A DNA stretch of 64,000 bases from an uncultured Gemmatimonadota bacterium (GTDB lineage: Bacteria; Gemmatimonadota; Gemmatimonadetes; Gemmatimonadales; Gemmatimonadaceae): the NCBI GenBank assembly GCA_902825965.1, contig CADEDA010000002.1, positions 1-64,000 of the forward strand. Direction: 5' to 3'. Shown piece by piece: positions 1-64,000 of the stretch; position 1 is the first letter of the stretch; the number at the start of each line of letters is the position of its first letter. Position numbers and translations under genes: made by a program. Under the pieces are notes generated by a model. That model had not been told where the DNA came from, ran no database searches, and was given only the letters and a program-made list of their open reading frames with translations.

Positions 1-72
<72 letters not shown>

Positions 73-236
73 CTACAACATGCAATACAGTTAGAACGAC
101 GGCTCGCAGCCAGGTGGTTGGTTGCGGGCCGTTTTGCTGTTCTATGCCCCGAACCGGACGTATCAAGAGTCCGTTCAAGAGTTTCGGCCGTCGATCCGCA
201 AAGTCGCTAAGCGTTGCATGCCCCACTGCGTGCGAT

Positions 237-621
237 ATGAGCGCATCGAATCCAGAGACCTCGATCGCGGACTGGCGCGAGCGGGCGCACACCCTCGAAC
301 GCTTCGGTGATCCGACCTGCGCCCGCACCTGCGGGCTTGCCGCCGAAGAACTCCCACACGCACTCGCGGCCTCCCGGGCCCCGACGCTCAGCGCGTCCGA
401 TGCCGCGGTCAGAACCGGCTCTACAGCGGATCACCTCCGTGCGCTGATCAAGCGCGGCGTGCTCCCAAAACGCCGGTCGCAAAGGCGCGCCGCGCATTCG
501 TGCGTCTGACCTGCCGTCCCCGAGACGTCCCGGCGGCCCAGGTCGCCCGCCACGTCCGCGCCCCGTGCTCAGTGCACGAGCACGCGCCCTGTCGCGCCGT
601 CACAAGGAGGACAAGCCGTGA
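237..621 (+). pseudogene. Excisionase-like helix-turn-helix gene, frameshifted
   Basis: From ATG 237 the reading frame gives a short HTH-type protein with a motif like ADHLRALIKRGVLP, then runs out of frame to a TGA at 507-509. In the next frame, starting in the run CCCAAAA (464-470), the sequence continues as NAGRKGAPRIRASDLP, the typical end of DNA-binding proteins found just upstream of integrases, and stops with TGA at 619-621. One extra A in that run explains the break. The restored stop overlaps a GTG (618) by four bases (GTGA), with an AAGGAGG at 604-610 seven bases upstream, which is the expected coupling to the integrase. No clear Shine-Dalgarno sequence precedes ATG 237. The region 73-236 shows no convincing gene. 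Confidence 0.6.
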
Positions 622-1792
622 AATGGAAGGCATGGAGCGTCGTGAGGATCAAGAAAAGAGGAGTCACCCCCGCCTCACTGTCCGCGTCGGCGAGCTCAGA
701 CGGGACGGCACGTTGCAGGTACTCTGGTGGCAGGGAGGCAAACAGCGCAGCAGATCCCTCGGGTGTCGCCGCGTCGATCTCGGGACGGGCAAGACGGTGC
801 AGGAGCGCGAAGCCCGACGCCTCGGATGTGAGTTCATCGAGGTGTTGCCGAAGAGCGGGGACGCAATTGTCGCCGAACGCTCGACGCCGCTGTCCTTGGG
901 CCGGCTCCTCGATCGCAACAAGGTCGATGGTTTGCTCCGAGTCAGCGTGGGCTATCGGAGGGACACCCTATCCTCGGTGCGTCGAGTTGTGGATGAACTT
1001 GGTGCAGACCCGCTGATCACAGAACTGCGCCCCAGCCTCTTGGAGCGATACCTCGTCAAACGCATCCGCGAGGACCATGCACCAGCTGGCCGCCGTGACC
1101 TGGTGGCGCTCGGGAAGTCGTGTCGCTGGGCCGAGGGCGAAGAGCTCATCGACTCCAACCCACTTCGGAAGGCGAATGCCCGCGAAGCGATGCGTGTGCG
1201 GACGAGGATCAATCGCCCGTACTACTCGCTTTCGGATTGCGGAGCCCTCGGCACCGTCGCTCCACAGGTGAAGGCGCCCGCGTTCCCCATCATGCTGTCC
1301 TTGGCATGGCATACCGGCAGACGCATTGGTGCCATCCTAGCCCTGCGCTAGGTGCGCGTGCAGCTGCGCCAGACAGCTGAATCCGAGGACGCGATCGTGG
1401 TCTGGTACGCGGGGGTGACACCCGACAAGGAGTAGTTCGAGCAACGGAGGTGCTTGAATCGCGGGGCGCACGCCGCCCTGCTTGCTTGGCGTCGTCGGTG
1501 TGCCAGCGGATCGGGTCCACTCTTCCCGGCTCGACGCGATCCCTCGCAGCTCATGGGCCGCACCGGGCCGAAGAAGCGGCTCATGCCGACGGAAAAGGCC
1601 GTCGTCATCGAGCACCAGCAGCACGCGGGCTGGCACGCCTTCCGACGCGGCTGTGCGACTTCCCGCAAGCATCCGTCCCTCCAAGATGTCAGGAAGGCGG
1701 GCGGCTGGACCGACGAGACCACACTAATGCGGTGGTACCAGCACGCCACACCTATCGAGACGCGCCGCGCCACCCTGTACATCGTGGACTAG
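618..1792 (+). pseudogene. Tyrosine recombinase (phage-type integrase), inactivated
   Basis: The catalytic half is recognisable: the Arg-I region HTGRRIGAILAL just before 1349, the box HAFRRGCAT, then GGWTDETTLMRWYQH with the presumed nucleophilic Tyr in the last motif. An N-terminal arm-like region has RRDGTLQVLWWQGGK. The best start, GTG 618 (after AAGGAGG), begins KWKAWSVVRIKKRG and needs a frame change around 645-680 to join the long frame, so one frameshift is inferred. In that long frame two TAG codons (1349-1351 and 1433-1435) interrupt an otherwise open sequence up to TAG 1790-1792. The first sits where LRW is usual in this family. The gene is therefore almost certainly dead unless amber codons are suppressed. 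Confidence 0.85.
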
Positions 1793-1809
1793 TGCAACTA
1801 CACCGTGGC

Positions 1810-2676
1810 CTACCGACGCGCCATCAGCACCAGCATGATCAGAGCCGCCAGTCGATAGAACAAGTACTCGAGCTGTGCGTCCTCCTCGATCTCGGTTTGC
1901 GCGACTTCGCTATGGCGGATATGGAACGTGTTTCCGATTCGGGTAAGTTCGAGGGCCTCTTCCTCCAAGAGCTTCCGGAACTCAGGTTCGCGCGCAGCGG
2001 CACTGAGCATCAGCTGAGTAGATCGCCTCTTGTCCGCAGGTTCGCTCAAAGACTTCAGGCGCTCCCACGCCTTCCACAGGAGCCCGAGTGCCTCACGACG
2101 GGCTGAAGGAGAGCGATTAGTGAATCGCTCCACCGCTTCCCGCAACAGCGAATCGAGCTTCTCATCGCCAGACGGCGGATAGTCCGATGTGACCAGTCCG
2201 GCGAGCGCAGCAGGAACCAACTGCTGCACCTCGCCCTCCTCCGACATCTGGTAGCGCAACCCGTTGCGTTGGAAGATGCGATTCACACGGATTCGCATCT
2301 CCCCCTGCCCACTCTCTCGACTGAAGGAGAGATGGCTATGGCCATAGTACTGGTGATGTTGGAACGGTTCCGCCTGAGCGATGCTCGCGTGGACAAACTC
2401 AATGATGTCCATGGCGACCGGCAGGGATGGCACGACCTCCGCTCGTAGAGGCCACTGAAGTCCGGGAATCTCCGAGCGAATCGCCAACTCCAACGCCTGC
2501 CGATCCGTGCCATAGATGGCGCTTCCATCCGGACACACTTCGGGGAATGCCTGCGCTAGACCACCGCTTGTCACGGCTGTGCTGACGAGCGCGACGATCC
2601 CTCCCCACGCATCGCCCGAAATCGCGGTCTCCGTTCTCGGCCTCGGGCCGCCTTCGCGATCACTGAAGTAAGGCAT
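1810..2676 (-). CDS. AbiJ-like protein with HEPN-type C-terminus
   Basis: This 288-residue protein (start at MPYFSDREGG; a GTG at 2724 would add 16 residues) matches my memory of AbiJ-related abortive-infection proteins: an N-terminal YFSDRE and WGGI region, a central segment with RIFQRNGLRYQMSEEGEVQ, and a C-terminal helical domain with EALGLLWKAWERLKSL and ELTRIGNTFHIRHSE. The R-x5-H in RIGNTFH and the following IRHSE resemble the catalytic R-x4-6-H of HEPN RNases. That assignment is inferred from motifs, not from a search. It is encoded divergently from the ParB-like/methylase pair, sharing a 141-base intergenic region (2677-2817). A role in phage defence is likely but unproven. No signal peptide is seen; the extreme C-terminus (LAALIMLVLMARR) is hydrophobic. 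Confidence 0.6.
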   Translation of the reverse strand: MPYFSDREGGPRPRTETAISGDAWGGIVALVSTAVTSGGLAQAFPEVCPDGSAIYGTDRQALELAIRSEIPGLQWPLRAEVVPSLPVAMDIIEFVHASIAQAEPFQHHQYYGHSHLSFSRESGQGEMRIRVNRIFQRNGLRYQMSEEGEVQQLVPAALAGLVTSDYPPSGDEKLDSLLREAVERFTNRSPSARREALGLLWKAWERLKSLSEPADKRRSTQLMLSAAAREPEFRKLLEEEALELTRIGNTFHIRHSEVAQTEIEEDAQLEYLFYRLAALIMLVLMARR

Positions 2677-2817
2677 CGTCCAGCTCGTTCTCTCGGCAGC
2701 AAGGGTTCCGAGCGACTCAGCCACCGACTGGCAGCTTATGCGCCCACACTACAAGTTAGTTGGCGCGAACAGACGTGAAAGCGATGGTCGCCGCACGCCC
2801 CCTTCAGACTCCCGCCT

Positions 2818-4158
2818 ATGACTGAGCTGCGTGAAATCCCACTGAGCCTCCTGCGCTTGGACACGGACAATCCGCGCCTTGATGACGGCAAGCAGACGCA
2901 GGTACATGCGCTGCAGGCGATGATGAAGGCTCAGGGCGAGAAGCTCGTCGTGCTCGGGAGGGACATCGCGAAGAACGGACTAAATCCCCTCGACAACTTC
3001 ATGGTGGTTGCGGCCGACGACAACGCGGATGAGTTCGTAGTCCTCGAAGGGAACCGACGGATCACGACACTCAAGTTGCTCGCGAATCCGTCTCTGGGCG
3101 ACGGGGTGCTGTCCAAGGCGCAGGTGACCAAACTGCAGGCTGCCGCAGCTGAGGCCAGGTTCACTCCGGACACAGAAGTCACTTGCGTCGTGATGCCGAG
3201 TCGCGACGAGGCTATCCATTGGCTACGCCTTCGTCATGGTGGAGAATTGGGCGGGGCCGGCGTTGTGCAATGGGGTGCAACAGAACGTGAGCGCTTCGAA
3301 GCCCGCGCCGATAAGGAGTCACCGGAGCTGCAGGTCCTCCATCTGCTAGTCAGTCAGGGGCACTTGACGCTCGACGAGGCGAACGATGTTCCGATTACCA
3401 GCCTCCGTCGCCTACTGCGGGATGCTGCCGTGCGAAAGACTCTCGGCATTGAGATCGACCGAAAGGAGAAGTCCGTCACCTCACACTTCCCGGGCAAGGA
3501 AGTGCTCAAGGGCCTCCGTGCGGTGGCGCATCGCCTCGCGAATCCGAACTTCAAGGTCCGTGACATCTACGATGAGGACAACCGCGCTGAGTTTATGAAG
3601 TCCTTCACAGTGAACGAGCTGCCGAGTCCGAAGTCGAAGCTGGGCAGTCCGGTGAACCTCGCCGAAGCGGTCGGCTCCGTCACCCCGGCGACTAAGCCCT
3701 CATCGTCTGGGGTCGGGAGCCGCGCGAAGCACCGGGCCAACGTCGCGCCAAGTACACCCCGACTCAAGATCGGTCAGGCCCGCCTCAAGGACATCTACAT
3801 CGAACTGCAGCACCTCAAGCTTGAGAAGCACACGAACGCGGGCGGCGTGCTCCTTCGAGTCTTCTTAGAACTCACCGTCGACAACTACCTCACTAAGCAC
3901 AAGATCACAATCAAGAAGGCCGATCCGAAACTAAAGGACAAGCTCCAGGCCGTGCATGACGACATGCTGGCGAAGGGCACCATGACCAAGCCTGCCCTCG
4001 CCCCCGTCAGGAAGGCGATCAGCGACGCCGGGATGCTGGCGACCTCGATTACCGCCTTCAACCAGTACGTACACAACGAGAAGCTGTCGCCGTCGCCGAC
4101 CGACGTGCGGGTAGGATGGGACAATCTGCAGGAGTTCTTCGTCAGTATCTGGGCGTAG
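2818..4158 (+). CDS. ParB/sulfiredoxin-fold protein with helical C-terminal domain
   Basis: In 446 residues, the first 110 form a ParB/Srx-like domain: EIPLSLLRLDTDNPRL at the start and the signature VVLEGNRRITTLKLL, with GNRR at residues 78-81 standing where ParB proteins have their phosphate-binding GxRR. The middle (110-300) is unassigned. The last 135 residues form a helical domain with GGVLLRVFLELTVDNYL and a final YVHN...WDNLQEFF that is reminiscent of helical domains in other defence-associated proteins. ParB-fold domains bind CTP or, in some families, act as nucleases; which applies here cannot be told. The start is ATG 2818. The adenine methylase begins 25 bases after its stop, so the two are probably one transcript. 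Confidence 0.7.
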   Translation: MTELREIPLSLLRLDTDNPRLDDGKQTQVHALQAMMKAQGEKLVVLGRDIAKNGLNPLDNFMVVAADDNADEFVVLEGNRRITTLKLLANPSLGDGVLSKAQVTKLQAAAAEARFTPDTEVTCVVMPSRDEAIHWLRLRHGGELGGAGVVQWGATERERFEARADKESPELQVLHLLVSQGHLTLDEANDVPITSLRRLLRDAAVRKTLGIEIDRKEKSVTSHFPGKEVLKGLRAVAHRLANPNFKVRDIYDEDNRAEFMKSFTVNELPSPKSKLGSPVNLAEAVGSVTPATKPSSSGVGSRAKHRANVAPSTPRLKIGQARLKDIYIELQHLKLEKHTNAGGVLLRVFLELTVDNYLTKHKITIKKADPKLKDKLQAVHDDMLAKGTMTKPALAPVRKAISDAGMLATSITAFNQYVHNEKLSPSPTDVRVGWDNLQEFFVSIWA

Positions 4159-4183
4159 TCGTCTCACCTCCAGCGAACTCCGA

Positions 4184-5071
4184 ATGCCGCACCCTAGTCC
4201 TCTCCGGTATCCCGGCGGGAAGGCAAAGCTCACGCCTTTCTTCAAACGACTCTTCGAGCTCAACCATCTTTGCGATGGACACTACGCGGAGCCCTATGCT
4301 GGCGGTGGGGGGCTCGCGCTCTCTCTCCTGTTCGATGAGTACGCACGGCATATCCACGTCAACGACTTCGATCGGGCTGTCTACGCCTTCTGGCATTCGG
4401 TCCTCCAAAGGACGGACGACTTCTGCCGCCTCATCGAGACTCGTCCCATCACCCCGAAGGAGTGGCAGCGGCAACGACGCATTATCGCCAACAAGGCTTC
4501 GGCGGACCTCTTCGAGTTGGGCTTCGCCGCCTTCTACCTGAATCGAACATCTCGGTCAGGGATCATCGCATCCGGCGGTATGATCGGGGGCAACGATCAG
4601 TCCGGCAAATGGAACCTCGACGCGCGATTCAACCGAGTCGAGCTCATGGCCCGAATACGGCGGGTGGCCAGCTATCGTCGCCGCATAACGCTGACGCATC
4701 TTGACGCGCTCGACTTCCTCGCGAAGCTGGCAGCGGAACTTCCAGAGCGGTCGCTAACCTATTGCGACCCGCCGTACTTCGTGAAAGGACAGCGTCGGCT
4801 CTACGCGAACTGGTATCGCGCAGCCGATCATGAGGAAGTGGCTGGCACGCTTGGGTCGTTTCCCCATCGGTGGGTGGTGTCGTACGACTTCGCGCCCGAG
4901 ATTCTCACGCTCTACCGGCCGCACGGATGCGTAGTGTATGACCTCTACTACAGCGCCGCAGACAGGTACGACGGCGCCGAGGCCATCTTCTTCTCGCCGG
5001 ACGTAACAATTCCGCCGATCACGGCGCTGGATACCTTGGCGTCGGGCCGTACCGCTGCAACTCGCGGGTAG
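4184..5071 (+). CDS. D12-class DNA adenine methyltransferase (Dam family)
   Basis: The 295-residue protein has all marks of the MethyltransfD12 family, which transfers a methyl group from S-adenosylmethionine to N6 of adenine. These are the N-terminal LRYPGGKAKL, motif I EPYAGGGGLAL (residues 36-46) for cofactor binding, and motif IV DPPY (195-198) for catalysis. Length is close to E. coli Dam (278). The target sequence cannot be read from the sequence; GATC is only a family precedent. It follows the ParB-like gene by 25 bases. It could be an orphan regulatory or defence methylase, or the protective half of a system whose effector is the ParB-like or AbiJ-like neighbour. No restriction endonuclease of a standard family is visible nearby. 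Confidence 0.9.
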   Translation: MPHPSPLRYPGGKAKLTPFFKRLFELNHLCDGHYAEPYAGGGGLALSLLFDEYARHIHVNDFDRAVYAFWHSVLQRTDDFCRLIETRPITPKEWQRQRRIIANKASADLFELGFAAFYLNRTSRSGIIASGGMIGGNDQSGKWNLDARFNRVELMARIRRVASYRRRITLTHLDALDFLAKLAAELPERSLTYCDPPYFVKGQRRLYANWYRAADHEEVAGTLGSFPHRWVVSYDFAPEILTLYRPHGCVVYDLYYSAADRYDGAEAIFFSPDVTIPPITALDTLASGRTAATRG

Positions 5072-5607
5072 CACACCGGCCGATCAGGAACCCTTGGCGA
5101 ACACTCTTGGTGCGCCCGGGTCGGGCGTACGCTCCATCCGGGCGACCTTCCCCTATTCTCCTCGCCCGATGAAGGACGTCCCGTTTCGACCTCTTGACGG
5201 ACTGCGCTCCGGCGGCCCCACTGCCGCTTGGCCCCCACCCGAACCCTGTCCCATCCGGACTTCCCGGGCCTGAGGTCAGGCAGGGGCCCGCGGTCTCGGT
5301 GTCGGCGGTCGGTCATTCCGTCCTAGCGCCGTGATCGCCGGGCTGCCCGGTCGCGCGCAGCCGAGCGCACGGCCGCGCAGATCGTCTGAAGTGGCTTCGC
5401 CTCTTCGGACAGCGAGAGTACCGTCGCAGCGTCGATCGGCGGGCAGTTGCGCAGCCACCTGAAGTGGTGACAGCAGGGTGAGGAAGTACTCGTCTTCGGG
5501 GGGTGGCGAACCGAAAGGCGCGAGTTCCGACGCCGGGTCTTCTCGAGCGCGAGGTACCGGCCGCTGCTGGTGCAGAAGCCTGCGTGGTCAGAAGAAGAGT
5601 CAAGCCC
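5072..5607. other. Gene-poor stretch of the island
   Basis: No convincing gene is seen between the methylase stop and the transposase relic. Short open frames exist on both strands, but they lack ribosome binding sites and family resemblance. A frame on the minus strand runs on from the relic (to 5323), but after the DQGG motif it no longer resembles a transposase. Confidence 0.5.
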
Positions 5608-5770
5608 GCACAACCGACCGCCTTGATCCGAGTTGAAGATCTCCGGCGTGCGGTACCTGGTGATTGCGTCGTCGACCGCCTCGAGGCTGAAGCCACCGGA
5701 CCCGCAGGCGGCGCGCCGTGGCTTCCTCCAGTTGGAGCGCTCCGAGATGTCTCATGGGTACCACGTCCGC
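5608..5770 (-). pseudogene. IS3-family transposase relic (integrase core fragment)
   Basis: On the minus strand, 5700-5608 encodes a stretch with LEAVDDAITRYRTPEIF followed by NSDQGG. This is the usual segment around the second catalytic Asp of IS3-type DDE integrase cores (family pattern: EALEEA...GRPEIFNTDQG). Upstream, in other frames, are ADVVPMRH (compare the family's DITYIPMR) and NWRKPRR, so at least one frameshift separates the pieces. The rest of the transposase and the terminal inverted repeats were not found. Recognition rests on motif memory over roughly 50 residues. Confidence 0.5.
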
Positions 5771-6089
5771 CTCGGCCGGAGCGAGGTGACCTCGACCCGC
5801 GGCTCGGCGGGCTTGCCACCGGCCTCGAACCCTTGAGGGCACCGGCGAGCGTCGCTCGCACCGCGACATGATCACATGGGCATACGACTCGAAGCCGCTG
5901 GCGAGCGCGGCCATGGTGGCCACACGTTCAGCGCCGGGAGAGAGGCCCTTGCCTTGAGGACCGGGGAATGAGTCCGATGCGGAAGGCGGGACGTGCGGAG
6001 CTCTGCAGTACTGAGCGAAGGATCGCTCGGTGAGCCCGCGTCGCTACAGAGCGCGCTGTCGGACTAACCGGACCTCTCTTCAACTCGGC
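5771..6089. other. Stretch without a recognisable gene
   Basis: Nothing supportable was seen here. Open frames are short, overlap one another on both strands and show no ribosome binding site. Given the relic just upstream, this may be decayed insertion-sequence DNA. Confidence 0.4.
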
Positions 6090-6485
6090 CTACCGAAAGT
6101 TGGAGACCGTGCCATTCGGCTTGATCAGCGCGATGAACGGGACCGCATTCGTGGAAGCGTAGCGCTCCACCGAATCCCACGCCTTCACCACCTGTTTCGC
6201 GATGTCCCACATCCGCGCTTCCTTTCCGTTGGACTTGGCGGTTCGGATGAAGAATATTCCCGCACCGAGCCGCTTGACGGCAGGTTGGAACCACGGGTCA
6301 CCTCGCATTGCAGTGTCCCGCGTGATGACCTGGTAGCCGTTGTCGGCCGCATACTGGACGATCTGCTCATCGAGCGCGCCGATACCGAGCGAACGAATGG
6401 TATCCGTGTGCGTCACCGGCTTCCCCAACTCGCGAAGGGCATTGGCCAGTGCCACCGGCATGTTGGCGTCGAAGAGGAACTTCAC
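6090..6485 (-). CDS. DUF5615-type PIN-like protein, probable toxin
   Basis: This 131-residue protein starts at GTG 6485 with KFLFDANMPVALANALREL. The conserved Asp at residue 6, the middle DEQIVQYAADNGYQVITRD and the C-terminal hydrophobic strand are the layout of the DUF5615/Mut7-C PIN-like family, predicted metal-dependent RNases. Its GTG overlaps the TGA of the upstream DUF433 gene by four bases (GTGA), indicating translational coupling. DUF433 plus DUF5615 pairs are a known toxin-antitoxin-like arrangement, so the PIN-like protein is the likely toxin. RNase activity is inferred from fold family only. Confidence 0.75.
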   Translation of the reverse strand: MKFLFDANMPVALANALRELGKPVTHTDTIRSLGIGALDEQIVQYAADNGYQVITRDTAMRGDPWFQPAVKRLGAGIFFIRTAKSNGKEARMWDIAKQVVKAWDSVERYASTNAVPFIALIKPNGTVSNFR

Positions 6486-7186
6486 CCCTTGCCCTCGGTG
6501 AGCCTGGCCTCCAACTCGACCGCCGCTTCGACCTCTGACTCGGAGATCCGGAACCAAGCCGCGACGTCACGGTGCGAGTCACCGGCACGCACGTGGCTCG
6601 CGAGCAGGTCGGTGCGCACACCGCCGGCGACGATGGGCTGCCCGAACGATCGCTTGGGATCGATCAGCACCGGACGCTGATCGCCGAGGGGGTACCAGAC
6701 ATCGGCGAGGCCAGTCTCCGGATTGAAGCGGATCTGGCGGAGGTAGACGCGAAGCAATCCCTCCATCGCGTACTGGGCGGCACCGACCATCTCGACTAAG
6801 TCGTTGTCCCCGCGCTCTCGGCCAAGACGCGTGTAGATGCCCCCCGGATCCGCGAACCAGTCCCGGTGGGCGAACGGATGTTCTTCGTTGGGAAACATGG
6901 CCCCCGCGACGCGCATGGCCTCGCGCACCTTCGGCCAAGTCGCGCCGCTCCGCAGCATCCCCGAGATGTAAGCGAGCTCTATGAGTTCCAGGAACGAAAG
7001 CGCACCGGTCCGCTTCGAGAACGAATCGAGCGCGATGGCCCCGGAATAGCTCTGACCGCGTCGCTTGTAGCCAAAGGCCCACCTGCGCACGTCGCCGCTC
7101 CCCACCTCCGCAGACTCGAGCCTGAGCAGCCGTGCGGCACGCGCGGGCGTGTACGCTCCTCGGCCGAGAAACGACTCAGGCCTCAT
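6482..7186 (-). CDS. DUF433-domain protein, probable antitoxin
   Basis: The start is ATG 7186, giving 234 residues beginning MRPESFLGRGAYTPARAARLL; longer in-frame extensions upstream look like non-coding sequence. The N-terminal 40 residues resemble a MerR-type DNA-binding helix-turn-helix. The last 55 residues, with FGQPIVAGGVRTDLLASHVRAG and an ISESEVEAAVELE helix, match the DUF433 antitoxin domain. It overlaps the downstream PIN-like gene by four bases. By analogy with similar pairs it should neutralise the toxin and repress its own promoter, which would lie in 7187-7433. No operator was recognised there. Confidence 0.7.
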   Translation of the reverse strand: MRPESFLGRGAYTPARAARLLRLESAEVGSGDVRRWAFGYKRRGQSYSGAIALDSFSKRTGALSFLELIELAYISGMLRSGATWPKVREAMRVAGAMFPNEEHPFAHRDWFADPGGIYTRLGRERGDNDLVEMVGAAQYAMEGLLRVYLRQIRFNPETGLADVWYPLGDQRPVLIDPKRSFGQPIVAGGVRTDLLASHVRAGDSHRDVAAWFRISESEVEAAVELEARLTEGKG

Positions 7187-7433
7187 GGGGCGCCCTCGAA
7201 GCCGATTGCGACTCTCTCCCGGTACGGCATGCATCAAACTTGGACTCCGATCCGAGGCGGTGGAAGCACTGAGCACACCTGTGCTCCACCGCAGTCTCGT
7301 GCCTGCTCCGCATACGCGCAATGGTCGGCCACAAAGCGTGATGGGATCTGCACCCACTCCAGACTCCCGCCGAGCGCCCGACACCGGCCACCGCAACATC
7401 CGGTGGCCGGCATCGACCCGCCCCGCGAACCGC

Positions 7434-8150
7434 CTACGCCGCCCGCAACGCCTCACCACCCCCACGCGCCCCCGCCCCGCCCGGCACCAGATGCACCCGC
7501 TTGGCCGCCGCCCACGCCGCCAGGGTCACCTCATCCCCGTCGAACGTCGCGCGCACCGCGGCGTCCACCCGGTTCACGACGGCGCGGCCGCGGCGGATCT
7601 GCACCTGCAGTCCGGCGCGCGCCGACACGTGTGAGCCCACGAATGCGGCTCGGCCGCCGAGGAGTCGCTCGAGTTCATCGCGAGCCGCGGTGAAACGCGC
7701 GAGGAAGTCGGCCGGCAGGCCCGCCGACACGAACGCCGCCTCAGACGGACGCACCGCCTCGATCACGCCGTCGCAGGCCTGGAGGACCTTGGTCACACCC
7801 ATGCTGCTGCGCGGCATCCGGAGGCCCGAAGGCAGCGGGGCGGTGGCGTGGTCCCCCGCGGCGGCAGCGGTGCCGGCGCCTTCCATGCCATGCGAACGCG
7901 CGATCGCCACGATCGGTCGCATGTGACGGTCGAGCAACTGCTGCACCAGCTGCCGCTGGCGCCCCACCTCCGTGCGGCTCAGGTCGCGACCGGCGAGCTG
8001 GGTGCCCGCGTGCTCTCGGAGGCGACGGATCACGTCAGCCAGGGTCGCGGCGGCACCGGCATACGTCAGCGGACCGGGGAGTGGGTGGGCCTCCACGAAG
8101 GCCAGCACCCGCACGAACGACTCCAACGATTGCTTCTGCTTCGCGATCAT
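7434..8150 (-). CDS. Unrecognised 238-residue protein
   Basis: The start MIAKQKQSLESFVRVL at 8150 is fixed by a good Shine-Dalgarno sequence, GGAGGAAG, nine bases upstream on the minus strand. The protein is soluble, Ala/Arg-rich and mostly helical, with no signal peptide or membrane segment. The middle has a run of Ala/Gly (around residues 95-110) that looks like a linker. The C-terminal third contains VQIRRGRAVVNRVDAAVRATFDG. I do not recognise the family. It lies between the toxin-antitoxin-like pair and the 21-bp repeat array and is read in the same direction as the pair, but 247 bases separate them. Confidence 0.65.
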   Translation of the reverse strand: MIAKQKQSLESFVRVLAFVEAHPLPGPLTYAGAAATLADVIRRLREHAGTQLAGRDLSRTEVGRQRQLVQQLLDRHMRPIVAIARSHGMEGAGTAAAAGDHATAPLPSGLRMPRSSMGVTKVLQACDGVIEAVRPSEAAFVSAGLPADFLARFTAARDELERLLGGRAAFVGSHVSARAGLQVQIRRGRAVVNRVDAAVRATFDGDEVTLAAWAAAKRVHLVPGGAGARGGGEALRAA

Positions 8151-8824
8151 GGTTCTTCCTCCAGCATGGGTGTATGGACGCAGTGGACTGCTCATCCACA
8201 CGCGGGCGTCCACCGCGGGTGGCGTTGCCATGGGCGTGAGTTGCCGCGCGAAACGGCCGCTCAGCCGGGTGATGGTCCGTGACGGCGAGGCACACTGCCC
8301 CTCATCTCGCGTGATGCCCCCTGTCTGTGCGATGATGGCGCGTTCTCGTCGGGTGAAGGCAGTTCTCCCTCGGGTGAAGTCGGCCTGAAGTCGGTTGAAG
8401 TCGCGTGGATGCCCGGTGAAGGCGCATTCACGTCGGGTGAAGCGGCGTGCTTCTCGGTTGCACCCGTCTGCCAGCTGCTCGCGCTGGGCTGGCGCTCGGG
8501 TGCTTCCGGTTGTCGCTCCGGTGCTTCCGGTTGGCGCTCCGGTGTTTCCGTCTGGCGCTCCCTACCACGCGACTGGCAGCGCGTCCAAACCCGCTCGCTG
8601 CCCGCGGCCTGAGCTCGATCGGCGGTGCCTCACACCGAATCGGCTGACTCATCCCTCTACTACTACAACTTGCGAAGGGGGCGATTCAGATGAATGCCTC
8701 GATGGCTGTTACAATCAGCCGTTTCGGCAGCTCGACTCAGGCGTCGCCGCGGCCTTCCGGCTTGTGCGGTAAGTCGCCGACTCGTAAGCTCTTGCGTACG
8801 CTGGTCAGCCCTAAGGGGAGTCCC
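8151..8824. other. Non-coding region between divergent genes, holding a repeat array
   Basis: No gene with a credible start and family resemblance is seen. The main content is the 21-bp array (8248-8562). A frame from ATG 8230 runs in register with the repeats for 53 codons, then meets TGA at 8386. After the array is a short AT-richer stretch (8650-8720), a plausible promoter area for the histidine kinase, though no clear -35/-10 pair was identified. Confidence 0.5.
8248..8562. repeat. Diverged tandem array, about fifteen 21-bp units
   Basis: Cut at 8248 and every 21 bases after, the units line up without gaps. Most begin GTGAAG or a close variant (8269, 8311, 8353, 8374, 8416, 8437 with GTGAAG/GTGATG; 8395 TTGAAG; 8500, 8521 and 8542 GTGCTT/GTGTTT) and most end in CGG or CCG. 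The last three units (8500-8562) form a subfamily with near-identical CCGGTT-GGCGCT cores. Twenty-one bases is both seven codons and two DNA helical turns. Read in register the units give a heptapeptide pattern V-K-x-x-x-x-R, but a TGA at 8386 breaks it. Confidence 0.8.
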
Positions 8825-10093
8825 ATGACCGTGTCCCGCGCGCGCGCCTCAGACGGCGCCCATCGCATCTATGACTCCGGCCGGGCACGCCTGGCGCGGG
8901 TGGAGACGCGCAAGGGTGAACGCCTCGACGTCGCCTTCCGCGCGGTGGCCGAGATCGCGACCGATGTGCTCCAGGTCGCGCGGTTCGGAGTCTGGATCGC
9001 CAGTGAGAGCGGGCGCGCCATGCGCCTGCGGTTCCTGCACTGCGTGGGCGGCGTGGCGGACGTCGCGGGCACGGTCCTCAGCTTCGACGACTTTCCCACC
9101 TACTTCCGCGCACTCGATGCGGAACGCACGGTGGGCTTCGAGTCCGACGTCGAGCCCGGCGTCGCCGAACTCACCGAGACCTACCTGCGACCGCTCGGCA
9201 TCGGCGCGCTCCTCGACTCGGCGATCGTCCGCGGCGGGCGGAACGTCGGCGTGGTCTGCCACGAACACGTGGGCGGTGGACGGCTCTGGAGCCGCGCCGA
9301 ACGGGACTTCGGCTCCGCGGTGGCGGACACCGTCACGCGACTGCTCGAGGAGGACGGGCGCCACGCGGCCGAGCAGTCATTGGGGGTCTACGAGCGGCAG
9401 TTGCAGGAACTCACGCGGCTCGAGGGCATGGGTCGGTTGGCCGCAGGCGTCGCGCACGACATGAACAACATCCTCACGGTCATCCGCTACGGGCTCGACG
9501 TGCTCGACCGCGACCGGCTGTCGGCCTTGGAGCGCGATGCGGTGGCGCAGGCGCAGGGCGCGGTGGAGCGCGGGCGCACGATGGTGCACGACCTGCTGCA
9601 CTTCGGTCGCGAGGCGCACGACCGCCCCGCGGTGGTCGACATGGGGGGGATCGTGGAGGACCTGGTGCGGATGCTCGCGCCGTCGCTCGGCGCCCGGGTG
9701 CGCGTGGTGGTGGAGCGGCGGGGACCGCTGAGCCGCGTCATGGTGGACCGCGCGGAGATCGGCCGCGCGCTCATGAACCTGATCGTCAACGCGCGCGACG
9801 CGATGTCGGGGGACGGCCTCATCACCCTGACGCTGGGTGAGGAGATGGCGGACGACGGGGACCGTCCCCCCGCGCGCAGCGTGGCGATCGCGGTGACGGA
9901 CACCGGCGTGGGCATGGACGAGGCCACGCGCGCACGGATGTTCGAACCCTTCTTCACCAACAAGCAGCAGGGGAACGGCCTCGGGCTGGCGATCGCCCAT
10001 CAGGTGGTGGCGCGCGCCGGCGGCCGCTTCCGCGTCGCCAGCGCGCCCGGGGCGGGCACCACCATCACCGTGCTCTTGCCGCCGATCGAGTAG
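8825..10093 (+). CDS. GAF-domain sensor histidine kinase
   Basis: ATG 8825 follows AAGGGGAG by a good spacing; longer upstream extension (from 8690) reads like non-coding DNA. The 422-residue protein lacks membrane segments. Residues about 20-170 form a GAF-like sensory domain. The kinase core follows: H-box GVAHDMNNILTVI with the phosphorylated His near residue 210, N-box NLIVNARDAM, G1 DTGVGMD, F-box FEPFF and G2 GNGLGLAIA. It is a soluble sensor that should autophosphorylate in response to a small ligand or redox cue. No response regulator gene is adjacent, so it is an orphan. Its 3' end overlaps that of the convergent FecR-like gene by 29 bases. Confidence 0.9.
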   Translation: MTVSRARASDGAHRIYDSGRARLARVETRKGERLDVAFRAVAEIATDVLQVARFGVWIASESGRAMRLRFLHCVGGVADVAGTVLSFDDFPTYFRALDAERTVGFESDVEPGVAELTETYLRPLGIGALLDSAIVRGGRNVGVVCHEHVGGGRLWSRAERDFGSAVADTVTRLLEEDGRHAAEQSLGVYERQLQELTRLEGMGRLAAGVAHDMNNILTVIRYGLDVLDRDRLSALERDAVAQAQGAVERGRTMVHDLLHFGREAHDRPAVVDMGGIVEDLVRMLAPSLGARVRVVVERRGPLSRVMVDRAEIGRALMNLIVNARDAMSGDGLITLTLGEEMADDGDRPPARSVAIAVTDTGVGMDEATRARMFEPFFTNKQQGNGLGLAIAHQVVARAGGRFRVASAPGAGTTITVLLPPIE

Positions 10094-11342
10094 CGGCCGG
10101 CGGCGTTGCCGCGTCGCGGAACACCATCTGCCGCTCGACCCAGTCGAACTTGAGCGACGCGGCCCGCTCGATCTCCTCGATCGCCTTGCGCGACGACTCC
10201 AGCGGTGCCTCGATGGACATGCGACGGTCGAGCAGCGTGGAGTCGTCGATCGCGACGTTCACGGCATACCAGCGGAAGAGCTGCGCCCGCACGTCACGCA
10301 GGGCCATGTCGCTGAGCACGAACTTCCCGTCGAGCCAGCCGAAGGCGGCGGCCGCCTCGGCGGGTGTCGCGGGGCGCGAGGTGCTGTCGCGGCCGAGCAC
10401 GAGCGCCTCGCCGGGCTTGAGCGTGCTCGACCCGCCGGGGCCGGCCACCTCGAGGTCACCCTCGATGGCGCGTACGTAGCGCGCGGATTCGTCGGCGAAG
10501 TCGCGCACGGCGAAGCTCCCGCCCGCGGCGCGCGCCGTGAACGCCCCGACCCGCATCTCCAGCGGCCGCTCGTTCCCCGACGCGACGGTGATGGCGGCGG
10601 CGCCCGCGACGGTCGCAGTGCGGTACTCATGGCCGAACTGGGGCACGGCCGTGAGCCTGGAGTCGGCCGCGAGGCGCGCCACCGAGCCGTCGGCGAGCGT
10701 CACGGATCCGAGTTGACCGGCCCGCGTCACCACGGACGCGGCGTCGCTCGCCGCGAGCATCTGCGTGATGACGGAGTCACGGCTGGCGCGCGAGGCCCAG
10801 ACGTAGCCGCCGAGCAAGGCCACGGCGCCCACGGCACCGACGATGATCGCGGTGCGCCAGGAACGCGGCGCGGAGACGTGTGCGATGTGCTCGGCGGCGC
10901 CATGGGCCGCGGCCTCGCGCCGATGCTTGGCGGCGGTGGCGGGGTCCACCGGGGCGGTGTGGATCGCGGTGTGCAACTCCTTCCACAGGAGGTCCGGCGT
11001 GGGGGGTGCGTGGTGCGCGAGGTCGGTGACCCCCTCGCTCTTCTCGAAGCGATGCACGGCCGCCATGCGCGAGCGGATGGCACGGGAGCGATGACGGAGC
11101 TCCTCGTTCAGGAAGCCCTCGATCTCGGCGCTGCTGTGGAACCCCTCGCGTTCATCCCAGAGCGCCCGCACGGCGGCGACGACCAATCGCGGGGCGGCGT
11201 GCTTGTCCTCGCCCAAGCGCTCGACGGCGCGTTCGTGGAGGGCGGCGTAGTGGGATCGGAAGAAGTGTTCGAGAGCGCCCTCGTCCCCTTTGGTGAGGGC
11301 GGTGACGGTGGCGGCATCCAGGGGGGCGAAGGGCGCGGGCAT
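10065..11342 (-). CDS. Sigma-region-2-like / FecR fusion membrane protein
   Basis: One 425-residue polypeptide (ATG 11342 after GAGGTG) joins parts that are usually separate. Residues 10-100 (GDEGALEHFFRSHYAALHERAVERLG and onward) resemble region 2 of ECF sigma factors. A single membrane helix lies at 164-183. Residues 200-330 are a FecR-type periplasmic domain (SVTLADGSVARLAADSRL, GGSFAVRD, LKPGEALVLG). The tail resembles the short STN-like domain that follows FecR (FVLSDMALRDVRAQLFRWY). Sigma region 4 is absent. FecR proteins relay outer-membrane TonB-receptor signals to an ECF sigma factor; here the cytosolic part may itself bind RNA polymerase or act as a decoy. Function is inferred; the domain order is what is seen. 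Confidence 0.75.
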   Translation of the reverse strand: MPAPFAPLDAATVTALTKGDEGALEHFFRSHYAALHERAVERLGEDKHAAPRLVVAAVRALWDEREGFHSSAEIEGFLNEELRHRSRAIRSRMAAVHRFEKSEGVTDLAHHAPPTPDLLWKELHTAIHTAPVDPATAAKHRREAAAHGAAEHIAHVSAPRSWRTAIIVGAVGAVALLGGYVWASRASRDSVITQMLAASDAASVVTRAGQLGSVTLADGSVARLAADSRLTAVPQFGHEYRTATVAGAAAITVASGNERPLEMRVGAFTARAAGGSFAVRDFADESARYVRAIEGDLEVAGPGGSSTLKPGEALVLGRDSTSRPATPAEAAAAFGWLDGKFVLSDMALRDVRAQLFRWYAVNVAIDDSTLLDRRMSIEAPLESSRKAIEEIERAASLKFDWVERQMVFRDAATPPAATRSAARAR

Positions 11343-11495
11343 CGGGGCACCTCGGTCGCGTTGGAGGGAGCCGGTACGCGGGGTACCGACACCGCCACGA
11401 TAGGGCCGACACCCGGATTGCGCATCAGCCGGCCCCCGATTGTGTGTCAGGGAACCCTACCCCGGGGGGGTGGGGGTCAGTAGCTTTGAGGGGTC

Positions 11496-11569
<74 letters not shown>

Positions 11570-11659
11570 TTCCCCTCCCCCCAACGGGCCCGCCCCCTCC
11601 CCTCTTCGCGCCGAACTCCGCGCGGACGGCGGCCCCGAGCACCACCCTCCCCTCCCCAT

Positions 11660-12916
11660 TTGGATATCGCGTCCCTCCGCCGCCAGTCGGTGGCCGAGCT
11701 CCAGCGTACCGCTGAGGACCTCGGGCTCGCCGACACCCTCGGGCTCCGCAAACAGGACCTGATCGTCCGCATCGAGCGCAGCCTGCTCGAGCGCGGCGAC
11801 GAACTGACCGCCGAGGGCACCCTGGAGCTGGTCCCGGAAGGCCACGGATTCCTCCGCTCCGCCGAGTACAGCTACCTCGCGAGCCCGGACGACATCTACG
11901 TGTCGCAGACGCAGGTGCGCCGCTTCGGCGTGAAGACGGGCGACACGATCCGTGGCCGCGTGCGCCCGCCGAAGCACTGGGAGAAGTTCCTCGCCTTGCT
12001 GCAGGTGGAGTCGGTGAACGGACTGCCGCCGGAGGCGTTGCAGGGGCGCGTGGGATTCGACGCGCTGCGGCCGCGGTATCCCGACCAGCGCATCCGCCTG
12101 GAATCCACGTCCGGGGGGATCTCCATGCGGCTCGCCGACCTCATCGCCCCACTGGGCAAGGGCCAGCGCGGGCTCATCGTCGCACCGCCACGGGCGGGCA
12201 AGACGATACTGCTCCAGCGCATGGCGAACGCGATCGCCGAGAACCACCCGGAGTGCGTGCTGATCGTGCTGCTGATCGACGAGCGGCCGGAGGAGGTCAC
12301 GGACTTCATCGCGACGGTGCCCTCGGCCGAGGTGGTCGCGTCGACGTTCGACGAGGCGCCCAAGCGGCACGTGCAGGTGGCGGACATGGTGATCGAGAAG
12401 GCCAAGCGCCTGGTGGAGTCCAAGCGCGACGTGGTGATCCTGCTCGACTCGATCACCCGTCTCGCCAGGGCGTTCAACACCGTCACCCCCATGTCGGGCA
12501 AGATCCTCTCGGGTGGCGTGGACGCCAAGGCGCTGGAGAAGCCGAAACGCTTCTTCGGGGCTGCGCGTCGGATCGACGGGGGCGGCTCGCTCACGATCGT
12601 CGCCACGGCACTCGTGAACACGGGCTCCCGCATGGACGAGGTGATCTTCGAGGAGTTCAAGGGGACGGGGAACATGGAGATCGTCCTCGACCGGGACATC
12701 GCCAACCGGCGCATCTACCCGGCGATGGAGATCGGCAAGTCGGGGACCCGCAAGGAGGAGCTCCTGCTGACGGAGAAGGAACGGAACCGCATCTTCCTGC
12801 TGCGGCACTTCGTGGGCGACATGGCACCGGACGAGGCCACGAGCTTCCTCCTGCGCCGGCTCTCGCAGACGAAGACGAACGAGGAGTTCTTCCAGCGGAT
12901 GGCGGAGGGCGCGTGA
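11660..12916 (+). CDS. rho: Transcription termination factor Rho
   Basis: The 418-residue protein is full length for the family (E. coli 419). It opens with the Rho N-terminal helix domain ([19 protein letters not shown]...[11 protein letters not shown]), then the RNA-binding cold-shock-like domain, the Walker A loop APPRAGKT (about 175-182), the Walker B region [17 protein letters not shown] and the R-loop/secondary-site region with [11 protein letters not shown]. It acts as a hexameric RNA-dependent ATPase that ends transcription. The start is a TTG at 11660 with no clear Shine-Dalgarno; homology to the usual N-terminus supports it within a residue or two. Its TGA overlaps the GTG of ruvX (GTGA). 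Confidence 0.98.
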
Positions 12917-13395
12917 ACGGTGCACGCGGCGGCACGTCGTGGCGGCGGCGCTGGCTGGCGATCGACCTCGGGGAGCGTCGCATCGGGTTGGCGACGAGCG
13001 ATCCCGAGGGCATGATCGCGTCGCCGGCGGGCCACCTCGAGCGTCGCGCGGGGAAGCGCCCGCCGCTCACCGCGATGCTCGCACGCGCCGCGGAGCTGGG
13101 CGCGGAGGGGTTCGTGGTGGGCCTGGCCCTCGACCAGCAAGGCGAGTCCACGCCGCGGGCCGAGGAGGCGCGACGCCTCGCGCAGGAACTCGCCACGCGC
13201 ACCGGCCATCCGGCGGAGCTGGTGGACGAGCGCTTCACCACGGCCGCGGCGCTGCGGGCCGTGCAGGCGATGGAAGGCTCGACGCGCGGCCGCAAGGGCG
13301 ATGTGGACGCGATCGCCGCGACGGTGCTGCTGCAGCACGCCCTGCGGCTGTTCGAGCAACGTGCTCAGGACCTGCCTCATGCGGGCGATGCGTAG
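12913..13395 (+). CDS. ruvX: RuvX/YqgF putative pre-16S rRNA nuclease / Holliday junction resolvase
   Basis: GTG 12913 overlaps the rho stop by four bases. The 160-residue RNase H-fold protein has the first acidic motif [16 protein letters not shown], the middle [12 protein letters not shown], the ELVDERFTT segment and the last acidic box [14 protein letters not shown]. The family processes the 5' end of 16S rRNA (YqgF) and was also described as a Holliday junction resolvase. It sits in a rho-ruvX-mltG run; ruvX next to mltG is a common arrangement. Confidence 0.93.
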
Positions 13396-14512
13396 GGCGC
13401 CCGCGCCTTGGGCGCCTGCGCCGTCGGGGCTCGTGCGTCTCGGGCTGGCGCTCGCGGCCGCTGCCGCCGTGGCCACGATCGCGGCCTGCGGCAACGACGA
13501 CCAGACGACCGTGCGGCTCACCATCCGCCAGGGCTCCTCGTTCCGCGAGGCGGCGGAGTCGTTGGCGGCGCATGACATCATCGGCAACCCGCGCCTGTTC
13601 GGATTCTACGCCGCACGGCGCGGCCTCGACCGCAATACACGCTACGGGACCTACCTCATCCGGCGCGGCGCGGGCTGGAACGAGGTGCTGGACGCACTGC
13701 AGAAGGGCCAGGGGATCGTGAACCGCCTCACGATCCCCGAAGGCTGGCCGCTCTGGGACATCGTGCCCGCGATGGCGAAGACGCTCGAGATCCCCACCGA
13801 ATCGCTCGAGGTGGCGGTACGCGACACCTTGCTGATCCAGCGCGTGGGTGCGCCCTTGGGGACGACCACGCTCGAGGGCTACCTGTTCCCGGACACCTAC
13901 GACGTGCCGTTCGGGTCCTCGGCGCGCGAGGCGGTGGAGCGGTTGGTCGCGCGGTTCGAGGCGGTCTGGAAGCCCGAATGGACCACGCGCCTCGGCGAGA
14001 TCAACATGACGCGGCACCAGGTGGTGACGCTGGCGTCGATCGTGGAGAAGGAGGTGCGCCGTGGCGAGGAGCGGCCGGTGGTCGCGGCGGTGTACTCGAA
14101 CCGTTTGAGGATCCGGATGCCGCTGCAGGCGGACCCCACGGTGCAGTTCGCACAGCGCCGGCGCCCGGGGCGCGTGCTCTACAAGGACCTGCGGGTGGAA
14201 TCGCCGTACAACACGTACCGCCGCATCGGCCTGCCGCCGGGCCCCATCGCCTCACCGGGGGCGGCCAGCCTCGAGGCCGCGCTCTACCCGGCGAACGTGC
14301 CCTACATCTACTTCGTCGCGCGGCCAGACGGGTACCACGAGTTCCGTCGGACGTACGAGGAGCACCTCGCGGCCATCCGCATGGTGCGTTCGCGCCCGCG
14401 CACCGACTCCAGCTCCAATGCGAACTCCCGCGCCGCGCTCGACTCCGCGCTCCAGGCGGTGGGGGTGCCCCGTGCGACCTTCGACTCGCTGACGCGCCGC
14501 CCGCCGGGCTGA
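13379..14512 (+). CDS. mltG: MltG endolytic murein transglycosylase (lipoprotein-like)
   Basis: The 377-residue product (ATG 13379; ATG 13388 is an alternative) overlaps ruvX by 17 bases. A hydrophobic signal (VRLGLALAAAAAVATIAAC) ending in a Cys suggests a lipoprotein lipobox, where many MltG proteins have a plain membrane anchor. A LysM-like region follows (RLTIRQGSSFREAAESLAAH), then the YceG catalytic domain: TLEGYLFPDTYDVP, the catalytic Glu in ASIVEKEVRR, and SPYNTYRRIGLPPGPI. It cleaves nascent peptidoglycan strands and so sets glycan length. Residues after about 350 are a low-complexity Ser/Asn tail. It ends one base before the convergent aroH stop. Confidence 0.93.
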   Translation: MRAMRRAPAPWAPAPSGLVRLGLALAAAAAVATIAACGNDDQTTVRLTIRQGSSFREAAESLAAHDIIGNPRLFGFYAARRGLDRNTRYGTYLIRRGAGWNEVLDALQKGQGIVNRLTIPEGWPLWDIVPAMAKTLEIPTESLEVAVRDTLLIQRVGAPLGTTTLEGYLFPDTYDVPFGSSAREAVERLVARFEAVWKPEWTTRLGEINMTRHQVVTLASIVEKEVRRGEERPVVAAVYSNRLRIRMPLQADPTVQFAQRRRPGRVLYKDLRVESPYNTYRRIGLPPGPIASPGAASLEAALYPANVPYIYFVARPDGYHEFRRTYEEHLAAIRMVRSRPRTDSSSNANSRAALDSALQAVGVPRATFDSLTRRPPG

Positions 14513-14513
14513 G

Positions 14514-14903
14514 TCAATCGGCGAGCAGGTCCGCGCGCAGCAGGATGGCGTCGCGCAGGTAGACGTGCCGGATCTCGTGCCGCTGCCGCCGCGACTCGAC
14601 ATGCAGCAACACCCGGATGCAGCGCGTGAGGGCCCCGTGCACCGGGAGCTCCTGGGCACAGAGCAGCGGGATGTCGGTCCAGCCGAAGAGCCGCGCGGCG
14701 TGCGCCGGGAACTCGGTCACCAAGTCCGGGGTGGCCGTGAACACGGCCGAGATGACGTCGGCGGGGACGATGTCATTGTCGTTGAGGACCGCCTCGAGCA
14801 ACTCGGTCACCGCCTCGCGGATGAGGAGGGGATCGTCGGCGGCGACGGTCGTGGCGCCGCGCACGGCGCGGACACTGCGGGGGCGAGGGGGCGGGGCGGT
14901 CAC
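14514..14903 (-). CDS. aroH: Chorismate mutase, AroH class
   Basis: The 129-residue protein is the size of the Bacillus-type trimeric chorismate mutase and carries its motifs: RAVRGATTV at the N-terminus, ADVISAVFTATPDL, FGWTDIPLLCAQEL and the closing HEIRHVYLRDAILLRADL. It converts chorismate to prephenate for Phe/Tyr synthesis. The start is taken as GTG 14903, just before the conserved N-terminus; a GGAGG lies 13 bases upstream on this strand. A very long open frame continuing to 16910 is the shadow of the rlmI and mutM region, not an extension. Confidence 0.92.
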   Translation of the reverse strand: MTAPPPRPRSVRAVRGATTVAADDPLLIREAVTELLEAVLNDNDIVPADVISAVFTATPDLVTEFPAHAARLFGWTDIPLLCAQELPVHGALTRCIRVLLHVESRRQRHEIRHVYLRDAILLRADLLAD

Positions 14904-15047
14904 GCGGGATAAGCTGGCCTCCGTCGCGTGGGGTGTCCACCTCGACACACGCGCGGCGTTCGCCTGGCGTGCGTCTGGCGTGCTCGTAGCGTGCTCGTGG
15001 CGCGCTCGTGGCGTGCGCCTCCGGAACCGGCGCCAGTAGATTGCGAC
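14904..15047. other. Short divergent spacer with 11-bp tandem repeats
   Basis: This 144-base spacer separates the divergent aroH and rlmI genes. Around 14978-15013 it contains about three 11-base units of GCGTGCTCGTG type. No promoter elements could be assigned. Confidence 0.45.
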
Positions 15048-16253
15048 ATGCCTGCACGCGTCATGATCTCCGCCCGCGGCGCCCGACGCTGGGCGCTGGG
15101 CCACCCGTGGGTCTTCCGCTCGGACGTCGTGGTCCCGGCGCCGATCGACGCCGGCGCGGTGGACGTCGTCGATCAGCGCGAACGACCGCTGGGCACCGCC
15201 CTCTGGAGCGCCGCCTCCGAGATCTCGGTGCGTTTCGTCTCGCGCGACCCGGGGCTCGTGCTGGACCGGGCATGGTGGGAGGCGCGGTTGCGCTCGGCCG
15301 TCGACCGTCGCTCGCCGATCCTCGACGCCGCGAACCACGGCAAGCCCGACTCCAACACCAACTCCGACACCAACGCCTGCCGCCTGGTGCACGGCGAGGG
15401 CGATGGGCTGCCGTCGCTGGTGGTGGACCGTTTCGACCGCTGGCTGGTGGTACAGTTGCTGTCGGCGGGGCTCGAGGCGCATCGCGCAGTGATCCTCGAG
15501 GCCTTGCAGGCGGTCGTGCCCACCGACGGCATCCTGGCGCGCAACGACGCCAGTGTCCGGGCGCGCGAGGGTCTGCCGCGGGTGATCGAACCGCTCGTCG
15601 GCACGGTGCCGGAGGGCATCGAGGTGCGTGAGCACGGCGTGCGTTACCTCGCCGCGCCGCACGGCGGTCAGAAGACGGGGGCGTTCCTCGACCAACGCGA
15701 GGCGCGCGTGCTGGTCGGGACGCTGGCGCGCGGCCGCGCCCTGGACGTCTTCAGCTACCACGGCTCGTTCGCGCTGCATCTGGCGCGCCGGGCCGAGTCG
15801 GTGACGGCGGTGGATGTATCGGCGGCGGCGATCGCACGCGCGGCGGAGAACGCGGCGCTCAACGGCCTCACGAACATCCGCGGCGTGGAGGCCGACGCGT
15901 TCGAGTTCCTGCGCGCGGAGGAGGCAGCCGGCGCGCGTTATGACACGATCGTGCTCGACCCGCCGGCGTTCGCGAAGAACCGCGGGGCGATCGCCGGCGC
16001 GCTGCGCGGCTACAAGGAGATCAATCTCCGCGCGATGCGCCTGCTCGCACCGGGCGGCATGCTCTACACGGCCAGCTGCTCCTATCACGTGCGGAAGCCG
16101 GAGTTCCTCGCCATGCTCGAGGAGGCCGCGGCCGACAGCGGACGCCGTGTGATCCTGCGCGGCATCACGGGTCAGCCGCTGGACCATCCCGAGGTGTTGA
16201 CGGTGCCGGAGACGGGGTACCTGAAGGGGGCCGTCCTCGAGATCCAGGATTGA
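15048..16253 (+). CDS. rlmI: RlmI-type 23S rRNA m5C methyltransferase
   Basis: From ATG 15048 the 401-residue protein has an N-terminal PUA domain (RGARRWALGHPWVFRSD), a central linker, and a class I methyltransferase domain: GQKTGAFLDQREAR, motif I ALDVFSYHGSFALHLA, VTAVDVSAAAIARAAENA, the DPPAF motif (LDPPAFAKNRG) and ASCSYHV with the probable catalytic Cys. The family methylates C1962 of 23S rRNA in E. coli. A Ser/Asn/Asp-Thr insertion (about residues 101-108, PDSNTNSDTN) comes from a 12-base duplication at 15349-15373. The start lacks a strong Shine-Dalgarno; upstream in-frame sequence looks repetitive and non-coding. Confidence 0.88.
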   Translation: MPARVMISARGARRWALGHPWVFRSDVVVPAPIDAGAVDVVDQRERPLGTALWSAASEISVRFVSRDPGLVLDRAWWEARLRSAVDRRSPILDAANHGKPDSNTNSDTNACRLVHGEGDGLPSLVVDRFDRWLVVQLLSAGLEAHRAVILEALQAVVPTDGILARNDASVRAREGLPRVIEPLVGTVPEGIEVREHGVRYLAAPHGGQKTGAFLDQREARVLVGTLARGRALDVFSYHGSFALHLARRAESVTAVDVSAAAIARAAENAALNGLTNIRGVEADAFEFLRAEEAAGARYDTIVLDPPAFAKNRGAIAGALRGYKEINLRAMRLLAPGGMLYTASCSYHVRKPEFLAMLEEAAADSGRRVILRGITGQPLDHPEVLTVPETGYLKGAVLEIQD

Positions 16254-16369
16254 ACCTCGAGGAGCGAGGGGAGCGGGGGAGGGAGCCCTCGCCCGCGTTC
16301 CACGGCAGTCGCGCCTCGCGCACGCCCTTCGATCTTCGCTCTCGCTCTTCGTTCTTCGCTCCTCGCCGT

Positions 16370-17146
16370 TCACCGTTGGCAGCGCGTGCAGTACCACGTC
16401 CCCCGCCCCGCTTGCGTGATGCGGCGGATGGGGGTGAGGCAGCGCGCACAAGGTTCGCCGGCGCGGTCGTAGACCTTGAACGGGATGCGACGCTGGCCGC
16501 GATGATAGCGCCCGGCGTTCACGTGGCCGTCGGCGAGCGTGCGGCGCAGGCCCGCGAGCAGGCGCGCCACCCGCGCGAGTGAGAGGCCGTCCGCCGGGGC
16601 CTTGGGGCTGATGCCCGCGATCCAGCAGGCTTCCTGCGCGTAGATGTTCCCCACACCAGCGAGCAGGCGCTGGTCGAGCAGCACGGGCTTGATCGGTCCG
16701 CGCTTGCGCTGGAGCCGCTCGCGCAGCCCCGCGGCAGTCAGCGCGGGATCCTCGGGCTCGGGTCCCAGGGCGAGCTCCGGTGGCGCACCGGGCGCATGCC
16801 AGGTGATGGTGCAGAGTGCGCGTGGGTCGGTGAGGTACAGCACGCGACCATCGTCGAGCGCGAAGGCCACCCGTGCGTGTCGGGGCTCGGCGCCGGCCGG
16901 GCGCACCCATTCGCCGTCGAGTCGGAAATGCACGAGGAGCGTTGCGCCGTCGTCGAGGTGGAGCAGCTGGTGCTTGCCACGCCGCGTGACGTCGACGATC
17001 CGCCGGCCCTCGATGCGGCGGCAGCGCGCGGGGCTCAACGTGCGCGCCTGCGACCGATGCAGGGGCTCGATGGCAAGGATGCGGCGGCGGCGCACCCAGC
17101 GCCGCAGCTGGCGCACGGCGGTTTCGACCTCAGGAAGTTCGGGCAT
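16370..17146 (-). CDS. mutM: Formamidopyrimidine-DNA glycosylase (Fpg)
   Basis: ATG 17146 gives MPELPEVETAVRQLRR, so Pro2, the catalytic N-terminal amine of Fpg, is correctly placed, with Glu3 and Glu6 beside it. This decides the start over a TTG six bases upstream. Over 258 residues it shows the family signature LDQRLLAGVGNIYAQEACW (helix-two-turn-helix, Asn for lesion recognition) and a C-terminal zinc finger with four Cys (CARC...CTRC). It removes 8-oxoguanine and ring-opened purines in base-excision repair. It is divergent from the CDF transporter. Confidence 0.95.
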   Translation of the reverse strand: MPELPEVETAVRQLRRWVRRRRILAIEPLHRSQARTLSPARCRRIEGRRIVDVTRRGKHQLLHLDDGATLLVHFRLDGEWVRPAGAEPRHARVAFALDDGRVLYLTDPRALCTITWHAPGAPPELALGPEPEDPALTAAGLRERLQRKRGPIKPVLLDQRLLAGVGNIYAQEACWIAGISPKAPADGLSLARVARLLAGLRRTLADGHVNAGRYHRGQRRIPFKVYDRAGEPCARCLTPIRRITQAGRGTWYCTRCQR

Positions 17147-17229
17147 ACTCAACCTGATGTCGCGACGTACGATCCTCGCGCGGCGTATTGCGGCCCATGC
17201 CCGGACGTCGCGAGGTTTCCCCTGTGTCG

Positions 17230-18108
17230 ATGAGCATCCCTGTCGTCAGTCCGGTCCGCACGGCCGCGGTGCAGCGCACCCTGCTGCTCATCCTCGCGCT
17301 GAATCTCATCGTGGTGGCGGTGAAGTTCGTGGTGGGCCTGCGCTCGGGCAGCCTCACCGTGATCGGCGCGACGCTCGAGAGCTTCCTCGATGCGCTGAAT
17401 AATGTCATCGCGGTGATCATCGTGGCGTTGGCGGCGCGCGGGCCCGACGAGGACCACCCGTACGGCCACGACAAGTTCGAGACGATGGGGGCGCTGGCGA
17501 TCGTCGGGTTCCTCTCGATCTCGTGCTTCGAGCTGATCCGCGGGGCCGTCTCGCGGCTCATCGCGCCACCCGAGCTGGTGACGCCGAGCCCGCTGGAGCT
17601 CGGGCTGCTCGCGGGCACGGCACTGGTGAACGTGGTGGTGGTCTGGTACGAGCGGCGGCGCGGGCGCGAGCTCTCGAGCCCGTTGCTGCTGGCGGACGCG
17701 GCCCACACGGCCGGCGACCTCTTCGTGACCGCGTTGGCCGTGGGCTCGCTGCTGGCGACCAGTGCCGGCGTGCGCTGGGCGGATCCGGTGCTGGCGATGC
17801 TGGTGGCGCTGATCATCGCGCACAGCGGCTGGCAGATCCTGCGCGTGACGGTGCCGGTGCTGGTGGACGAACGCGGCGTCTCGGCCGAGCGGGTGCGGCA
17901 GATCGTCGGGGTGATCCCGGGGGTGAGTGGCACACGAGGCGTGCGGTCGCGCGTGACGAGTTCCGGCACGTTGTTCGTCGAGGTCACCATCGTGGTCAAC
18001 GGGCTGCTCGACGTCGCGCAGGCACACGGGATCGCGGACCAGGTGGAGCAGGCGCTGGCCGACGGTGTGGGCGCCGCGGACGTGACGGTGCACGTCGAAC
18101 CCGCGTGA
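17230..18108 (+). CDS. Cation diffusion facilitator transporter
   Basis: The 292-residue protein (ATG 17230; GTG 17224 and ATG 17197 are possible) has six membrane helices and the CDF marks: DEDHPYGHDKFE between TM2 and TM3, TM5 site ADAAHTAGDLF (HxxxD) and a C-terminal cytosolic domain (SGTRGVRSRVTSSGTLFVEVTI). CDF proteins export Zn, Fe, Mn or similar divalent cations in exchange for protons. The TM2 half of the transport site reads ESFLD (Glu50-x3-Asp54) in place of the usual (H/D)xxxD, which may alter metal choice. Substrate cannot be told. A non-standard start is possible, as no clear ribosome site is visible. Confidence 0.88.
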   Translation: MSIPVVSPVRTAAVQRTLLLILALNLIVVAVKFVVGLRSGSLTVIGATLESFLDALNNVIAVIIVALAARGPDEDHPYGHDKFETMGALAIVGFLSISCFELIRGAVSRLIAPPELVTPSPLELGLLAGTALVNVVVVWYERRRGRELSSPLLLADAAHTAGDLFVTALAVGSLLATSAGVRWADPVLAMLVALIIAHSGWQILRVTVPVLVDERGVSAERVRQIVGVIPGVSGTRGVRSRVTSSGTLFVEVTIVVNGLLDVAQAHGIADQVEQALADGVGAADVTVHVEPA

Positions 18109-18175
18109 GGGGTTGTCGCAGGCGCCGGATCTCCTAGTTTAGCCTTGAGTCGCCCGGTCCCCTCACCCGCCCCGG

Positions 18176-18955
18176 ATGCCCCCGCGCAACTCCCCTCGCT
18201 CGCTCCGGCACGAGTACCAGCAGTACGTGGAGCGCGAGGTCGAGGACTACAAGAACTCCGTCTCGACCGTCTTCCTGCACAGCATCGCAGCGGAGGCGGC
18301 GCGCACGCTCGACGAGAGTGCGCAGCTGGGCATGCGCGAGGTGCTGCTCGCCGACGAGGTCGACCGGATCATCGCGCGACGCCTGCGCCTGCCGAGCTAC
18401 GAGACCTGGCGCCGGCGGCGTGAGAAGAACGCGAACGAGCTGCGGCGCCCGGAGCACTGGGGCCTGCGTCCCGACACGCCGCTGAGCCAGGCGATCCCGG
18501 CGCCGACGACGTCGGCGCAGGTGCTCGTGGCCGGTGCGCGGGTGGAGGGCTCGGCGCTCTACCTCGCCGCGAACGGCTGCGAGGTGACCGCGATCGAGCC
18601 GGAGGTGGCGGTGGTGAACCGCGTGCTGCGGGCGGCGCGTGATGCCGGACTCACCGAGAAGGTGCGTGGCTTCGCCGCGGACCTGGTGAGCTTCACGCCC
18701 GACGGACCGTTGGCGGCGGTGATCTGCACGCCGGCAGCGTTCGCGGGTCTCTCGGTGTTCGAGCGCGAGCAGGTGCTGCGCTTGCTGCAGCAGGCGACGA
18801 GTGATGGTGGCGTCCATCTCATCGAGACACTCGTGGCCGGCCAGGCGGTGCTCACCGAGGAAGAGCTGCGCTCGAGCTACTCGGGATGGGAGATCTCGTT
18901 GATGCCCGAACCCGGCGCGAGCCGGACGTTCTGCGCGAAGAAGACGCTGATGTAA
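18176..18955 (+). CDS. SAM-dependent methyltransferase-like protein
   Basis: The 259-residue protein has an N-terminal helical part (HEYQQYVEREVEDYKNSVS), then a Rossmann-like segment from about 120: QVLVAGARVEGSALYLAANGCEVTAIEPEVAVVNRVL, which has the shape of methyltransferase motifs I and II, though the usual GxGxG is relaxed to GARVEG. Towards the end it has a GGVHLIETLV strand and FCAKK as the final strand. Such proteins often resemble TehB-like or generic class I methyltransferases. Substrate is unknown, and the weak glycine loop leaves open that it no longer binds SAM. It sits 67 bases after the CDF gene. Confidence 0.6.
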   Translation: MPPRNSPRSLRHEYQQYVEREVEDYKNSVSTVFLHSIAAEAARTLDESAQLGMREVLLADEVDRIIARRLRLPSYETWRRRREKNANELRRPEHWGLRPDTPLSQAIPAPTTSAQVLVAGARVEGSALYLAANGCEVTAIEPEVAVVNRVLRAARDAGLTEKVRGFAADLVSFTPDGPLAAVICTPAAFAGLSVFEREQVLRLLQQATSDGGVHLIETLVAGQAVLTEEELRSSYSGWEISLMPEPGASRTFCAKKTLM

Positions 18956-19107
18956 CGAATCGACACGAATGAGCGGTTCGGGCTCGTGTCAGACTGCGAC
19001 GACGGGGTTCATCGACGAGAGTTCGATGGACCCTAAGTCATTGTGGTATATGGTGGTTACGAAGCAAGAAAACTGGCATCCCCCCTGCGACGTCAATAGG
19101 TCATGCA

Positions 19108-19133
19108 GCGGCTGGTGGTTTTTCTTCAGCCGC
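19108..19133 (+). promoter_or_regulatory. Leader hairpin ahead of small orphan gene
   Basis: GCGGCTG (19108-19114) and CAGCCGC (19127-19133) form a perfect 7-bp stem with a 12-base loop containing a T run. It lies 27 bases before the ATG of the following small gene, in an AT-richer leader (19040-19160). It may be a 5' UTR structure or a weak attenuator; function is inferred. Confidence 0.4.
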
Positions 19134-19160
19134 ACGACCGCTTCAATAAGGAAGGCAAGA

Positions 19161-19322
19161 ATGGATCGGATCATGTCGCAGGCGACGCTCGAGGACGAGC
19201 CGGTGGGGATCATCATCTCAGGTGGGAGCCGGGCGGAAGCGACGCCGCGGTTCAGCGCGTACGTGTGGGGCCCGGTGCCGGATGAGCCCGAGGCCGAGGT
19301 CGCGGGTACGAAAGCGGCTTAA
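19161..19322 (+). CDS. Small orphan protein, 53 residues
   Basis: ATG 19161 is preceded by AAGGAAGG at 19148-19155, a good ribosome site. The product begins MDRIMSQATLEDEPVGIIIS and continues with GGSRAEATPRFSAYVWGP and an acidic/Ala tail. It has no signal peptide or membrane helix. The gene stands alone, with an AT-rich leader and a strong terminator 29 bases after its stop, so it looks like an independent transcription unit. I do not recognise a function. Confidence 0.6.
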   Translation: MDRIMSQATLEDEPVGIIISGGSRAEATPRFSAYVWGPVPDEPEAEVAGTKAA

Positions 19323-19350
19323 GGCAGAGGTGAGGAGTGAGGAGTGAGGA

Positions 19351-19379
19351 GGCCGCCCGTTCGGGCGGCCTTTTCTTTT
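19351..19379 (+). terminator. Rho-independent terminator
   Basis: A perfect 8-bp stem GGCCGCCC/GGGCGGCC with loop GTTC is followed by TTTTCTTTT. It ends the small orphan gene transcript. It is preceded by a GA-rich tract of GGAGTGA repeats and followed by CCACCCT-type repeats (19390-19430). The same stem recurs at 28989-29010. Confidence 0.9.
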
Positions 19380-19486
19380 CGCTCGGCTTTCCACCATCCA
19401 CCCTCCACCCTCCACCATCCACCCTCCCAAAAAGCACAAAGGGACCGACGCAAGCGCCGATCCCCCTGTGTGTGAAGCTGGCCAGC

Positions 19487-19552
19487 TTACTTCTTCTTCG
19501 CGGCCTTCTTCTTGGTCGCCTTCTTCGCGGCCTTCTTCTTCTTGGCAGCCAT
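19487..19552 (-). CDS. Lys/Ala-rich microprotein, 21 residues
   Basis: On the minus strand, ATG 19552 follows AAGGAG by eight bases (an excellent ribosome site). The 21-residue product consists only of Met, Ala, Lys and one Thr, in AAKK/KAAKK blocks, and stops with TAA 19487-19489. It resembles the tails of histone H1-like bacterial proteins and the C-terminal tail of the NYN protein at 30436. It lies 119 bases downstream of the last pmbA gene on the same strand and could be the final cistron of that operon or a separate unit. DNA or RNA binding by charge is likely; any specific role is unknown. The strong ribosome site argues that it is translated. Confidence 0.6.
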   Translation of the reverse strand: MAAKKKKAAKKATKKKAAKKK

Positions 19553-19671
19553 GGTACTATCTCCTTGAAAGGAGGGGGTCATCCCGGCCGATCCCCCGGT
19601 GGATCGGTGGGTCATGCGACGATCGGAAGACCGCCGCATCTTGTGCCGCCCCGATCATCGCGGGCGGTGGA

Positions 19672-21081
19672 TCAGACAGCCTCGGAGAGGCTGGTGAAGT
19701 TGAAATCGCGGACCTTCAGCGCCGGCATCGAGACCGCTCCACCGGCTTCCGTCCCTGCGATCCGCTCTGAAGGACCGAGCATCTCGAGGTTGTTGAGCAT
19801 GAACAACGGTGACTCATTGAACCGCAAATTGCGAATCGAGCGCGAAATTCTTCCCTCTTCAATAAGGAAAGTCCCGTCGCGTGTCAATCCCGTGTAAAGA
19901 ATGGTGCGTGGATCGACTTCGCGCAAATACCACAACCGGGTGACCAGGATACCCCGCGCCGTGCTCTTGATCATCGCGTCCAGCGAGCTCGTGCCGCCGG
20001 CCATCTTGAGCGAGGTCGCGCCGCCGGTCGGCGTCTTGCCCTGCTTCTTCGCCCAGAACCGCGAGTACTGCAGCTGCTTCAAGTTGCCGTTCTCGACCCA
20101 CACCTGCCGCGCGATCGGGAGCCCTTCGCCGTCGAACGGCTGCGCGAGCAACTGCGGATCGGCGGGATCCGAGTAGATCGTCACCCGGGTATCGACGATC
20201 TTCTCACCGACTTTGTTACCACCGCCCTGCTTGGAGAACGGCGAGCGGCCTTCGTCCGCTTGGCGCGCGTCGGCGTAGAACGCGACGAGTCCGGCGAGGT
20301 CGCCCACCGCCTGCGGCTCGAGGATGACGGTGTAGCGCCCGGGTTCGATCGCCTGCGGATTGCGCGACGCCCGCGCCTTCTCGATCGCGCGGGCGCTCAC
20401 GCGCTCGAAGTCGATCTGGCGCCAGTCGGGATGGTCCGCACCCGCCCAGCCCGACCCCGTGCCGTCCGTGGTACGCACGGTGAGCGTGTAGTTCACGTTG
20501 GTCGCGCGATGGTACGCGAACATGCCCTTGTTGTTGCCGAGCGCGCTGCAGCCGGCGGTGGCGACGAGATAGCCGGCCGCCTTGATGTCCCCGGCCTTCC
20601 GCGCCGGCGCGAGTGCCGTGAGCGCGGCCTGCGCGCGCTCGGCCGCCCCGATGTTCGCCGTGGAGTCGAGATAGGCGGCGACGTCCACGTAGCGCTGCGG
20701 CTCGAGTTCCGGCATCGCCTCCGGGTCGTCGGGCGCCAGCTTGGCCAGCACCTCCGACTGCTGGACGCAGCGGCGGAGGGACTCCTCCGAGAGGTCGTTG
20801 GTGGTCACCACCGCATGCTTGGGCCCGTACGACGACTGGACCGCGACCCCCGCGTCCGTCACCGCGCCCGCGGTGCTCATCTGGTTGTCGGCGAAGCGGA
20901 CGTTGGTGGTGTGGTTGGTGCCGATCGAGACGTTGATCGAGTCGGCCTTGGACATCCTCACCACGCGTTCGATGATCGCCTGGGCCTCGGCGCGCGAGAG
21001 GATCGCGCCTGCCGGAAGTGCGCTCGGCAGCCCGGTCGGGAGCGCGTTCGGCCCCTGCATCAGGCTCTTGGGTGCGGTCAT
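19672..21081 (-). CDS. PmbA/TldE-family protein (copy 2)
   Basis: The 469-residue protein begins MTAPKSLMQG with no export signal. Family features include ADNQMSTAG near residue 65, FAYHRATNVNYTLTVRTTDG, GTGSGWAG, IEPGRYTVILEP, an SPFSKQGGGNKVGEKI segment, and a C-terminal NLRFNESPLFMLNNLE. It lacks the HExxxH of TldD, as expected for PmbA/TldE, the non-catalytic partner of the TldD/TldE metalloprotease that trims unfolded peptides such as RiPP precursors and CcdA. Its ATG overlaps the stop of the upstream tldD (ATGA). It is the last large gene of a four-gene operon. Confidence 0.9.
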   Translation of the reverse strand: MTAPKSLMQGPNALPTGLPSALPAGAILSRAEAQAIIERVVRMSKADSINVSIGTNHTTNVRFADNQMSTAGAVTDAGVAVQSSYGPKHAVVTTNDLSEESLRRCVQQSEVLAKLAPDDPEAMPELEPQRYVDVAAYLDSTANIGAAERAQAALTALAPARKAGDIKAAGYLVATAGCSALGNNKGMFAYHRATNVNYTLTVRTTDGTGSGWAGADHPDWRQIDFERVSARAIEKARASRNPQAIEPGRYTVILEPQAVGDLAGLVAFYADARQADEGRSPFSKQGGGNKVGEKIVDTRVTIYSDPADPQLLAQPFDGEGLPIARQVWVENGNLKQLQYSRFWAKKQGKTPTGGATSLKMAGGTSSLDAMIKSTARGILVTRLWYLREVDPRTILYTGLTRDGTFLIEEGRISRSIRNLRFNESPLFMLNNLEMLGPSERIAGTEAGGAVSMPALKVRDFNFTSLSEAV

Positions 21082-22697
21082 TGGGTCCGTCCGGTGTTGA
21101 TCACGTTGACCTGGCGGAAGCGCGCCGGCGGGGAGCCGTGGCTCACGGCGTTGCTCTGGCTGGGCTGCCCCTTGCCGTCGAAGAACGAGCCACCGAGTTC
21201 GTAGGTCGCCTTGCCGCCGATCGCGTCCATGGAGTTCCAGAAGTCCGGCGTGCGGATCTGGTAGGCGACGTCCTTGAGCATGCCGACGACCTTCCCGCCG
21301 CGGATCTCGTAGGTCACCTGCCCGCCGAACTGCGCGTTGTAGCGCTGTTGGTCGATGGAGAAGGAGCCGTCGCCCACGATGGCGATGCCGCGGTCCACGC
21401 CGGCGATGAGGTCGTCCCAGCTCGTGTTGTCGTTGCCGGGCAGCAGGGAGACGTTGGGCATGCGCTGGAAGGCGACGCTGCCCCAGCTGTCGGCGTAGGA
21501 GCAGCCGTGCGAGCGCACGGGCTTGCCCTGCTTGGCGTACCAGTCGGCGAGCCAGGGGGCCTGCTCGCGCGTGGTCTGGTAGTCGTTGAACATGCCGTCC
21601 TTCACGATGAGGAACTCGTCCGGCTGCACGCCGTCATCGTCGTAGCCGACGGTGGCGAGCGCCCCGGCCTGCGAGCGGTCACCCTGGATGTTCATGAGCG
21701 GCTTGCCGTACTGCAGCTTGCCGAGCTTCTCCTCGGGCGGCGCGATGAAGCTGGTGCCGGCGTAGTTGGCCTCGTAGCCCAGCGCGCGGTCGAGCTCCGT
21801 CGGATGGCCGATGGACTCGTGGATGGTGAGCCAGAGGTTGGACGGGGCGAGCACGAGGTCGTATTTGCCGACCTCGACCGGCTTGGCCTTGAGCTTCTCG
21901 GCGGCCTGCTCCGCCCACTTGCGGGCGTTGCCGGGGAGGTCGCACTGGACGACGTACTCGTAGCCGCGGCCCATCGGGGCGGCCTCGGAGCCCTGGCGGT
22001 TCTGGAAGTCCGAGAAGTCCGGTGCGACCGCCGTGGCCGTGAAGAGCGGCCAGCTGCGGATCAGCGTCTGGTCGATCACCGAGCCCTCGGTGCTGGCGAA
22101 CTGCCGCTCCTGCTTCACGAAGAACAGGACCGAGTTCACGAACTTCACGTTGGCGACCTTCATCGCCTCGGCGTTGGACTTGAGCAGGAGGTCCACCTTC
22201 TGCTCGAGCGGCACCTCGAAGGGATCGGTGGTGTAGGGCGACTTCCACGTGGCGTTGGGATACGCCGGCGTGGGGGCCAGCGTGACCGCGCGGTCGCGCG
22301 CGACGCGGTTGGCCTTGGCGATGGCCACCGCCTCGCGGGCGGCGGTGGTGACACCCTCCCGCGTGAGCGTACGCGTCGCCGCGAATCCCCAGCAGCCGTC
22401 CACGAGGGCGCGCACACCGCAGCCCAGCGTGTCGGTGTCCACCACGTTCACGATCTGCTGCTCACGGGTGACGACGAAGTTCTGCCGGAACCGCGCGATG
22501 CGGCAGTCGGCGTAGGAGGCGCCGGCGACCTTCGCGGCGTTGATCGCCTCCAGCAGCAGCTCCTTGGAGGCTCCGCTCTGGAATCGATCGAGATCGTCGT
22601 ACCTCGGGGCGGCCTCGGCGCGTCGTGGGGCGGACGCGAGAGCGAGGGCCGCCGCGGCGGCTCCGGTGGTCCGGAGGAATTCCCTGCGATCGGTCAT
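21078..22697 (-). CDS. TldD-family metalloprotease with Tat signal (copy 2)
   Basis: The 539-residue protein starts MTDRREFLRTTGAAAAALAL, a twin-arginine signal (RREFLRT) followed by a hydrophobic stretch and an AEA-type cleavage region. The metalloprotease motif HESIGH (HExxxH) lies in WLTIHESIGHPTELDRA. The family elements GYEANYAGTSF, SHGCSYADSW, GDGSFSIDQQRYNAQFGGQ and the C-terminal QVNVINTGRT are present. Its ATG shares one base with the stop of the upstream pmbA (TGATG) and its stop overlaps the next pmbA. Export through Tat would place it in the periplasm, unlike the cytosolic E. coli TldD. Confidence 0.93.
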   Translation of the reverse strand: MTDRREFLRTTGAAAAALALASAPRRAEAAPRYDDLDRFQSGASKELLLEAINAAKVAGASYADCRIARFRQNFVVTREQQIVNVVDTDTLGCGVRALVDGCWGFAATRTLTREGVTTAAREAVAIAKANRVARDRAVTLAPTPAYPNATWKSPYTTDPFEVPLEQKVDLLLKSNAEAMKVANVKFVNSVLFFVKQERQFASTEGSVIDQTLIRSWPLFTATAVAPDFSDFQNRQGSEAAPMGRGYEYVVQCDLPGNARKWAEQAAEKLKAKPVEVGKYDLVLAPSNLWLTIHESIGHPTELDRALGYEANYAGTSFIAPPEEKLGKLQYGKPLMNIQGDRSQAGALATVGYDDDGVQPDEFLIVKDGMFNDYQTTREQAPWLADWYAKQGKPVRSHGCSYADSWGSVAFQRMPNVSLLPGNDNTSWDDLIAGVDRGIAIVGDGSFSIDQQRYNAQFGGQVTYEIRGGKVVGMLKDVAYQIRTPDFWNSMDAIGGKATYELGGSFFDGKGQPSQSNAVSHGSPPARFRQVNVINTGRTQ

Positions 22698-24067
22698 CAG
22701 ATGGCGTCGCTCGTGCTGGTGAAGTTGAAATCGCGGCACTTGAGCGGCGGCACGATGATCGCCTGCCCAGGACCACCCGCCTCCGAGGCGCTCACACGCT
22801 CGGGGCGGCCCATCATCTGCAGGTTGTTGAGCATGAAGATGGGGGACTCGTTGTAGCGCAGGTTCTTGACCGGGCGCGTCACCTTGCCGTTCTCGATGAG
22901 GAAGGTGCCATCCCGGGTGAGGCCGGTGAACAGGATGGTGCGGGGATCGACGCTGCGGATGTACCAGAAGCGCGTCACCAGGATACCGCGCTCGGTGGAG
23001 GCGATCATCTCCTCCATGGAGCTGCTGCCACCCGACATCGCCAGCGTGCCGCCGGCGGAGACGGGCGCCTTGCCCGTGCGCTGGGCCCAGAAGCGGTCGT
23101 ACGCGAGGTTCCGCACGACGCCGTTCTCGATCCAGGTGACCTTCTGCGTCGGGAGGCCGTCGCCGCCGAACGTGCCGGACGGCACCCGCGGATCGAACGG
23201 ATCCGACACCAAGGTCACGCGCTCGTCTACGACCTTCTCGCCGATCTTGTTTCCGCCGCCGGCCTTGGAGAAGAAGGAGCGCCCCTCGTCGGCGTTGCGT
23301 GCATTGAGGGCACCCCCGATGAGCTGGACGAGGTTCGCGACCGCCGTGGGCTCGAGGATCACGGTGTAGCGTCCGGGCTCGATCGCCACCGGATTGACCG
23401 ACTTGCGCGCCTTCTCGATCGCCCGCTCGGCGAGCAACCGGGGGTCGATGCGCCGGAAGTCGTTGTCGCTGGCCCCGGCCCACCCGGAGCCCGTGCCGTC
23501 CGGTGTCCGCACGGTGGTCGTGAACGCGACCGCCGTGCTGCGGTCGTAGGCGAACAGGCCCTTGTTGTTGGCCACGGCGAAGGAGCCGGCGTTGGCCTCC
23601 AGGTACCCGGTCGAGACCAGTCCCGCGCGGCGGGCGGGCTCGGTGATCGCCCGCACCGCCTCGGCGCGGGCCTCGGGCTCGAGCGACGCCGTGGCATCGC
23701 TCCACTGCACCGAGGGCGGTACGTCCTGCGGACCCAGTTCCGGCAGCAGCTCCGGATCCTCCGGCGCCAGCCGGGCGATGCGCTCCGCATTCTGCACGGC
23801 CGCCCGCAGCGAGGCGTCGTCCAGGCGATTGACGGTCACGTTCGCCGAGCGCTTGCCGATGACGGAGCGCACGGTGACGGCGGCGTTGTAGTTGTCACCG
23901 GCGGTGGAGATCTGGTTCACCGCGAACCGCGTGTTCTGGCGCATGCCGCTGTTGATCGAGACGCGGCATTCGTCAGCGGTGGAGAAGGACAGCACCTTCT
24001 TCGCGATGGCGTCACACTCGGCGCGGGAGAGGTGCGGGGCGATGGCGTAGAGCGACTTGGGCGTCAT
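22697..24067 (-). CDS. PmbA/TldE-family protein (copy 1)
   Basis: The 456-residue protein (MTPKSLYAIAPHLSRAECDA) lacks any signal sequence and the HExxxH motif. It aligns by eye along its length with the copy at 19672: shared blocks include VRTPDGTGSGWAG, IEPGRYTVILEPTAVANL, KAGGGNKIGEKVVDERVTL, GLTRDGTFLIENGK and NLRYNESPIFMLNNLQ. It is the expected partner of the TldD encoded immediately upstream. Both junctions are overlapping (TGA/ATG), so translation of the whole operon is coupled. Confidence 0.92.
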   Translation of the reverse strand: MTPKSLYAIAPHLSRAECDAIAKKVLSFSTADECRVSINSGMRQNTRFAVNQISTAGDNYNAAVTVRSVIGKRSANVTVNRLDDASLRAAVQNAERIARLAPEDPELLPELGPQDVPPSVQWSDATASLEPEARAEAVRAITEPARRAGLVSTGYLEANAGSFAVANNKGLFAYDRSTAVAFTTTVRTPDGTGSGWAGASDNDFRRIDPRLLAERAIEKARKSVNPVAIEPGRYTVILEPTAVANLVQLIGGALNARNADEGRSFFSKAGGGNKIGEKVVDERVTLVSDPFDPRVPSGTFGGDGLPTQKVTWIENGVVRNLAYDRFWAQRTGKAPVSAGGTLAMSGGSSSMEEMIASTERGILVTRFWYIRSVDPRTILFTGLTRDGTFLIENGKVTRPVKNLRYNESPIFMLNNLQMMGRPERVSASEAGGPGQAIIVPPLKCRDFNFTSTSDAI

Positions 24068-25683
24068 CAGGCGGTCCTCCCGGTGTTGATCACGTTCACC
24101 TGCCGGTGCCGCGTGGGAGGACATCCATGGGACACCGCATTGGACTGCGAGGGTTGCCCCTTGCCGTCGCCGAAGGCACCGCCGAGTTCGTAGCTGCGCT
24201 TGCCGCCGATCATGTCGAGTGCGTTCCAGAACTCGGGGGTCCGGATCTGGTAGGCGACATCCTTGAGCATGCCGGTGATCTTGCCGTTCTTCACCTCGTA
24301 GAACAGCTGGCCGCCGAACTGCGCGTTGTAGCGCTGTTGGTCGATGGAGAACGAGCCGTCGCCGATGATGGCGATGCCGTTCTCGGTGGCGGCGATGAGG
24401 TCCTCCCACACGAGGTCCTGCTCCCCCGGCAGGAGGTTGACGTTGGGCATGCGCTGGAACTGGACGTCGGCCCAGGTCTGCGCGTAGGAGCAGCCGTGCG
24501 ACCGCGTGGGCTTGCCCTGCTGCTTGTACCACCAGTCGAGCCACATCGCCTGCTCGCGCGTGGTCTGGTAGTCCACGAACATGCCGTCCTTGACGATGTA
24601 GAAGTCCTCGGGCTGCACCCCCTCGTCGTCCCAGCCGCAGGCGGAGAGCGAGCCCGGCGCCGAGCGGTCGGCGAGCACGTTCATGAAGCGCGGGCCCATG
24701 CGGAACTTCCCGAGCTTGTCCTCCGGCGGCGCGAGGTAGCTCGTCCCGGCGTAGTTGGCCTCGAAGCCGTAGGCCCGGTCGAGCTCGGTGGGATGGGCGA
24801 TGGCCTCGTGGATGGTGAGCCAGAGATGCGTCGGGTGCAGGATCAGGTCGTAGCGTCCGACCTCCACCGGCTTGGCGCTCAGCTTCTGCTTGGCCTCCTC
24901 GGCCCAGCGCGCGGCGTGGCGCTTGAGGTCGGCGTCGAGCACGTGCTCGTAGCCGAGTCCCTTGGGCTGGATGTCGGTGGACTGCCGCGTCTGGAAGTCG
25001 CGGTTGTCGGGCGAGACCATGGTGACGGTCATGCCCGGCTGCGCGCGGAAGATGGTCTGCTGCGTGACGGTGCCGAGCGTGTTGGCGAAGGTCTTCTCGT
25101 CGCGCAGGAAGAACATCTGCGAGTTCACGAACCGCGCACCGGCGGCGAGCGCGGCGGCGTTGGCTTCGAGCAGATACGCGACCTTGTCCTCGATGGCCAC
25201 GGTGAACGGGTCGACCTTGATCGGGCTGCGCCAGACGCCGTTGGGCACCGGCGGATGATGCACCGGCGCGAGCTCGACGGGCTTCACCATGGCCGCGGCG
25301 TTGGCACGGGCCTGTGCGACGGCCTGGCGCGCCACGCGGGTCACCTCGTCGGGCGTGAGGTTGCTGGAGGCGGCGAAGCCCCAAGCGCCGCGCACCAGCA
25401 CGCGCACGCCGAAGCCGAAGGTCTCGTTGTCACCGATGTTGGTGACCCGGCGCTCGCGGGTCCCGATGTTCTGCGACCGGGCGCTCGAGATGCGGGCGTC
25501 GGCGTACTCGGCGCCGGCGGCCTTGGCCGCGTCGATCGCGCGGAGCACGAGCTCCTTGTGGGACGGATCGCCCTGGAAGACGTGCGGCTGGGCCGCGACG
25601 GGGCGGGCCAACGAGGAGGCGAGTCCGACCGCCGCGGCAGCGGCGGCAGACTGCTGGAGGAACTCCCGACGTGAAGCGGTCAC
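24067..25683 (-). CDS. TldD-family metalloprotease with Tat signal (copy 1)
   Basis: GTG 25683 is preceded by GAGGGA six bases upstream and starts a 538-residue protein with SRREFLQQSAAAAAAVGLA, a twin-arginine signal. The active site is HEAIAH in WLTIHEAIAHPTELDRA. Most conserved blocks are shared with copy 2 (FEANYAGTSYLAPPEDKLGK, GCSYAQTWADVQFQRMPN, IDQQRYNAQFGGQ, INTGRT). It heads the operon tldD-pmbA-tldD-pmbA, probably made by duplication of one pair. Metal-dependent peptide hydrolysis with PmbA is the family activity; the substrate is unknown. Confidence 0.93.
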   Translation of the reverse strand: MTASRREFLQQSAAAAAAVGLASSLARPVAAQPHVFQGDPSHKELVLRAIDAAKAAGAEYADARISSARSQNIGTRERRVTNIGDNETFGFGVRVLVRGAWGFAASSNLTPDEVTRVARQAVAQARANAAAMVKPVELAPVHHPPVPNGVWRSPIKVDPFTVAIEDKVAYLLEANAAALAAGARFVNSQMFFLRDEKTFANTLGTVTQQTIFRAQPGMTVTMVSPDNRDFQTRQSTDIQPKGLGYEHVLDADLKRHAARWAEEAKQKLSAKPVEVGRYDLILHPTHLWLTIHEAIAHPTELDRAYGFEANYAGTSYLAPPEDKLGKFRMGPRFMNVLADRSAPGSLSACGWDDEGVQPEDFYIVKDGMFVDYQTTREQAMWLDWWYKQQGKPTRSHGCSYAQTWADVQFQRMPNVNLLPGEQDLVWEDLIAATENGIAIIGDGSFSIDQQRYNAQFGGQLFYEVKNGKITGMLKDVAYQIRTPEFWNALDMIGGKRSYELGGAFGDGKGQPSQSNAVSHGCPPTRHRQVNVINTGRTA

Positions 25684-25856
25684 GCGATTCCCTCGGTCAG
25701 ATGTGGCGGGGTGGCTCGGGGCGCCCCGGCGCGGACGACAGGCGGATGACCTGCGGACGAGATGCGGCGTCCGAGCGAATATACGGTCCCGCCGGGAGGC
25801 CCGTTCGATGGCCCCCGTGTCCGCGTTGCGTCAGCGTGGCCGATCCGCGTGGCAGG

Positions 25857-27824
25857 TCAGCGTGGCGCGTCGGCGGGGAAGAACAGGTGGAACGTGCTGC
25901 CGACCCCGAGCCGGCTCTCGACACTGATCTGGCCGCCGGCCTGGTGCACGATGCCATGGACCGTGGCGAGACCGAGTCCGGTCCCCTCGCCCAGCGGCTT
26001 GGTGGTGAAGAACGGCTCGAAGATCCGCGCGCGGACCTCCTCGGTCATCCCGCTGCCGGTATCGGCGACCCGCAGCGCCACGCCGCGGACACCGTCGCGT
26101 GCCTCGTTGGCCACCGCGATGCGCAACCGTCCGCCGTCGGGCATCGCGTCGCGTGCATTGATCGCGAGGTTCATGACCACCTGCTCGAACTGCGTGGGGT
26201 CCAGCCGCACCGGGTGCAGGCCATCGGCGACCTGCACGTCGAGCGTGAGGCGCGACCCGATGAGCGGCGCGAGCAGCCCGGTGAGTCCGCGCACGACGGC
26301 ACCGAGGTCGACGACCTTGGGCTGGACCTCGCGCTGCCGGGCGAAGGCGAGCAGTTGCTGCGTGAGGTCGCCGGCCCGCATCGCGGCCTTCTCCACCTCC
26401 GCGACGTCGGCCACGCGCGGATCGCCGGCCGGCAGCGAGCCGCGCACCAGGGCGGCGTAGCCCATCACCGCGGTCATGAGATTGTTGAAGTCATGGGCGA
26501 TTCCGCCCGCGAGCCGGCCGACGCTCTCCATGCGGCGCGCCTCGGCCAGCTCCGCCTCGCGCTGCCGCCGAGAGGTGATGTCGCGCAGCACCTGCGACGC
26601 GCCCACGATCTCGCCCTGTTCGTCGAGCACGGGGGAGTAGGTCGCCTCGAACTCCGCCGCGCGCTGCGCCGCGGCGCCGATCACGCGGTCGACCGTGAAC
26701 CGCTCGCCGGAGAGCGCCCGTCGCCACAGCGCCAACGACACCTCGTGCTCGAGTGGCGAGGCCGAGTGGGCCTGCGTGAGCGCGACGCCGGGCTTCACCG
26801 CCGCCCCGTTGGTGGTCTCGTAGGAGCGCAGCCAGGCGGGATTCGCCGCAACGAGCACGAGGTCGCGATCCACCGCGGCGATGAGGTCGGTGGCGCCGGC
26901 GATCATCGCCTGGAACTGTGCGAGGGCGGTGTTGGCCCGGCGCTCGGCCTCGGTGCGCTCCGCGACCGCGATCGGGAAGATCATCGACGGTCCGATGAGC
27001 GCGGCGAGGTAGACCCAGCCGCGGCGGAATCGTTCGACGTTGCCGTCGTCGAAGCGCGAGAACGGTCCGACGTCCGCCCAGGTGGAGGCGATGACGGCGA
27101 CGATGAGGGCGGCGGCGATCACGCCGAAGCCCCGCACGCCGAACCGCACGCCGGCCCAGGCGAGGAACGGCAGCGTGGCGATGGCCGGTGGCAACGCGAC
27201 GTCCAGGATCGCGATGTCCCAGAAGGCGGAGCGCAGCGTGAGGGCGTACGTCACGCAGAGCACGGCGAACTCCAGACTGAACAGCGGTCGCCGGGCGACC
27301 AGGCGCGGTGCGCCCGGGAGGATGGTGAGTGTCCCGCCGACGATGGCGGCGATGGACGTCACGGCCGCGACCCACCATGTGGACACGGTATACCCCGGTG
27401 CCGCGGCGGAGCCGGCCACCGTGAGGATGCCGCTGGCGAGGGCGGCCAGCGGCAGCGTGCCCACCAGCGTGACGATGAGCAGTTGCGAGTACGCGGTGGT
27501 GGATTCGAGCGGCGAGCGGCGACCGGCCACCCTGAGGTAGAGGCCCACCACCAAGGCCGTCTGCCCGGTGAGCAGCGAGGACGCGGCGACACCGCGCAAC
27601 CAGCTCTCCTGCATCGCCACCGCGTTGAGCGCCGTGCCCACGAGCGAGGCGAGACCGATGCCCAGGGCGACCAGCACCCGTGCGTTCGTCGGTGCCGCGA
27701 GGAGGATCGCGACGGCGATGCCGTGCGCCGGCCACGGGATGAGGGCGCCGTCGAAGTGTCCGAGCGTGGGGCTCGTCCAGCGAATGATCACGCCCAACAG
27801 GACACATGCGGCCGCCAGCGCCAT
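25857..27824 (-). CDS. MASE1-type membrane sensor histidine kinase with PAS domain
   Basis: The start ATG 27824 is chosen because GGGGGAGGAG lies just upstream on this strand. Of 655 residues, about the first 270 hold seven to eight membrane helices in a MASE1-like arrangement (HFDGALIPWPAHGIAVAILL early on). A PAS domain follows (about 325-440: FQAMIAGATDLIAAVDRDLV, DITSRRQREAEL), then the kinase core: GGIAHDFNNLMT with His near 444, NLAINARDAMPDGG, DTGSGMT, FEPFFTTK and GTGLGLATV. It should sense a membrane or small-molecule cue and phosphorylate an unlinked regulator, since none is adjacent. It is divergent from tdh. Confidence 0.9.
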   Translation of the reverse strand: MALAAACVLLGVIIRWTSPTLGHFDGALIPWPAHGIAVAILLAAPTNARVLVALGIGLASLVGTALNAVAMQESWLRGVAASSLLTGQTALVVGLYLRVAGRRSPLESTTAYSQLLIVTLVGTLPLAALASGILTVAGSAAAPGYTVSTWWVAAVTSIAAIVGGTLTILPGAPRLVARRPLFSLEFAVLCVTYALTLRSAFWDIAILDVALPPAIATLPFLAWAGVRFGVRGFGVIAAALIVAVIASTWADVGPFSRFDDGNVERFRRGWVYLAALIGPSMIFPIAVAERTEAERRANTALAQFQAMIAGATDLIAAVDRDLVLVAANPAWLRSYETTNGAAVKPGVALTQAHSASPLEHEVSLALWRRALSGERFTVDRVIGAAAQRAAEFEATYSPVLDEQGEIVGASQVLRDITSRRQREAELAEARRMESVGRLAGGIAHDFNNLMTAVMGYAALVRGSLPAGDPRVADVAEVEKAAMRAGDLTQQLLAFARQREVQPKVVDLGAVVRGLTGLLAPLIGSRLTLDVQVADGLHPVRLDPTQFEQVVMNLAINARDAMPDGGRLRIAVANEARDGVRGVALRVADTGSGMTEEVRARIFEPFFTTKPLGEGTGLGLATVHGIVHQAGGQISVESRLGVGSTFHLFFPADAPR

Positions 27825-27946
27825 CTCGCTCCTCCCCCTTTCCATCGTTCCCGGGCCCGGCGACGTTTCTAGTCCGGCGCACGGCCCGTCGCGCGTGGTC
27901 GCTCCACCGAAATATCCCCCCCTGTACATCAACTCGTGAGTCCCCG

Positions 27947-28972
27947 GTGCGCGCACTGGTCAAGGAATCCGCTACGTCCGGTTTCGTCCTCAAGGACGTC
28001 CCCACTCCCAACATCCGCGATGACGAGGTCCTGATCCGTGTGAAGGCGGCCGGTGTGTGCGGCACGGACGTGCACATCCACGAGTGGGACGCCTGGGCGC
28101 AGGGGCGTTGCAAGCCGCCGTTCGTCGTGGGGCACGAGTTCGCGGGTGTCGTGGAGCGGGTGGGGTCGCTGGTGACCGACGTGCAGGTCGGTGACCGCGT
28201 GACGGCCGAAGGGCACATCGTGTGCGGGCGCTGCCACCTCTGTCGCACCGGCAATGCGCACGTCTGCCCCAACACCAAGATCATCGGCGTGGACCGCGAC
28301 GGCGCGTTCGCGGACTACATCGCGATGCCGGCGACGAACGTGTGGCATCTCGATCCCGGGATCCCGTTCGAGATCGGCGGCATCCACGACCCGATGGGCA
28401 ACGCGTTCCACACGGCCCTGCACGGCACCGACCTGCCCGGCGCCACGGTGCTGGTGACGGGTTGCGGGCCGATCGGCATCTTCGCCGTGGGCATCGCGAA
28501 GGCCGCGGGCGCCTCGCACATCGTGGCCAGCGACGTGAACCCCACGCGCCTCGCGCTGGCGCGCCGCATGGGTGCGCACTCGGCGGTCCACCCGAAGGAC
28601 GCCGAGGCGACGGTGCGGGCCGCCACACACGGGCTCGGTGTGGACGTGGTGCTGGAGATGAGCGGCGTGCCGGCAGCGATCCATCAGGGCTTCGCCCTGG
28701 TGCGCGTCGGCGGGCGCGTGCAGATGCTGGGCATCCCCGCCAAGCCGATGGACGTGGACTTCGCGACCGAGGTCATCTTCAAGGGCATCACGGTCTACGG
28801 CGTGGTCGGGCGCCGGATGTACGACACCTGGATCCAGATGACGCAGTTCCTGCGCGCCGGGCAGTTCGACCCGACGCCGGTGATCACGCACCGGTTCCCG
28901 CTGGAGCAGCATGCGGAAGCGATCGCGGTGATTCGCTCCGGGGAAGCAGGGAAGGTCATTTTCGAGGTGTGA
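27947..28972 (+). CDS. tdh: L-threonine 3-dehydrogenase
   Basis: GTG 27947 gives exactly 341 residues, the length of E. coli Tdh. The zinc-dependent medium-chain dehydrogenase features are: catalytic-zinc Cys38 in GVCGTDVHIHEW, GHEFAG, structural-zinc Cys cluster CGRCHLCRTGNAHVC, DPMGNAFHTAL, and the NAD-binding VTGCGPIGIFAVGIAKAAGA. It oxidises threonine to 2-amino-3-ketobutyrate. The next enzyme, Kbl, is encoded 110 bases downstream, though a hairpin lies between them. Confidence 0.97.
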   Translation: MRALVKESATSGFVLKDVPTPNIRDDEVLIRVKAAGVCGTDVHIHEWDAWAQGRCKPPFVVGHEFAGVVERVGSLVTDVQVGDRVTAEGHIVCGRCHLCRTGNAHVCPNTKIIGVDRDGAFADYIAMPATNVWHLDPGIPFEIGGIHDPMGNAFHTALHGTDLPGATVLVTGCGPIGIFAVGIAKAAGASHIVASDVNPTRLALARRMGAHSAVHPKDAEATVRAATHGLGVDVVLEMSGVPAAIHQGFALVRVGGRVQMLGIPAKPMDVDFATEVIFKGITVYGVVGRRMYDTWIQMTQFLRAGQFDPTPVITHRFPLEQHAEAIAVIRSGEAGKVIFEV

Positions 28973-28988
28973 GGTGGGAGGTGGGAGG

Positions 28989-29010
28989 AGGCCGCCCGTG
29001 CGGGCGGCCT
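28989..29010 (+). terminator. Hairpin between tdh and kbl (partial terminator or attenuator)
   Basis: AGGCCGCCC (28989-28997) and GGGCGGCCT (29002-29010) form a perfect stem with a 4-base loop, followed by a poor T tract (TTCTCCC). It sits inside a wider inverted repeat: a GGTGGGAGGTGGGAGG tract just upstream and its complement CCTCCCACCTCCCACC at about 29050-29065. It may reduce readthrough from tdh into kbl or stabilise the tdh mRNA end. Confidence 0.55.
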
Positions 29011-29082
29011 TCTCCCGCCTTCCCGCATCGCCGTTCCTCACCCCTCACACCTCCCACCTCCCACCACCCACCTGCAGTTCTC

Positions 29083-30285
29083 ATGAACACGAACTTCGTC
29101 TCCAGCCTCCAGAGCGGCCTCGACGACCTCGCCGCCAAGGGCACCCTCAAGAAGCTCAACTACCTGGCCTCGCCGCAGGCGGCCCGCGTGCAGATGGAAG
29201 GGCGCGGGGAGGTGCTGATCCTCAGCTCGAACAACTACCTGGGCCTCTGCAATGAGCCCGAGGTGGTCGAGGCCGGGATCGGCGCCCTCCGGCAGTACGG
29301 CGCGGGCACGGCGAGCGTGCGCTTCATCTGCGGCACGTTCACGGTGCATCGGGAGTTGGAGGCCGCACTGGCGCGTTTCGTCGGGACCCAGGCCGCGATG
29401 TCCTACGTCTCGGCCTGGAACGCCAACGAGGGTCTCACCGCGACGATCGTCGAGGAAGGCGACTTCGTCGTGTCCGACGCGCTCAACCACGCGTCGATCA
29501 TCGACTCCATCCGGCTCGCGAAGGCGATCACCAAGTGCACCACCGGCGTCTACCAGCACAGCGACCTCGACGACCTGGTGGCCAAGCTCAAGGCCAACCA
29601 GAGCGCGCGCCGTCGCATCATCTGGACCGACGGCGTGTTCTCCATGGAAGGCAGCATCGCGAAGCTGCCGCAGATCCTGCAGATCGCCAAGGACCACGAC
29701 GCGATCGTCGTGATGGACGACTCGCACGCCACGGGGGTGCTGGGCAGGACAGGCCGAGGGACGGCGGAGCACTTCGGCGTGCTCGGCGAGGTGGATGTGA
29801 TCACCTCGACCCTGGGCAAGGCGCTCGGTGGGGCGGCGGGGGGCTTCGTCGCGGGCCCGGCGGCGCTCTGCGACACGCTCACCCAGCGGTCGCGGCCACA
29901 GCTCTTCTCCAACGCCCTGCCGCCGACGGTGGCCGCGAGTTCGCTCGCCGCGGTGGAGTTCCTCGAATCACACCCGGAGCGTGTGACCACGCTGCGTGAG
30001 AATGCCAACTACTTCCGTGCGGCGATCAAGGAAGCCGGATTCAATCCGCTCGACGGCGAGACGCCGATCGTCCCGATCATCATCGGCGAGACCGCGGACG
30101 CGATCCGGATGAGCGAGATGCTGCTGGCCGAGGGGATCTTCGTGACCGGGTTCGGCTTCCCGGTGGTGCCGCATGGGACGGCGCGACTGCGTTGCCAGAT
30201 CTCGGCTGCGCACACGCGCGCCGACTTGGACTACGCGGTGCGGGCGATCCAGAAGGTGGGGCGGAAGGCCGGGGTGTTGCGGTAG
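29083..30285 (+). CDS. kbl: 2-amino-3-ketobutyrate CoA ligase (glycine C-acetyltransferase)
   Basis: The 400-residue protein is a PLP-dependent alpha-oxoamine synthase. The cofactor Lys is K246 in STLGKALGGA (E. coli Kbl uses K244). Other family marks are NNYLGLCNEPEVVEA, GTASVRFICGTFTVHRELE, DALNHASIIDSIRL, WTDGVFSMEGSIAKL and VMDDSHATGVLG. With Tdh it splits threonine into glycine and acetyl-CoA. The start ATG 29083 has no strong Shine-Dalgarno; the CT-rich leader precedes it. Confidence 0.97.
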   Translation: MNTNFVSSLQSGLDDLAAKGTLKKLNYLASPQAARVQMEGRGEVLILSSNNYLGLCNEPEVVEAGIGALRQYGAGTASVRFICGTFTVHRELEAALARFVGTQAAMSYVSAWNANEGLTATIVEEGDFVVSDALNHASIIDSIRLAKAITKCTTGVYQHSDLDDLVAKLKANQSARRRIIWTDGVFSMEGSIAKLPQILQIAKDHDAIVVMDDSHATGVLGRTGRGTAEHFGVLGEVDVITSTLGKALGGAAGGFVAGPAALCDTLTQRSRPQLFSNALPPTVAASSLAAVEFLESHPERVTTLRENANYFRAAIKEAGFNPLDGETPIVPIIIGETADAIRMSEMLLAEGIFVTGFGFPVVPHGTARLRCQISAAHTRADLDYAVRAIQKVGRKAGVLR

Positions 30286-30377
30286 GGTCACGCCGCTCCT
30301 TCGTCACGGCGGGCGCGCGGGGCGCGGGACGTGACGGAGCGGTTTGTCCGTCGATGCCGCAGCTCGGACAGGCGAAA

Positions 30378-30410
30378 GGGGCTCGGCGGACCGATCGTCC
30401 GCCGAGCCCC
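30378..30410. terminator. Bidirectional terminator between convergent kbl and NYN genes
   Basis: GGGGCTCGGCGGAC and GTCCGCCGAGCCCC form a perfect 14-bp stem with a 5-base loop, extended by partially complementary GCGAAA/TTCGC flanks that offer short A and T tracts on either side. It lies between the kbl stop and the NYN gene stop on the other strand, so it can serve both. Confidence 0.8.
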
Positions 30411-30435
30411 TTCGCAGTGGTTCCCTGGAGAACCG

Positions 30436-32202
30436 CTACTCCGACTTCTTCTTCCCGGCCTTCTTCGCCGCCTTCGCCTTGGGCGCCTTCTCCGCGGCCT
30501 CCGCCTTGGCCTCCGCCTTGGGCTTGGCGCCCTTCGCGGCCTTCTTGCCCTTCGCCTTGGGCTCGGCGGCCTCGGGTGTCTCCGCGGACGCGCTCAGCGG
30601 TGCGGCCGGCTCTTCGACGACCCCGAGCAGCAGCAGCGACGGCGGCACCGCCGGCTTGCCACCCGCGCGGCCGCGCGATGGCACGGAGCGCTGTCCCATG
30701 CCACGCGGTGCCGGGGTGCTCGGCGCGGCGGCCGGCGTGGCGGCGGCTTCGGCCACCGCCAACTGGTCGGCGATGGACGAGACGCCGGATGCGGCCAACA
30801 CCTCGAAGGCGTCGCCGCGCTTGCGCAGGTCCACGATGCCCACGTCGTGGGCATCCTTGAGGATGCGCGAGAAGTTCCGCTCCGAGAGCGATTCGCTGTC
30901 GCGCCCGAGGAGGCCGTGCGCCTTCACGCGCACCGTCTCGCTCGGCACCGGATCATCACCCGAGGCCACGGCGGCGACGGCGTCGCGGACGAGCGCAAAG
31001 GCCTCGTCACGCGTGAGCCGGATGCCCGCAGCGCCGATGGACTGATCGACGCTGGGACGCGGGCTGTGGCCGGGACGGCCGCGCTCGTGCCGTGGGGGAC
31101 GGTCCCCGCGTTCGGGACGCGGTGCAGCGGCAGATACGGCAGCTGGTGCCGAAACCGGTGCTCCTGCGTTGGCTGCGTCGACGGTCGCCGTGCCCTCCGC
31201 AGGCGTGCTGCCGGCGTCGCGCGGACGATCATCGCGGTCGCGCCCACGACCGCCGCGACCGCGCCGACCGCGGCGGCGGCCTTCGCGCTCCTCGCGCTCA
31301 CCCTCGCTTCGCTCGCTGCCGGGCGCCGCGACCGCAGCGGCGAGCGCCGACTCGCCAGCGATGCCGCTTGTGCCACCCTTGCCGCGCGGCGGGCCGACCT
31401 CGAGCTGGCCGTTCTCGAGCTTGTGCACGTGGAGCAGCCCCTTCTGCGAGGCCTCCATGCAGAAGCGCGAGAACTTCGACATGCCGAGGTCCTTCTCGTC
31501 GAAGGTCGCGTCGATCTCCTGCATGACCTGCTTGAGCCGGTCGGAGCGCATCACGTCGCCGTTCTTCTGCATGCGCGTGATCGCCTCGGTGACGAGCTCC
31601 CAGGGATCCCACTTCTTCGTGCCCGACTCCTCACCCGTCTTCACGAGGCCGGCGAGGGCGTTGTAGCTGTAGTACTCGTCGCAGTTCTGCACGAGCAGGT
31701 CGCTGGACGATTCCCGGATGCCGACCCCGATGACGTACTTGCCGTACTCCTTGAGCTTCAGCACCAGCGACGAGAAGTCGCTGTCGCCGGAGAGCAGGAT
31801 GTAGGTGCCGATCTCGGGGCGCGTGAACACCAGCTCCATCGCATCGACCGCGAGGCGGATGTCGGTCGCGTTCTTCTTCGACGAGCCGTAGGCCGGGGCG
31901 AAGATGAGGTCGATCGAGGACTCGCTGAGCGGCACGATGTACTGCGGGTAGCGGCGCCAGTCGGCGTAGGCGCGCTGGACCGCGACCTTGCCGGAGATGA
32001 TGGCGCTGCTGAGGAGGTTGCGGAGCTCCGTCTGCAGGTCGGAGCGGATCCCCATCGTGACGTTGTCGAAGTCGATGAGGAGGGCGGCGTTGGGCGCGTG
32101 GGGATGGGCGCCGGCCGACATGGCTTGCGGGCCCCGGTGCAACGGGGCGACCGCGGCGCGCGCTGGACGCGCGGACGCGGAGAGGTTGGAACGTGGATGC
32201 AT
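30436..32202 (-). CDS. NYN (LabA-like PIN) RNase with two LOTUS domains and basic tail
   Basis: The protein is 588 residues from ATG 32202 (ATG 32121 is an alternative start giving 561). Residues 38-185 are an NYN domain: ALLIDFDNV (Asp44, Asp46), ADWRRYPQYI, KKNATDIRLAVDAMEL and LSGDSDFSSLV (Asp140, Asp142), the acidic metal-binding set of PIN-like nucleases. Two OST-HTH/LOTUS RNA-binding domains follow, about 198-270 (WDPWELVTEAITRM) and about 397-470 (TRDEAFALVRDAVAAV...SRILKDAHDVGIVDL). Between them is an Arg/Gly-rich stretch (RGRRGRGGRGRDR). The tail from about 545 is Lys/Ala/Glu low complexity. RNA cleavage or RNA-granule-like binding is inferred from domains. It is divergent from the NtrY-like kinase. 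Confidence 0.85.
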   Translation of the reverse strand: MHPRSNLSASARPARAAVAPLHRGPQAMSAGAHPHAPNAALLIDFDNVTMGIRSDLQTELRNLLSSAIISGKVAVQRAYADWRRYPQYIVPLSESSIDLIFAPAYGSSKKNATDIRLAVDAMELVFTRPEIGTYILLSGDSDFSSLVLKLKEYGKYVIGVGIRESSSDLLVQNCDEYYSYNALAGLVKTGEESGTKKWDPWELVTEAITRMQKNGDVMRSDRLKQVMQEIDATFDEKDLGMSKFSRFCMEASQKGLLHVHKLENGQLEVGPPRGKGGTSGIAGESALAAAVAAPGSERSEGEREEREGRRRGRRGRGGRGRDRDDRPRDAGSTPAEGTATVDAANAGAPVSAPAAVSAAAPRPERGDRPPRHERGRPGHSPRPSVDQSIGAAGIRLTRDEAFALVRDAVAAVASGDDPVPSETVRVKAHGLLGRDSESLSERNFSRILKDAHDVGIVDLRKRGDAFEVLAASGVSSIADQLAVAEAAATPAAAPSTPAPRGMGQRSVPSRGRAGGKPAVPPSLLLLGVVEEPAAPLSASAETPEAAEPKAKGKKAAKGAKPKAEAKAEAAEKAPKAKAAKKAGKKKSE

Positions 32203-32528
32203 CTGATCCTGGCGTGAGTCGCCTGTGGAGTATCGAGTGCGCGGTGGCGAACGCGCTCAGTCACTCATCGGGACGAAGACTCAGTCCGGAGGACGCCACT
32301 GGCGCGGACGCGGAGTCCGCAGTGAGGGCGCTCGGCGTGCCGATGGTCCTGCGCCGCAGGGGCGACTCGATCATCGACGCGCTGAGCGCGCCTCGACAGG
32401 AAAGCTAGCAGGACGCGTCGCAAATGTCAGTGGGGGGCGGACTTCGGTCGTGCGGGCACCGGGGCGAATGGCTATCGTTGAGGACCGAAACCCCCTCTCC
32501 CCGTCCGCGTACGAGGCTCAGGAGTCGC
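32203..32528. other. Divergent intergenic region
   Basis: This 326-base spacer must hold promoters for the NYN gene and the kinase operon. A 71-codon frame at 32193-32408 has no ribosome site or family resemblance and was not called. No operator or repeat was recognised. Confidence 0.4.
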
Positions 32529-33752
32529 GTGAAGCACTCTCGCTTCCGAACCCGGCTGTTTCTCATCCTGGCGCTCTTCGCGTTCGTCCCGGCGCTCATC
32601 CTGACGCTGGCCTGGAGCGGGTTCGCCACCAGCATCCTGCCGGAACTGAGCGGCACGGGCGCCTGGCAGCGTGTGGCCGAGAGCGGTGAGCGGGCGATCC
32701 GTCTCGCCCGCGAGCGGCCCGGCTCCCCGGAGGCGGCGGAGGCACTGGCCGAGCACCAGACGGAGTTGGGCGAGTCGCGGCTGCAGGCGCTGCGATTCGA
32801 CTTCGTGGTCAAGCGCGGGGTGCGCAACGCGGTCATCGCCTCCCTGATCGCGGTGGCGCTGCTCACGGTGATCGCCTCGCGGGTCGCCGGCCACTTGAGC
32901 CGCCTGCTCTCGCGCCCGCTCGACGAGCTGGTCACGTGGACGGGTCTCATCGCCCGTGCCGAACGCCTGCCCCTCCCGGCCGCCGACGAACGTCGCGGCG
33001 CCCCGGAGTTCGGCGTGCTGCGCGATTCGATGCGCCGCATGGCGACCGACCTCGAGGCGGGGCGGCGTGCGACGATCGAAGCCGAGCGCCTGAGCGCGTT
33101 CCGTGAGTCGGCGCGGCAGGTGGCGCACGAGCTCAAGAACCCGCTCACGCCGATCCGCTTCGCCATCGCGAGCCTGCGCCGGCATGCGGCCCCGGAACAG
33201 CAGGACGCGCTGGAGGTACTCGACACGGAGTCCACGCGCCTGGAGACCATGGCGAAGAGCTTCGCGCAGTTCGGACGCCTGCCGGAGGGCCCCACCGCAC
33301 GGCTCGACCTCGCCGAACTCGCCCGTGAGACCGCCCGCACGGCGGTGCCGGCCTCGGTGGACGTGACGATCGAGGTGGTGGAGGACGCGGTGGTGGTGGG
33401 GCAGCACGACGCGCTGCATCGCGCGCTGGCGAACGTGCTGCTCAACGCGGTGGACGCCACGGCGGGACGCGGGCGCATCACGGTGCGGGTGTACGTCGCT
33501 GCGAATGGAGCGGCCGGTGCGGCAGCGCGGGAGGCCGTGGTCGCGGTGCGGGATGACGGGGTGGGGATCGCCGCGGAGGCGATCGCGCGGATCTGGGAAC
33601 CGTACGTCACGGCCAAGACCGGCGGCACGGGCCTCGGCCTGGCGATCGTGAAGCAGACGGTGCTGGCGCATGGCGGTCGGGTGGAGGCGGAGAGCGCTCC
33701 GGGACAGGGCACCGAGATCCGGTTGCGCTTCCCGCTCGCCGCCCAGCAATAG
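32529..33752 (+). CDS. NtrY-like sensor histidine kinase
   Basis: GTG 32529 follows AGGAG by five bases. The 407-residue protein has a membrane helix at about 10-32, a periplasmic segment, a second helix at about 103-122 (NAVIASLIAVALLTVIAS), a HAMP-like linker, and the kinase core: QVAHELKNPLTPIRFAI with His200, NVLLNAVDAT, DDGVGI, the P-rich lid and GGTGLGLAIV. The layout and gene order (kinase, small protein, sigma-54 activator) match NtrYX-type systems. The signal is unknown. Stop is 25 bases before the next gene. Confidence 0.9.
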   Translation: MKHSRFRTRLFLILALFAFVPALILTLAWSGFATSILPELSGTGAWQRVAESGERAIRLARERPGSPEAAEALAEHQTELGESRLQALRFDFVVKRGVRNAVIASLIAVALLTVIASRVAGHLSRLLSRPLDELVTWTGLIARAERLPLPAADERRGAPEFGVLRDSMRRMATDLEAGRRATIEAERLSAFRESARQVAHELKNPLTPIRFAIASLRRHAAPEQQDALEVLDTESTRLETMAKSFAQFGRLPEGPTARLDLAELARETARTAVPASVDVTIEVVEDAVVVGQHDALHRALANVLLNAVDATAGRGRITVRVYVAANGAAGAAAREAVVAVRDDGVGIAAEAIARIWEPYVTAKTGGTGLGLAIVKQTVLAHGGRVEAESAPGQGTEIRLRFPLAAQQ

Positions 33753-33777
33753 TCGCAACCTCTCAGGACGGACACGC

Positions 33778-34053
33778 ATGGAAGACATCGTCGCGATCGT
33801 CGGATTCTTCAGTACGGTGATCATCGTCGCACTGGGTGTGCCGATCGTGCGCTCGATCAACCGGCGCAAGGAGCTCGAGGCCGCGCGGGCACCGGCCGAC
33901 CCCGAGCAGGCCCGGCGGCTCGAGCGCATCGAACACGCGGTCGAGGCGATGGCGGTGGAGATCGAGCGGATCTCCGAGGGTCAACGGTTCGTCACGAAGC
34001 TGCTGGCCGAGCGCGAGCGCAGCGCGCACGTGCTCCCCCCGCGCGAGTCCTGA
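33778..34053 (+). CDS. Small membrane protein between kinase and regulator
   Basis: ATG 33778 follows AGGACGG. The 91-residue protein has one N-terminal membrane helix (IVAIVGFFSTVIIVALGVPIV), a short basic stretch (RSINRRKE), then a likely coiled coil rich in Glu and Arg (EQARRLERIEHAVEAMAVEIERI). Its stop is three bases from the regulator start, so it is part of the two-component operon. It could tether or tune the kinase. I do not recognise a named family. Confidence 0.8.
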   Translation: MEDIVAIVGFFSTVIIVALGVPIVRSINRRKELEAARAPADPEQARRLERIEHAVEAMAVEIERISEGQRFVTKLLAERERSAHVLPPRES

Positions 34054-34056
34054 GCG

Positions 34057-35436
34057 ATGCCGTCCATCCTGATCGTCGACGACGAACCGAACATCCGACG
34101 CATGGTCGGCGCCCTGCTCGGCGCCGAGGGCTACGAGGTGCGGGACGCGAGCGACGCGAGCGCCGGCCTCGCCCGCGCGATCGAGTACGAACCCGACCTC
34201 GTGCTGCTCGACCTCATGATGCCCGGTCCCACGGACGGGCTCGAGCTGCTGGAGCAGCTCCGGGCGCGGTTCCCCGACCTTCCGGTGGTGATGATGTCCG
34301 GACGCGCCGGGCTCGCCGACGCGGTGAAGGCCACGCGCCTGGGGGCGGTGAACTTCCTCGAGAAGCCGCTCACCCCCGAAGGCGTGCTGCTGGCCCTCGC
34401 CGGCGCGCTGGAACTGCGCCAGGCGCGGCGCGAACGCACGGCATTGCGCGCCGACCTCGGCCTCGCCGGCGACCTCGTGGGTGACAGCCCGGCGATGCGC
34501 GCCACCCGCGAGATGATCGCGCGCGTGGCCCCCAGCGACGCGCGCGTGCTGATCGGCGGCGAGTCCGGCACGGGCAAGGAGCTCGTGGCCTCGGCCATCC
34601 ACTCGCAGAGTCCACGCAAGGACAAGCCGTTCGTGCGCGTGAACTGCGCCGCGATCCCGCGCGACCTGGTGGAGAGCGAGATGTTCGGCCACGAACGCGG
34701 CGCCTTCACCGGGGCGACCGACCGGCGCATCGGCCGCTTCGAACTGGCGCACACGGGTACGCTGCTGCTCGACGAGGTGGGCGAGCTCTCGATGGAGGCG
34801 CAGGCCAAGCTGCTGCGGGCCATCGAGGCGCGGGAGATCGAACGCGTGGGCGCGGCGAAGCCCATCAAGGTGGACGTACGCATCCTCGCCGCCACCAATC
34901 GCGACCTCGCGAAGGAGGTGCGCGAGGGACGGTTCCGCGAGGACCTGTTCTTCCGGTTGAACGTGATCCCGATGCAGATCGCCCCGCTGCGCGAGCGGCC
35001 CGGCGACATCCCGGCGCTGGTCGCGCACTTCGCCGCGATCCACCGGCGGCGCAGCGGCCAGGCCGCACCGCAGTGGCTGCCCGAGGCCGTGGACGCACTC
35101 ACGCGCTACCGCTGGCCCGGGAACGTGCGCGAGTTGGCCAACATCGTCGAACGACTCGCGATCCTCTTCGCCGGCCAGCCGATCGGCACCGCGGAAGTGG
35201 CGAGCGTGATCCCGGCAGGCGAATCCTCCACCACGCGCCCCACTGCGCTGCCCGACGCCGAGCGGTTGGATGTGGGGCTGAGCGACGCACTCGACGAGTA
35301 CGAGCGACTGCTCATCCAGCGCGCCCTGTCGGCTGCCAATGGCGTGGTCGCCGAAGCGGCCCGACGGCTGCAGACGGACCGTCCCAACCTGTATCGGCGT
35401 ATGAAACGATTGGGGATCGCCGGCGCCGGGGAGTGA
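34057..35436 (+). CDS. Sigma-54-dependent response regulator, NtrC/NtrX family
   Basis: The 459-residue protein has a receiver domain (ILIVDDEPNIRR, phospho-acceptor Asp52 in LLDLMMPG, Lys in FLEKPLTP), an AAA+ domain with Walker A GGESGTGKE, the sigma-54 contact loop GAFTGA (about 215-220), Walker B LLLDEVGEL and sensor RWPGNVRELANIVERL, then a Fis-type HTH at the end (NGVVAEAARRLQTDRPNLYRRMKRL). It should activate sigma-54 promoters when phosphorylated by the kinase encoded just upstream. A sigma-54-like promoter lies 170 bases after its stop. Confidence 0.95.
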   Translation: MPSILIVDDEPNIRRMVGALLGAEGYEVRDASDASAGLARAIEYEPDLVLLDLMMPGPTDGLELLEQLRARFPDLPVVMMSGRAGLADAVKATRLGAVNFLEKPLTPEGVLLALAGALELRQARRERTALRADLGLAGDLVGDSPAMRATREMIARVAPSDARVLIGGESGTGKELVASAIHSQSPRKDKPFVRVNCAAIPRDLVESEMFGHERGAFTGATDRRIGRFELAHTGTLLLDEVGELSMEAQAKLLRAIEAREIERVGAAKPIKVDVRILAATNRDLAKEVREGRFREDLFFRLNVIPMQIAPLRERPGDIPALVAHFAAIHRRRSGQAAPQWLPEAVDALTRYRWPGNVRELANIVERLAILFAGQPIGTAEVASVIPAGESSTTRPTALPDAERLDVGLSDALDEYERLLIQRALSAANGVVAEAARRLQTDRPNLYRRMKRLGIAGAGE

Positions 35437-35602
35437 GCGGGAGCCGGAGCTCGGGCGGAGGCGGTCGCGGACAGTCGTCCGGTTCTGACACGTTCGATCC
35501 GACACGCCTGGACGCTGTGCGAACCGTCCCTGAGTCGCCTACGATTCACGCAGATGTCGCCGTCCCAAGGGTTTGCCCTCGCGCAGCACCGCCGGCGAGC
35601 GC

Positions 35603-35618
35603 TGGCATGCCCCCTGCC
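35603..35618 (+). promoter_or_regulatory. Candidate sigma-54 (-24/-12) promoter
   Basis: TGGCATGCCCCCTGCC carries the invariant GG (35604-35605) and GC (35616-35617) exactly ten bases apart and matches the consensus TGGCACG-N4-TTGCW at most positions. The predicted start point is near 35630, 25 bases before the ATG of the outer-membrane gene. The activator gene lies immediately upstream. Confidence 0.55.
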
Positions 35619-35654
35619 TTGATCGACCGCAGCCCGAACCTTTGGAGTGCTTCG

Positions 35655-37370
35655 ATGCGCCGTACCCTGTCCGCGTTCGTCCTGCTCGCCAGCTCGCTCG
35701 CCAGCTCGCTCGCCATCTCGCCCAGCACCGTCGACGCCCAGCAGCGGGGCCGCCCCGGCAGCACGCTGTTGCAGGCCGTCGAGGTGCACAACGCGGAAGG
35801 CACCATCCGCGTGAACGGGCCCTATGACGTGCCCAAGGATCGCGAGGTCAGCGGCGACGTGGCCGTGCTGAATGGTCCGGTCGACATCAGTGGCCGGATC
35901 ACGGGCACACTGGTGGCCATCAATGCGGATGTGCGGTTGCGCACGGGGGCCCGCATCACCCGCGACCTCGTGATCGTCGGCGGGACCCTCACGCGCGAGG
36001 ACGGGGTCTTCGTCGACGGCGAGGTACGGACGCAGGCCGAGTTGCTGCGCTACACGATGCAGGACGGGATGATCGTGCCCGAGGAAGGACGCTCCAGCGA
36101 CTGGCGGCCGCAGTTCGACCGTCCGGGCCGCCCGCGCGGCGAGGCGTACACGGACCTCTTCTACGTCGCGGCACGCACCTACAATCGCGTCGAAGGCCTG
36201 CCGGTGCTCGTGGGTCCGCGCTTCCGTCGTCCTACCTCGTGGGGACGCATCGAGGTCGAGGCATTCGGTGTGGTGCGCACGGCCGAACCGATCCGCTGGG
36301 ACCGCGGGACCATCGGCCATGACGCCAAGGCGGACCTGCGGCTCGGTGTCAAGCGTGGGCTCGTCGTCAGCGGTCGGCTGTTCGACATCGTGGCGCCGGT
36401 GGAATCGTGGCAGCTGACGGACACCGAAGCGGGACTCGCGGCATTCCTCCTCAAGCGCGACATGCGCGACTACTACAGCCGCCACGGCTGGGAGGCGTCG
36501 ATCGGCGGCCGGATCGGCGAGGAGGTGTCGCTGAGCGCGGTGGCGGGCAGCGAGCAGTGGGGCTCGCGCCAGGAGCGGCGCCCGTTCAGCCTCTTCCGCG
36601 ACGAAGGTGTGTGGCGCGTGAACTCGGCGTTCGACGAGGGGCGCGTGGACCTCGCCTCGGTGCGGCTCAAGATTGACACGCGGGAGCGGGTGCGCTCGCC
36701 GTGGTGGGGTGGCTGGTACATCGCCGCGGACGTGGAACGCGGCAGTGGCTCGATCGTGCGCAACCCGGGGCCGGTGCTCCTCCCCGGCCCCGCCGAGGAT
36801 GTGACCTACACGCGCGGATTCGTCGACGCGCGGCGCTACAACCGGCTGTCTCCGGGGACGGAGCTCAACGTGCGCTTGCTCGCGGGCGGCTCGATCGGCG
36901 GCGACCAGCTCCCGCTGCAGCGGCGCCTCACGATGTCCGGTCCCGGGGCGCTCGACGGCTACGACTTCCGCCGCATCAACGGCACCGAGGCGGACGTCTT
37001 CACCTGCGGGTCGATCGGGAACTGGCCGGGACGTCCGGGCCTCTGCGATCGCGTGGCGCTGGCACAGCTCGAGTTGCGCCAGGCGATCGGGTTCGACTGG
37101 GACGATTGGTTCGACGGTTCGCGCTGGTGGCAGCCCGGCTTCGACATGTCGCCGGCCTGGGTGCTCTACGCGGACGCGGGTCGCGGCTGGACCACGCCCA
37201 CCGGCCAGCCCGGCATCGGGCACGGCAAGGGGCTTCCGCCGCTCAAGAGCTTCCGTACCTCGCTCGGTGCCGGGATCGATTTCGGCGGCATCGGGATCTA
37301 TCTCGCGAAGGCCGTCACCACCTCCGATGAACCCGTCAACGTGATCGTGCGCTTGGGACGCCGCTTCTAG
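35655..37370 (+). CDS. Outer-membrane beta-barrel protein with bactofilin-like N-terminal repeat region
   Basis: ATG 35655 follows GGAG. The 571-residue protein has a signal peptide (MRRTLSAFVLLASSLASSLA... cut near VDAQQ). Residues about 40-120 read like the short beta-helix repeats of bactofilin/polymer-forming domains (VSGDVAVLNGPVDISGRITG, INADVRLRTGARITRDLVIV). The remainder is rich in alternating strands, aromatic girdles and a C-terminal Phe (VNVIVRLGRRF), as in surface-antigen/BamA-like barrels. It probably sits in the outer membrane. A sigma-54-type promoter precedes it, and the DUF4390-like gene starts two bases after its stop. Confidence 0.7.
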   Translation: MRRTLSAFVLLASSLASSLAISPSTVDAQQRGRPGSTLLQAVEVHNAEGTIRVNGPYDVPKDREVSGDVAVLNGPVDISGRITGTLVAINADVRLRTGARITRDLVIVGGTLTREDGVFVDGEVRTQAELLRYTMQDGMIVPEEGRSSDWRPQFDRPGRPRGEAYTDLFYVAARTYNRVEGLPVLVGPRFRRPTSWGRIEVEAFGVVRTAEPIRWDRGTIGHDAKADLRLGVKRGLVVSGRLFDIVAPVESWQLTDTEAGLAAFLLKRDMRDYYSRHGWEASIGGRIGEEVSLSAVAGSEQWGSRQERRPFSLFRDEGVWRVNSAFDEGRVDLASVRLKIDTRERVRSPWWGGWYIAADVERGSGSIVRNPGPVLLPGPAEDVTYTRGFVDARRYNRLSPGTELNVRLLAGGSIGGDQLPLQRRLTMSGPGALDGYDFRRINGTEADVFTCGSIGNWPGRPGLCDRVALAQLELRQAIGFDWDDWFDGSRWWQPGFDMSPAWVLYADAGRGWTTPTGQPGIGHGKGLPPLKSFRTSLGAGIDFGGIGIYLAKAVTTSDEPVNVIVRLGRRF

Positions 37371-37372
37371 TC

Positions 37373-38068
37373 GTGACCCGACGCGTTCTCGTCGCCCTGC
37401 TCCTGTGGGCCGCGACGGTGCCGCTGGCACCGCTCGCGGCTCAGGCGCGTCCGGACGTCCCGACGGACGTCCGTCCGGACGTCCGCCCGGGTGTCGAGAT
37501 CCAGCTGCCCACGGCCACCCGACTCACGGCCGAGGGTCCGCTGGTCCGGTCGCGGGCGGTGCTCAGCGACTCGTACCTGCGTGAGCTGCTGCAGAGCGGG
37601 TTCCCGGCTCGACTGCATTTTCGCGTGGAGCTCTGGGCGGACGGCCGGATCTTCGACGAACTGCAGCGCAGCGTGGATTGGGACGTGGTGGTGCAGCTCA
37701 GCCCGAAGGACGGACGCTTCGAGGTGCTGCAAGTGGTCGGTGGCCGACCGCTCTCGCTCGGCTCGTTCGAGCGCATCCAGGATGCCGAGGCCGCGGCCGC
37801 GCGCCCCGTGCGCGTGCCGATCAACGCGCCGGCCGAGAACCGGCGCTTCTACTATCTCGCGTCGCTGGAGATCATCGCCCTCTCGGGGTCGGACCTGGAG
37901 GAGATGAACCGCTGGCTGCGCGGCGAACTGCAGCCCACGGTGACCGGCAACCGCAATCCCGGCACGGCGCTCACGCGCGGGTTCCGCACGCTGGCCACAC
38001 GATTGTTGGGCGGCGAGCGTCGCGAGTTCAGCGAGCGCAGTCCGTCGTTCCGGCCCGCCGCGCGCTGA
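37373..38068 (+). CDS. DUF4390-like secreted protein
   Basis: GTG 37373 begins two bases after the previous stop. The 231-residue product has a signal peptide (RRVLVALLLWAATVPLAPLAAQA) and a body resembling DUF4390: LSDSYLRELLQSGFPARLHFRVELW, a WDVVVQLSPKDGRFEVLQV strand pair and a final YYLASLEIIALSGSDLEEMNRWL. In other bacteria DUF4390 genes accompany NtrY-like kinases, which agrees with the operon upstream. A run of three GGACGTCC palindromes with 12-base spacing (37453-37484) encodes the Pro/Asp/Val-rich segment just after the signal. Confidence 0.65.
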   Translation: MTRRVLVALLLWAATVPLAPLAAQARPDVPTDVRPDVRPGVEIQLPTATRLTAEGPLVRSRAVLSDSYLRELLQSGFPARLHFRVELWADGRIFDELQRSVDWDVVVQLSPKDGRFEVLQVVGGRPLSLGSFERIQDAEAAAARPVRVPINAPAENRRFYYLASLEIIALSGSDLEEMNRWLRGELQPTVTGNRNPGTALTRGFRTLATRLLGGERREFSERSPSFRPAAR

Positions 38069-38080
38069 CGCGCGCCGCGC

Positions 38081-38683
38081 TCAGAGCTGCTGCGCTTCGA
38101 GCGGGAGGCGTCCGCCGTTGCGACGTTCGGCCGCCTCGAGCTGCTGCACCACCTCCGCCCCGTAGAACAGCTTGATGTAGTGCGACTGGGTCGGCGTGAG
38201 CCGGCGCACGGCCCAGGAGAGATGCACGAAGTGCGGCTCGACCGGGGTGTGCAGCAGGTGCATGCCGCACTCGTCCACGAGGTGGTTCGCCTTGCGCGTG
38301 TTGCAGCTCGAGCAGGCGGTGACGACGTTGGTCCAGACGTTCAACCCGCCCCGCGAGATGGGGACCACGTGGTCGCGCGTGAGTGACTCCCGCGGACGCA
38401 GCTCGAAGCTCCAGCGCCCGCAGTACTGGCAGCGGTAGCTGTCGCGCGCGAAGAGGAAGGTGTTGGTGACCTGGCGGCGGAAGCGGCGCGGGACGTGCAC
38501 GAACTTCCGGAGGCGAATCACCGCCGGCCGCGGGAGCGCGAGATGTTCCGAGCGCACGGCCCGTTCGCGATCCGCTTCCACGATCTCGGCCTTGCCGTCG
38601 ATGACCAGACGCAGGGCCCGCTTGAGCGGGACCATCGTCAAGGGCTCGAACGAGGCATTGAGGGCGAGACAACCGACGGTCAC
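38081..38683 (-). CDS. HNH endonuclease family protein
   Basis: GTG 38683 is preferred because GGAGG lies six bases upstream; a GTG six bases earlier would sit directly against it. The 200-residue protein begins MTVGCLALNASFEPLTMVPL, typical of a widespread stand-alone HNH family. The nuclease core has the zinc-type Cys pairs (CQYCG and CSSCNTRK) around LTRDHVVPISRGG, with the catalytic His in DHVVP and the Asn in NVVTAC. Such genes are common chromosomal singletons in many phyla; the target is unknown. Nothing nearby suggests a restriction system. Confidence 0.85.
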   Translation of the reverse strand: MTVGCLALNASFEPLTMVPLKRALRLVIDGKAEIVEADRERAVRSEHLALPRPAVIRLRKFVHVPRRFRRQVTNTFLFARDSYRCQYCGRWSFELRPRESLTRDHVVPISRGGLNVWTNVVTACSSCNTRKANHLVDECGMHLLHTPVEPHFVHLSWAVRRLTPTQSHYIKLFYGAEVVQQLEAAERRNGGRLPLEAQQL

Positions 38684-38716
38684 GCACACCTCCGAGGGGA
38701 GACTGGTCTCCGAAGT

Positions 38717-40135
38717 CTAACCCGCGCGTTGCGCGCGGCGCCACTCCGCCACGCGCGCGGCCGTGGCCTGTACTCGCACCGCGATCGCGGGGTCGACACC
38801 ACGCACCTCGGTGCCACGCACCTCGGCGCCACGCACCTCGGCGCCACGAACCTCGCCGTCGCGCACACGCGTCTCGCCGGCCACGAGCACCCGACGCACC
38901 TGCAACCCCCGTGACGCGAACACCAGCGCCGACTCCGGATCGGTCACCGGCACCGCCGACGCCCCGATGCCGAACGCGACCAGGTCGGCCTGCTTCCCCA
39001 CCTCGAGCGACCCGACCTCCTGCTCCATGCGCAGCGCGGTCGCCCCGCCGAGTGTCGCGAGCCGGAACAGCTCCCGCGCCGACAACAGGTCCGCGCGCTG
39101 CGAGCGGGCCCGCTGCTGCAGCAGCGCCGTGCGGGCCTCAGCCAGGAGGTCCATCGCGTTGTTCGATGCCATGGAGTCGCTGCCGAGCCCGACCCGCGCG
39201 CCCGCCCGGAGGAAGTCGAGCAACGGGGCCACGCCGTGGCCGAGCACGGCGTTGCTCACCGGACAGTGCGCCACACCACAGCCGGCCGAGGCGACCTGTG
39301 CGGCCTGCGCGGCCGAGACACGCACGCAGTGGATGAGCAGCGTCTGCTCGCGCAGGAGCCCTGCGCGGTCGAGCAGCGTGAGGGCGCTCGCCGCGCGTGC
39401 GCCCACCGCGATCCCTCGCGCGCGCAGGCGCTCGGCGAACACGCCGCTGCCGGTCTTCACGAGCTGGTCCTCGGCCTCGCTCTCGGCGATGTGCACGGCC
39501 ACCGGGAGCCGCTCGCGCGCGGCGAAGGCCGCGACGGCGGCGAAGAGTGCGTCCGACACGGAGTACGGCGCGTGCGGCGAGACGCCCACCCGCACCAACG
39601 ACGTCTCCTCCGCGCGCATCGTGCGCACGGCCGCCTCGAGTCCCGCCAGCGCGGTCTCGCACTGGGCGGCGTCCGGGCCGAAGACCTCGCGGAACGCGAT
39701 GCCGCGCGCACCGAGGGCACGCAGGGCCGCGAAGGCCGCGTCGTTGTCGGCCGTGTCGGCGAAGGTGGTCACGCCTGCGGCGAGGCCCTCCGCCACGCCG
39801 TGCATCGCGGCGTCAAGCAAGTCGTCCGCCGAGAGCAGTTCGCGCTTGATCGCGATGAGCGTGCCTACCCAGTCCGGAAAAGCGAGATCGTCGAGTGCAC
39901 CCCGGAGCGCGGTGAGGTCGAGGTGCGTGTGCGTGTTGACGAGGCCCGGCGTGAGGATCGCCTCGCCGAGCTCGTCGTTGCGGCCGCCCGGCGGTGCCTC
40001 GCGCCGCGGCCCCACCCAGGCGATCCGATCGCCCTCGACGATGACGGTGCCGTCGGCGATCGGCGCCGACGCGACCGGAACGACCCAGCGCGCATGGAGC
40101 CGGACGCGGGCGCTCAGGGGATGGCGCTCTGGCAC
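38717..40135 (-). CDS. Amidohydrolase, MtaD/TrzA/guanine-deaminase type
   Basis: The 472-residue protein has the metal-binding set of the deaminase branch: NTHTHLD (His69, His71), HIAESEAED, LLIHCVR and GLGSDSMASNN with the catalytic Asp. The closest functions are 5-methylthioadenosine/S-adenosylhomocysteine deaminase and related N-heterocycle deaminases; the exact substrate is uncertain. The start ATG 40135 overlaps the PBP1A stop by 22 bases. Near the C-terminus a four-unit 15-base repeat (38801-38860) encodes EVRGA pentapeptides, an unusual insertion in the final beta-sandwich segment. Confidence 0.85.
   Translation of the reverse strand: MPERHPLSARVRLHARWVVPVASAPIADGTVIVEGDRIAWVGPRREAPPGGRNDELGEAILTPGLVNTHTHLDLTALRGALDDLAFPDWVGTLIAIKRELLSADDLLDAAMHGVAEGLAAGVTTFADTADNDAAFAALRALGARGIAFREVFGPDAAQCETALAGLEAAVRTMRAEETSLVRVGVSPHAPYSVSDALFAAVAAFAARERLPVAVHIAESEAEDQLVKTGSGVFAERLRARGIAVGARAASALTLLDRAGLLREQTLLIHCVRVSAAQAAQVASAGCGVAHCPVSNAVLGHGVAPLLDFLRAGARVGLGSDSMASNNAMDLLAEARTALLQQRARSQRADLLSARELFRLATLGGATALRMEQEVGSLEVGKQADLVAFGIGASAVPVTDPESALVFASRGLQVRRVLVAGETRVRDGEVRGAEVRGAEVRGTEVRGVDPAIAVRVQATAARVAEWRRAQRAG
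38801..38860 (-). repeat. 15-bp tandem repeat inside amidohydrolase gene
   Basis: Four in-frame units of ACGCACCTCGGCGCC type (plus-strand reading), the first three nearly identical and the fourth diverged. They encode the pentapeptide EVRGA/EVRGT. In-frame length keeps the gene open, so copy number may vary between strains. Confidence 0.9.
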
Positions 40136-42177
40136 TCGGCCGTGGGCTCGGTGCCGGGCAGGAAGTACTCGACCCGCACCGAGTCCGACATGCAGGCCGG
40201 ACCGGCGCGCAGCCCGGTGGCCGGGTCGATCGGCAGGGCGATGATGCCGATGGGGCGCGGCCAGTCGGGGGGCGCCGGCTTGCGGCCGTACACCTCACGC
40301 ATGAAGGCCGTCCACGCCGGCGCGGCGAGTTGCCCGCCCTGCGCGTTGTCCTTGATCTTCTTCGGCTGGTCGAAGCCCATCCAGACGCCGGCCACCAGGT
40401 CCGTGGTGTAGCCGATGTACCAGACGTCCGTGTAGTCGTTGGTGGTGCCGGTCTTCCCGGCCGTGGGAAGCGTGAAGCCCCCGCGGCGCACCGCGGTGCC
40501 GGAGCCGCGGGTCACCACGTCCTTCATCATATCCACCATGATCCAGGCTTCCTCGCGACCGAGCACCTGTACGCGCTCGGGGTTCGCCTCGAACAGCCGA
40601 CGCCCGTCGAGCGTCTCGACGCGCAGGATCGGTGTCGGGTCCACGCGCCAGCCGAGGTTGGCGAAGGTGGAATACGCCGCGATCATCTCGACGGGATACA
40701 CGTCGGCCGAGCCCAGCGCGATGGACGGGAACGGCGGCACCCGCGTGGTGAGGCCGAAGCGCTTGGCCATGTCCACCACGCCGCTCTCCCCGAGCTCCAT
40801 CGTGAGCCGGATGGCCGGCAGGTTGCGCGAGAGGTACAGCGCGCGGCGCATCGTGACGCGCCCCTCGAACTTGAGGTCGTAGTTCTGCGGCGACCACAGC
40901 GACCCGTCCAGCTGCGGGACCTCGATCGGTTCGTCGTCGAGGAAGTAGCTCGGCGGGCGCCCCGTCTGCACTGCCGTGGCGTAGACGATCGGCTTGAACG
41001 TGGAGCCGGGCTGGCGCAGCGCGCGTACCGCGCGGTCGAACTTGGAGTCATCGAAGTCGCGGCCGCCCACGAGGGCGCGCACCGCACCCGTGCGCGGGTC
41101 CATCGCAACGAACGATCCCTGCAGGTACGGCGACACCGTGCTGCCTTCCTCCTCGGTGCCGGCTGCCGAGCGCGCGAGATACTCCTCGTACGTCTGGTGC
41201 GGGAACTTGCCGAAGGTGCCGGCCTCGATCGCGCGCAGCTGGCGCTCCATCGCGCGTTCGGCCGCGCCCTGCATGTCGAGGTCGAGCGAGGTCATGACGC
41301 GCAGCCCCTGCTCGTAGGCCTGGCGCCCGAACTTCTTCGCGAGCTCGGCGCGGACCCACTCCACGAAATACGGGGCGATCTCGCCGGCGCCGCGCGCCGG
41401 CCGGTACAGGCGCAGTGGGTAGGCCTTGGCGATCGACGCATCGGCATCCGTGAGTGCCCCCTCGCGGCGCATGAGCTCCAGCACCGTGTTGCGACGCTGG
41501 ATGGCGCGGTCCGGGAAGCGCCGCGGGTTGTAGCGGCTCGGGGCCTTGGGCAGCGCGGCGAGCATCGCCCCCTCGGCCACCGTGAGCTCATTGATCGGCC
41601 GGCCGAAGTACCGTTGCGCCGCCGACTCCACGCCGTAGGCGCCGGAGCCGAAGGAGATCTGGTTCAGGTAGAGCTCGAGGATGCGCTCCTTGGAGAAGCG
41701 CTCCTCGATGCGGCGCGCGACCTTCGCCTCGCGCAGTTTGCGGATGATCGTCTTCTCACGGGTGAGCCGCTCGGGGAAGATGTTCCGCGCGAGCTGCATC
41801 GTGATGGTGGAGAAGCCCTCCGCGAAGCTCATCGCCTTGAGGTTCGCCCAGACCGAGCCGAGGATGCGGATGTAGTCGATGCCGTCGTGACGGTAGTAGC
41901 GCTTGTCCTCCGTGATCACGAAGGCATCCACGACGTGCTGCGGGATCTGCTCCAGGCGCACCACCGAGCGGCGCTCCAGTCCCACCTCGGCGATGAAGCG
42001 GCCATCGGCCGCGTAGAGGCGGGCCGGCTGTGCGGGCTTGTATTCGTCGAACTGCTCGATCGACGGGCAGGCGTCGCCGGCGCAGAGGAACCAGGTCCAG
42101 TAGGCCGCGAACCCGGCCATGCCGAGCAGGCCGAGGCCGACGAGACCAAGGCTGAGGATCAGGAGTTTGCGTTTCAT
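40114..42177 (-). CDS. Penicillin-binding protein 1A (transglycosylase-transpeptidase)
   Basis: The 687-residue protein has a membrane anchor (5-28), a GT51 glycosyltransferase domain with catalytic Glu90 in VITEDKRYYRHDG and GFSTITMQLARNIF, and a transpeptidase domain with the SxxK motif GSTFKP (Ser392), a SRN-type box (YLSRNLPAI) and KTGTTNDYTD near residue 576. It polymerises and cross-links peptidoglycan. The gene is read away from tyrS and its 3' end overlaps the amidohydrolase start. Confidence 0.96.
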   Translation of the reverse strand: MKRKLLILSLGLVGLGLLGMAGFAAYWTWFLCAGDACPSIEQFDEYKPAQPARLYAADGRFIAEVGLERRSVVRLEQIPQHVVDAFVITEDKRYYRHDGIDYIRILGSVWANLKAMSFAEGFSTITMQLARNIFPERLTREKTIIRKLREAKVARRIEERFSKERILELYLNQISFGSGAYGVESAAQRYFGRPINELTVAEGAMLAALPKAPSRYNPRRFPDRAIQRRNTVLELMRREGALTDADASIAKAYPLRLYRPARGAGEIAPYFVEWVRAELAKKFGRQAYEQGLRVMTSLDLDMQGAAERAMERQLRAIEAGTFGKFPHQTYEEYLARSAAGTEEEGSTVSPYLQGSFVAMDPRTGAVRALVGGRDFDDSKFDRAVRALRQPGSTFKPIVYATAVQTGRPPSYFLDDEPIEVPQLDGSLWSPQNYDLKFEGRVTMRRALYLSRNLPAIRLTMELGESGVVDMAKRFGLTTRVPPFPSIALGSADVYPVEMIAAYSTFANLGWRVDPTPILRVETLDGRRLFEANPERVQVLGREEAWIMVDMMKDVVTRGSGTAVRRGGFTLPTAGKTGTTNDYTDVWYIGYTTDLVAGVWMGFDQPKKIKDNAQGGQLAAPAWTAFMREVYGRKPAPPDWPRPIGIIALPIDPATGLRAGPACMSDSVRVEYFLPGTEPTAECQSAIP

Positions 42178-42245
42178 CGCGTAGGGCGGAAGCTAGACCC
42201 GGTCGGGGGGTGGGGCAACGCGGCACTCTCCCCTACCTTTCCCGT

Positions 42246-43550
42246 ATGACGATCGTTCCGTCCACCGGTTCCCTGCCGTTGCTCGAGGAGCTCGAGTGGC
42301 GCGGCCTCCTCTTCCAGCAGACCGAGGGCTGCGCCGCGGCGCTGGCCGCGGGGCCGCTGCGCGGCTACTGCGGCTTCGATCCGACGGCGCAGAGCCTGCA
42401 CGTGGGGAACCTCGTCAGCATCATGGGGCTGGTGCGGCTGGCGCGCGCGGGGCACGGGGCCGTGGCGCTGGTGGGCGGTGCGACCGCGCTCATCGGCGAT
42501 CCCAGCGGCAAGTCCGAGGAGCGGCCGATCCGGGCCGTCGAGGAGATCCGGCACAACGCGAGCCTGATCGAGGCCCAGATCCGGCGCGTGATCGGCAACG
42601 CCCTCGGTGCCGACGCCGCGGCGCGGGTGCTCTTCCGCAACAACCTCGACTGGCTCGGCCCCATGCCGCTGCTCGAGTTCCTGCGCGACACCGGGAAGCA
42701 CTTCACCGTCAACTGGATGATGCAGAAGGACTCGGTGAGGTCGCGCATGGAGGGTGGGATCTCGTTCACCGAGTTCTCGTACATGCTGCTGCAGGCGCAC
42801 GACTTCCTGCATCTCTTCCGTGCGGACGGCGTGACGCTGCAGCTGGGCGGCAGCGACCAGTACGGCAACATCACGGCGGGCACCGAACTCGTGCGCCGCG
42901 CCGAGCGCGGCGAGGCACACGGGCTCACGTTCCCGCTGCTCACCGACGCGGCCGGCAAGAAGTTCGGGAAGACCGAGTCGGGTGCGGTGTGGCTCGACGC
43001 GGGCCTCACGAGTCCGTACCGGTTCTACCAGTTCTGGGTGAACGCCGAGGATGCCGATGTGGGGCGCCTGCTGCGGACGTTCACGCTGCTCGACCGCGCG
43101 ACCATCGCCGCGCTCGAGGCCACGCACGCGGCGGAGCCGCACCTGCGCGAGGCGCAGAAGCGCCTTGCGTGGGAGGTGACCGCGCTGATCCATGGCGCCG
43201 ACGCCGCGGCCGTCGCGAAGCGGGTGTCGGAGACGGTGTTCGACAAGAAGGCCGACGCACACGCACTCGACGACGCGGTCTTCAGCACCCTGGCGGCCGA
43301 GATGCCGTCGGTGCGGCTCGGCGGCAGCAGCGAGGGGACGGTCGACGTGGTCGCACTGCTCGAGCAGGCCTTCGCGCTGTCGAAGACCGCCGCCCGCAAG
43401 CTCATCCAGCAGGGCGCGGTGTCGGTGAACGGCGCCAAGCTCGCCGCGGAGGCGCACGCGGTGCCGCTGGCCGATGCGGTGCGCGGCCGCTGGTACCTGG
43501 TGCGGAAGGGCGCGCGCGAGATCGCCGTCGGCGAGGTCAGCGCGCGCTGA
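42246..43550 (+). CDS. tyrS: Tyrosyl-tRNA synthetase
   Basis: ATG 42246 gives 434 residues. Class I synthetase signatures are HVGN (52-55, HIGH-type) in AQSLHVGNL and KFGKT (about 239-243, KMSKS-type) in GKKFGKTESG; the tyrosine pocket has YGNITAG and GGSDQYG. A C-terminal S4 RNA-binding domain follows (about 365-430: SKTAARKLIQQGAVSVNG). It is a complete TyrRS of the TyrS type. Confidence 0.97.
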   Translation: MTIVPSTGSLPLLEELEWRGLLFQQTEGCAAALAAGPLRGYCGFDPTAQSLHVGNLVSIMGLVRLARAGHGAVALVGGATALIGDPSGKSEERPIRAVEEIRHNASLIEAQIRRVIGNALGADAAARVLFRNNLDWLGPMPLLEFLRDTGKHFTVNWMMQKDSVRSRMEGGISFTEFSYMLLQAHDFLHLFRADGVTLQLGGSDQYGNITAGTELVRRAERGEAHGLTFPLLTDAAGKKFGKTESGAVWLDAGLTSPYRFYQFWVNAEDADVGRLLRTFTLLDRATIAALEATHAAEPHLREAQKRLAWEVTALIHGADAAAVAKRVSETVFDKKADAHALDDAVFSTLAAEMPSVRLGGSSEGTVDVVALLEQAFALSKTAARKLIQQGAVSVNGAKLAAEAHAVPLADAVRGRWYLVRKGAREIAVGEVSAR

Positions 43551-43553
43551 TCG

Positions 43554-43682
43554 TCAGTGCGCGCAGTGGTCGCAGTCCGGACCCGCCGCCTTGCGCGCAC
43601 GCGCCTGCCGCCATGCACGACGCAGCAGGTACGCGATCGCGGCGACGACGATGCCCGCGACGATGACCGTGTCCGCGCGCAT
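43554..43682 (-). CDS. FeoB-associated Cys-rich membrane protein
   Basis: ATG 43682 shares its A with the TGA of feoB (TGATG). The 42-residue product has one membrane helix (DTVIVAGIVVAAIAYLL), a basic segment (RRAWRQARARK) and a short Cys-containing tail (DCDHCAH). This is the layout of the small proteins often encoded after feoB and thought to assist iron uptake. It is short for the family, with only two Cys plus two His in the tail. Confidence 0.75.
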   Translation of the reverse strand: MRADTVIVAGIVVAAIAYLLRRAWRQARARKAAGPDCDHCAH

Positions 43683-45832
43683 CAGCTGAACCCGAGCGCG
43701 CGGCCGCCCACGACCGTCAGCCAGGCCGCGCCGTACGCGAGCACCAGCATGTAGGCGAACTGGATGCCGGCCCACTTCCAGCCGAGCCGCCCGCCGCCGG
43801 CCTCGCGGATGGTCACCGCGATCGTGCTCATGCACATGAGCGCGAACACGTAGAAGACCATCAACCCCACCGCGATGAGCGGCGTGTACGCCACGCGCCC
43901 GTCGGCCGTCGTCTCGCTCCGCAGGCGGTCCTGCAACGCTGCGTCGTCCACGCCGCCGACGCCGTAGATGGTGCCCATGGTGGACACGAACACCTCGCGC
44001 GCCGCGAAACTCGCCACGATGCTCACGCCGATCTTCCAGTCGTAGCCGAGCGGTGCGACCGCCGGTTCGATCGCCCGCCCGAACCGTCCGAGCGTGGAAT
44101 GCGCGAGCTGCTGCTCCTGCCGTGCCTCCTCCCCGAGCGCGGGATCGACGTCCGCCCGGGGATAGGTGGCCAGTGCCCAAAGGACGATGCTGAGCGCGAG
44201 GATGATGGTGCCCGCACGGCGCAGGAACAGCAGGCAGCGCTGCCACACCGAGATCGCCAGCGACTGGACGGCGGGCCAACGGTACGGCGGCAGTTCGAGG
44301 ATCATGGGGCGCACGGGCCCGCGGAGCAGCGTCTTCCGGAACAGCGCCGCCACCAGCAACGCCGTCACGGTACCGAGCAGGTACATCGCCAGCATCGTCG
44401 CGCCCTGCAGGTCGAGCCCGGGGAGCAACGGCGTCGCGGGCACGAAGGCGGCGATCAGCAGCGTGTACACCGGCAGCCGGGCCGAGCACGACATGAGCGG
44501 CACGACCATGATGGTCGCCAGGCGTTCCTGCTGGTCGTCGATGGTACGCGTGGCCATGATGCCCGGCACTGCGCAGGCGTAGCCGGAGAGCATCGGGATG
44601 AAGCTCTTGCCGTGCAGGCCCACGCGCCGCATCACGCGGTCCATGAGGAAGGCGGCGCGCGCCATGTAGCCGCTCTGCTCGAGCAGGCCGATGAACGCGA
44701 ACAGGATCGCGATCTGCGGGAGGAACACGAGCACCGAGCCCACGCCGGCGAAGACGCCGTCGGCGACGAGCGAGCGGAGGTCGCCGTCGGGCAGGAATCC
44801 CGCGACGCGGCTGCCGATGGCGTGGATGACGACATCGATCCCGTCCTGCAGCGGCGCCGCCCAGCTGAAGACCGACTGGAAGACCACGGCCATGATCACG
44901 AGGAAGATCACCGGCCCCCCCACCCGGTGCAGCGCGATGCCGTCGAGCCGGTCCGACGCCGTCTCCGTGCTCGCGCCCGCGCTCGCGCTGCGGCGGCGCA
45001 CGGCCGTCTTCACCAACTCACCGATCCAGCCGTAGCGCGCCTCCGATTCCTCGCGCTCGGGCGTGTGCCCCACGGCGCGGATCGCGTCGCGCGCGGAATC
45101 CAGCTGCCGCGCGAGGTCGGGGATGTCGGCGAGGTGCTGTTCCCCGCGCCGCACACCGAGGAGCCGCAGCGCTTCCATCCGCGCGATGCCGGTCGGGAGG
45201 CCGCCGTGCTCGAGATGCTGCACCAGCGGGGCCAGCGAGGCCTCGATCTCCGGCGGCAGCACGAAGCGCCGAGCCGGCGGCGGCAACTCGGCGGCCGTGA
45301 ACAGTGCCCGCTTGAGCGGCTGCAGTCCCTCGCCGCGCGAGGCCACCGTGGGGATGATCGGGACCCCGATCGCGGAGATCAGTGCCGGCACGTCGATCTC
45401 GATCCCCTGCTCCTGCGCCATGTCGAACTGGTTGAGCGCGATCACCACCGGCACGCCGAGTTCGCACACCTGGCTCGCGAGGAACAGGTTGCGCTCCAGA
45501 TGGCAGGCATCGACGACCACCAGCACCACATGCGGGCGCCAATGCTGACGGTCGCGGTCGAGCAGCACCTCGAGGGCGATGCGTTCGTCCGGGGACCCGG
45601 CCGAGAGCGAGTAGGAGCCGGGCAGGTCGAGTACGGCGACCCGGCGGCCGTCGGGCATGCGGAACTCGCCCTCGACGCGCTCGACCGTCACCCCGGCGAA
45701 GTTGCCGACCCGCTGCCGGAGTCCGGTGAGCGCGTTGAACAGCGTCGTCTTGCCGGTGTTCGGGTTGCCGATGATGGCAACACGCAGCGGCTCGGTGGCG
45801 GTCGGCCGCTCCGCTCCTGCCGTCGCCGTCAT
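43682..45832 (-). CDS. feoB: Ferrous iron transporter FeoB
   Basis: ATG 45832 begins two bases before the feoA stop, giving 716 residues. The N-terminal G domain has GNPNTGKTTLFNALTG, the G3 motif DLPGSYSLSAGSPDE, and NQFD as G4. The membrane part has the two gate regions with conserved Cys: GYACAVPGIMATRTI and PLMSCSARLPVYTLLIAAF. It imports Fe(II) across the inner membrane. It lies in feoA-feoB-small Cys protein, all overlapping, under the Fur-type operator at 46135. Confidence 0.97.
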   Translation of the reverse strand: MTATAGAERPTATEPLRVAIIGNPNTGKTTLFNALTGLRQRVGNFAGVTVERVEGEFRMPDGRRVAVLDLPGSYSLSAGSPDERIALEVLLDRDRQHWRPHVVLVVVDACHLERNLFLASQVCELGVPVVIALNQFDMAQEQGIEIDVPALISAIGVPIIPTVASRGEGLQPLKRALFTAAELPPPARRFVLPPEIEASLAPLVQHLEHGGLPTGIARMEALRLLGVRRGEQHLADIPDLARQLDSARDAIRAVGHTPEREESEARYGWIGELVKTAVRRRSASAGASTETASDRLDGIALHRVGGPVIFLVIMAVVFQSVFSWAAPLQDGIDVVIHAIGSRVAGFLPDGDLRSLVADGVFAGVGSVLVFLPQIAILFAFIGLLEQSGYMARAAFLMDRVMRRVGLHGKSFIPMLSGYACAVPGIMATRTIDDQQERLATIMVVPLMSCSARLPVYTLLIAAFVPATPLLPGLDLQGATMLAMYLLGTVTALLVAALFRKTLLRGPVRPMILELPPYRWPAVQSLAISVWQRCLLFLRRAGTIILALSIVLWALATYPRADVDPALGEEARQEQQLAHSTLGRFGRAIEPAVAPLGYDWKIGVSIVASFAAREVFVSTMGTIYGVGGVDDAALQDRLRSETTADGRVAYTPLIAVGLMVFYVFALMCMSTIAVTIREAGGGRLGWKWAGIQFAYMLVLAYGAAWLTVVGGRALGFS

Positions 45833-45833
45833 C

Positions 45834-46103
45834 TCAGCTGACGCTGCGTCCCTGCGGCCTGACCGTGATGCCCTCGGCGAGATCGGCGCCCAGCGCGAGG
45901 CGGGTGCCATTCACATCGACCAACAGGCAGTGACGCTTGCCGACGACGGAGACCTGGGCGCCCTCGTACAGACCGAGTGCGCGCAACCGACAGGCCTCGA
46001 GTTCACCGCACTCGATCGCAACGACAGTCGCTTCGCTTCCCATGGCGGATTCGCCGAGGGGGCAGGTGCAGACCGGAAGTTCGCGAGTGTTTGGGGTGGT
46101 CAT
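45834..46103 (-). CDS. feoA: FeoA-domain protein
   Basis: The 89-residue SH3-like protein has the FeoA features ACRLRALGLYEGAQVSVVGKR, VDVNGTRLALGADLAEGI and ends close to feoB. An N-terminal segment CTCPLGESA adds two Cys not usual in FeoA. FeoA stimulates FeoB. The ATG at 46103 lies 32 bases downstream of the Fur-box edge. Confidence 0.93.
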   Translation of the reverse strand: MTTPNTRELPVCTCPLGESAMGSEATVVAIECGELEACRLRALGLYEGAQVSVVGKRHCLLVDVNGTRLALGADLAEGITVRPQGRSVS

Positions 46104-46134
46104 CCGAGGGCAGACATTTGGCGGTCAAGAACCG

Positions 46135-46151
46135 ATGAGAATGGTTCTCAT
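46135..46151 (-). promoter_or_regulatory. Fur-type operator upstream of feoAB
   Basis: ATGAGAATGGTTCTCAT is a perfect 7-3-7 inverted repeat and can also be read as the Fur 7-1-7 motif TGAGAAT-n-GTTCTCA with one mismatch. It is centred 40 bases upstream of the feoA ATG, where a repressor would block transcription under iron-replete conditions. No Fur gene is in the window. Confidence 0.75.
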
Positions 46152-46277
46152 TGGCTCTGATTGAACATTAATCCGCCCCTCGTCGGAGGCACAAGTGAAA
46201 GGGATAAAAAAAGTCAGAGATGGGCCACGCCGGCCGGCGCCCGGCCCATCCGCTGCCCCCCGCACCCCGACTCCGCC

Positions 46278-47741
46278 TCACTTCCAGCGCGTCACCTCGA
46301 GATACGCCTTGCCCTCGGCGTCGCGGAACCCGGTGTACAGCAGGCCGCCCTTGCCGAAGCCCGCGAGGATCCGACCCTGCGGCATCTCGATGCGGTCGAT
46401 GATCTCGTTCTCGCGCGTGATCACATAGTAGAGCACGCCGCCCTTCTCGCCCGGTGCTGTGGTCCGCACCCAGAGATTGCCGTCGAGGTCACCGATCGCT
46501 GACTGCTGGTTGATGGGTGGACGGTAGTCCGGCAGTTCGTTGGCGGGCACCAGCTGCGCACTGGGAATCCGGAAACCACCGGGGCCCCCGGGGCCTCCTG
46601 GACCGCCGCCCGGGCCACCGCCCTGCCCGCCGCCTTGGCCGCCACCTTGCCCTGCTGCACGCCCGCCCTGCGCGCCCTGGGCAGCCTGTGCGCGTTCGCC
46701 GGCCCCCGCGCGCTGCGGCGGCGCGCCGCCGCCACCGCCGCCGCCGCCACCGATCCCGCCGACGATCATGCGCTCGGCGCCGCCACCCTGAATGAACGCG
46801 GCCGGTCCACCCGCAGCCACCATCATGCGCTGCGCCTCCGCGCGCTGCCGTTCCATCGCCTCGCGCACGCTGTCGATCACCACCTGCTTGTCGTCGTCGT
46901 TCAGGCGCTGCCACTCGAAGGGCAGCTTCGGCGACGAGCGGAGCGAGCCGTCCGGCGCGATCCAGTCGATATGGAAGTCGTGACCGCGCACCACTGCGAT
47001 GGTGCCGTCGGCGAGCAGCGCCCAATCGTCGATCATCTGCATGGGGTTGATGCGCGTCTGCACGCTCATCTGCCCATCGACGCCCTGACTGACCTTCACG
47101 TCCACCTTCTGGATCTTCAGTGCGGCCACCGTGTCGACCTGACGGGTCGCGAGGTCCACGCGGAGCACCGGCGCCGAATCCGGCAGCTCGGGCATGACGA
47201 AGTTGCCGACCGTGGGCCGCGCGTTGCGCGCCGCCTGGCGCGGGCGGTTCTGGCTGCGGTAGTAGAGCCGACCATCCGGACCGAAGCCCGAGCGGCCACC
47301 GGCACCACCCACCACGAGGTTGATCTCGGCCGCACGCGGCACCGCGCGCACCGTCGTGAGCTCGCCGGCCGCGTTCACCGTCATCATCGACAGCGACGCC
47401 GGGTCGATGAACAGCGCCGAGTCACCGCCGAAGCCGAGCAGGCCGCCCCCGCGGGCGCCGTAGGCGTTCGCGGTCGCGGAGGTCGAATCCGCCACCACCG
47501 CGAGCCTGTTGAGCGTCGAGTCGAACAGCACGACGCGACGTGTGAGCACGTCGTTCACCAGCACCTTGCCGTTGGGCAGGGCGACGGCCGCGGAGACCGC
47601 GGACAGCGGCTCGCTGGACCGCGCCGTGGGGTTGGGCAGTTGGCGCACCGGCGGCAGCTTGGACTGCGCGGACAGCGGCGCGACGAGGACGCCGGCGAGC
47701 AGCGCGGCGACGACGAGGGGCGATCGGGCGGGACGGGGCAT
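46278..47741 (-). CDS. Secreted beta-propeller-like protein with Gly-rich linker
   Basis: From ATG 47741 (487 residues; ATG 47780 also possible) the protein has a signal peptide (SPLVVAALLAGVLVAPLSAQS). The body has strand pairs such as AVALPNGKVLVNDVLTRRVV and GFGPDGRLYYRSQN, suggesting NHL/six-bladed propeller repeats. Residues about 325-395 are an extreme Gly/Gln/Pro low-complexity linker. The last part resumes propeller-like repeats (GDLDGNLWVRTT, GFGKGGLLYTGFRDAEGKAYLEV). It lies 35 bases after the TonB-receptor stop and is probably co-transcribed with it. Ligand unknown. Confidence 0.7.
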   Translation of the reverse strand: MPRPARSPLVVAALLAGVLVAPLSAQSKLPPVRQLPNPTARSSEPLSAVSAAVALPNGKVLVNDVLTRRVVLFDSTLNRLAVVADSTSATANAYGARGGGLLGFGGDSALFIDPASLSMMTVNAAGELTTVRAVPRAAEINLVVGGAGGRSGFGPDGRLYYRSQNRPRQAARNARPTVGNFVMPELPDSAPVLRVDLATRQVDTVAALKIQKVDVKVSQGVDGQMSVQTRINPMQMIDDWALLADGTIAVVRGHDFHIDWIAPDGSLRSSPKLPFEWQRLNDDDKQVVIDSVREAMERQRAEAQRMMVAAGGPAAFIQGGGAERMIVGGIGGGGGGGGGAPPQRAGAGERAQAAQGAQGGRAAGQGGGQGGGQGGGPGGGPGGPGGPGGFRIPSAQLVPANELPDYRPPINQQSAIGDLDGNLWVRTTAPGEKGGVLYYVITRENEIIDRIEMPQGRILAGFGKGGLLYTGFRDAEGKAYLEVTRWK

Positions 47742-47776
47742 CCGGGAATCCTGGGAGAGGGCGACGACGATGCGGA

Positions 47777-50700
47777 TCACTGGCGACGGATCTGCACGCC
47801 CCCACCGCCACCACCCACGGCGCCGGGCGTGAAGCCACCCGGCAGGCCGAATCCGGTCCCCGAGGTGCCGTTGCGGATGGAAGCGAGGTAGCGGAGGTCC
47901 AGGTACGAGGCGATGAAGGGCGGCAGCAGCCGCTTCTGTTCCTTGGTGAGCAGCGCGTTCATGCGCGGGGCGAGCTTGATGAGCAGGTCCACCGAGCCTT
48001 GCCGCGCCTTGGTGTACTTCGCGAAGGTCTTCTCCCGGTCATACGCATCCGGGAGCGCCGCGAGTTCCTTGGTGAGTGGCGCCCAGATGGAGTCGAGCCG
48101 GATGAGGTACCAGCGGTTCATGGTCGCGAGGCTGTCGGCCTGTGCACCCTGGAGGTCGAGCGAGTCCGCCTGCCGCAGGATGGTCGCCATCGGGTTCGGC
48201 AGTCCGGCGTTGCCGTACTGCGCCCGCAGCTGCGGCTCGCGCGCCTTGCTGCCCGTGGTGGTGCGGCCGCGGTCGAGGGCCTGCAGCAACAGCTGCTTCT
48301 CGCGCGTGGGGCCAAGGTCCACCCGGAACTGCACCGTCACGGCGACCGGCGCGCGGATGGCGGACAGCTGCGGGTCGACGTTGCCGAAGCGCTGGTTGAC
48401 GTCGTAGCGGAACGACTGCGTCCCCGGGTCGAAGCCGCGCACGTAGAGCAGCGCGGGATCCGGGATGCGTGCCTGGCCCCAGCCCTTGATGTTGTCCTCG
48501 CCGTGGAGGAGCATGTCGGCGGCGCCGAGTGGGTTGGCGACGTTCACCGAGAGCGTGGCGCGCTGCGGCAGCCGCAGCTTGAGCGGGTTGAACGAGAATG
48601 TCAGGACGGCGCTCTGCGTCCACGGCCCCTCGCAGCTGTTGCGGCCGGCGATGCGTCCGAACTGCGCGCGCAGGCAATCGCGGGCCCCGCCGCTGGTGCT
48701 GCCGATCAATGCGCGCATCGACGCCGCGAGTGCGGGATCCGCGGTGACGTCGGGGTCGAAGATGAAGGCGCGATCGTTGGAGTAGCCGTCGGCGTTCACG
48801 TCGCCCGAGACCACCGGCGTGTACGGGTTGCCGGAGCGGAAGCTCCCCGACCAGTTCACGCGCACGGCATCGAAGAAGTTGTAGCCGAGGTTGTAGCTGA
48901 TCTGGTGGCGGGTGTCGAAGTTGCTGCGCGCCCACTCGATCAGGAGCGGGTTGCCGGCCGTGTTCTGGAAGCCGCGGACCTGGTCGCGGTTGTTGGAGTA
49001 GACGTAGGCCGCACTCCAGGTGAAGCCGGTGCTGAAGCGCGTGGGGGCGAGGCGGAACGAGACCTGGCGGCTCATGCCCTCGAGGTCCGAGACGGCCTGC
49101 GTCACGCGGTTGAAGAGCGGCGAGACGCGGTTGGCGCCCGGCGCGACCGCGCCATTGAGCGGCACGATCTGCGCCGGCGTCACGTACACCGGGCGCGACG
49201 CCTCGAGCGGCAGCGCGAAGCGCTCGGTCGGATTGAAGTTCAGGTCGAGCTGGCTCTGCTGGTTCTGGTTGAGCGAGTACGTGACCTCGACGGTCGCCGC
49301 GAAGCGGTTGTTCAGGACCGGACCGTTCCACTGCAGGTTCGAGCGCAGGGAACGCTGCGGCTGGTAGGCATCGGAGAAGAACGTGACGTTCGGCGTCGCG
49401 TTGGAGAACACGGTGCCGGTGGTGCCGTCGGCGCAGAGCACGGGGATGCTGGAGAGGTCCAGCCCGTAGGTCGCCCAGTCGGGGATCGGCGCCGCGGCGC
49501 CGGCGCAGGCGAGGTTCTGCACGCCGGTGGGGAGCCCCGTGTTGTCGAGGGCCCCGCCGGTGAGCCGCGTCTGCGGCGCGTTCTGGAACACGCCGACGCC
49601 GCCGCGTACCACGGCCCGCGGGCCGCGCACGGCCCCGTCGAACCCGGGGATCTGCGGCGCCTGGCCATACGTCCACGAGAACCCGAGGCGCGGGCTCACC
49701 AGCGCGCGGTTCGGCAGCACGTCGTTGCGCACGCCGAAGGTGCTGAAGACATTCGCGTTGTAGTCGGGCCGATCCTCGAACCGGTTGGCGTCGACGCGCA
49801 CGCCGTACTGGAGCTGCAGGTCCGGGCTCACGCGCCACGAGTCGCCGAGCGAGGCGCCGGCTATCCACTGGTCGGCCTGCCGCGTGCGCGGCACCAGCGA
49901 CCGCGTGAACGAGGCGGGGGTCGCGTTCTCCAGCTCGCTCAAGGAGTTGAAGCGGAACGTGCCGAGCACGTTGGCGTTCTGGAGCTGCGAGTAGCCGTCA
50001 CGCCGGAGCTCGGTGGTGAGCTTGAGGCGGTGCTTGTTGTTGGTGCTGAACCACGAGAGCAGGTTGTTGAACGCGACCGTGTTGGTCGTCGCGAGCGTGT
50101 TGAGATTCGGGTTGCCGCCGAACGCGATGTTGCTGACGCCGTTGGAGCCGTCCGCGAACGTGGAGTTCACCAGCACGGAGCCGCTGGGCAGCATCAGGTA
50201 CGGGTCCGCGTCGTTGCGCGAGACGTTGACGCCGAGGTTGGTCTCGCTGAGGAAGATCCCGACGAACGACGTATGCCGGAGCTGGATGCCACCGCCGGCG
50301 TTGGTCCGCTCCCCAGAGTACGCGGGCATGGCACTGCTGAGCGACGTCGCCGGCACCTGCTGCGAGAGGTTGGCGTTGAACGTGAGGTTGACCGCCGTGC
50401 CCGTGAGCGAGGACGGTGGGGCCCAATCCAGCGCGCCGAAGACGATCAGCTGGTCGTTGTTGCGGTTGGCGGGGATGCCGCCGACCGAGATGGGCACCTG
50501 CGCGGCGTTGAGGATGCTGATGAGCCGCGTGACGGAGTCACGGGCAATGCCGGAGGTCTGCAGGCCCAGCGCATTGGTCGACAGCAGCGTCTGGAGGTCG
50601 TTGCCGCGGCGCCCGAGCTGGAACGAGAGGTTGTAGAACGACTCGTCGAACTGCATCGGGCCCGACATGGAGCCGCCGAGCGAGAGGTTGCTGTACTCCT

Positions 50701-51520
50701 GGTTCAACGCACGGCCGGCCTGGTCGGTCCACTGCAGCGCCGGCGCGTCGAGGTTCAGGCTGGAGCTGCGCGTCACGAAGTTCGACCCCGAGCGGCTCCG
50801 GACGTTGAACTGCCCACCGCTGAACCCGCCGCGCGAGACGTCGTAGGGCGTGGTGACGAGGGAGCTCGAGACCGCGGCGTCGCGGGGCAGGTTGGTGGCC
50901 CCGGTGTTCAGTCCGTTCAGGGTCGTCGAGTTCTGGTCGGAGGTGAGGCCGAGCACGGAGAAGCCGGAGGGATCGCCGTCGGCCCCGGGGATGAACTGGA
51001 CGCCGGGCAGCGACGCGGCCATCGCCGCGAGGTCGCCCTGCTGCTCCGCCGAGAGCGCGCTCGTGTTGACCGCGCGTTCGGTGCCGGAGATGTCCTGCGG
51101 GTTGTCGTTCCGGTTCACGCGGGCCCGGTCGCCCCCGCTGATCTGCACGGTGTCGAGCGTCTGGGCGGCGATGCTCAGGCGCGCGTCGGCGACCAGGATG
51201 TCCTGGTCGGCGGTGCGCTTGACCTGGAAGCGCCGCGGCGCGTAACCGATCGCCTGGTAGCTCACGAAGTAGTCACCGTCGCCGCCCGGGAACGCGATGG
51301 TGAAGCGACCATCGCGACCCGTGCGGGCGCGCCGCGAGACGTTGCCGCTCACCGAGGTCGCGGTGACGATGACGCCGTTGACCGGTTGACTGTCGGGGCC
51401 GATGACCCGGCCGCGGATGATGTCGGCGCCCTCCTGCGCGCGGGCCGTCTCCGGCCGCGCTGCGAGGATGAGGACACCGAGCAGGACGGCGAGGAGCGAA
51501 CAGATGCGACGGAACGTCAC
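47777..51520 (-). CDS. TonB-dependent outer-membrane receptor with carboxypeptidase-regulatory domain
   Basis: The 1247-residue protein starts at GTG 51520 (TFRRICSLLAVLLGVLIL signal, cut after ARAQE). Residues about 30-110 are a CarboxypepD_reg-like domain (IIRGRVIGPDSQPVNGVIVT, RTGRDGRFTIAFPGG). A plug domain follows (LPGVQFIPGADGDPSGFSV), then a large barrel with many aromatic-ended strands. The final 140 residues (helical, LYLIRLDSIWAPLTKELAAL-like) are not barrel and end GGGGGVQIRRQ. The family imports large substrates or exports signals using TonB; the substrate is unknown. The operon partner is the secreted propeller protein. Confidence 0.85.
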   Translation of the reverse strand: MTFRRICSLLAVLLGVLILAARPETARAQEGADIIRGRVIGPDSQPVNGVIVTATSVSGNVSRRARTGRDGRFTIAFPGGDGDYFVSYQAIGYAPRRFQVKRTADQDILVADARLSIAAQTLDTVQISGGDRARVNRNDNPQDISGTERAVNTSALSAEQQGDLAAMAASLPGVQFIPGADGDPSGFSVLGLTSDQNSTTLNGLNTGATNLPRDAAVSSSLVTTPYDVSRGGFSGGQFNVRSRSGSNFVTRSSSLNLDAPALQWTDQAGRALNQEYSNLSLGGSMSGPMQFDESFYNLSFQLGRRGNDLQTLLSTNALGLQTSGIARDSVTRLISILNAAQVPISVGGIPANRNNDQLIVFGALDWAPPSSLTGTAVNLTFNANLSQQVPATSLSSAMPAYSGERTNAGGGIQLRHTSFVGIFLSETNLGVNVSRNDADPYLMLPSGSVLVNSTFADGSNGVSNIAFGGNPNLNTLATTNTVAFNNLLSWFSTNNKHRLKLTTELRRDGYSQLQNANVLGTFRFNSLSELENATPASFTRSLVPRTRQADQWIAGASLGDSWRVSPDLQLQYGVRVDANRFEDRPDYNANVFSTFGVRNDVLPNRALVSPRLGFSWTYGQAPQIPGFDGAVRGPRAVVRGGVGVFQNAPQTRLTGGALDNTGLPTGVQNLACAGAAAPIPDWATYGLDLSSIPVLCADGTTGTVFSNATPNVTFFSDAYQPQRSLRSNLQWNGPVLNNRFAATVEVTYSLNQNQQSQLDLNFNPTERFALPLEASRPVYVTPAQIVPLNGAVAPGANRVSPLFNRVTQAVSDLEGMSRQVSFRLAPTRFSTGFTWSAAYVYSNNRDQVRGFQNTAGNPLLIEWARSNFDTRHQISYNLGYNFFDAVRVNWSGSFRSGNPYTPVVSGDVNADGYSNDRAFIFDPDVTADPALAASMRALIGSTSGGARDCLRAQFGRIAGRNSCEGPWTQSAVLTFSFNPLKLRLPQRATLSVNVANPLGAADMLLHGEDNIKGWGQARIPDPALLYVRGFDPGTQSFRYDVNQRFGNVDPQLSAIRAPVAVTVQFRVDLGPTREKQLLLQALDRGRTTTGSKAREPQLRAQYGNAGLPNPMATILRQADSLDLQGAQADSLATMNRWYLIRLDSIWAPLTKELAALPDAYDREKTFAKYTKARQGSVDLLIKLAPRMNALLTKEQKRLLPPFIASYLDLRYLASIRNGTSGTGFGLPGGFTPGAVGGGGGGVQIRRQ

Positions 51521-51670
51521 GACGGACTCGGGCGCGGGTGGGATCGGGTCGAGGGCGATGCGGCAGCGGATGAGACCCGGGTACCGCATATACGGTTGTC
51601 CGGGTCCGGTGTTAGTACGTGCCGCCCCCACAAAGGGTTTATGGTCCCGAGCGCCCCGTGCGACCGCTCG

Positions 51671-53347
51671 CTACGGCGCCGCCTCATGGAACACCAGCCC
51701 GGTCGACTCCGCGCGCTCCAGCGCCCAGCGCAGTCGCCACTCATCCCGGAACAGGATCACGGGATGGTTCTTCGCATCGTACAGCAGCGACAGGTCCTGC
51801 GATTCGCCCAGCCGCTCGATGGCGGCCTTGGGGCCCGTCACCCATCGCGGATACCGGAACGGCAACTTCTCGAGCGTGCAGGGCGCCCCGTACTCGTGCT
51901 CCAGCCGATGGACCATGACGTCGAACTGCAGCAGGCCCACCGCACCGACGATCGGGATCGGTCCCATATGCGACTCGGCGAAGAACACCTGGGCCGCGCC
52001 CTCCTCCGTGAGCTCGCGCAGGCCCTTGTCGAGTGCCTTGCGGCGCAGCGGGTCCTTGGACACGATGCGCGCGAAGTGCTCGGGTGCGAAGCGCGGGATC
52101 CCGACGTACTCCAGCAACCGGCCCTCCGGGTCCTTCGGGGCGTCGGGCGTCGCCAGCGTGTCCCCGATGCGCAGCAGGCCGCGGTCGTGCACCCCCACCA
52201 CGTCGCCGGGCAGTGCTTCCTCGGCGAACGCGCGCTCCCGCCCCAGGAACTGCTGCGGGGGCGCCAGCTTGAAGCCCTTGCCCGTCCGCACGTGCGTGAC
52301 GTCGAGCCCGGCGGCGTAGCGGCCCGAACACACCCGCACGAACGCGATGCGGTCGTGATGCCGCGGGTCCATGTTCGCCTGCACCTTGAAGACGAAGCCC
52401 GTGAACGCCGTGAGCCCTGGCGCGACCGGTCCCGCGCTGCTCTCGCGCGCCACCGGCGACGGGGCCAGTGGCAGGAAGTCCTCGAGAAAGGGCTCGACCC
52501 CGAAGTTCGTGATCGCGGACGCGAAGTAGACCGGTGTCTGCTCGCCCGCGAGGATGGCCTCGGCGTCGAACTCGTGCCCCGCCATGTCGAGCAGCTCGAT
52601 GTCATGGGCGAGCTTCGCGACCGCGTGCATGGCGGCCTCGTCGCCGCCGAGGGCCTCGACGAGACGCTCATCGTCGGGCCCGCGGAGCGAGAGCGTCTCG
52701 GTCTCGACACGCTTAGCGCCGTGATGTGTGCCGCGCTCGAACAGGAACGCCCGCGCACGGCGGCGGTCGTACACGCCGACGAACACCGTGCCCTGCTCCG
52801 CCGTGTCCATGTGGATCGGCCAGTGCGCCGCCACGGCGATGATGCCGAGCTCGGCTTCGAGGTCGCTCACCAGCTTGAGCGGGTCCTCACCGACGCGGTC
52901 GCACTTGTTGACGACCGTGAAGATCGGCATACGCCGGCGGCGGCAGACGTCGAAGAGCTGGCGCGTGCGTTCCTCGACGCCCTTGCGGTTGTCGAGCAGC
53001 ATCACGGCGCTGTCGGCGGCGATGAGCACGCGGTACGTGTCCTCGCCGAAGTCCTGGTGGCCCGGCGTGTCGAGCAGGTTGACCTGGAAGCCCTGGTACT
53101 CGAACTGCAGCACCGACGAGGTGACCGAGATGCCTCGCTCCTGCTCGAGGGCCATCCAGTCGGAGGTGGCGTGGCGCTGCGCCTTGCGCGCCTTCACCGC
53201 GCCGGCCTGGTGGATGGCACCGCCGTAGAGCAGCAGCTTCTCCGTCAGCGTCGTCTTGCCGGCATCGGGATGCGAGATGATCGCGAACGTGCGTCGACGC
53301 GCGATGAGGGCGTCGAGGGAATCGGGGGCGCTGGTCGGGGCGGTCAC
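51671..53347 (-). CDS. prfC: Peptide chain release factor 3
   Basis: GTG 53347 gives 558 residues (GTG 53362 adds five). It has all the GTPase boxes: G1 SHPDAGKTTLTEK, the switch-I region WMALEQERGISVTSS, G3 DTPGHQDFGEDTYR and G4 NKCDR, followed by RF3-specific domains (FTGFVFKVQANMDPRHHDRIAFVRV, GDVVGVHDRG, VGAVGLLQFDVMVHRLEHEYG). It recycles RF1/RF2 from ribosomes after termination. It stands alone between a TonB receptor and a secreted protein gene. No clear Shine-Dalgarno is seen for either start. Confidence 0.96.
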   Translation of the reverse strand: MTAPTSAPDSLDALIARRRTFAIISHPDAGKTTLTEKLLLYGGAIHQAGAVKARKAQRHATSDWMALEQERGISVTSSVLQFEYQGFQVNLLDTPGHQDFGEDTYRVLIAADSAVMLLDNRKGVEERTRQLFDVCRRRRMPIFTVVNKCDRVGEDPLKLVSDLEAELGIIAVAAHWPIHMDTAEQGTVFVGVYDRRRARAFLFERGTHHGAKRVETETLSLRGPDDERLVEALGGDEAAMHAVAKLAHDIELLDMAGHEFDAEAILAGEQTPVYFASAITNFGVEPFLEDFLPLAPSPVARESSAGPVAPGLTAFTGFVFKVQANMDPRHHDRIAFVRVCSGRYAAGLDVTHVRTGKGFKLAPPQQFLGRERAFAEEALPGDVVGVHDRGLLRIGDTLATPDAPKDPEGRLLEYVGIPRFAPEHFARIVSKDPLRRKALDKGLRELTEEGAAQVFFAESHMGPIPIVGAVGLLQFDVMVHRLEHEYGAPCTLEKLPFRYPRWVTGPKAAIERLGESQDLSLLYDAKNHPVILFRDEWRLRWALERAESTGLVFHEAAP

Positions 53348-53384
53348 GGAGGAAAGATACACCGCCCCGACGCGGCACCCGCAG

Positions 53385-54137
53385 TCAGCGCCTCGGCGGT
53401 TCGGACTCCGCGCGGACCACGAGGATGAGCACCCGGCCGTTCGACACCGGCGTGCCGCTGCCGAGGACGATCGTCTGGTCCAGCGGCACGGTCAGCCCGG
53501 TCGACAGCACGCGCCCCTCACCGAGCATCGATCGGGCGACCTCGGCGCCGGAGACCACCGGGACCGAGTCGGCCTCGGCGAGTTCGACGGAGAGGCGCAG
53601 GCTCCCGGCGGTTCCCGGAGTGACGCGGGAGACGCTGCCCGAGATGCGGAACCGTCGCGGTCCCACCGACAGCGCCGTCGAGAAGCTCTCGCCGCTGCCG
53701 ACCATGGAGGTCGTCTGGCCCGCGAGGCGGTAGCCCGGGAACTTGAAGAGCTCCCGCAGCACCGTCTCGACCGAGGCGATCGCGGGGTCGCGCAGCGTCG
53801 CGTCGGACGTCTCGACCAGCTGGAAGTGGAGGCGCACCGAGTGCTGCCGATCGAAGATGCGCAGCACGGAGTCGATCGTCGCCATCAGCGCGCGTGTCTC
53901 GCGCACCGTGATCGCGCGCGCGCCGGGGACGTCGAAGACGCCGCCCATCGGCGACTGCACGTACGGCGCCACCATGCGGGCCGCGTCGCTCGACGACAGC
54001 GTCGACAGCAGGAAGGTGCGCACCTCCAGTGGCGCTTCGGGGGGCGCGGGCTTCTGTGCCCGGGCCGGCGGCGCCAGGAGGCCCAGCGAGCCGCAGGCGG
54101 TGGACACGAGCAACAGGTGGCGGAGCAACGAGGGCAT
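53385..54137 (-). CDS. Exported secretin-like fragment protein
   Basis: The 250-residue protein has a signal peptide (LLRHLLLVSTACGSLGLLAPPARA). Residues about 38-100 resemble a secretin N-domain (TFLLSTLSSSDAARMVAPYV...DVPGARAITVRETRALMATI) and the end resembles the last strands of a secretin (VPLDQTIVLGSGTPVSNGRVLILVV), with most of the gate region missing. It follows the ECF sigma and anti-sigma genes by 24 bases on the same strand, so it is probably in their operon. It may be a periplasmic co-factor of envelope-stress regulation; that is inference. Confidence 0.6.
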   Translation of the reverse strand: MPSLLRHLLLVSTACGSLGLLAPPARAQKPAPPEAPLEVRTFLLSTLSSSDAARMVAPYVQSPMGGVFDVPGARAITVRETRALMATIDSVLRIFDRQHSVRLHFQLVETSDATLRDPAIASVETVLRELFKFPGYRLAGQTTSMVGSGESFSTALSVGPRRFRISGSVSRVTPGTAGSLRLSVELAEADSVPVVSGAEVARSMLGEGRVLSTGLTVPLDQTIVLGSGTPVSNGRVLILVVRAESEPPRR

Positions 54138-54161
54138 CGCGGATCCCGGATGAAGTGGGAA

Positions 54162-54818
54162 TCAGTACAGCCAGACGACGGTGATACGGGGGTTCGACGT
54201 ATGTGAGACGATGCTGCGCAGTCCCGGCGCGGGATCGACCGTCACGAGCGCCACGCCGCCCTCCTCAGGCGCGGCCATCGTGGAGGGGGTCACGTCGCGG
54301 AACGGTTCGACCGACACCCGCGTGGCGACGAACGGCTCGACCTGCATCGCCACCGGAGGCGATCGTCGGTCTGACGCCGCGGCTCGCCGCGCGGTGGCGC
54401 GCCGCGGCGCGGATGCCGTCGGCGCGACCGACACCACCGACGCCACCGAAGCCACCGAAGCCACCGACCTCCGATCCGGTGCCGACACCCCGCCGGATGG
54501 CCCCGGCAGCCACGTGAGCAACAGGGCCGCGGTGGCAGTCGCCAGTGCCGGCGCCATCACGCGCCAGCGCGGCCGCCAACGCGACTGCCAGCGCAGTCGC
54601 CCGAGGCGTGCGGGGGCCGGTACATCCGCGACACGCGCCGCCGCGCGGTCCGCGACGATCGCCTGCGCGAGCCGGGTGCTGTCCGTGCGCAGCTGCCGCG
54701 CCACGCGTGCGCAGCGGCTGCAGCCGGCGACGTGGTCGCGCAGCGCGGGTTCCTCACCCGGGATGTCCGACGCCAGATCCGCGTCCAGCAGCAGCGCGAG
54801 TGCGTCCTGGCAGGTCAT
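54162..54818 (-). CDS. Zinc-finger anti-sigma factor
   Basis: The 218-residue protein has the ZAS motif H-x3-C-x2-C (His29, Cys33, Cys36 in RDHVAGCSRCAR), one membrane helix (about 88-105) and a periplasmic part with low-complexity VAS repeats (from a 9-base repeat at about 54428-54468). It should hold the ECF sigma factor at the membrane. Its ATG overlaps the sigma gene stop (ATGA). Confidence 0.85.
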   Translation of the reverse strand: MTCQDALALLLDADLASDIPGEEPALRDHVAGCSRCARVARQLRTDSTRLAQAIVADRAAARVADVPAPARLGRLRWQSRWRPRWRVMAPALATATAALLLTWLPGPSGGVSAPDRRSVASVASVASVVSVAPTASAPRRATARRAAASDRRSPPVAMQVEPFVATRVSVEPFRDVTPSTMAAPEEGGVALVTVDPAPGLRSIVSHTSNPRITVVWLY

Positions 54819-55435
54819 TCGGCGAACTCCCGCAGCAGGTTCGGATGCTGCTCCAGCATGCGGAGCCGGATCGTGCGCCGGGCCCGCGACAGCAGCACCC
54901 GCACGGTGACGGGCTCGATCGCCAGGCGCGCCGCGACCTCACCGATGCTCTCGCCGTGAACGTCCACCGCGTCGAACACCTCCCGCTGCCGCGGGGACAG
55001 CACGCGTGCATGCGTCGCGACCAGCTCGGCGAGTGCGGCCCGTTCCGCCGCCGCCGTCGCCTGCGAGGCGTCCGGCGCGCTGCGGTCGCGGTCATCGCGA
55101 CCCTGATGGCGCGCCAGCAGGTCCGCCCGTCGGCGCTCGCGCATGCGCCGGTCGATCGCGATGTTGCGCGTGATGCGGAAGAGCCATCCGGTGAGCGTGC
55201 CACGGCCTTCGAACGCGTCGAGCCGGTCATGCAGCCGCAGCAGCACGAGCTGCGCGATGTCCTCCGCCTCGTCGCGGTCGCCGGTCATCGTCACGCCCCA
55301 GCGGGTCAGCCGCCCGCGCAGCCGCTGTGCGAGCTCGGCGAAGGCCGAGGCGCTGCCGGCGCGCGTCCGTTCGACGAGGAGCCGCAGCTGATCGTCGTCG
55401 TCCGCCGTCCCGATGGGAAGCTCCATGGAGGTCAC
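54815..55435 (-). CDS. ECF RNA polymerase sigma factor
   Basis: The 206-residue protein (GTG 55435, or ATG 55426) shows region 2 (FAELAQRLRGRLTRWGV, DRDEAEDIAQLVLLRLHD, GWLFRITRNIAIDRRM) and region 4 with an HTH (LSPRQREVFDAVDVHGESIGEVAARLAI...VLLSRARRTIR). A longer linker than usual (about 105-135) separates them. It is followed by its anti-sigma factor with a 4-base overlap. Confidence 0.93.
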   Translation of the reverse strand: MTSMELPIGTADDDDQLRLLVERTRAGSASAFAELAQRLRGRLTRWGVTMTGDRDEAEDIAQLVLLRLHDRLDAFEGRGTLTGWLFRITRNIAIDRRMRERRRADLLARHQGRDDRDRSAPDASQATAAAERAALAELVATHARVLSPRQREVFDAVDVHGESIGEVAARLAIEPVTVRVLLSRARRTIRLRMLEQHPNLLREFAE

Positions 55436-55466
55436 GGCTACACGACTGGTCGGGGACGGCAGGCGT

Positions 55467-56627
55467 TTACGCGAGTGCCGCCAACGCCACCTCCACCTCC
55501 GCCAGGGTGTTATGGAAGTGCGGCGACAACCGGATCGCGCCTTCCCGCACCGAGTGCGTCAGTTTCGCCGCGCGCAGCTTGCGCGAATCGCCCTCGAGGT
55601 CGTTGGTCGCGATGGCGACGATGCCTGCGCGCGCTGCCGCCGCGTCCGGCGTCAGCAGCTTCACGCCGCGGCGGTGGTGCGTCCACTCGATCAGCCGCTG
55701 CGTGAGGCCGCGCACGTGCGCCTCGATGCGCTTGGGGCCGAGCGCGAGGAACAACGCGAGGCTCTCGTTCATCCCGACCACGTCCTGGTAGGGGATGGTG
55801 CCGACCTCGAAGCGCCGGGCATCGTGGTGCCAGGCGGGGTCGTAGTCGAGGAAGCGCCCGAAGTCGCCGGATCCGGCCTGCGCCAGCCAGCCGGCGGCCG
55901 GTGGCTCCAGTTGCGAGACCAACGCGTCGCGCACGTACACGAACCCGCTGCCCCAGGGCGAGCACAGCCACTTCTGCGCGCCGCAGGCGAGGATGTCCAC
56001 GGGCATGCTGCGGACGTCGAGCGCCAGGGGTCCCAGCCCCTGGATCGCATCCACCGCGAAGTAGACCTCCGCCGCGCGGCAGGCGGCCCCGATGCGTGCG
56101 AGGTCGATGCGTGCGCCGCTCCAGAACGACACCCAGCTGAGCGCCACGCACTTCACGCGGTCGTCCTCCGCGATGCGCCGCAGCAGCAGCTCCTCGTCCG
56201 TCGCGGTGCCGGCGAGCGGGAGCAGCTCGAAGGTGAACCCGCGCGCCTTGGCGGCCGCCATCCACGGGTAGACGTTGGCCGGGAACTCCCCGCGGCTCCC
56301 GAGCACGATGTCGCCGGGGCCGAGCGGCAGCGCGGAGGCCGCGAGGTTCACGCCCCAGCTCGTGTTGGTGGTGAGGGCGATCTCGCCTGCGGTCGCCCCG
56401 ATGAGCGCCGCCACCAGCGCGCGTGCCCGATCGAGGACCGGGAAGAAGTCCTCGGCGCCCAACCGGTGCGGTTCCGCGCGCTTGAGCTCGTAGGCGGCCA
56501 TCGCGTCGCGCGCACACTGCGGCAGCGGACCCACCGAGGCGTGGTCGAAGTGGATGGCGTCGCGCTGGACCTCCCACGGGAACTCGCGCGCGCGCAGCGC
56601 GTCGAGGTCGGCGGCGTATTCGGTCAT
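55467..56627 (-). CDS. Class V aminotransferase-fold PLP enzyme
   Basis: ATG 56627 overlaps the lpxL stop by four bases. The 386-residue protein has HFDHASVGPLPQCARDAM at the start, TTNTSWGVNLAA, WVSFWSGARIDLARIG, the pyridoxal Lys219 in ACGAQKWLCSPWG and VEVALAAL at the end. It is of the NifS/kynureninase/isopenicillin-N-epimerase-like branch; the absence of a NifS-type active-site Cys loop argues against a cysteine desulfurase. Its substrate is unknown. The position after msbA-lpxL is probably operonic but functionally unexplained. Confidence 0.85.
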   Translation of the reverse strand: MTEYAADLDALRAREFPWEVQRDAIHFDHASVGPLPQCARDAMAAYELKRAEPHRLGAEDFFPVLDRARALVAALIGATAGEIALTTNTSWGVNLAASALPLGPGDIVLGSRGEFPANVYPWMAAAKARGFTFELLPLAGTATDEELLLRRIAEDDRVKCVALSWVSFWSGARIDLARIGAACRAAEVYFAVDAIQGLGPLALDVRSMPVDILACGAQKWLCSPWGSGFVYVRDALVSQLEPPAAGWLAQAGSGDFGRFLDYDPAWHHDARRFEVGTIPYQDVVGMNESLALFLALGPKRIEAHVRGLTQRLIEWTHHRRGVKLLTPDAAAARAGIVAIATNDLEGDSRKLRAAKLTHSVREGAIRLSPHFHNTLAEVEVALAALA

Positions 56628-57559
56628 GGCATCCTGAGGTGTGGCGGGGTGTCCTTGGGCTGGCCCTTCCACCGACGATGCTGCCAGAAGTACTGCTCCG
56701 GGTGCTCGCGCACCAAGCGCTCCAGCACCTGCGTGTAGCGGAGCACCGTGGCGTCGATGTCGTGCTCCTTGTCGCCGGTCCTCACCAACGGCACCGCCTC
56801 GAAGTGCGCGCGGTACCGGCCGTCCGGCTGCCGCAGCGCCACGACGAACACCATCGGCAGGTCGCTGCGCAGCGCGAAGACGGCGGCGCCGCGCGGCGTG
56901 CGCGCCGGGCGCCCGAAGAACGGGATGAACGTCGAGGCCAGCCCCTTGGCACTCTGGTCCGAGAGGAAGCCGACGGCACGCCCCTCCTTGAGCGCACGGG
57001 GGATGGCGCGCACCGCCTGGTCGTCGAAGATCACGCGCATGCCGAAGCGTTCACGCGTCCGGCGGAAGAACGCGTCGCTCAGCGGATTCACCATGTGCAT
57101 GGCGATGGCATCCACCGGCAGGCCGCGCGCGGTCATGTAGGCCGCGCTCAGCTCCCAGTTGCCGAGGTGGCCGGACACGAGGATCACCCCGCGGCCCTGG
57201 GCGAAGGCGCGTTCGAGCACGTCGTAGCCGTCCGGCTCGACGAAGGCGCGCAGCACCTCCTCCTTGGTGCTCCGCGAGAGCACGATACTCTCGATGGCCA
57301 CGCGACCGAGGCCGCGGTACGACTCCCGGGCCACCGCGCGGACGCGCTCGGGACTGAACTCCGGGAAGCAGGCCTGGATGGTGCGCTCCACGCGGTCGGC
57401 GCGCAGGCGGAACGGGCGCCAGCCGAGTCCGCCCACGAGGGCCCCGACCGCCGAGGCGCTGCGCCAGCCGAAGGGCCGCAGCAGGGTCGCGATGGTCCGC
57501 AGCGCCGCGTACTCGAGCCACTGCACGAGGGTCGGCCGCCGGGCCGACGCCTCAGACAT
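56624..57559 (-). CDS. lpxL: Lipid A biosynthesis lauroyl/myristoyl acyltransferase (LpxL/HtrB family)
   Basis: The 311-residue protein has the catalytic HxxxxE (His131, Glu136) in SGHLGNWELSAAY, an N-terminal hydrophobic anchor, ACFPEFSPERVRAVARES, and FLSDQSAKGL...FFGRPARTPRGAAVFA. It adds a secondary acyl chain to lipid A at the inner membrane. Its ATG lies inside the last 8 bases of the msbA-like gene, so the two are coupled. Confidence 0.93.
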   Translation of the reverse strand: MSEASARRPTLVQWLEYAALRTIATLLRPFGWRSASAVGALVGGLGWRPFRLRADRVERTIQACFPEFSPERVRAVARESYRGLGRVAIESIVLSRSTKEEVLRAFVEPDGYDVLERAFAQGRGVILVSGHLGNWELSAAYMTARGLPVDAIAMHMVNPLSDAFFRRTRERFGMRVIFDDQAVRAIPRALKEGRAVGFLSDQSAKGLASTFIPFFGRPARTPRGAAVFALRSDLPMVFVVALRQPDGRYRAHFEAVPLVRTGDKEHDIDATVLRYTQVLERLVREHPEQYFWQHRRWKGQPKDTPPHLRMP

Positions 57560-59360
57560 TCGCGCGGTCCTGCATCGCGTGGAGCCGCGCGTACGCGCCG
57601 CCGCGCCCGAGCAGCTCGCCGTGCGTCCCGCGCTCGATCACGCGGCCCTTCTCGAGGACGAGGATCTGCGTGGCGTGCACGATCGTGGAGAGACGATGGG
57701 CGATGACGAACACCGTGCGGCCCGCGAGCAGCCGGTCGATCGCCTCCTGCACCAGCCGCTCGCTCTCGGTGTCGAGGGCGGAGGTGGCCTCGTCGAGGAT
57801 GAGGATGGGCGGGTCGGTGAGCAGCGCCCGTGCGATCGCGAGGCGCTGGCGCTGGCCGCCGGAGAGGCGCGTGCCACGCTCCCCGAGCACGGTGTCGTAG
57901 CCCTGGGGCAGCGCGGTGATGAACTCGTGGGCGTTCGCCGACCGCGCGGCGGCCTCCACCTGCGCCTGCGTGTACCGCCCGCCGGTGGCGTAGGCGATGT
58001 TGGCCCGCACCGTGTCGTTGAACAGCACGGTGTCCTGGCTCACGATGCCGGTGAGGGCGCGCAGCGAGGCGAGCCGGATCTCGCGGGCATCGACGCCGTC
58101 GATGAGCACCCGCCCCCGAGTGGGCTCGATGAACCGCGGGATGAGGTCCACCAGCGTGCTCTTGCCCGCCCCGCTGGCGCCGACGAGCGCGACGATCTCA
58201 CCCCGCTTCGCCGTGAAGCTCACGTCCTGCAGCACGGCCTCCTCACCGTACGAGAAGTGCACGCCGTCGAACGCGACGCCCTCGCGCAGGCCCTGCACCT
58301 CGCGCTGCCCCTGGTCGCGCTGCGGTTCGGTCGGCTGGTCGAGCACCTCGAGCAGGCGCTCGGCCGCCGCCAGCGACTGCTGGGCCGTGGTCGGTGCCTG
58401 CGAGAGCTGCTTGATCGGCTGCAGCAGCCGCATCACGAGGATCATGAACGTCACGAGGTCCGTGCCCTTCATGCTGCCCTCGGTGAGCACCAGCGTCGCC
58501 CCGATCCAGAGCACCCCCATGGCGATGACCGTGCCCAGCACCTCGGTGAGCGGGCCGGAGAGCAGCGACAGGCGCTGCATGCGCGTCATGCCGCCGGAGT
58601 AGCGGGCCGAGGCGCTGATGAAGCGCTCGTCCTCGTAGGCCTCGCCGCGGAAGGACTTCACGAGGCGGATGCCCGACACCACCTCCTGCAGCACGCTCGT
58701 CATCTCGCCGTACTCGTTGCGGAGCCGGCGATGGCCCTTGCGCAGCTTGCGGAGCAGTGGCTGCAACAGCGCCATCACGACCGGGGCGATCACCAGCGAC
58801 ACCAGCGTGAGCCGCAGCGACATCGTGAAGAGGATCACGACCGTCACGATGATCGTCGCGAGGTTCTGCACGGTCCGCGTGGCCAGCTCGGCCAGGATGA
58901 TCTTCGTCTGTTCCGTGTCGGTGAGGATCCGGGCGAGGATCTGTCCCGTCTTGGTGCGGCCGAACCAGGGCAGCGGGAGGCGCTGCATGTGCGAGAACAC
59001 CGTCGCCCGCAGGTCGCGCGTGATGTTCTCCTGCAGCGAGGCCCCGAACTGTCCGCCGGCCCAGAGGAACAGGTTCTTGATCGCGACCATCGCGAGGATC
59101 ACCAGGATCACCGCGCGCAGCGACTGCATGGGCTGCGCGGGGTCGAGGAACGGCCCGATGAGCCAGTCCTGCAGCACCGTGAGCCAGCCCATGCCCTCGG
59201 CGATCTTGGTCTCGAGGCCGAAGAGCGAGTTCAGGAACGGGATGAGCAGCGTGAACGCGACGCCGTCGAGCACCGCGGCGACCACGTTGAACCCCACGTT
59301 CCCGCCCAGGCGCCAGCTGTGCGGGCGCAGGAACTGCAGCAGGCGGCGGTAGACGCGCAT
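57552..59360 (-). CDS. MsbA-type ABC lipid exporter (permease-ATPase fusion)
   Basis: The 602-residue half-transporter starts at ATG 59360 (RVYRRLLQFLRPHSWRLGGN). Six membrane helices occupy about 20-310. The nucleotide-binding domain has Walker A GASGAGKST, Q-loop region SQDTVLFNDTV, the signature LSGGQRQRLAIARALL, Walker B ILILDEATSALD and the H-loop VIAHRLSTI. Linkage to lpxL supports lipid A or LPS-core export, although multidrug export is a possible alternative. The reading frame stays open far upstream (to 59903), but that part is antisense to another gene. Confidence 0.9.
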   Translation of the reverse strand: MRVYRRLLQFLRPHSWRLGGNVGFNVVAAVLDGVAFTLLIPFLNSLFGLETKIAEGMGWLTVLQDWLIGPFLDPAQPMQSLRAVILVILAMVAIKNLFLWAGGQFGASLQENITRDLRATVFSHMQRLPLPWFGRTKTGQILARILTDTEQTKIILAELATRTVQNLATIIVTVVILFTMSLRLTLVSLVIAPVVMALLQPLLRKLRKGHRRLRNEYGEMTSVLQEVVSGIRLVKSFRGEAYEDERFISASARYSGGMTRMQRLSLLSGPLTEVLGTVIAMGVLWIGATLVLTEGSMKGTDLVTFMILVMRLLQPIKQLSQAPTTAQQSLAAAERLLEVLDQPTEPQRDQGQREVQGLREGVAFDGVHFSYGEEAVLQDVSFTAKRGEIVALVGASGAGKSTLVDLIPRFIEPTRGRVLIDGVDAREIRLASLRALTGIVSQDTVLFNDTVRANIAYATGGRYTQAQVEAAARSANAHEFITALPQGYDTVLGERGTRLSGGQRQRLAIARALLTDPPILILDEATSALDTESERLVQEAIDRLLAGRTVFVIAHRLSTIVHATQILVLEKGRVIERGTHGELLGRGGAYARLHAMQDRANV

Positions 59361-59501
59361 CAGGACCGCGCGGAGGCGGGCAGGCGCTCGGGCGCCGGGA
59401 CGTTCATAGGACCGGAAGATAGTCCTGTGGCCGGATCGCTTCCACGGACCGTGACAGGGCGCCCCTTTCGCGGAGCCCCGTGTGCGCGGCAAGTTCTGGC
59501 C

Positions 59502-59939
59502 GTGCCCGACGTCGCCCCGCCCTTCGCCCCACAACGGGCGCACTTCCCCTGCCCGGCGCTGCTCGCGCTGGCGGCGCGTGCCACACTCGGAGGCGCCCGC
59601 GAATCGCTGCTCGGCGTGGTGATGGCGGTGCGGCTGACCGAGGGCCTGCGAGCCCCGACCCAGCTGCCGTCGAGTGCGCGGGAACAGCGCGCTGAGGGGG
59701 CGCGGCAATGGCTCGCGGCCCTGACCCTGCCGGCGAAGGCCCGGACGGCGCTGCTGCGCGCCTTCGCCACCAGTGCCGCGAACGACCTGCAGGGGGCGGC
59801 CGAGGCCCTCGCCGCCGTGACCGAAGTCACGGCCCCGCACCTCGACAAAGGGGCACGTTTGGAGCTGGTCCGCCTCACCGAGGCGCTGCGCACGGAAGCC
59901 CAACTGCTTGCCGGAGTTCGCGAGCGTCCCGTAGCTTAG
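59502..59939 (+). CDS. Unrecognised 145-residue protein
   Basis: A probable gene from GTG 59502 (GTG 59451 also possible), giving an Ala/Leu-rich, helical, soluble protein: FPCPALLALAARATLGGAR, then VRLTEGLRAPTQLP, LPAKARTALLRAFATSA and a final ELVRLTEALRTEAQLL. It is divergent from msbA and ends 29 bases before the DnaB-C-like ATPase on the same strand. No family is recognised. It is called because coding-like amino-acid composition coincides with the gap between genes; no ribosome site is clear. Confidence 0.5.
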   Translation: MPDVAPPFAPQRAHFPCPALLALAARATLGGARESLLGVVMAVRLTEGLRAPTQLPSSAREQRAEGARQWLAALTLPAKARTALLRAFATSAANDLQGAAEALAAVTEVTAPHLDKGARLELVRLTEALRTEAQLLAGVRERPVA

Positions 59940-59968
59940 GGCGAATCGGTCCCTACCTTAGAGGCGGC

Positions 59969-60811
59969 GTGCGTCCAACCGACATCTCCCCGATCTCCCG
60001 CGTCATGCGCCGGATCGACCTGGTGGCGGACGGCTCGCTCGCCGGCGACACCGCGCAGACCGGCTTCCCGAGCATCGACCGCTGGCTGGGGGGCGGGCTG
60101 CGCGCGGGCGACCTGGTGGTGCTCGGTGGCGACGTGGGAAGCGGCAAGTCGTCGCTGGCGCTGGCGATGGCGCTGCGCATGGCGGACGCGGGGATCCGGG
60201 TGGCGTTCCTGAGCGCCGAGATGTCCGTGGAGCGGGTGATGGAGCGGGCGCTGGCGATCGAAGGGCGGGCACGGATCGACGACCTGCGGCAGGGCAAGCT
60301 GGACGAGATGGCGCGGGCGAGCGTGGGGGCGGCGGCGGTGCGCCTCCGTGACCGGGCTCCCCATTTCGAGGTCTTACCGCTGGGCCTGGACCCCCTGGCG
60401 TCGCGGCTGCGCGACTTGGACGTCCAGGTCGTGCTGCTGGACCCCCTGCAGGCGGTGGCTGGTGGGTCCCGGGCGCAGGACGAGGAGCTGGCCGCGGCGG
60501 TACGTTTCTTGAAGTCCGTGGCGGTGGAACGTGACGTCTGTGTGGTGGTCGCTGCGCATCTTCCGGCATGGACGTCCCGCAGCGACGCGCGCCCGGTGCT
60601 CGAGGACTTCGGGGCGCTGGGCGCGGTGAAGCAGACCGCGGATGTGGTGCTCGCGTTGTACCGCGAGGAGATGTACACCTCGTCCAGCGGGGTGGAGGGT
60701 GCGACCGAGGTGCTGGTGCGCAAGAATCGCAACGGTGCCACCGGGTACGTGGACCTGTATTTCTACAAGCAGTGGCTGCGCTTCGAAGACCTGCTCGATC
60801 CCGATCGCTAG
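59969..60811 (+). CDS. DnaB C-terminal-domain (RecA-fold) ATPase
   Basis: GTG 59969 after GAGG gives 280 residues. The core is the DnaB/RadA-type RecA fold: TGFPSIDRWLGGGLRAGDLV, Walker A GGDVGSGKSS (residues 53-62), LSAEMSVERVMERALA, Walker B VVLLDPLQAV, and FGALGAVKQTADVVLALYR near the end with VRKNRNGATG. The DnaB N-terminal collar domain is absent, so it is not the replicative helicase. Stand-alone DnaB-C proteins may be recombination or regulatory ATPases. It precedes the TPR-CsgG gene by eight bases. Confidence 0.85.
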   Translation: MRPTDISPISRVMRRIDLVADGSLAGDTAQTGFPSIDRWLGGGLRAGDLVVLGGDVGSGKSSLALAMALRMADAGIRVAFLSAEMSVERVMERALAIEGRARIDDLRQGKLDEMARASVGAAAVRLRDRAPHFEVLPLGLDPLASRLRDLDVQVVLLDPLQAVAGGSRAQDEELAAAVRFLKSVAVERDVCVVVAAHLPAWTSRSDARPVLEDFGALGAVKQTADVVLALYREEMYTSSSGVEGATEVLVRKNRNGATGYVDLYFYKQWLRFEDLLDPDR

Positions 60812-60819
60812 GAGATGTG

Positions 60820-62169
60820 ATGCGACTCGTCCGTTCGTTCCTCGTTGGCTCGCTCATCGCGCTCACCGTCGTGCCGGCCGCCACGCCTGCGGCGGCCCAG
60901 GGCAACGACCCGATCGCGAAGCTCGAGGCTGCCCGCGCCCGGAACCCGCAGAACGTCGCCGCGCTGCGTGCGCTCGGCGTGGCGTACTACAAGGCCAAGC
61001 GGTTCGCCGATGCACGGACCGTGCTCGACCAGGCGCGGCGGCTCGACCCCAAGGACGGGGTGAGCGCGCTGTACGCCGGTCTGGCCTCCGAGGAGCTCGG
61101 GGACCTCACCAACGCGCGGGCCGCCTACAACTCGTACCTGCAGGTGGGCAAGACGCGGAAGGTGCGCAACGACATCGCCGGGCGCCTCACCGCGCTCGCC
61201 CGGCGCGAGGCCCAGGCCAACGCCAAGGCCGCCGTCGCCAACGAAGCACGCCTCTCCGCGACCCCCGGGGACCGCAACACGGTCGCCGTGCCGCCCATCT
61301 CCTTCAGCGGCCCGGACTCGTCGCTCAAGCCGCTCGAGCGCGGTCTGGCCGAACTGATCATCACCGACCTGAGCAAGGCGCCCGGCCTCACGATCGTCGA
61401 GCGCGACCGCATGCAGGCGCTGGCCGACGAGATCCGGCTCTCCGAGTCGGGTCGGGTCGAGTCGGCGACGGCCGTGCGCGCCGGCAAGCTGATCCAGGCC
61501 GGCCAGCTGGTGAACGGCACGCTGATCCAGCAGGGCTCGACGCTGCGGCTCGACGCCAGCCTCGTGAACGTGACGAGCGGGCAGCAGGTCGGTACCCCGG
61601 CGACCGCACCGGGCGCGCTCGACCAGATCTTCGCCATGCAGAAGGCCGTCGTGTTCGGGCTGCTCGACCGCCTGCAAGTGCGACTCACGCCGGCGCAGCG
61701 TCAGGCGATTGAACGTCGCCCGACCAACAACCTCAACGCCTTCCTCGCCTTCAGCCGCGGCCTGCAGGCCTCGGACGACGGCCGGTTCGACGACGCCGCG
61801 CGGTTCTTCGAGAACGCGCGACAGCTCGACCCGGGCTTCAACGCCGCCGCCGTGCGGTTGCAGACGGCCCGCGCGGCCGTGCAGTCGGCGTCGGTGCCGG
61901 CCGCGCAGATCGAGACCAATCTCGGCGGCAGCGCCGAGGGCCAGGTGGTCCGGGCGGCTTCGCTCGGCAATCCGGCACCGCTCGGCGGCGGACTCGGGCC
62001 CACCATGGACCGCGTGACCCAGCGGCTCAACCCGACCGGCGTGGTGGTCTCGACCGAGCGCAACGAGCCGATCCCGAACCTTCCTGAACGCGACGCCCCC
62101 AGCTCCACGGGCGGCACCGACCAGCCGAGCCGCAACGGGCAGGTCGTCATCATCATCCGCCGCCCGTAA
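60820..62169 (+). CDS. Exported TPR and CsgG-type protein
   Basis: ATG 60820 follows GGAG. The 449-residue protein has a signal peptide (RLVRSFLVGSLIALTVVPAATPAAA), two to three TPR units (about 30-110: NVAALRALGVAYYKAKRFADAR, LYAGLASEELGDLTNARAAYN), then a CsgG-like domain (about 145-275: NTVAVPPISF, GLAELIITDLSKAPGLTIVERDR, LVNGTLIQQGSTLRLDA) and another TPR-like part. CsgG-type domains are found in outer-membrane lipoproteins that form or tune secretion or stress functions. Whether it forms a pore is unknown. It is probably in an operon with the barrel protein 17 bases later. Confidence 0.8.
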   Translation: MRLVRSFLVGSLIALTVVPAATPAAAQGNDPIAKLEAARARNPQNVAALRALGVAYYKAKRFADARTVLDQARRLDPKDGVSALYAGLASEELGDLTNARAAYNSYLQVGKTRKVRNDIAGRLTALARREAQANAKAAVANEARLSATPGDRNTVAVPPISFSGPDSSLKPLERGLAELIITDLSKAPGLTIVERDRMQALADEIRLSESGRVESATAVRAGKLIQAGQLVNGTLIQQGSTLRLDASLVNVTSGQQVGTPATAPGALDQIFAMQKAVVFGLLDRLQVRLTPAQRQAIERRPTNNLNAFLAFSRGLQASDDGRFDDAARFFENARQLDPGFNAAAVRLQTARAAVQSASVPAAQIETNLGGSAEGQVVRAASLGNPAPLGGGLGPTMDRVTQRLNPTGVVVSTERNEPIPNLPERDAPSSTGGTDQPSRNGQVVIIIRRP

Positions 62170-62186
62170 GCGAGGACCGACCACCG

Positions 62187-63275
62187 ATGCGATTCCGCTT
62201 CGCTACGCTCGCCACGCTCGCCCTCGCCGCGCTCCTGCCGGCCACCGCCGTCGCGCAGGACGCGCAGCCCAAGGCGCTGATCATCGCGCCGCACCTCACG
62301 TCGTACACGCTGGGCTCCGGGGCCACCAAGTCCACGGTCTCGCAGATGGCCGTGCCGATGATGGTGGTGCTGCCGTTCAGCGAGCGCTTCTCCATGGACA
62401 TCACCACCGCCTTCGCCAACTCGAAGGTCGAGTCGGGTGGCAACACCGGCACCATCTCGGGACTCACCGACACGCAGCTGCGCGCCAACTTCTCGCCGAC
62501 CGGCGGGACGCTGGTGTTCACCGTCGGCCTCAACATCCCGACCGGGCAGTACACCATCCCCGAGGACCAGCAGGAAGCGGCCGGTCAGATCGGCAACGAC
62601 TTCCTCAACTACCCGGTCTCGTCGATGGGCAACGGTCTCGCCGGCACGGGCGGCGTCGCCTACGTACGGACGCTGGGCAGCTGGAACCTCGGCCTGGGCA
62701 CGAGCTTCCGGAAATCCACCGAGTTCGCGGCGTTCAGCGTCGCCAGCTCGGAGTTCCGCTTCCAGCCCGCCGATGAGATCCGCCTCCAGCTTGGCCTCGA
62801 CCGCCCGATGGGCGACGGGCAGGTGGAGTTCGGCGTCTCGTACTCGGCCTTCGGGGAGGACATCGCGGACACGACCTCGTACAGCACTGGGGACCGCCTG
62901 ATCGCGACCGGCTCGTGGACCTTCCCGGTGAAGCGCACCAACGTATTCCTCTCCGCGTGGAACCTCTACCGCATGGAAGGCCAGCGCTTCGGCGGGGACG
63001 CGCCCACGGAGAACGTCGCGAACGTGAACGCGGGCGTCAGCTTCGACGCCGGGCCGGTGCTGCTGCAGCCGAACGTCGAGGTCCGCCTCTGGCAGGCGGA
63101 TGGCGTGAAGGCCGGCAACCTGTTCAACACGGCGCTGCGCGCGCGCTTCGGCGCGGGCAACTTCACCTTCATCCCCTCGGTGGGATTCGCGACCGGCAAC
63201 ATCTACGACACGGGCAGCGGCGCGGCGACCAAGATCAGCGGACTGCGTTCGAGCCTCACGATCCGCTGGAACTGA
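62187..63275 (+). CDS. Outer-membrane beta-barrel protein
   Basis: The 362-residue protein has a signal peptide (RFRFATLATLALAALLPATAVAQ) and then regularly spaced amphipathic strands separated by turns (SMDITTAFANSKVESGG, LRANFSPTGGTLVFTVGLN, GGVAYVRTLGSWNLGLGTS, VEFGVSYSAFGEDIADTT), ending SLTIRWN. No specific porin family is recognised. It probably acts with the TPR-CsgG protein. A perfect hairpin follows at 63306. Confidence 0.7.
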   Translation: MRFRFATLATLALAALLPATAVAQDAQPKALIIAPHLTSYTLGSGATKSTVSQMAVPMMVVLPFSERFSMDITTAFANSKVESGGNTGTISGLTDTQLRANFSPTGGTLVFTVGLNIPTGQYTIPEDQQEAAGQIGNDFLNYPVSSMGNGLAGTGGVAYVRTLGSWNLGLGTSFRKSTEFAAFSVASSEFRFQPADEIRLQLGLDRPMGDGQVEFGVSYSAFGEDIADTTSYSTGDRLIATGSWTFPVKRTNVFLSAWNLYRMEGQRFGGDAPTENVANVNAGVSFDAGPVLLQPNVEVRLWQADGVKAGNLFNTALRARFGAGNFTFIPSVGFATGNIYDTGSGAATKISGLRSSLTIRWN

Positions 63276-63305
63276 GGCCCGCGAGTCCACACGGGTTCGG
63301 CAGCA

Positions 63306-63338
63306 GCGCAGGGGGCACCCGATGGGTGCCCCCTGCGC
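63306..63338 (+). terminator. Hairpin terminator after barrel gene
   Basis: GCGCAGGGGGCACCC and GGGTGCCCCCTGCGC form a perfect 15-bp stem with a 3-base loop, 31 bases after the stop. The following bases (CGTTCCG) lack a T run, so termination may need Rho, or the hairpin may protect the mRNA end. Confidence 0.65.
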
Positions 63339-63437
63339 CGTTCCGTCGGTCCGGGAGCGAGGGTATCTTGCACGTGAGATGCGAGCGGCACCGCGCACGA
63401 GCGCAGCTCCCATCTCCCACCTCCCACACGTCGTCCC

Positions 63438-64000
63438 ATGGCCGGCCACAGTAAGTGGAAGCAGATCAAGCACTACAAGGCGGCCGCTGACGCCAAGCGC
63501 GGCGCCATCTTCACCAAGCTCCTCCGAGAGATCACCGTCGCGGCGAAGGCCGGGGGCGGCGACCCCGACGGCAATCCGCGCCTGCGCACCGCGATCGAGA
63601 ACGCCAAGGCGCAGTCCTGCCCCAAGGAGAACATCGAGCGCGCGATCAAGAAGGGCACCGGCGAGCTCGAGGGCGTGGACTATTCCGAGGTCCTGTACGA
63701 GGCGTACGGACCCGGCGGTGTCGCCCTCATGATCCAGGCGCTCACCGACAATCCCACGCGCACGGTGGCCGAGGTACGGGCGAAGCTGTCACGGGGCGGC
63801 GGCAACCTGGGCAGCGTCAACTCGGTGGCGTTCATGTTCGATCGCAAGGGCCAGATCTTCATCGACGCGGCCGGTCGTACCGAGGACGCCGTAATGGAGC
63901 AGGTGCTCGACGCCGGCGCCGAGGACTTCGTGGCCGAGGACGGCCAGTTCACGGTCACCACCGCGCCGTCGGACCTGCATGCCGTCAAGAGCGCCTTGGA
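63438..64000 (+). CDS. YebC/PmpR-family protein, 3' end beyond window
   Basis: ATG 63438 begins AGHSKWKQIKHYKAAADAKR, the family hallmark, followed by FTKLLREITVAAKAGGGDPDGNPRLR, AIENAKAQSCPKENIERAIKKGTG, YEAYGPGGVALMIQALTDN and FMFDRKGQIFI. At least 187 codons are inside the window; full members have about 240-250. YebC proteins act in transcription regulation and, in recent work, in relieving ribosome stalling. The leader carries a CT-rich tract (CTCCCATCTCCCACCTCCC) like those at 19390-19430 and 29045-29065. Confidence 0.95.
   Translation, partial: MAGHSKWKQIKHYKAAADAKRGAIFTKLLREITVAAKAGGGDPDGNPRLRTAIENAKAQSCPKENIERAIKKGTGELEGVDYSEVLYEAYGPGGVALMIQALTDNPTRTVAEVRAKLSRGGGNLGSVNSVAFMFDRKGQIFIDAAGRTEDAVMEQVLDAGAEDFVAEDGQFTVTTAPSDLHAVKSAL

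Follow-up and report, generated by a model that had tools for sequence, protein, structure and literature searches.

TldD and TldE (PmbA) have so far been met in the cytosol, where they process microcins and possibly degrade an antitoxin. In the window, a stretch of 64,000 nucleotides of gemmatimonadotal DNA, two TldD/PmbA pairs lie in tandem and twin-arginine (Tat) signals are found on the TldD members only. This raises the question of whether PmbA is carried across the membrane together with TldD or the two partners are separated.

Two coupled pairs with a signal on one partner

The minus strand carries the four genes one after another as TldD1-PmbA1-TldD2-PmbA2, from 25683 to 19672 (Table 1). 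Each start overlaps the preceding stop by 1-4 bases, and the genes form two coupled TldD/PmbA pairs. All four proteins exceed the curated Pfam cut-offs for the PmbA/TldD domains PF01523, PF19290 and PF19289 and are thus members of the PmbA/TldD superfamily. The positions agree with the sequence-only reading, whose two tandem pairs are confirmed. An AlphaFold2 model of TldD2 had a pLDDT of 91, the signal peptide and a short loop excepted, and its best match among solved structures was E. coli TldD (5njf; Z 35.8, rmsd 3.3 over 460 residues). Further PmbA/TldD structures followed at Z >= 29.9, and the next fold was at Z < 4; the predicted fold of TldD2 is that of TldD. PmbA1 was predicted with a pLDDT of 94. 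A PDB sequence search with the TldD2 sequence alone gave no match, whereas the family profile did match E. coli TldD.

Table 1. Features of the two TldD/PmbA pairs in the window
Feature	Position	Strand	Remarks
TldD1 (D1)	24067..25683	-	538 aa, GTG start; HEAIAH; Asp506 in DGKGQP motif; Pfam and Tat models
Tat signal peptide of TldD1, MTASRREFLQQSAAAAAAVGLASSLARPVAA	25591..25683	-	putative cleavage after VAA
HExxxH metal-binding motif of TldD1 (HEAIAH, residues 292-297)	24793..24810	-	
Asp506 codon of TldD1, aligned with E. coli Cys454 (third metal ligand)	24166..24168	-	from alignment
PmbA1 (E1)	22697..24067	-	456 aa; no export signal, no HExxxH; ATG overlaps TldD1 stop
TldD2 (D2)	21078..22697	-	539 aa; HESIGH; Asp507 in DGKGQP motif
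Tat signal peptide of TldD2, MTDRREFLRTTGAAAAALALASAPRRAEAA	22608..22697	-	putative cleavage site
HExxxH motif of TldD2 (HESIGH, residues 293-298)	21804..21821	-	
Asp507 codon of TldD2, aligned with E. coli Cys454	21177..21179	-	from alignment
PmbA2 (E2)	19672..21081	-	469 aa; no export signal, no HExxxH; ATG overlaps TldD2 stop (ATGA)

The window pairs share with the heterodimeric metalloprotease TldD/TldE of E. coli (5nj5, 5njf) the modelled TldD2 fold, the HExxxH motif and an inactive PmbA partner; on inspection, HExxxH was absent from both PmbAs of the window and from the related PmbAs. They differ from it by the Tat signal on TldD, by Asp in place of Cys454, by an identity of ~20% and by the presence of three pairs in one genome. 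The NCBI TldD equivalogs NF008006 and NF040952 gave 35-113 bits against cut-offs of 513 and 635.

The NCBI twin-arginine signal model TIGR01409 (cut-off 16.7 bits) was passed by TldD1 with 19.9 bits and by TldD2 with 20.7 bits, and had no match in PmbA1 or PmbA2. PF10518 scored the TldD2 signal at 19.5 bits, below its cut-off of 22.7. Both TldD N-termini (Table 1) combine the twin-arginine motif with a hydrophobic stretch, in contrast to the PmbA N-termini MTPKSLYAIAPHLSRAEC and MTAPKSLMQGPNALPTGLPSAL, and the genome encodes one TatC and one TatA/B/E. A third TldD/PmbA pair on another contig, C4 (L007:3255-4880 and 1822-3258), shows the same asymmetry, which further upholds the claim that Tat signals are confined to the TldDs. 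The six family members found in the genome make up these three pairs, and no signal-less TldD is among them. The pairs in the window are flanked by genes for a DNA glycosylase, a cation efflux protein, an unassigned protein and a histidine kinase, and there was no sign of a peptide-maturation cluster among these neighbours. Just downstream of PmbA2, a lysine-rich frame of 21 codons, MAAKKKKAAKKATKKKAAKKK, is preceded by a good ribosome-binding site (19487-19552, minus strand).

Spread and neighbourhood of the pairs in Gemmatimonadota

A scan of the genome collection returned almost only Gemmatimonadota, with the loci closest to the window in Gemmatimonadaceae, and no relative was found in the viral contigs searched. 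The first sample combined 80 loci of public genomes with 30 of a phylum sample and yielded 123 distinct TldDs, in all 123 of which an N-terminal RRx[FLIVMY] precedes a hydrophobic stretch. When signal peptides were surveyed across homologous operons with start codons placed, as the sequence-only reading had proposed, the Tat model matched 70/90 TldDs at E <= 0.1 and 0/98 PmbAs, which indicates that the asymmetry is not due to chance. Nor does any PmbA begin with a hydrophobic segment like that of a signal. We also considered alternative PmbA starts with a twin-arginine, and rejected them because most of the RR strings are read in a different frame of the overlapping TldD gene and a signal-like hydrophobic stretch follows none of them. 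Among 127 complete pairs, stop and start codons overlap in 98, and 25 more have at most 30 bases between the genes. The same signal pattern was found in more distant clades from other families of the phylum, in some of which PmbA comes first. Thus, judged from signal peptides, the pattern of a Tat-type TldD with an untargeted PmbA is phylum-wide in Gemmatimonadota. Signal-less canonical TldD/PmbA pairs are also present in other families. A hand comparison of counts in 38 comparable Gemmatimonadaceae genomes gave, for 32 of them, a family total of exactly twice the number of Tat-TldDs, which leaves no cytosolic TldD for PmbA.

Lipobox-like ends of the Tat signals (IAGC, TGAC, TAAC, LAGC) were observed at L023:5872-7497, L023:8867-10507, L046:4898-6535 and L035:5995-7611, and these four TldDs are possible Tat lipoproteins. 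A gemmatimonadotal TldD was also found on a contig labelled Candidatus Kuenenia stuttgartiensis (L070, CALQGY020000047.1). Since a phylum search centred on its genome returned the Gemmatimonadota set, the label looks wrong.

Outside the genus of the window, genes for DUF4159, MoxR ATPase, DUF58 and BatA are frequent neighbours of the pairs, as in the orders TldD-PmbA-TldD-PmbA-DUF4159-MoxR (L129:5034-12700) and TldD-PmbA-DUF4159-MoxR-DUF58 (L132:473-6142). Such neighbours suggest a role of the Tat-TldD/PmbA pairs in the cell envelope. DUF4159 lies beside pairs in several deep clades; because almost the whole phylum has it, and the genome of the window carries it at a distance from the pairs, the link holds in some lineages as a tendency rather than as a rule. 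Pairs adjoining DUF4159, MoxR, DUF58 or BatA were also seen at L131, L154, L119, L121, L073, L051, L055 and L124-L128.

Proposed export of PmbA with TldD

We favour, with a probability of about 0.72, a mechanism in which the dimer is assembled in the cytosol and exported by Tat on the TldD signal with PmbA as a hitch-hiker. TldD and PmbA would be translated from one coupled message and would fold and pair in the cytosol, where TldD would also take up its metal. The folded dimer would then pass through Tat by means of the single signal peptide of TldD, with the signal-less PmbA co-transported. Peptidases of the TldD/TldE "pencil-sharpener" type would in this way be relocated across the cytoplasmic membrane. 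On that side, unfolded peptides would enter the hollow dimer and be cut by TldD, which would hold its metal by HExxxH and by an Asp at the place where cytosolic enzymes have Cys.

Known Tat hitch-hiking complexes are characterised by a signal on a single subunit (PMC10924467), and the E. coli hydrogenases, formate dehydrogenases and PaoABC likewise combine one twin-arginine subunit with a partner that lacks the signal (PMC10924467, PMC4273604). The PmbAs, with no match to the Tat model among 98, resemble such partners. Known hitch-hikers are mainly redox enzymes with large cofactors, whereas the complex in the window would be a peptidase; a peptidase exported with a catalytically dead partner would widen this range, and natural pairs with one signal each across a phylum offer a clean test case. 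The mean cysteine content of PmbAs was also considered as an export marker (1.4 in 144 partners of Tat-TldDs, 2.7 in 12 cytosolic proteins) and was set aside; the direction fits, but the comparison is weak because the groups are few and related.

The sequence-only reading had left hitch-hiking and separation side by side. If the partners were separated, TldD would be exported alone and form a homodimer outside, and PmbA would keep a cytosolic role of its own, for example as a homodimer. PmbA does lack a signal and forms homodimers in crystals, and a homodimeric TldD of Sulfolobus is reported as active, so that TldD might act alone outside (cited in PMC5810440). According to the same paper, activity in E. 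coli requires both TldD and TldE and the TldD homodimer is too unstable for purification. An exported TldD would thus probably be useless alone; a PmbA without catalytic site would be left inside, and the tight 1:1 coupling of the genes would have no obvious reason. We therefore regard separation as unlikely. The lack of a signal-less TldD in the genome, the phylum-wide translational coupling and the need for both subunits in E. coli indirectly favour hitch-hiking.

Alternatively, the twin-arginine N-terminus may be unused, or may merely anchor TldD in the inner membrane facing the cytosol, with the dimer inside as in E. coli. Signal predictions by themselves can mislead, and the Tat profile missed 20/90 TldDs at E 0.1. 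On the other hand, RR and F are invariant across 98 aligned TldDs whose identity to TldD1 falls as low as 29% (with some bias from the motif-based selection), even a clade without HExxxH retains the signal, and a lipobox directly follows the Tat region in 4/90 TldDs, which fits real export. An unused signal thus seems improbable, somewhat more so than separation. Independent export of PmbA by a route without a recognisable signal is the least credible explanation by a wide margin, as nothing was found in its favour and no Tat, Sec or lipoprotein-like N-terminus occurs among the 98 related PmbAs. Under the preferred hitch-hiking mechanism, a branch of the TldD/E proteases would act outside the cytoplasm, and its metal site would suit that environment.

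The metal site and the origin of the Tat-signal branch

In E. coli TldD, the metal is bound by His262, His267 and Cys454, and the clamp is tethered by Lys456 (PMC5810440). The family profile alignment places the E. coli C-GK motif opposite D-GKGQP of the window TldDs. Thus, near the C-terminus, where Cys would be expected as the third metal ligand, both window TldDs have Asp according to alignment and motif, a change from Cys at the metal site that the sequence-only reading had missed. In Mycobacterium, Nonomuraea, Pseudomonas and Burkholderia, relatives without the signal have CGKxxP at the aligned place. Among distinct full-length proteins with HExxxH, Asp occupies the Cys454 position in 151/151 Tat-TldDs and Cys in 15/15 signal-less TldDs. 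In 10 Tat-TldDs without HExxxH, Asp is gone too and is replaced by other residues. This joint loss supports Asp as a metal ligand, and we infer from these alignments that it is the third one in Tat-TldDs. An SHG[CSA] motif near the C-terminus (Cys, Ser or Ala; Ser in TldD2) was dropped as a candidate for a lost metal ligand, as Cys454 aligns with the Asp of DGKG.

The paper of Ghilarov et al. 2017 (PMC5810440) already remarks that Asp is able to replace Cys as the third ligand, for example in Gemmatimonas sp., whose TldD probably belongs to the same protein clade as those of the window; its discussion section makes no mention of a signal peptide, export or an untargeted partner. The Asp variant has thus been known since 2017, whereas its coincidence with a Tat signal was not found published. 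No literature joining TldD with Tat export was found in full texts, the coverage of which leaves out most subscription papers.

In a tree of 50 TldDs, the Tat group forms one side of a single branch (95/71 support, 96% of bootstrap trees), adjoined by the actinobacterial Cys proteins. Since the Tat and Asp traits fall on one branch, their association represents a single evolutionary event in this sample, not many independent ones. The nearest relatives outside the clade are signal-less pairs of Actinobacteria (Mycobacterium ulcerans plasmid, L159; Nonomuraea, L160), 44-47% identical to TldD2. The M. ulcerans pair has the gene order and overlap of the window, whereas both actinobacterial TldDs lack a Tat signal and keep Cys in NCGKxQP. 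TldD1 and TldD2 fall into separate old clades, and TldD2 is closer to the third TldD of the genome. Of 12 two-pair loci, 11 show each D tracking its own E more closely than the other one, and 2/12 are near ties. The pattern is consistent with dedicated pairs that duplicated as units, but co-divergence is expected of linked genes in any case, and a D/E mirror-tree correlation (r 0.94) was discounted as evidence of binding for the same linkage. Of the earlier alternative of two heterodimers or mixed pairing, the number falls short, the genome having three pairs, and 11/12 two-pair loci speak for dedicated pairing.

A wider scenario, which we put forward tentatively and at somewhat less than even odds, is that a TldD/E clade left the cytosol once. 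Its TldD would have gained a Tat signal and, on the same branch, a thiol-to-carboxylate ligand swap tolerating an oxidising compartment, with PmbA co-exported without a signal; the pair would later have joined a MoxR-DUF58-BatA-DUF4159 envelope module, and side branches would persist as exported pseudo-peptidases without an active site.

A branch of Tat-TldDs without HExxxH and Asp, still with Tat signals and PmbA partners, was observed in other genomes at L119:2271-10146, L121:2986-7734, L122, L123 and L120, with the order D-E-D-D-E in one genome; from its sequences it reads as exported pseudo-peptidases. TldD-like proteins that lack both a signal and HExxxH were found in other families of the phylum (L151, L152, L153, L148, L149); these are probably cytosolic pseudo-pairs.
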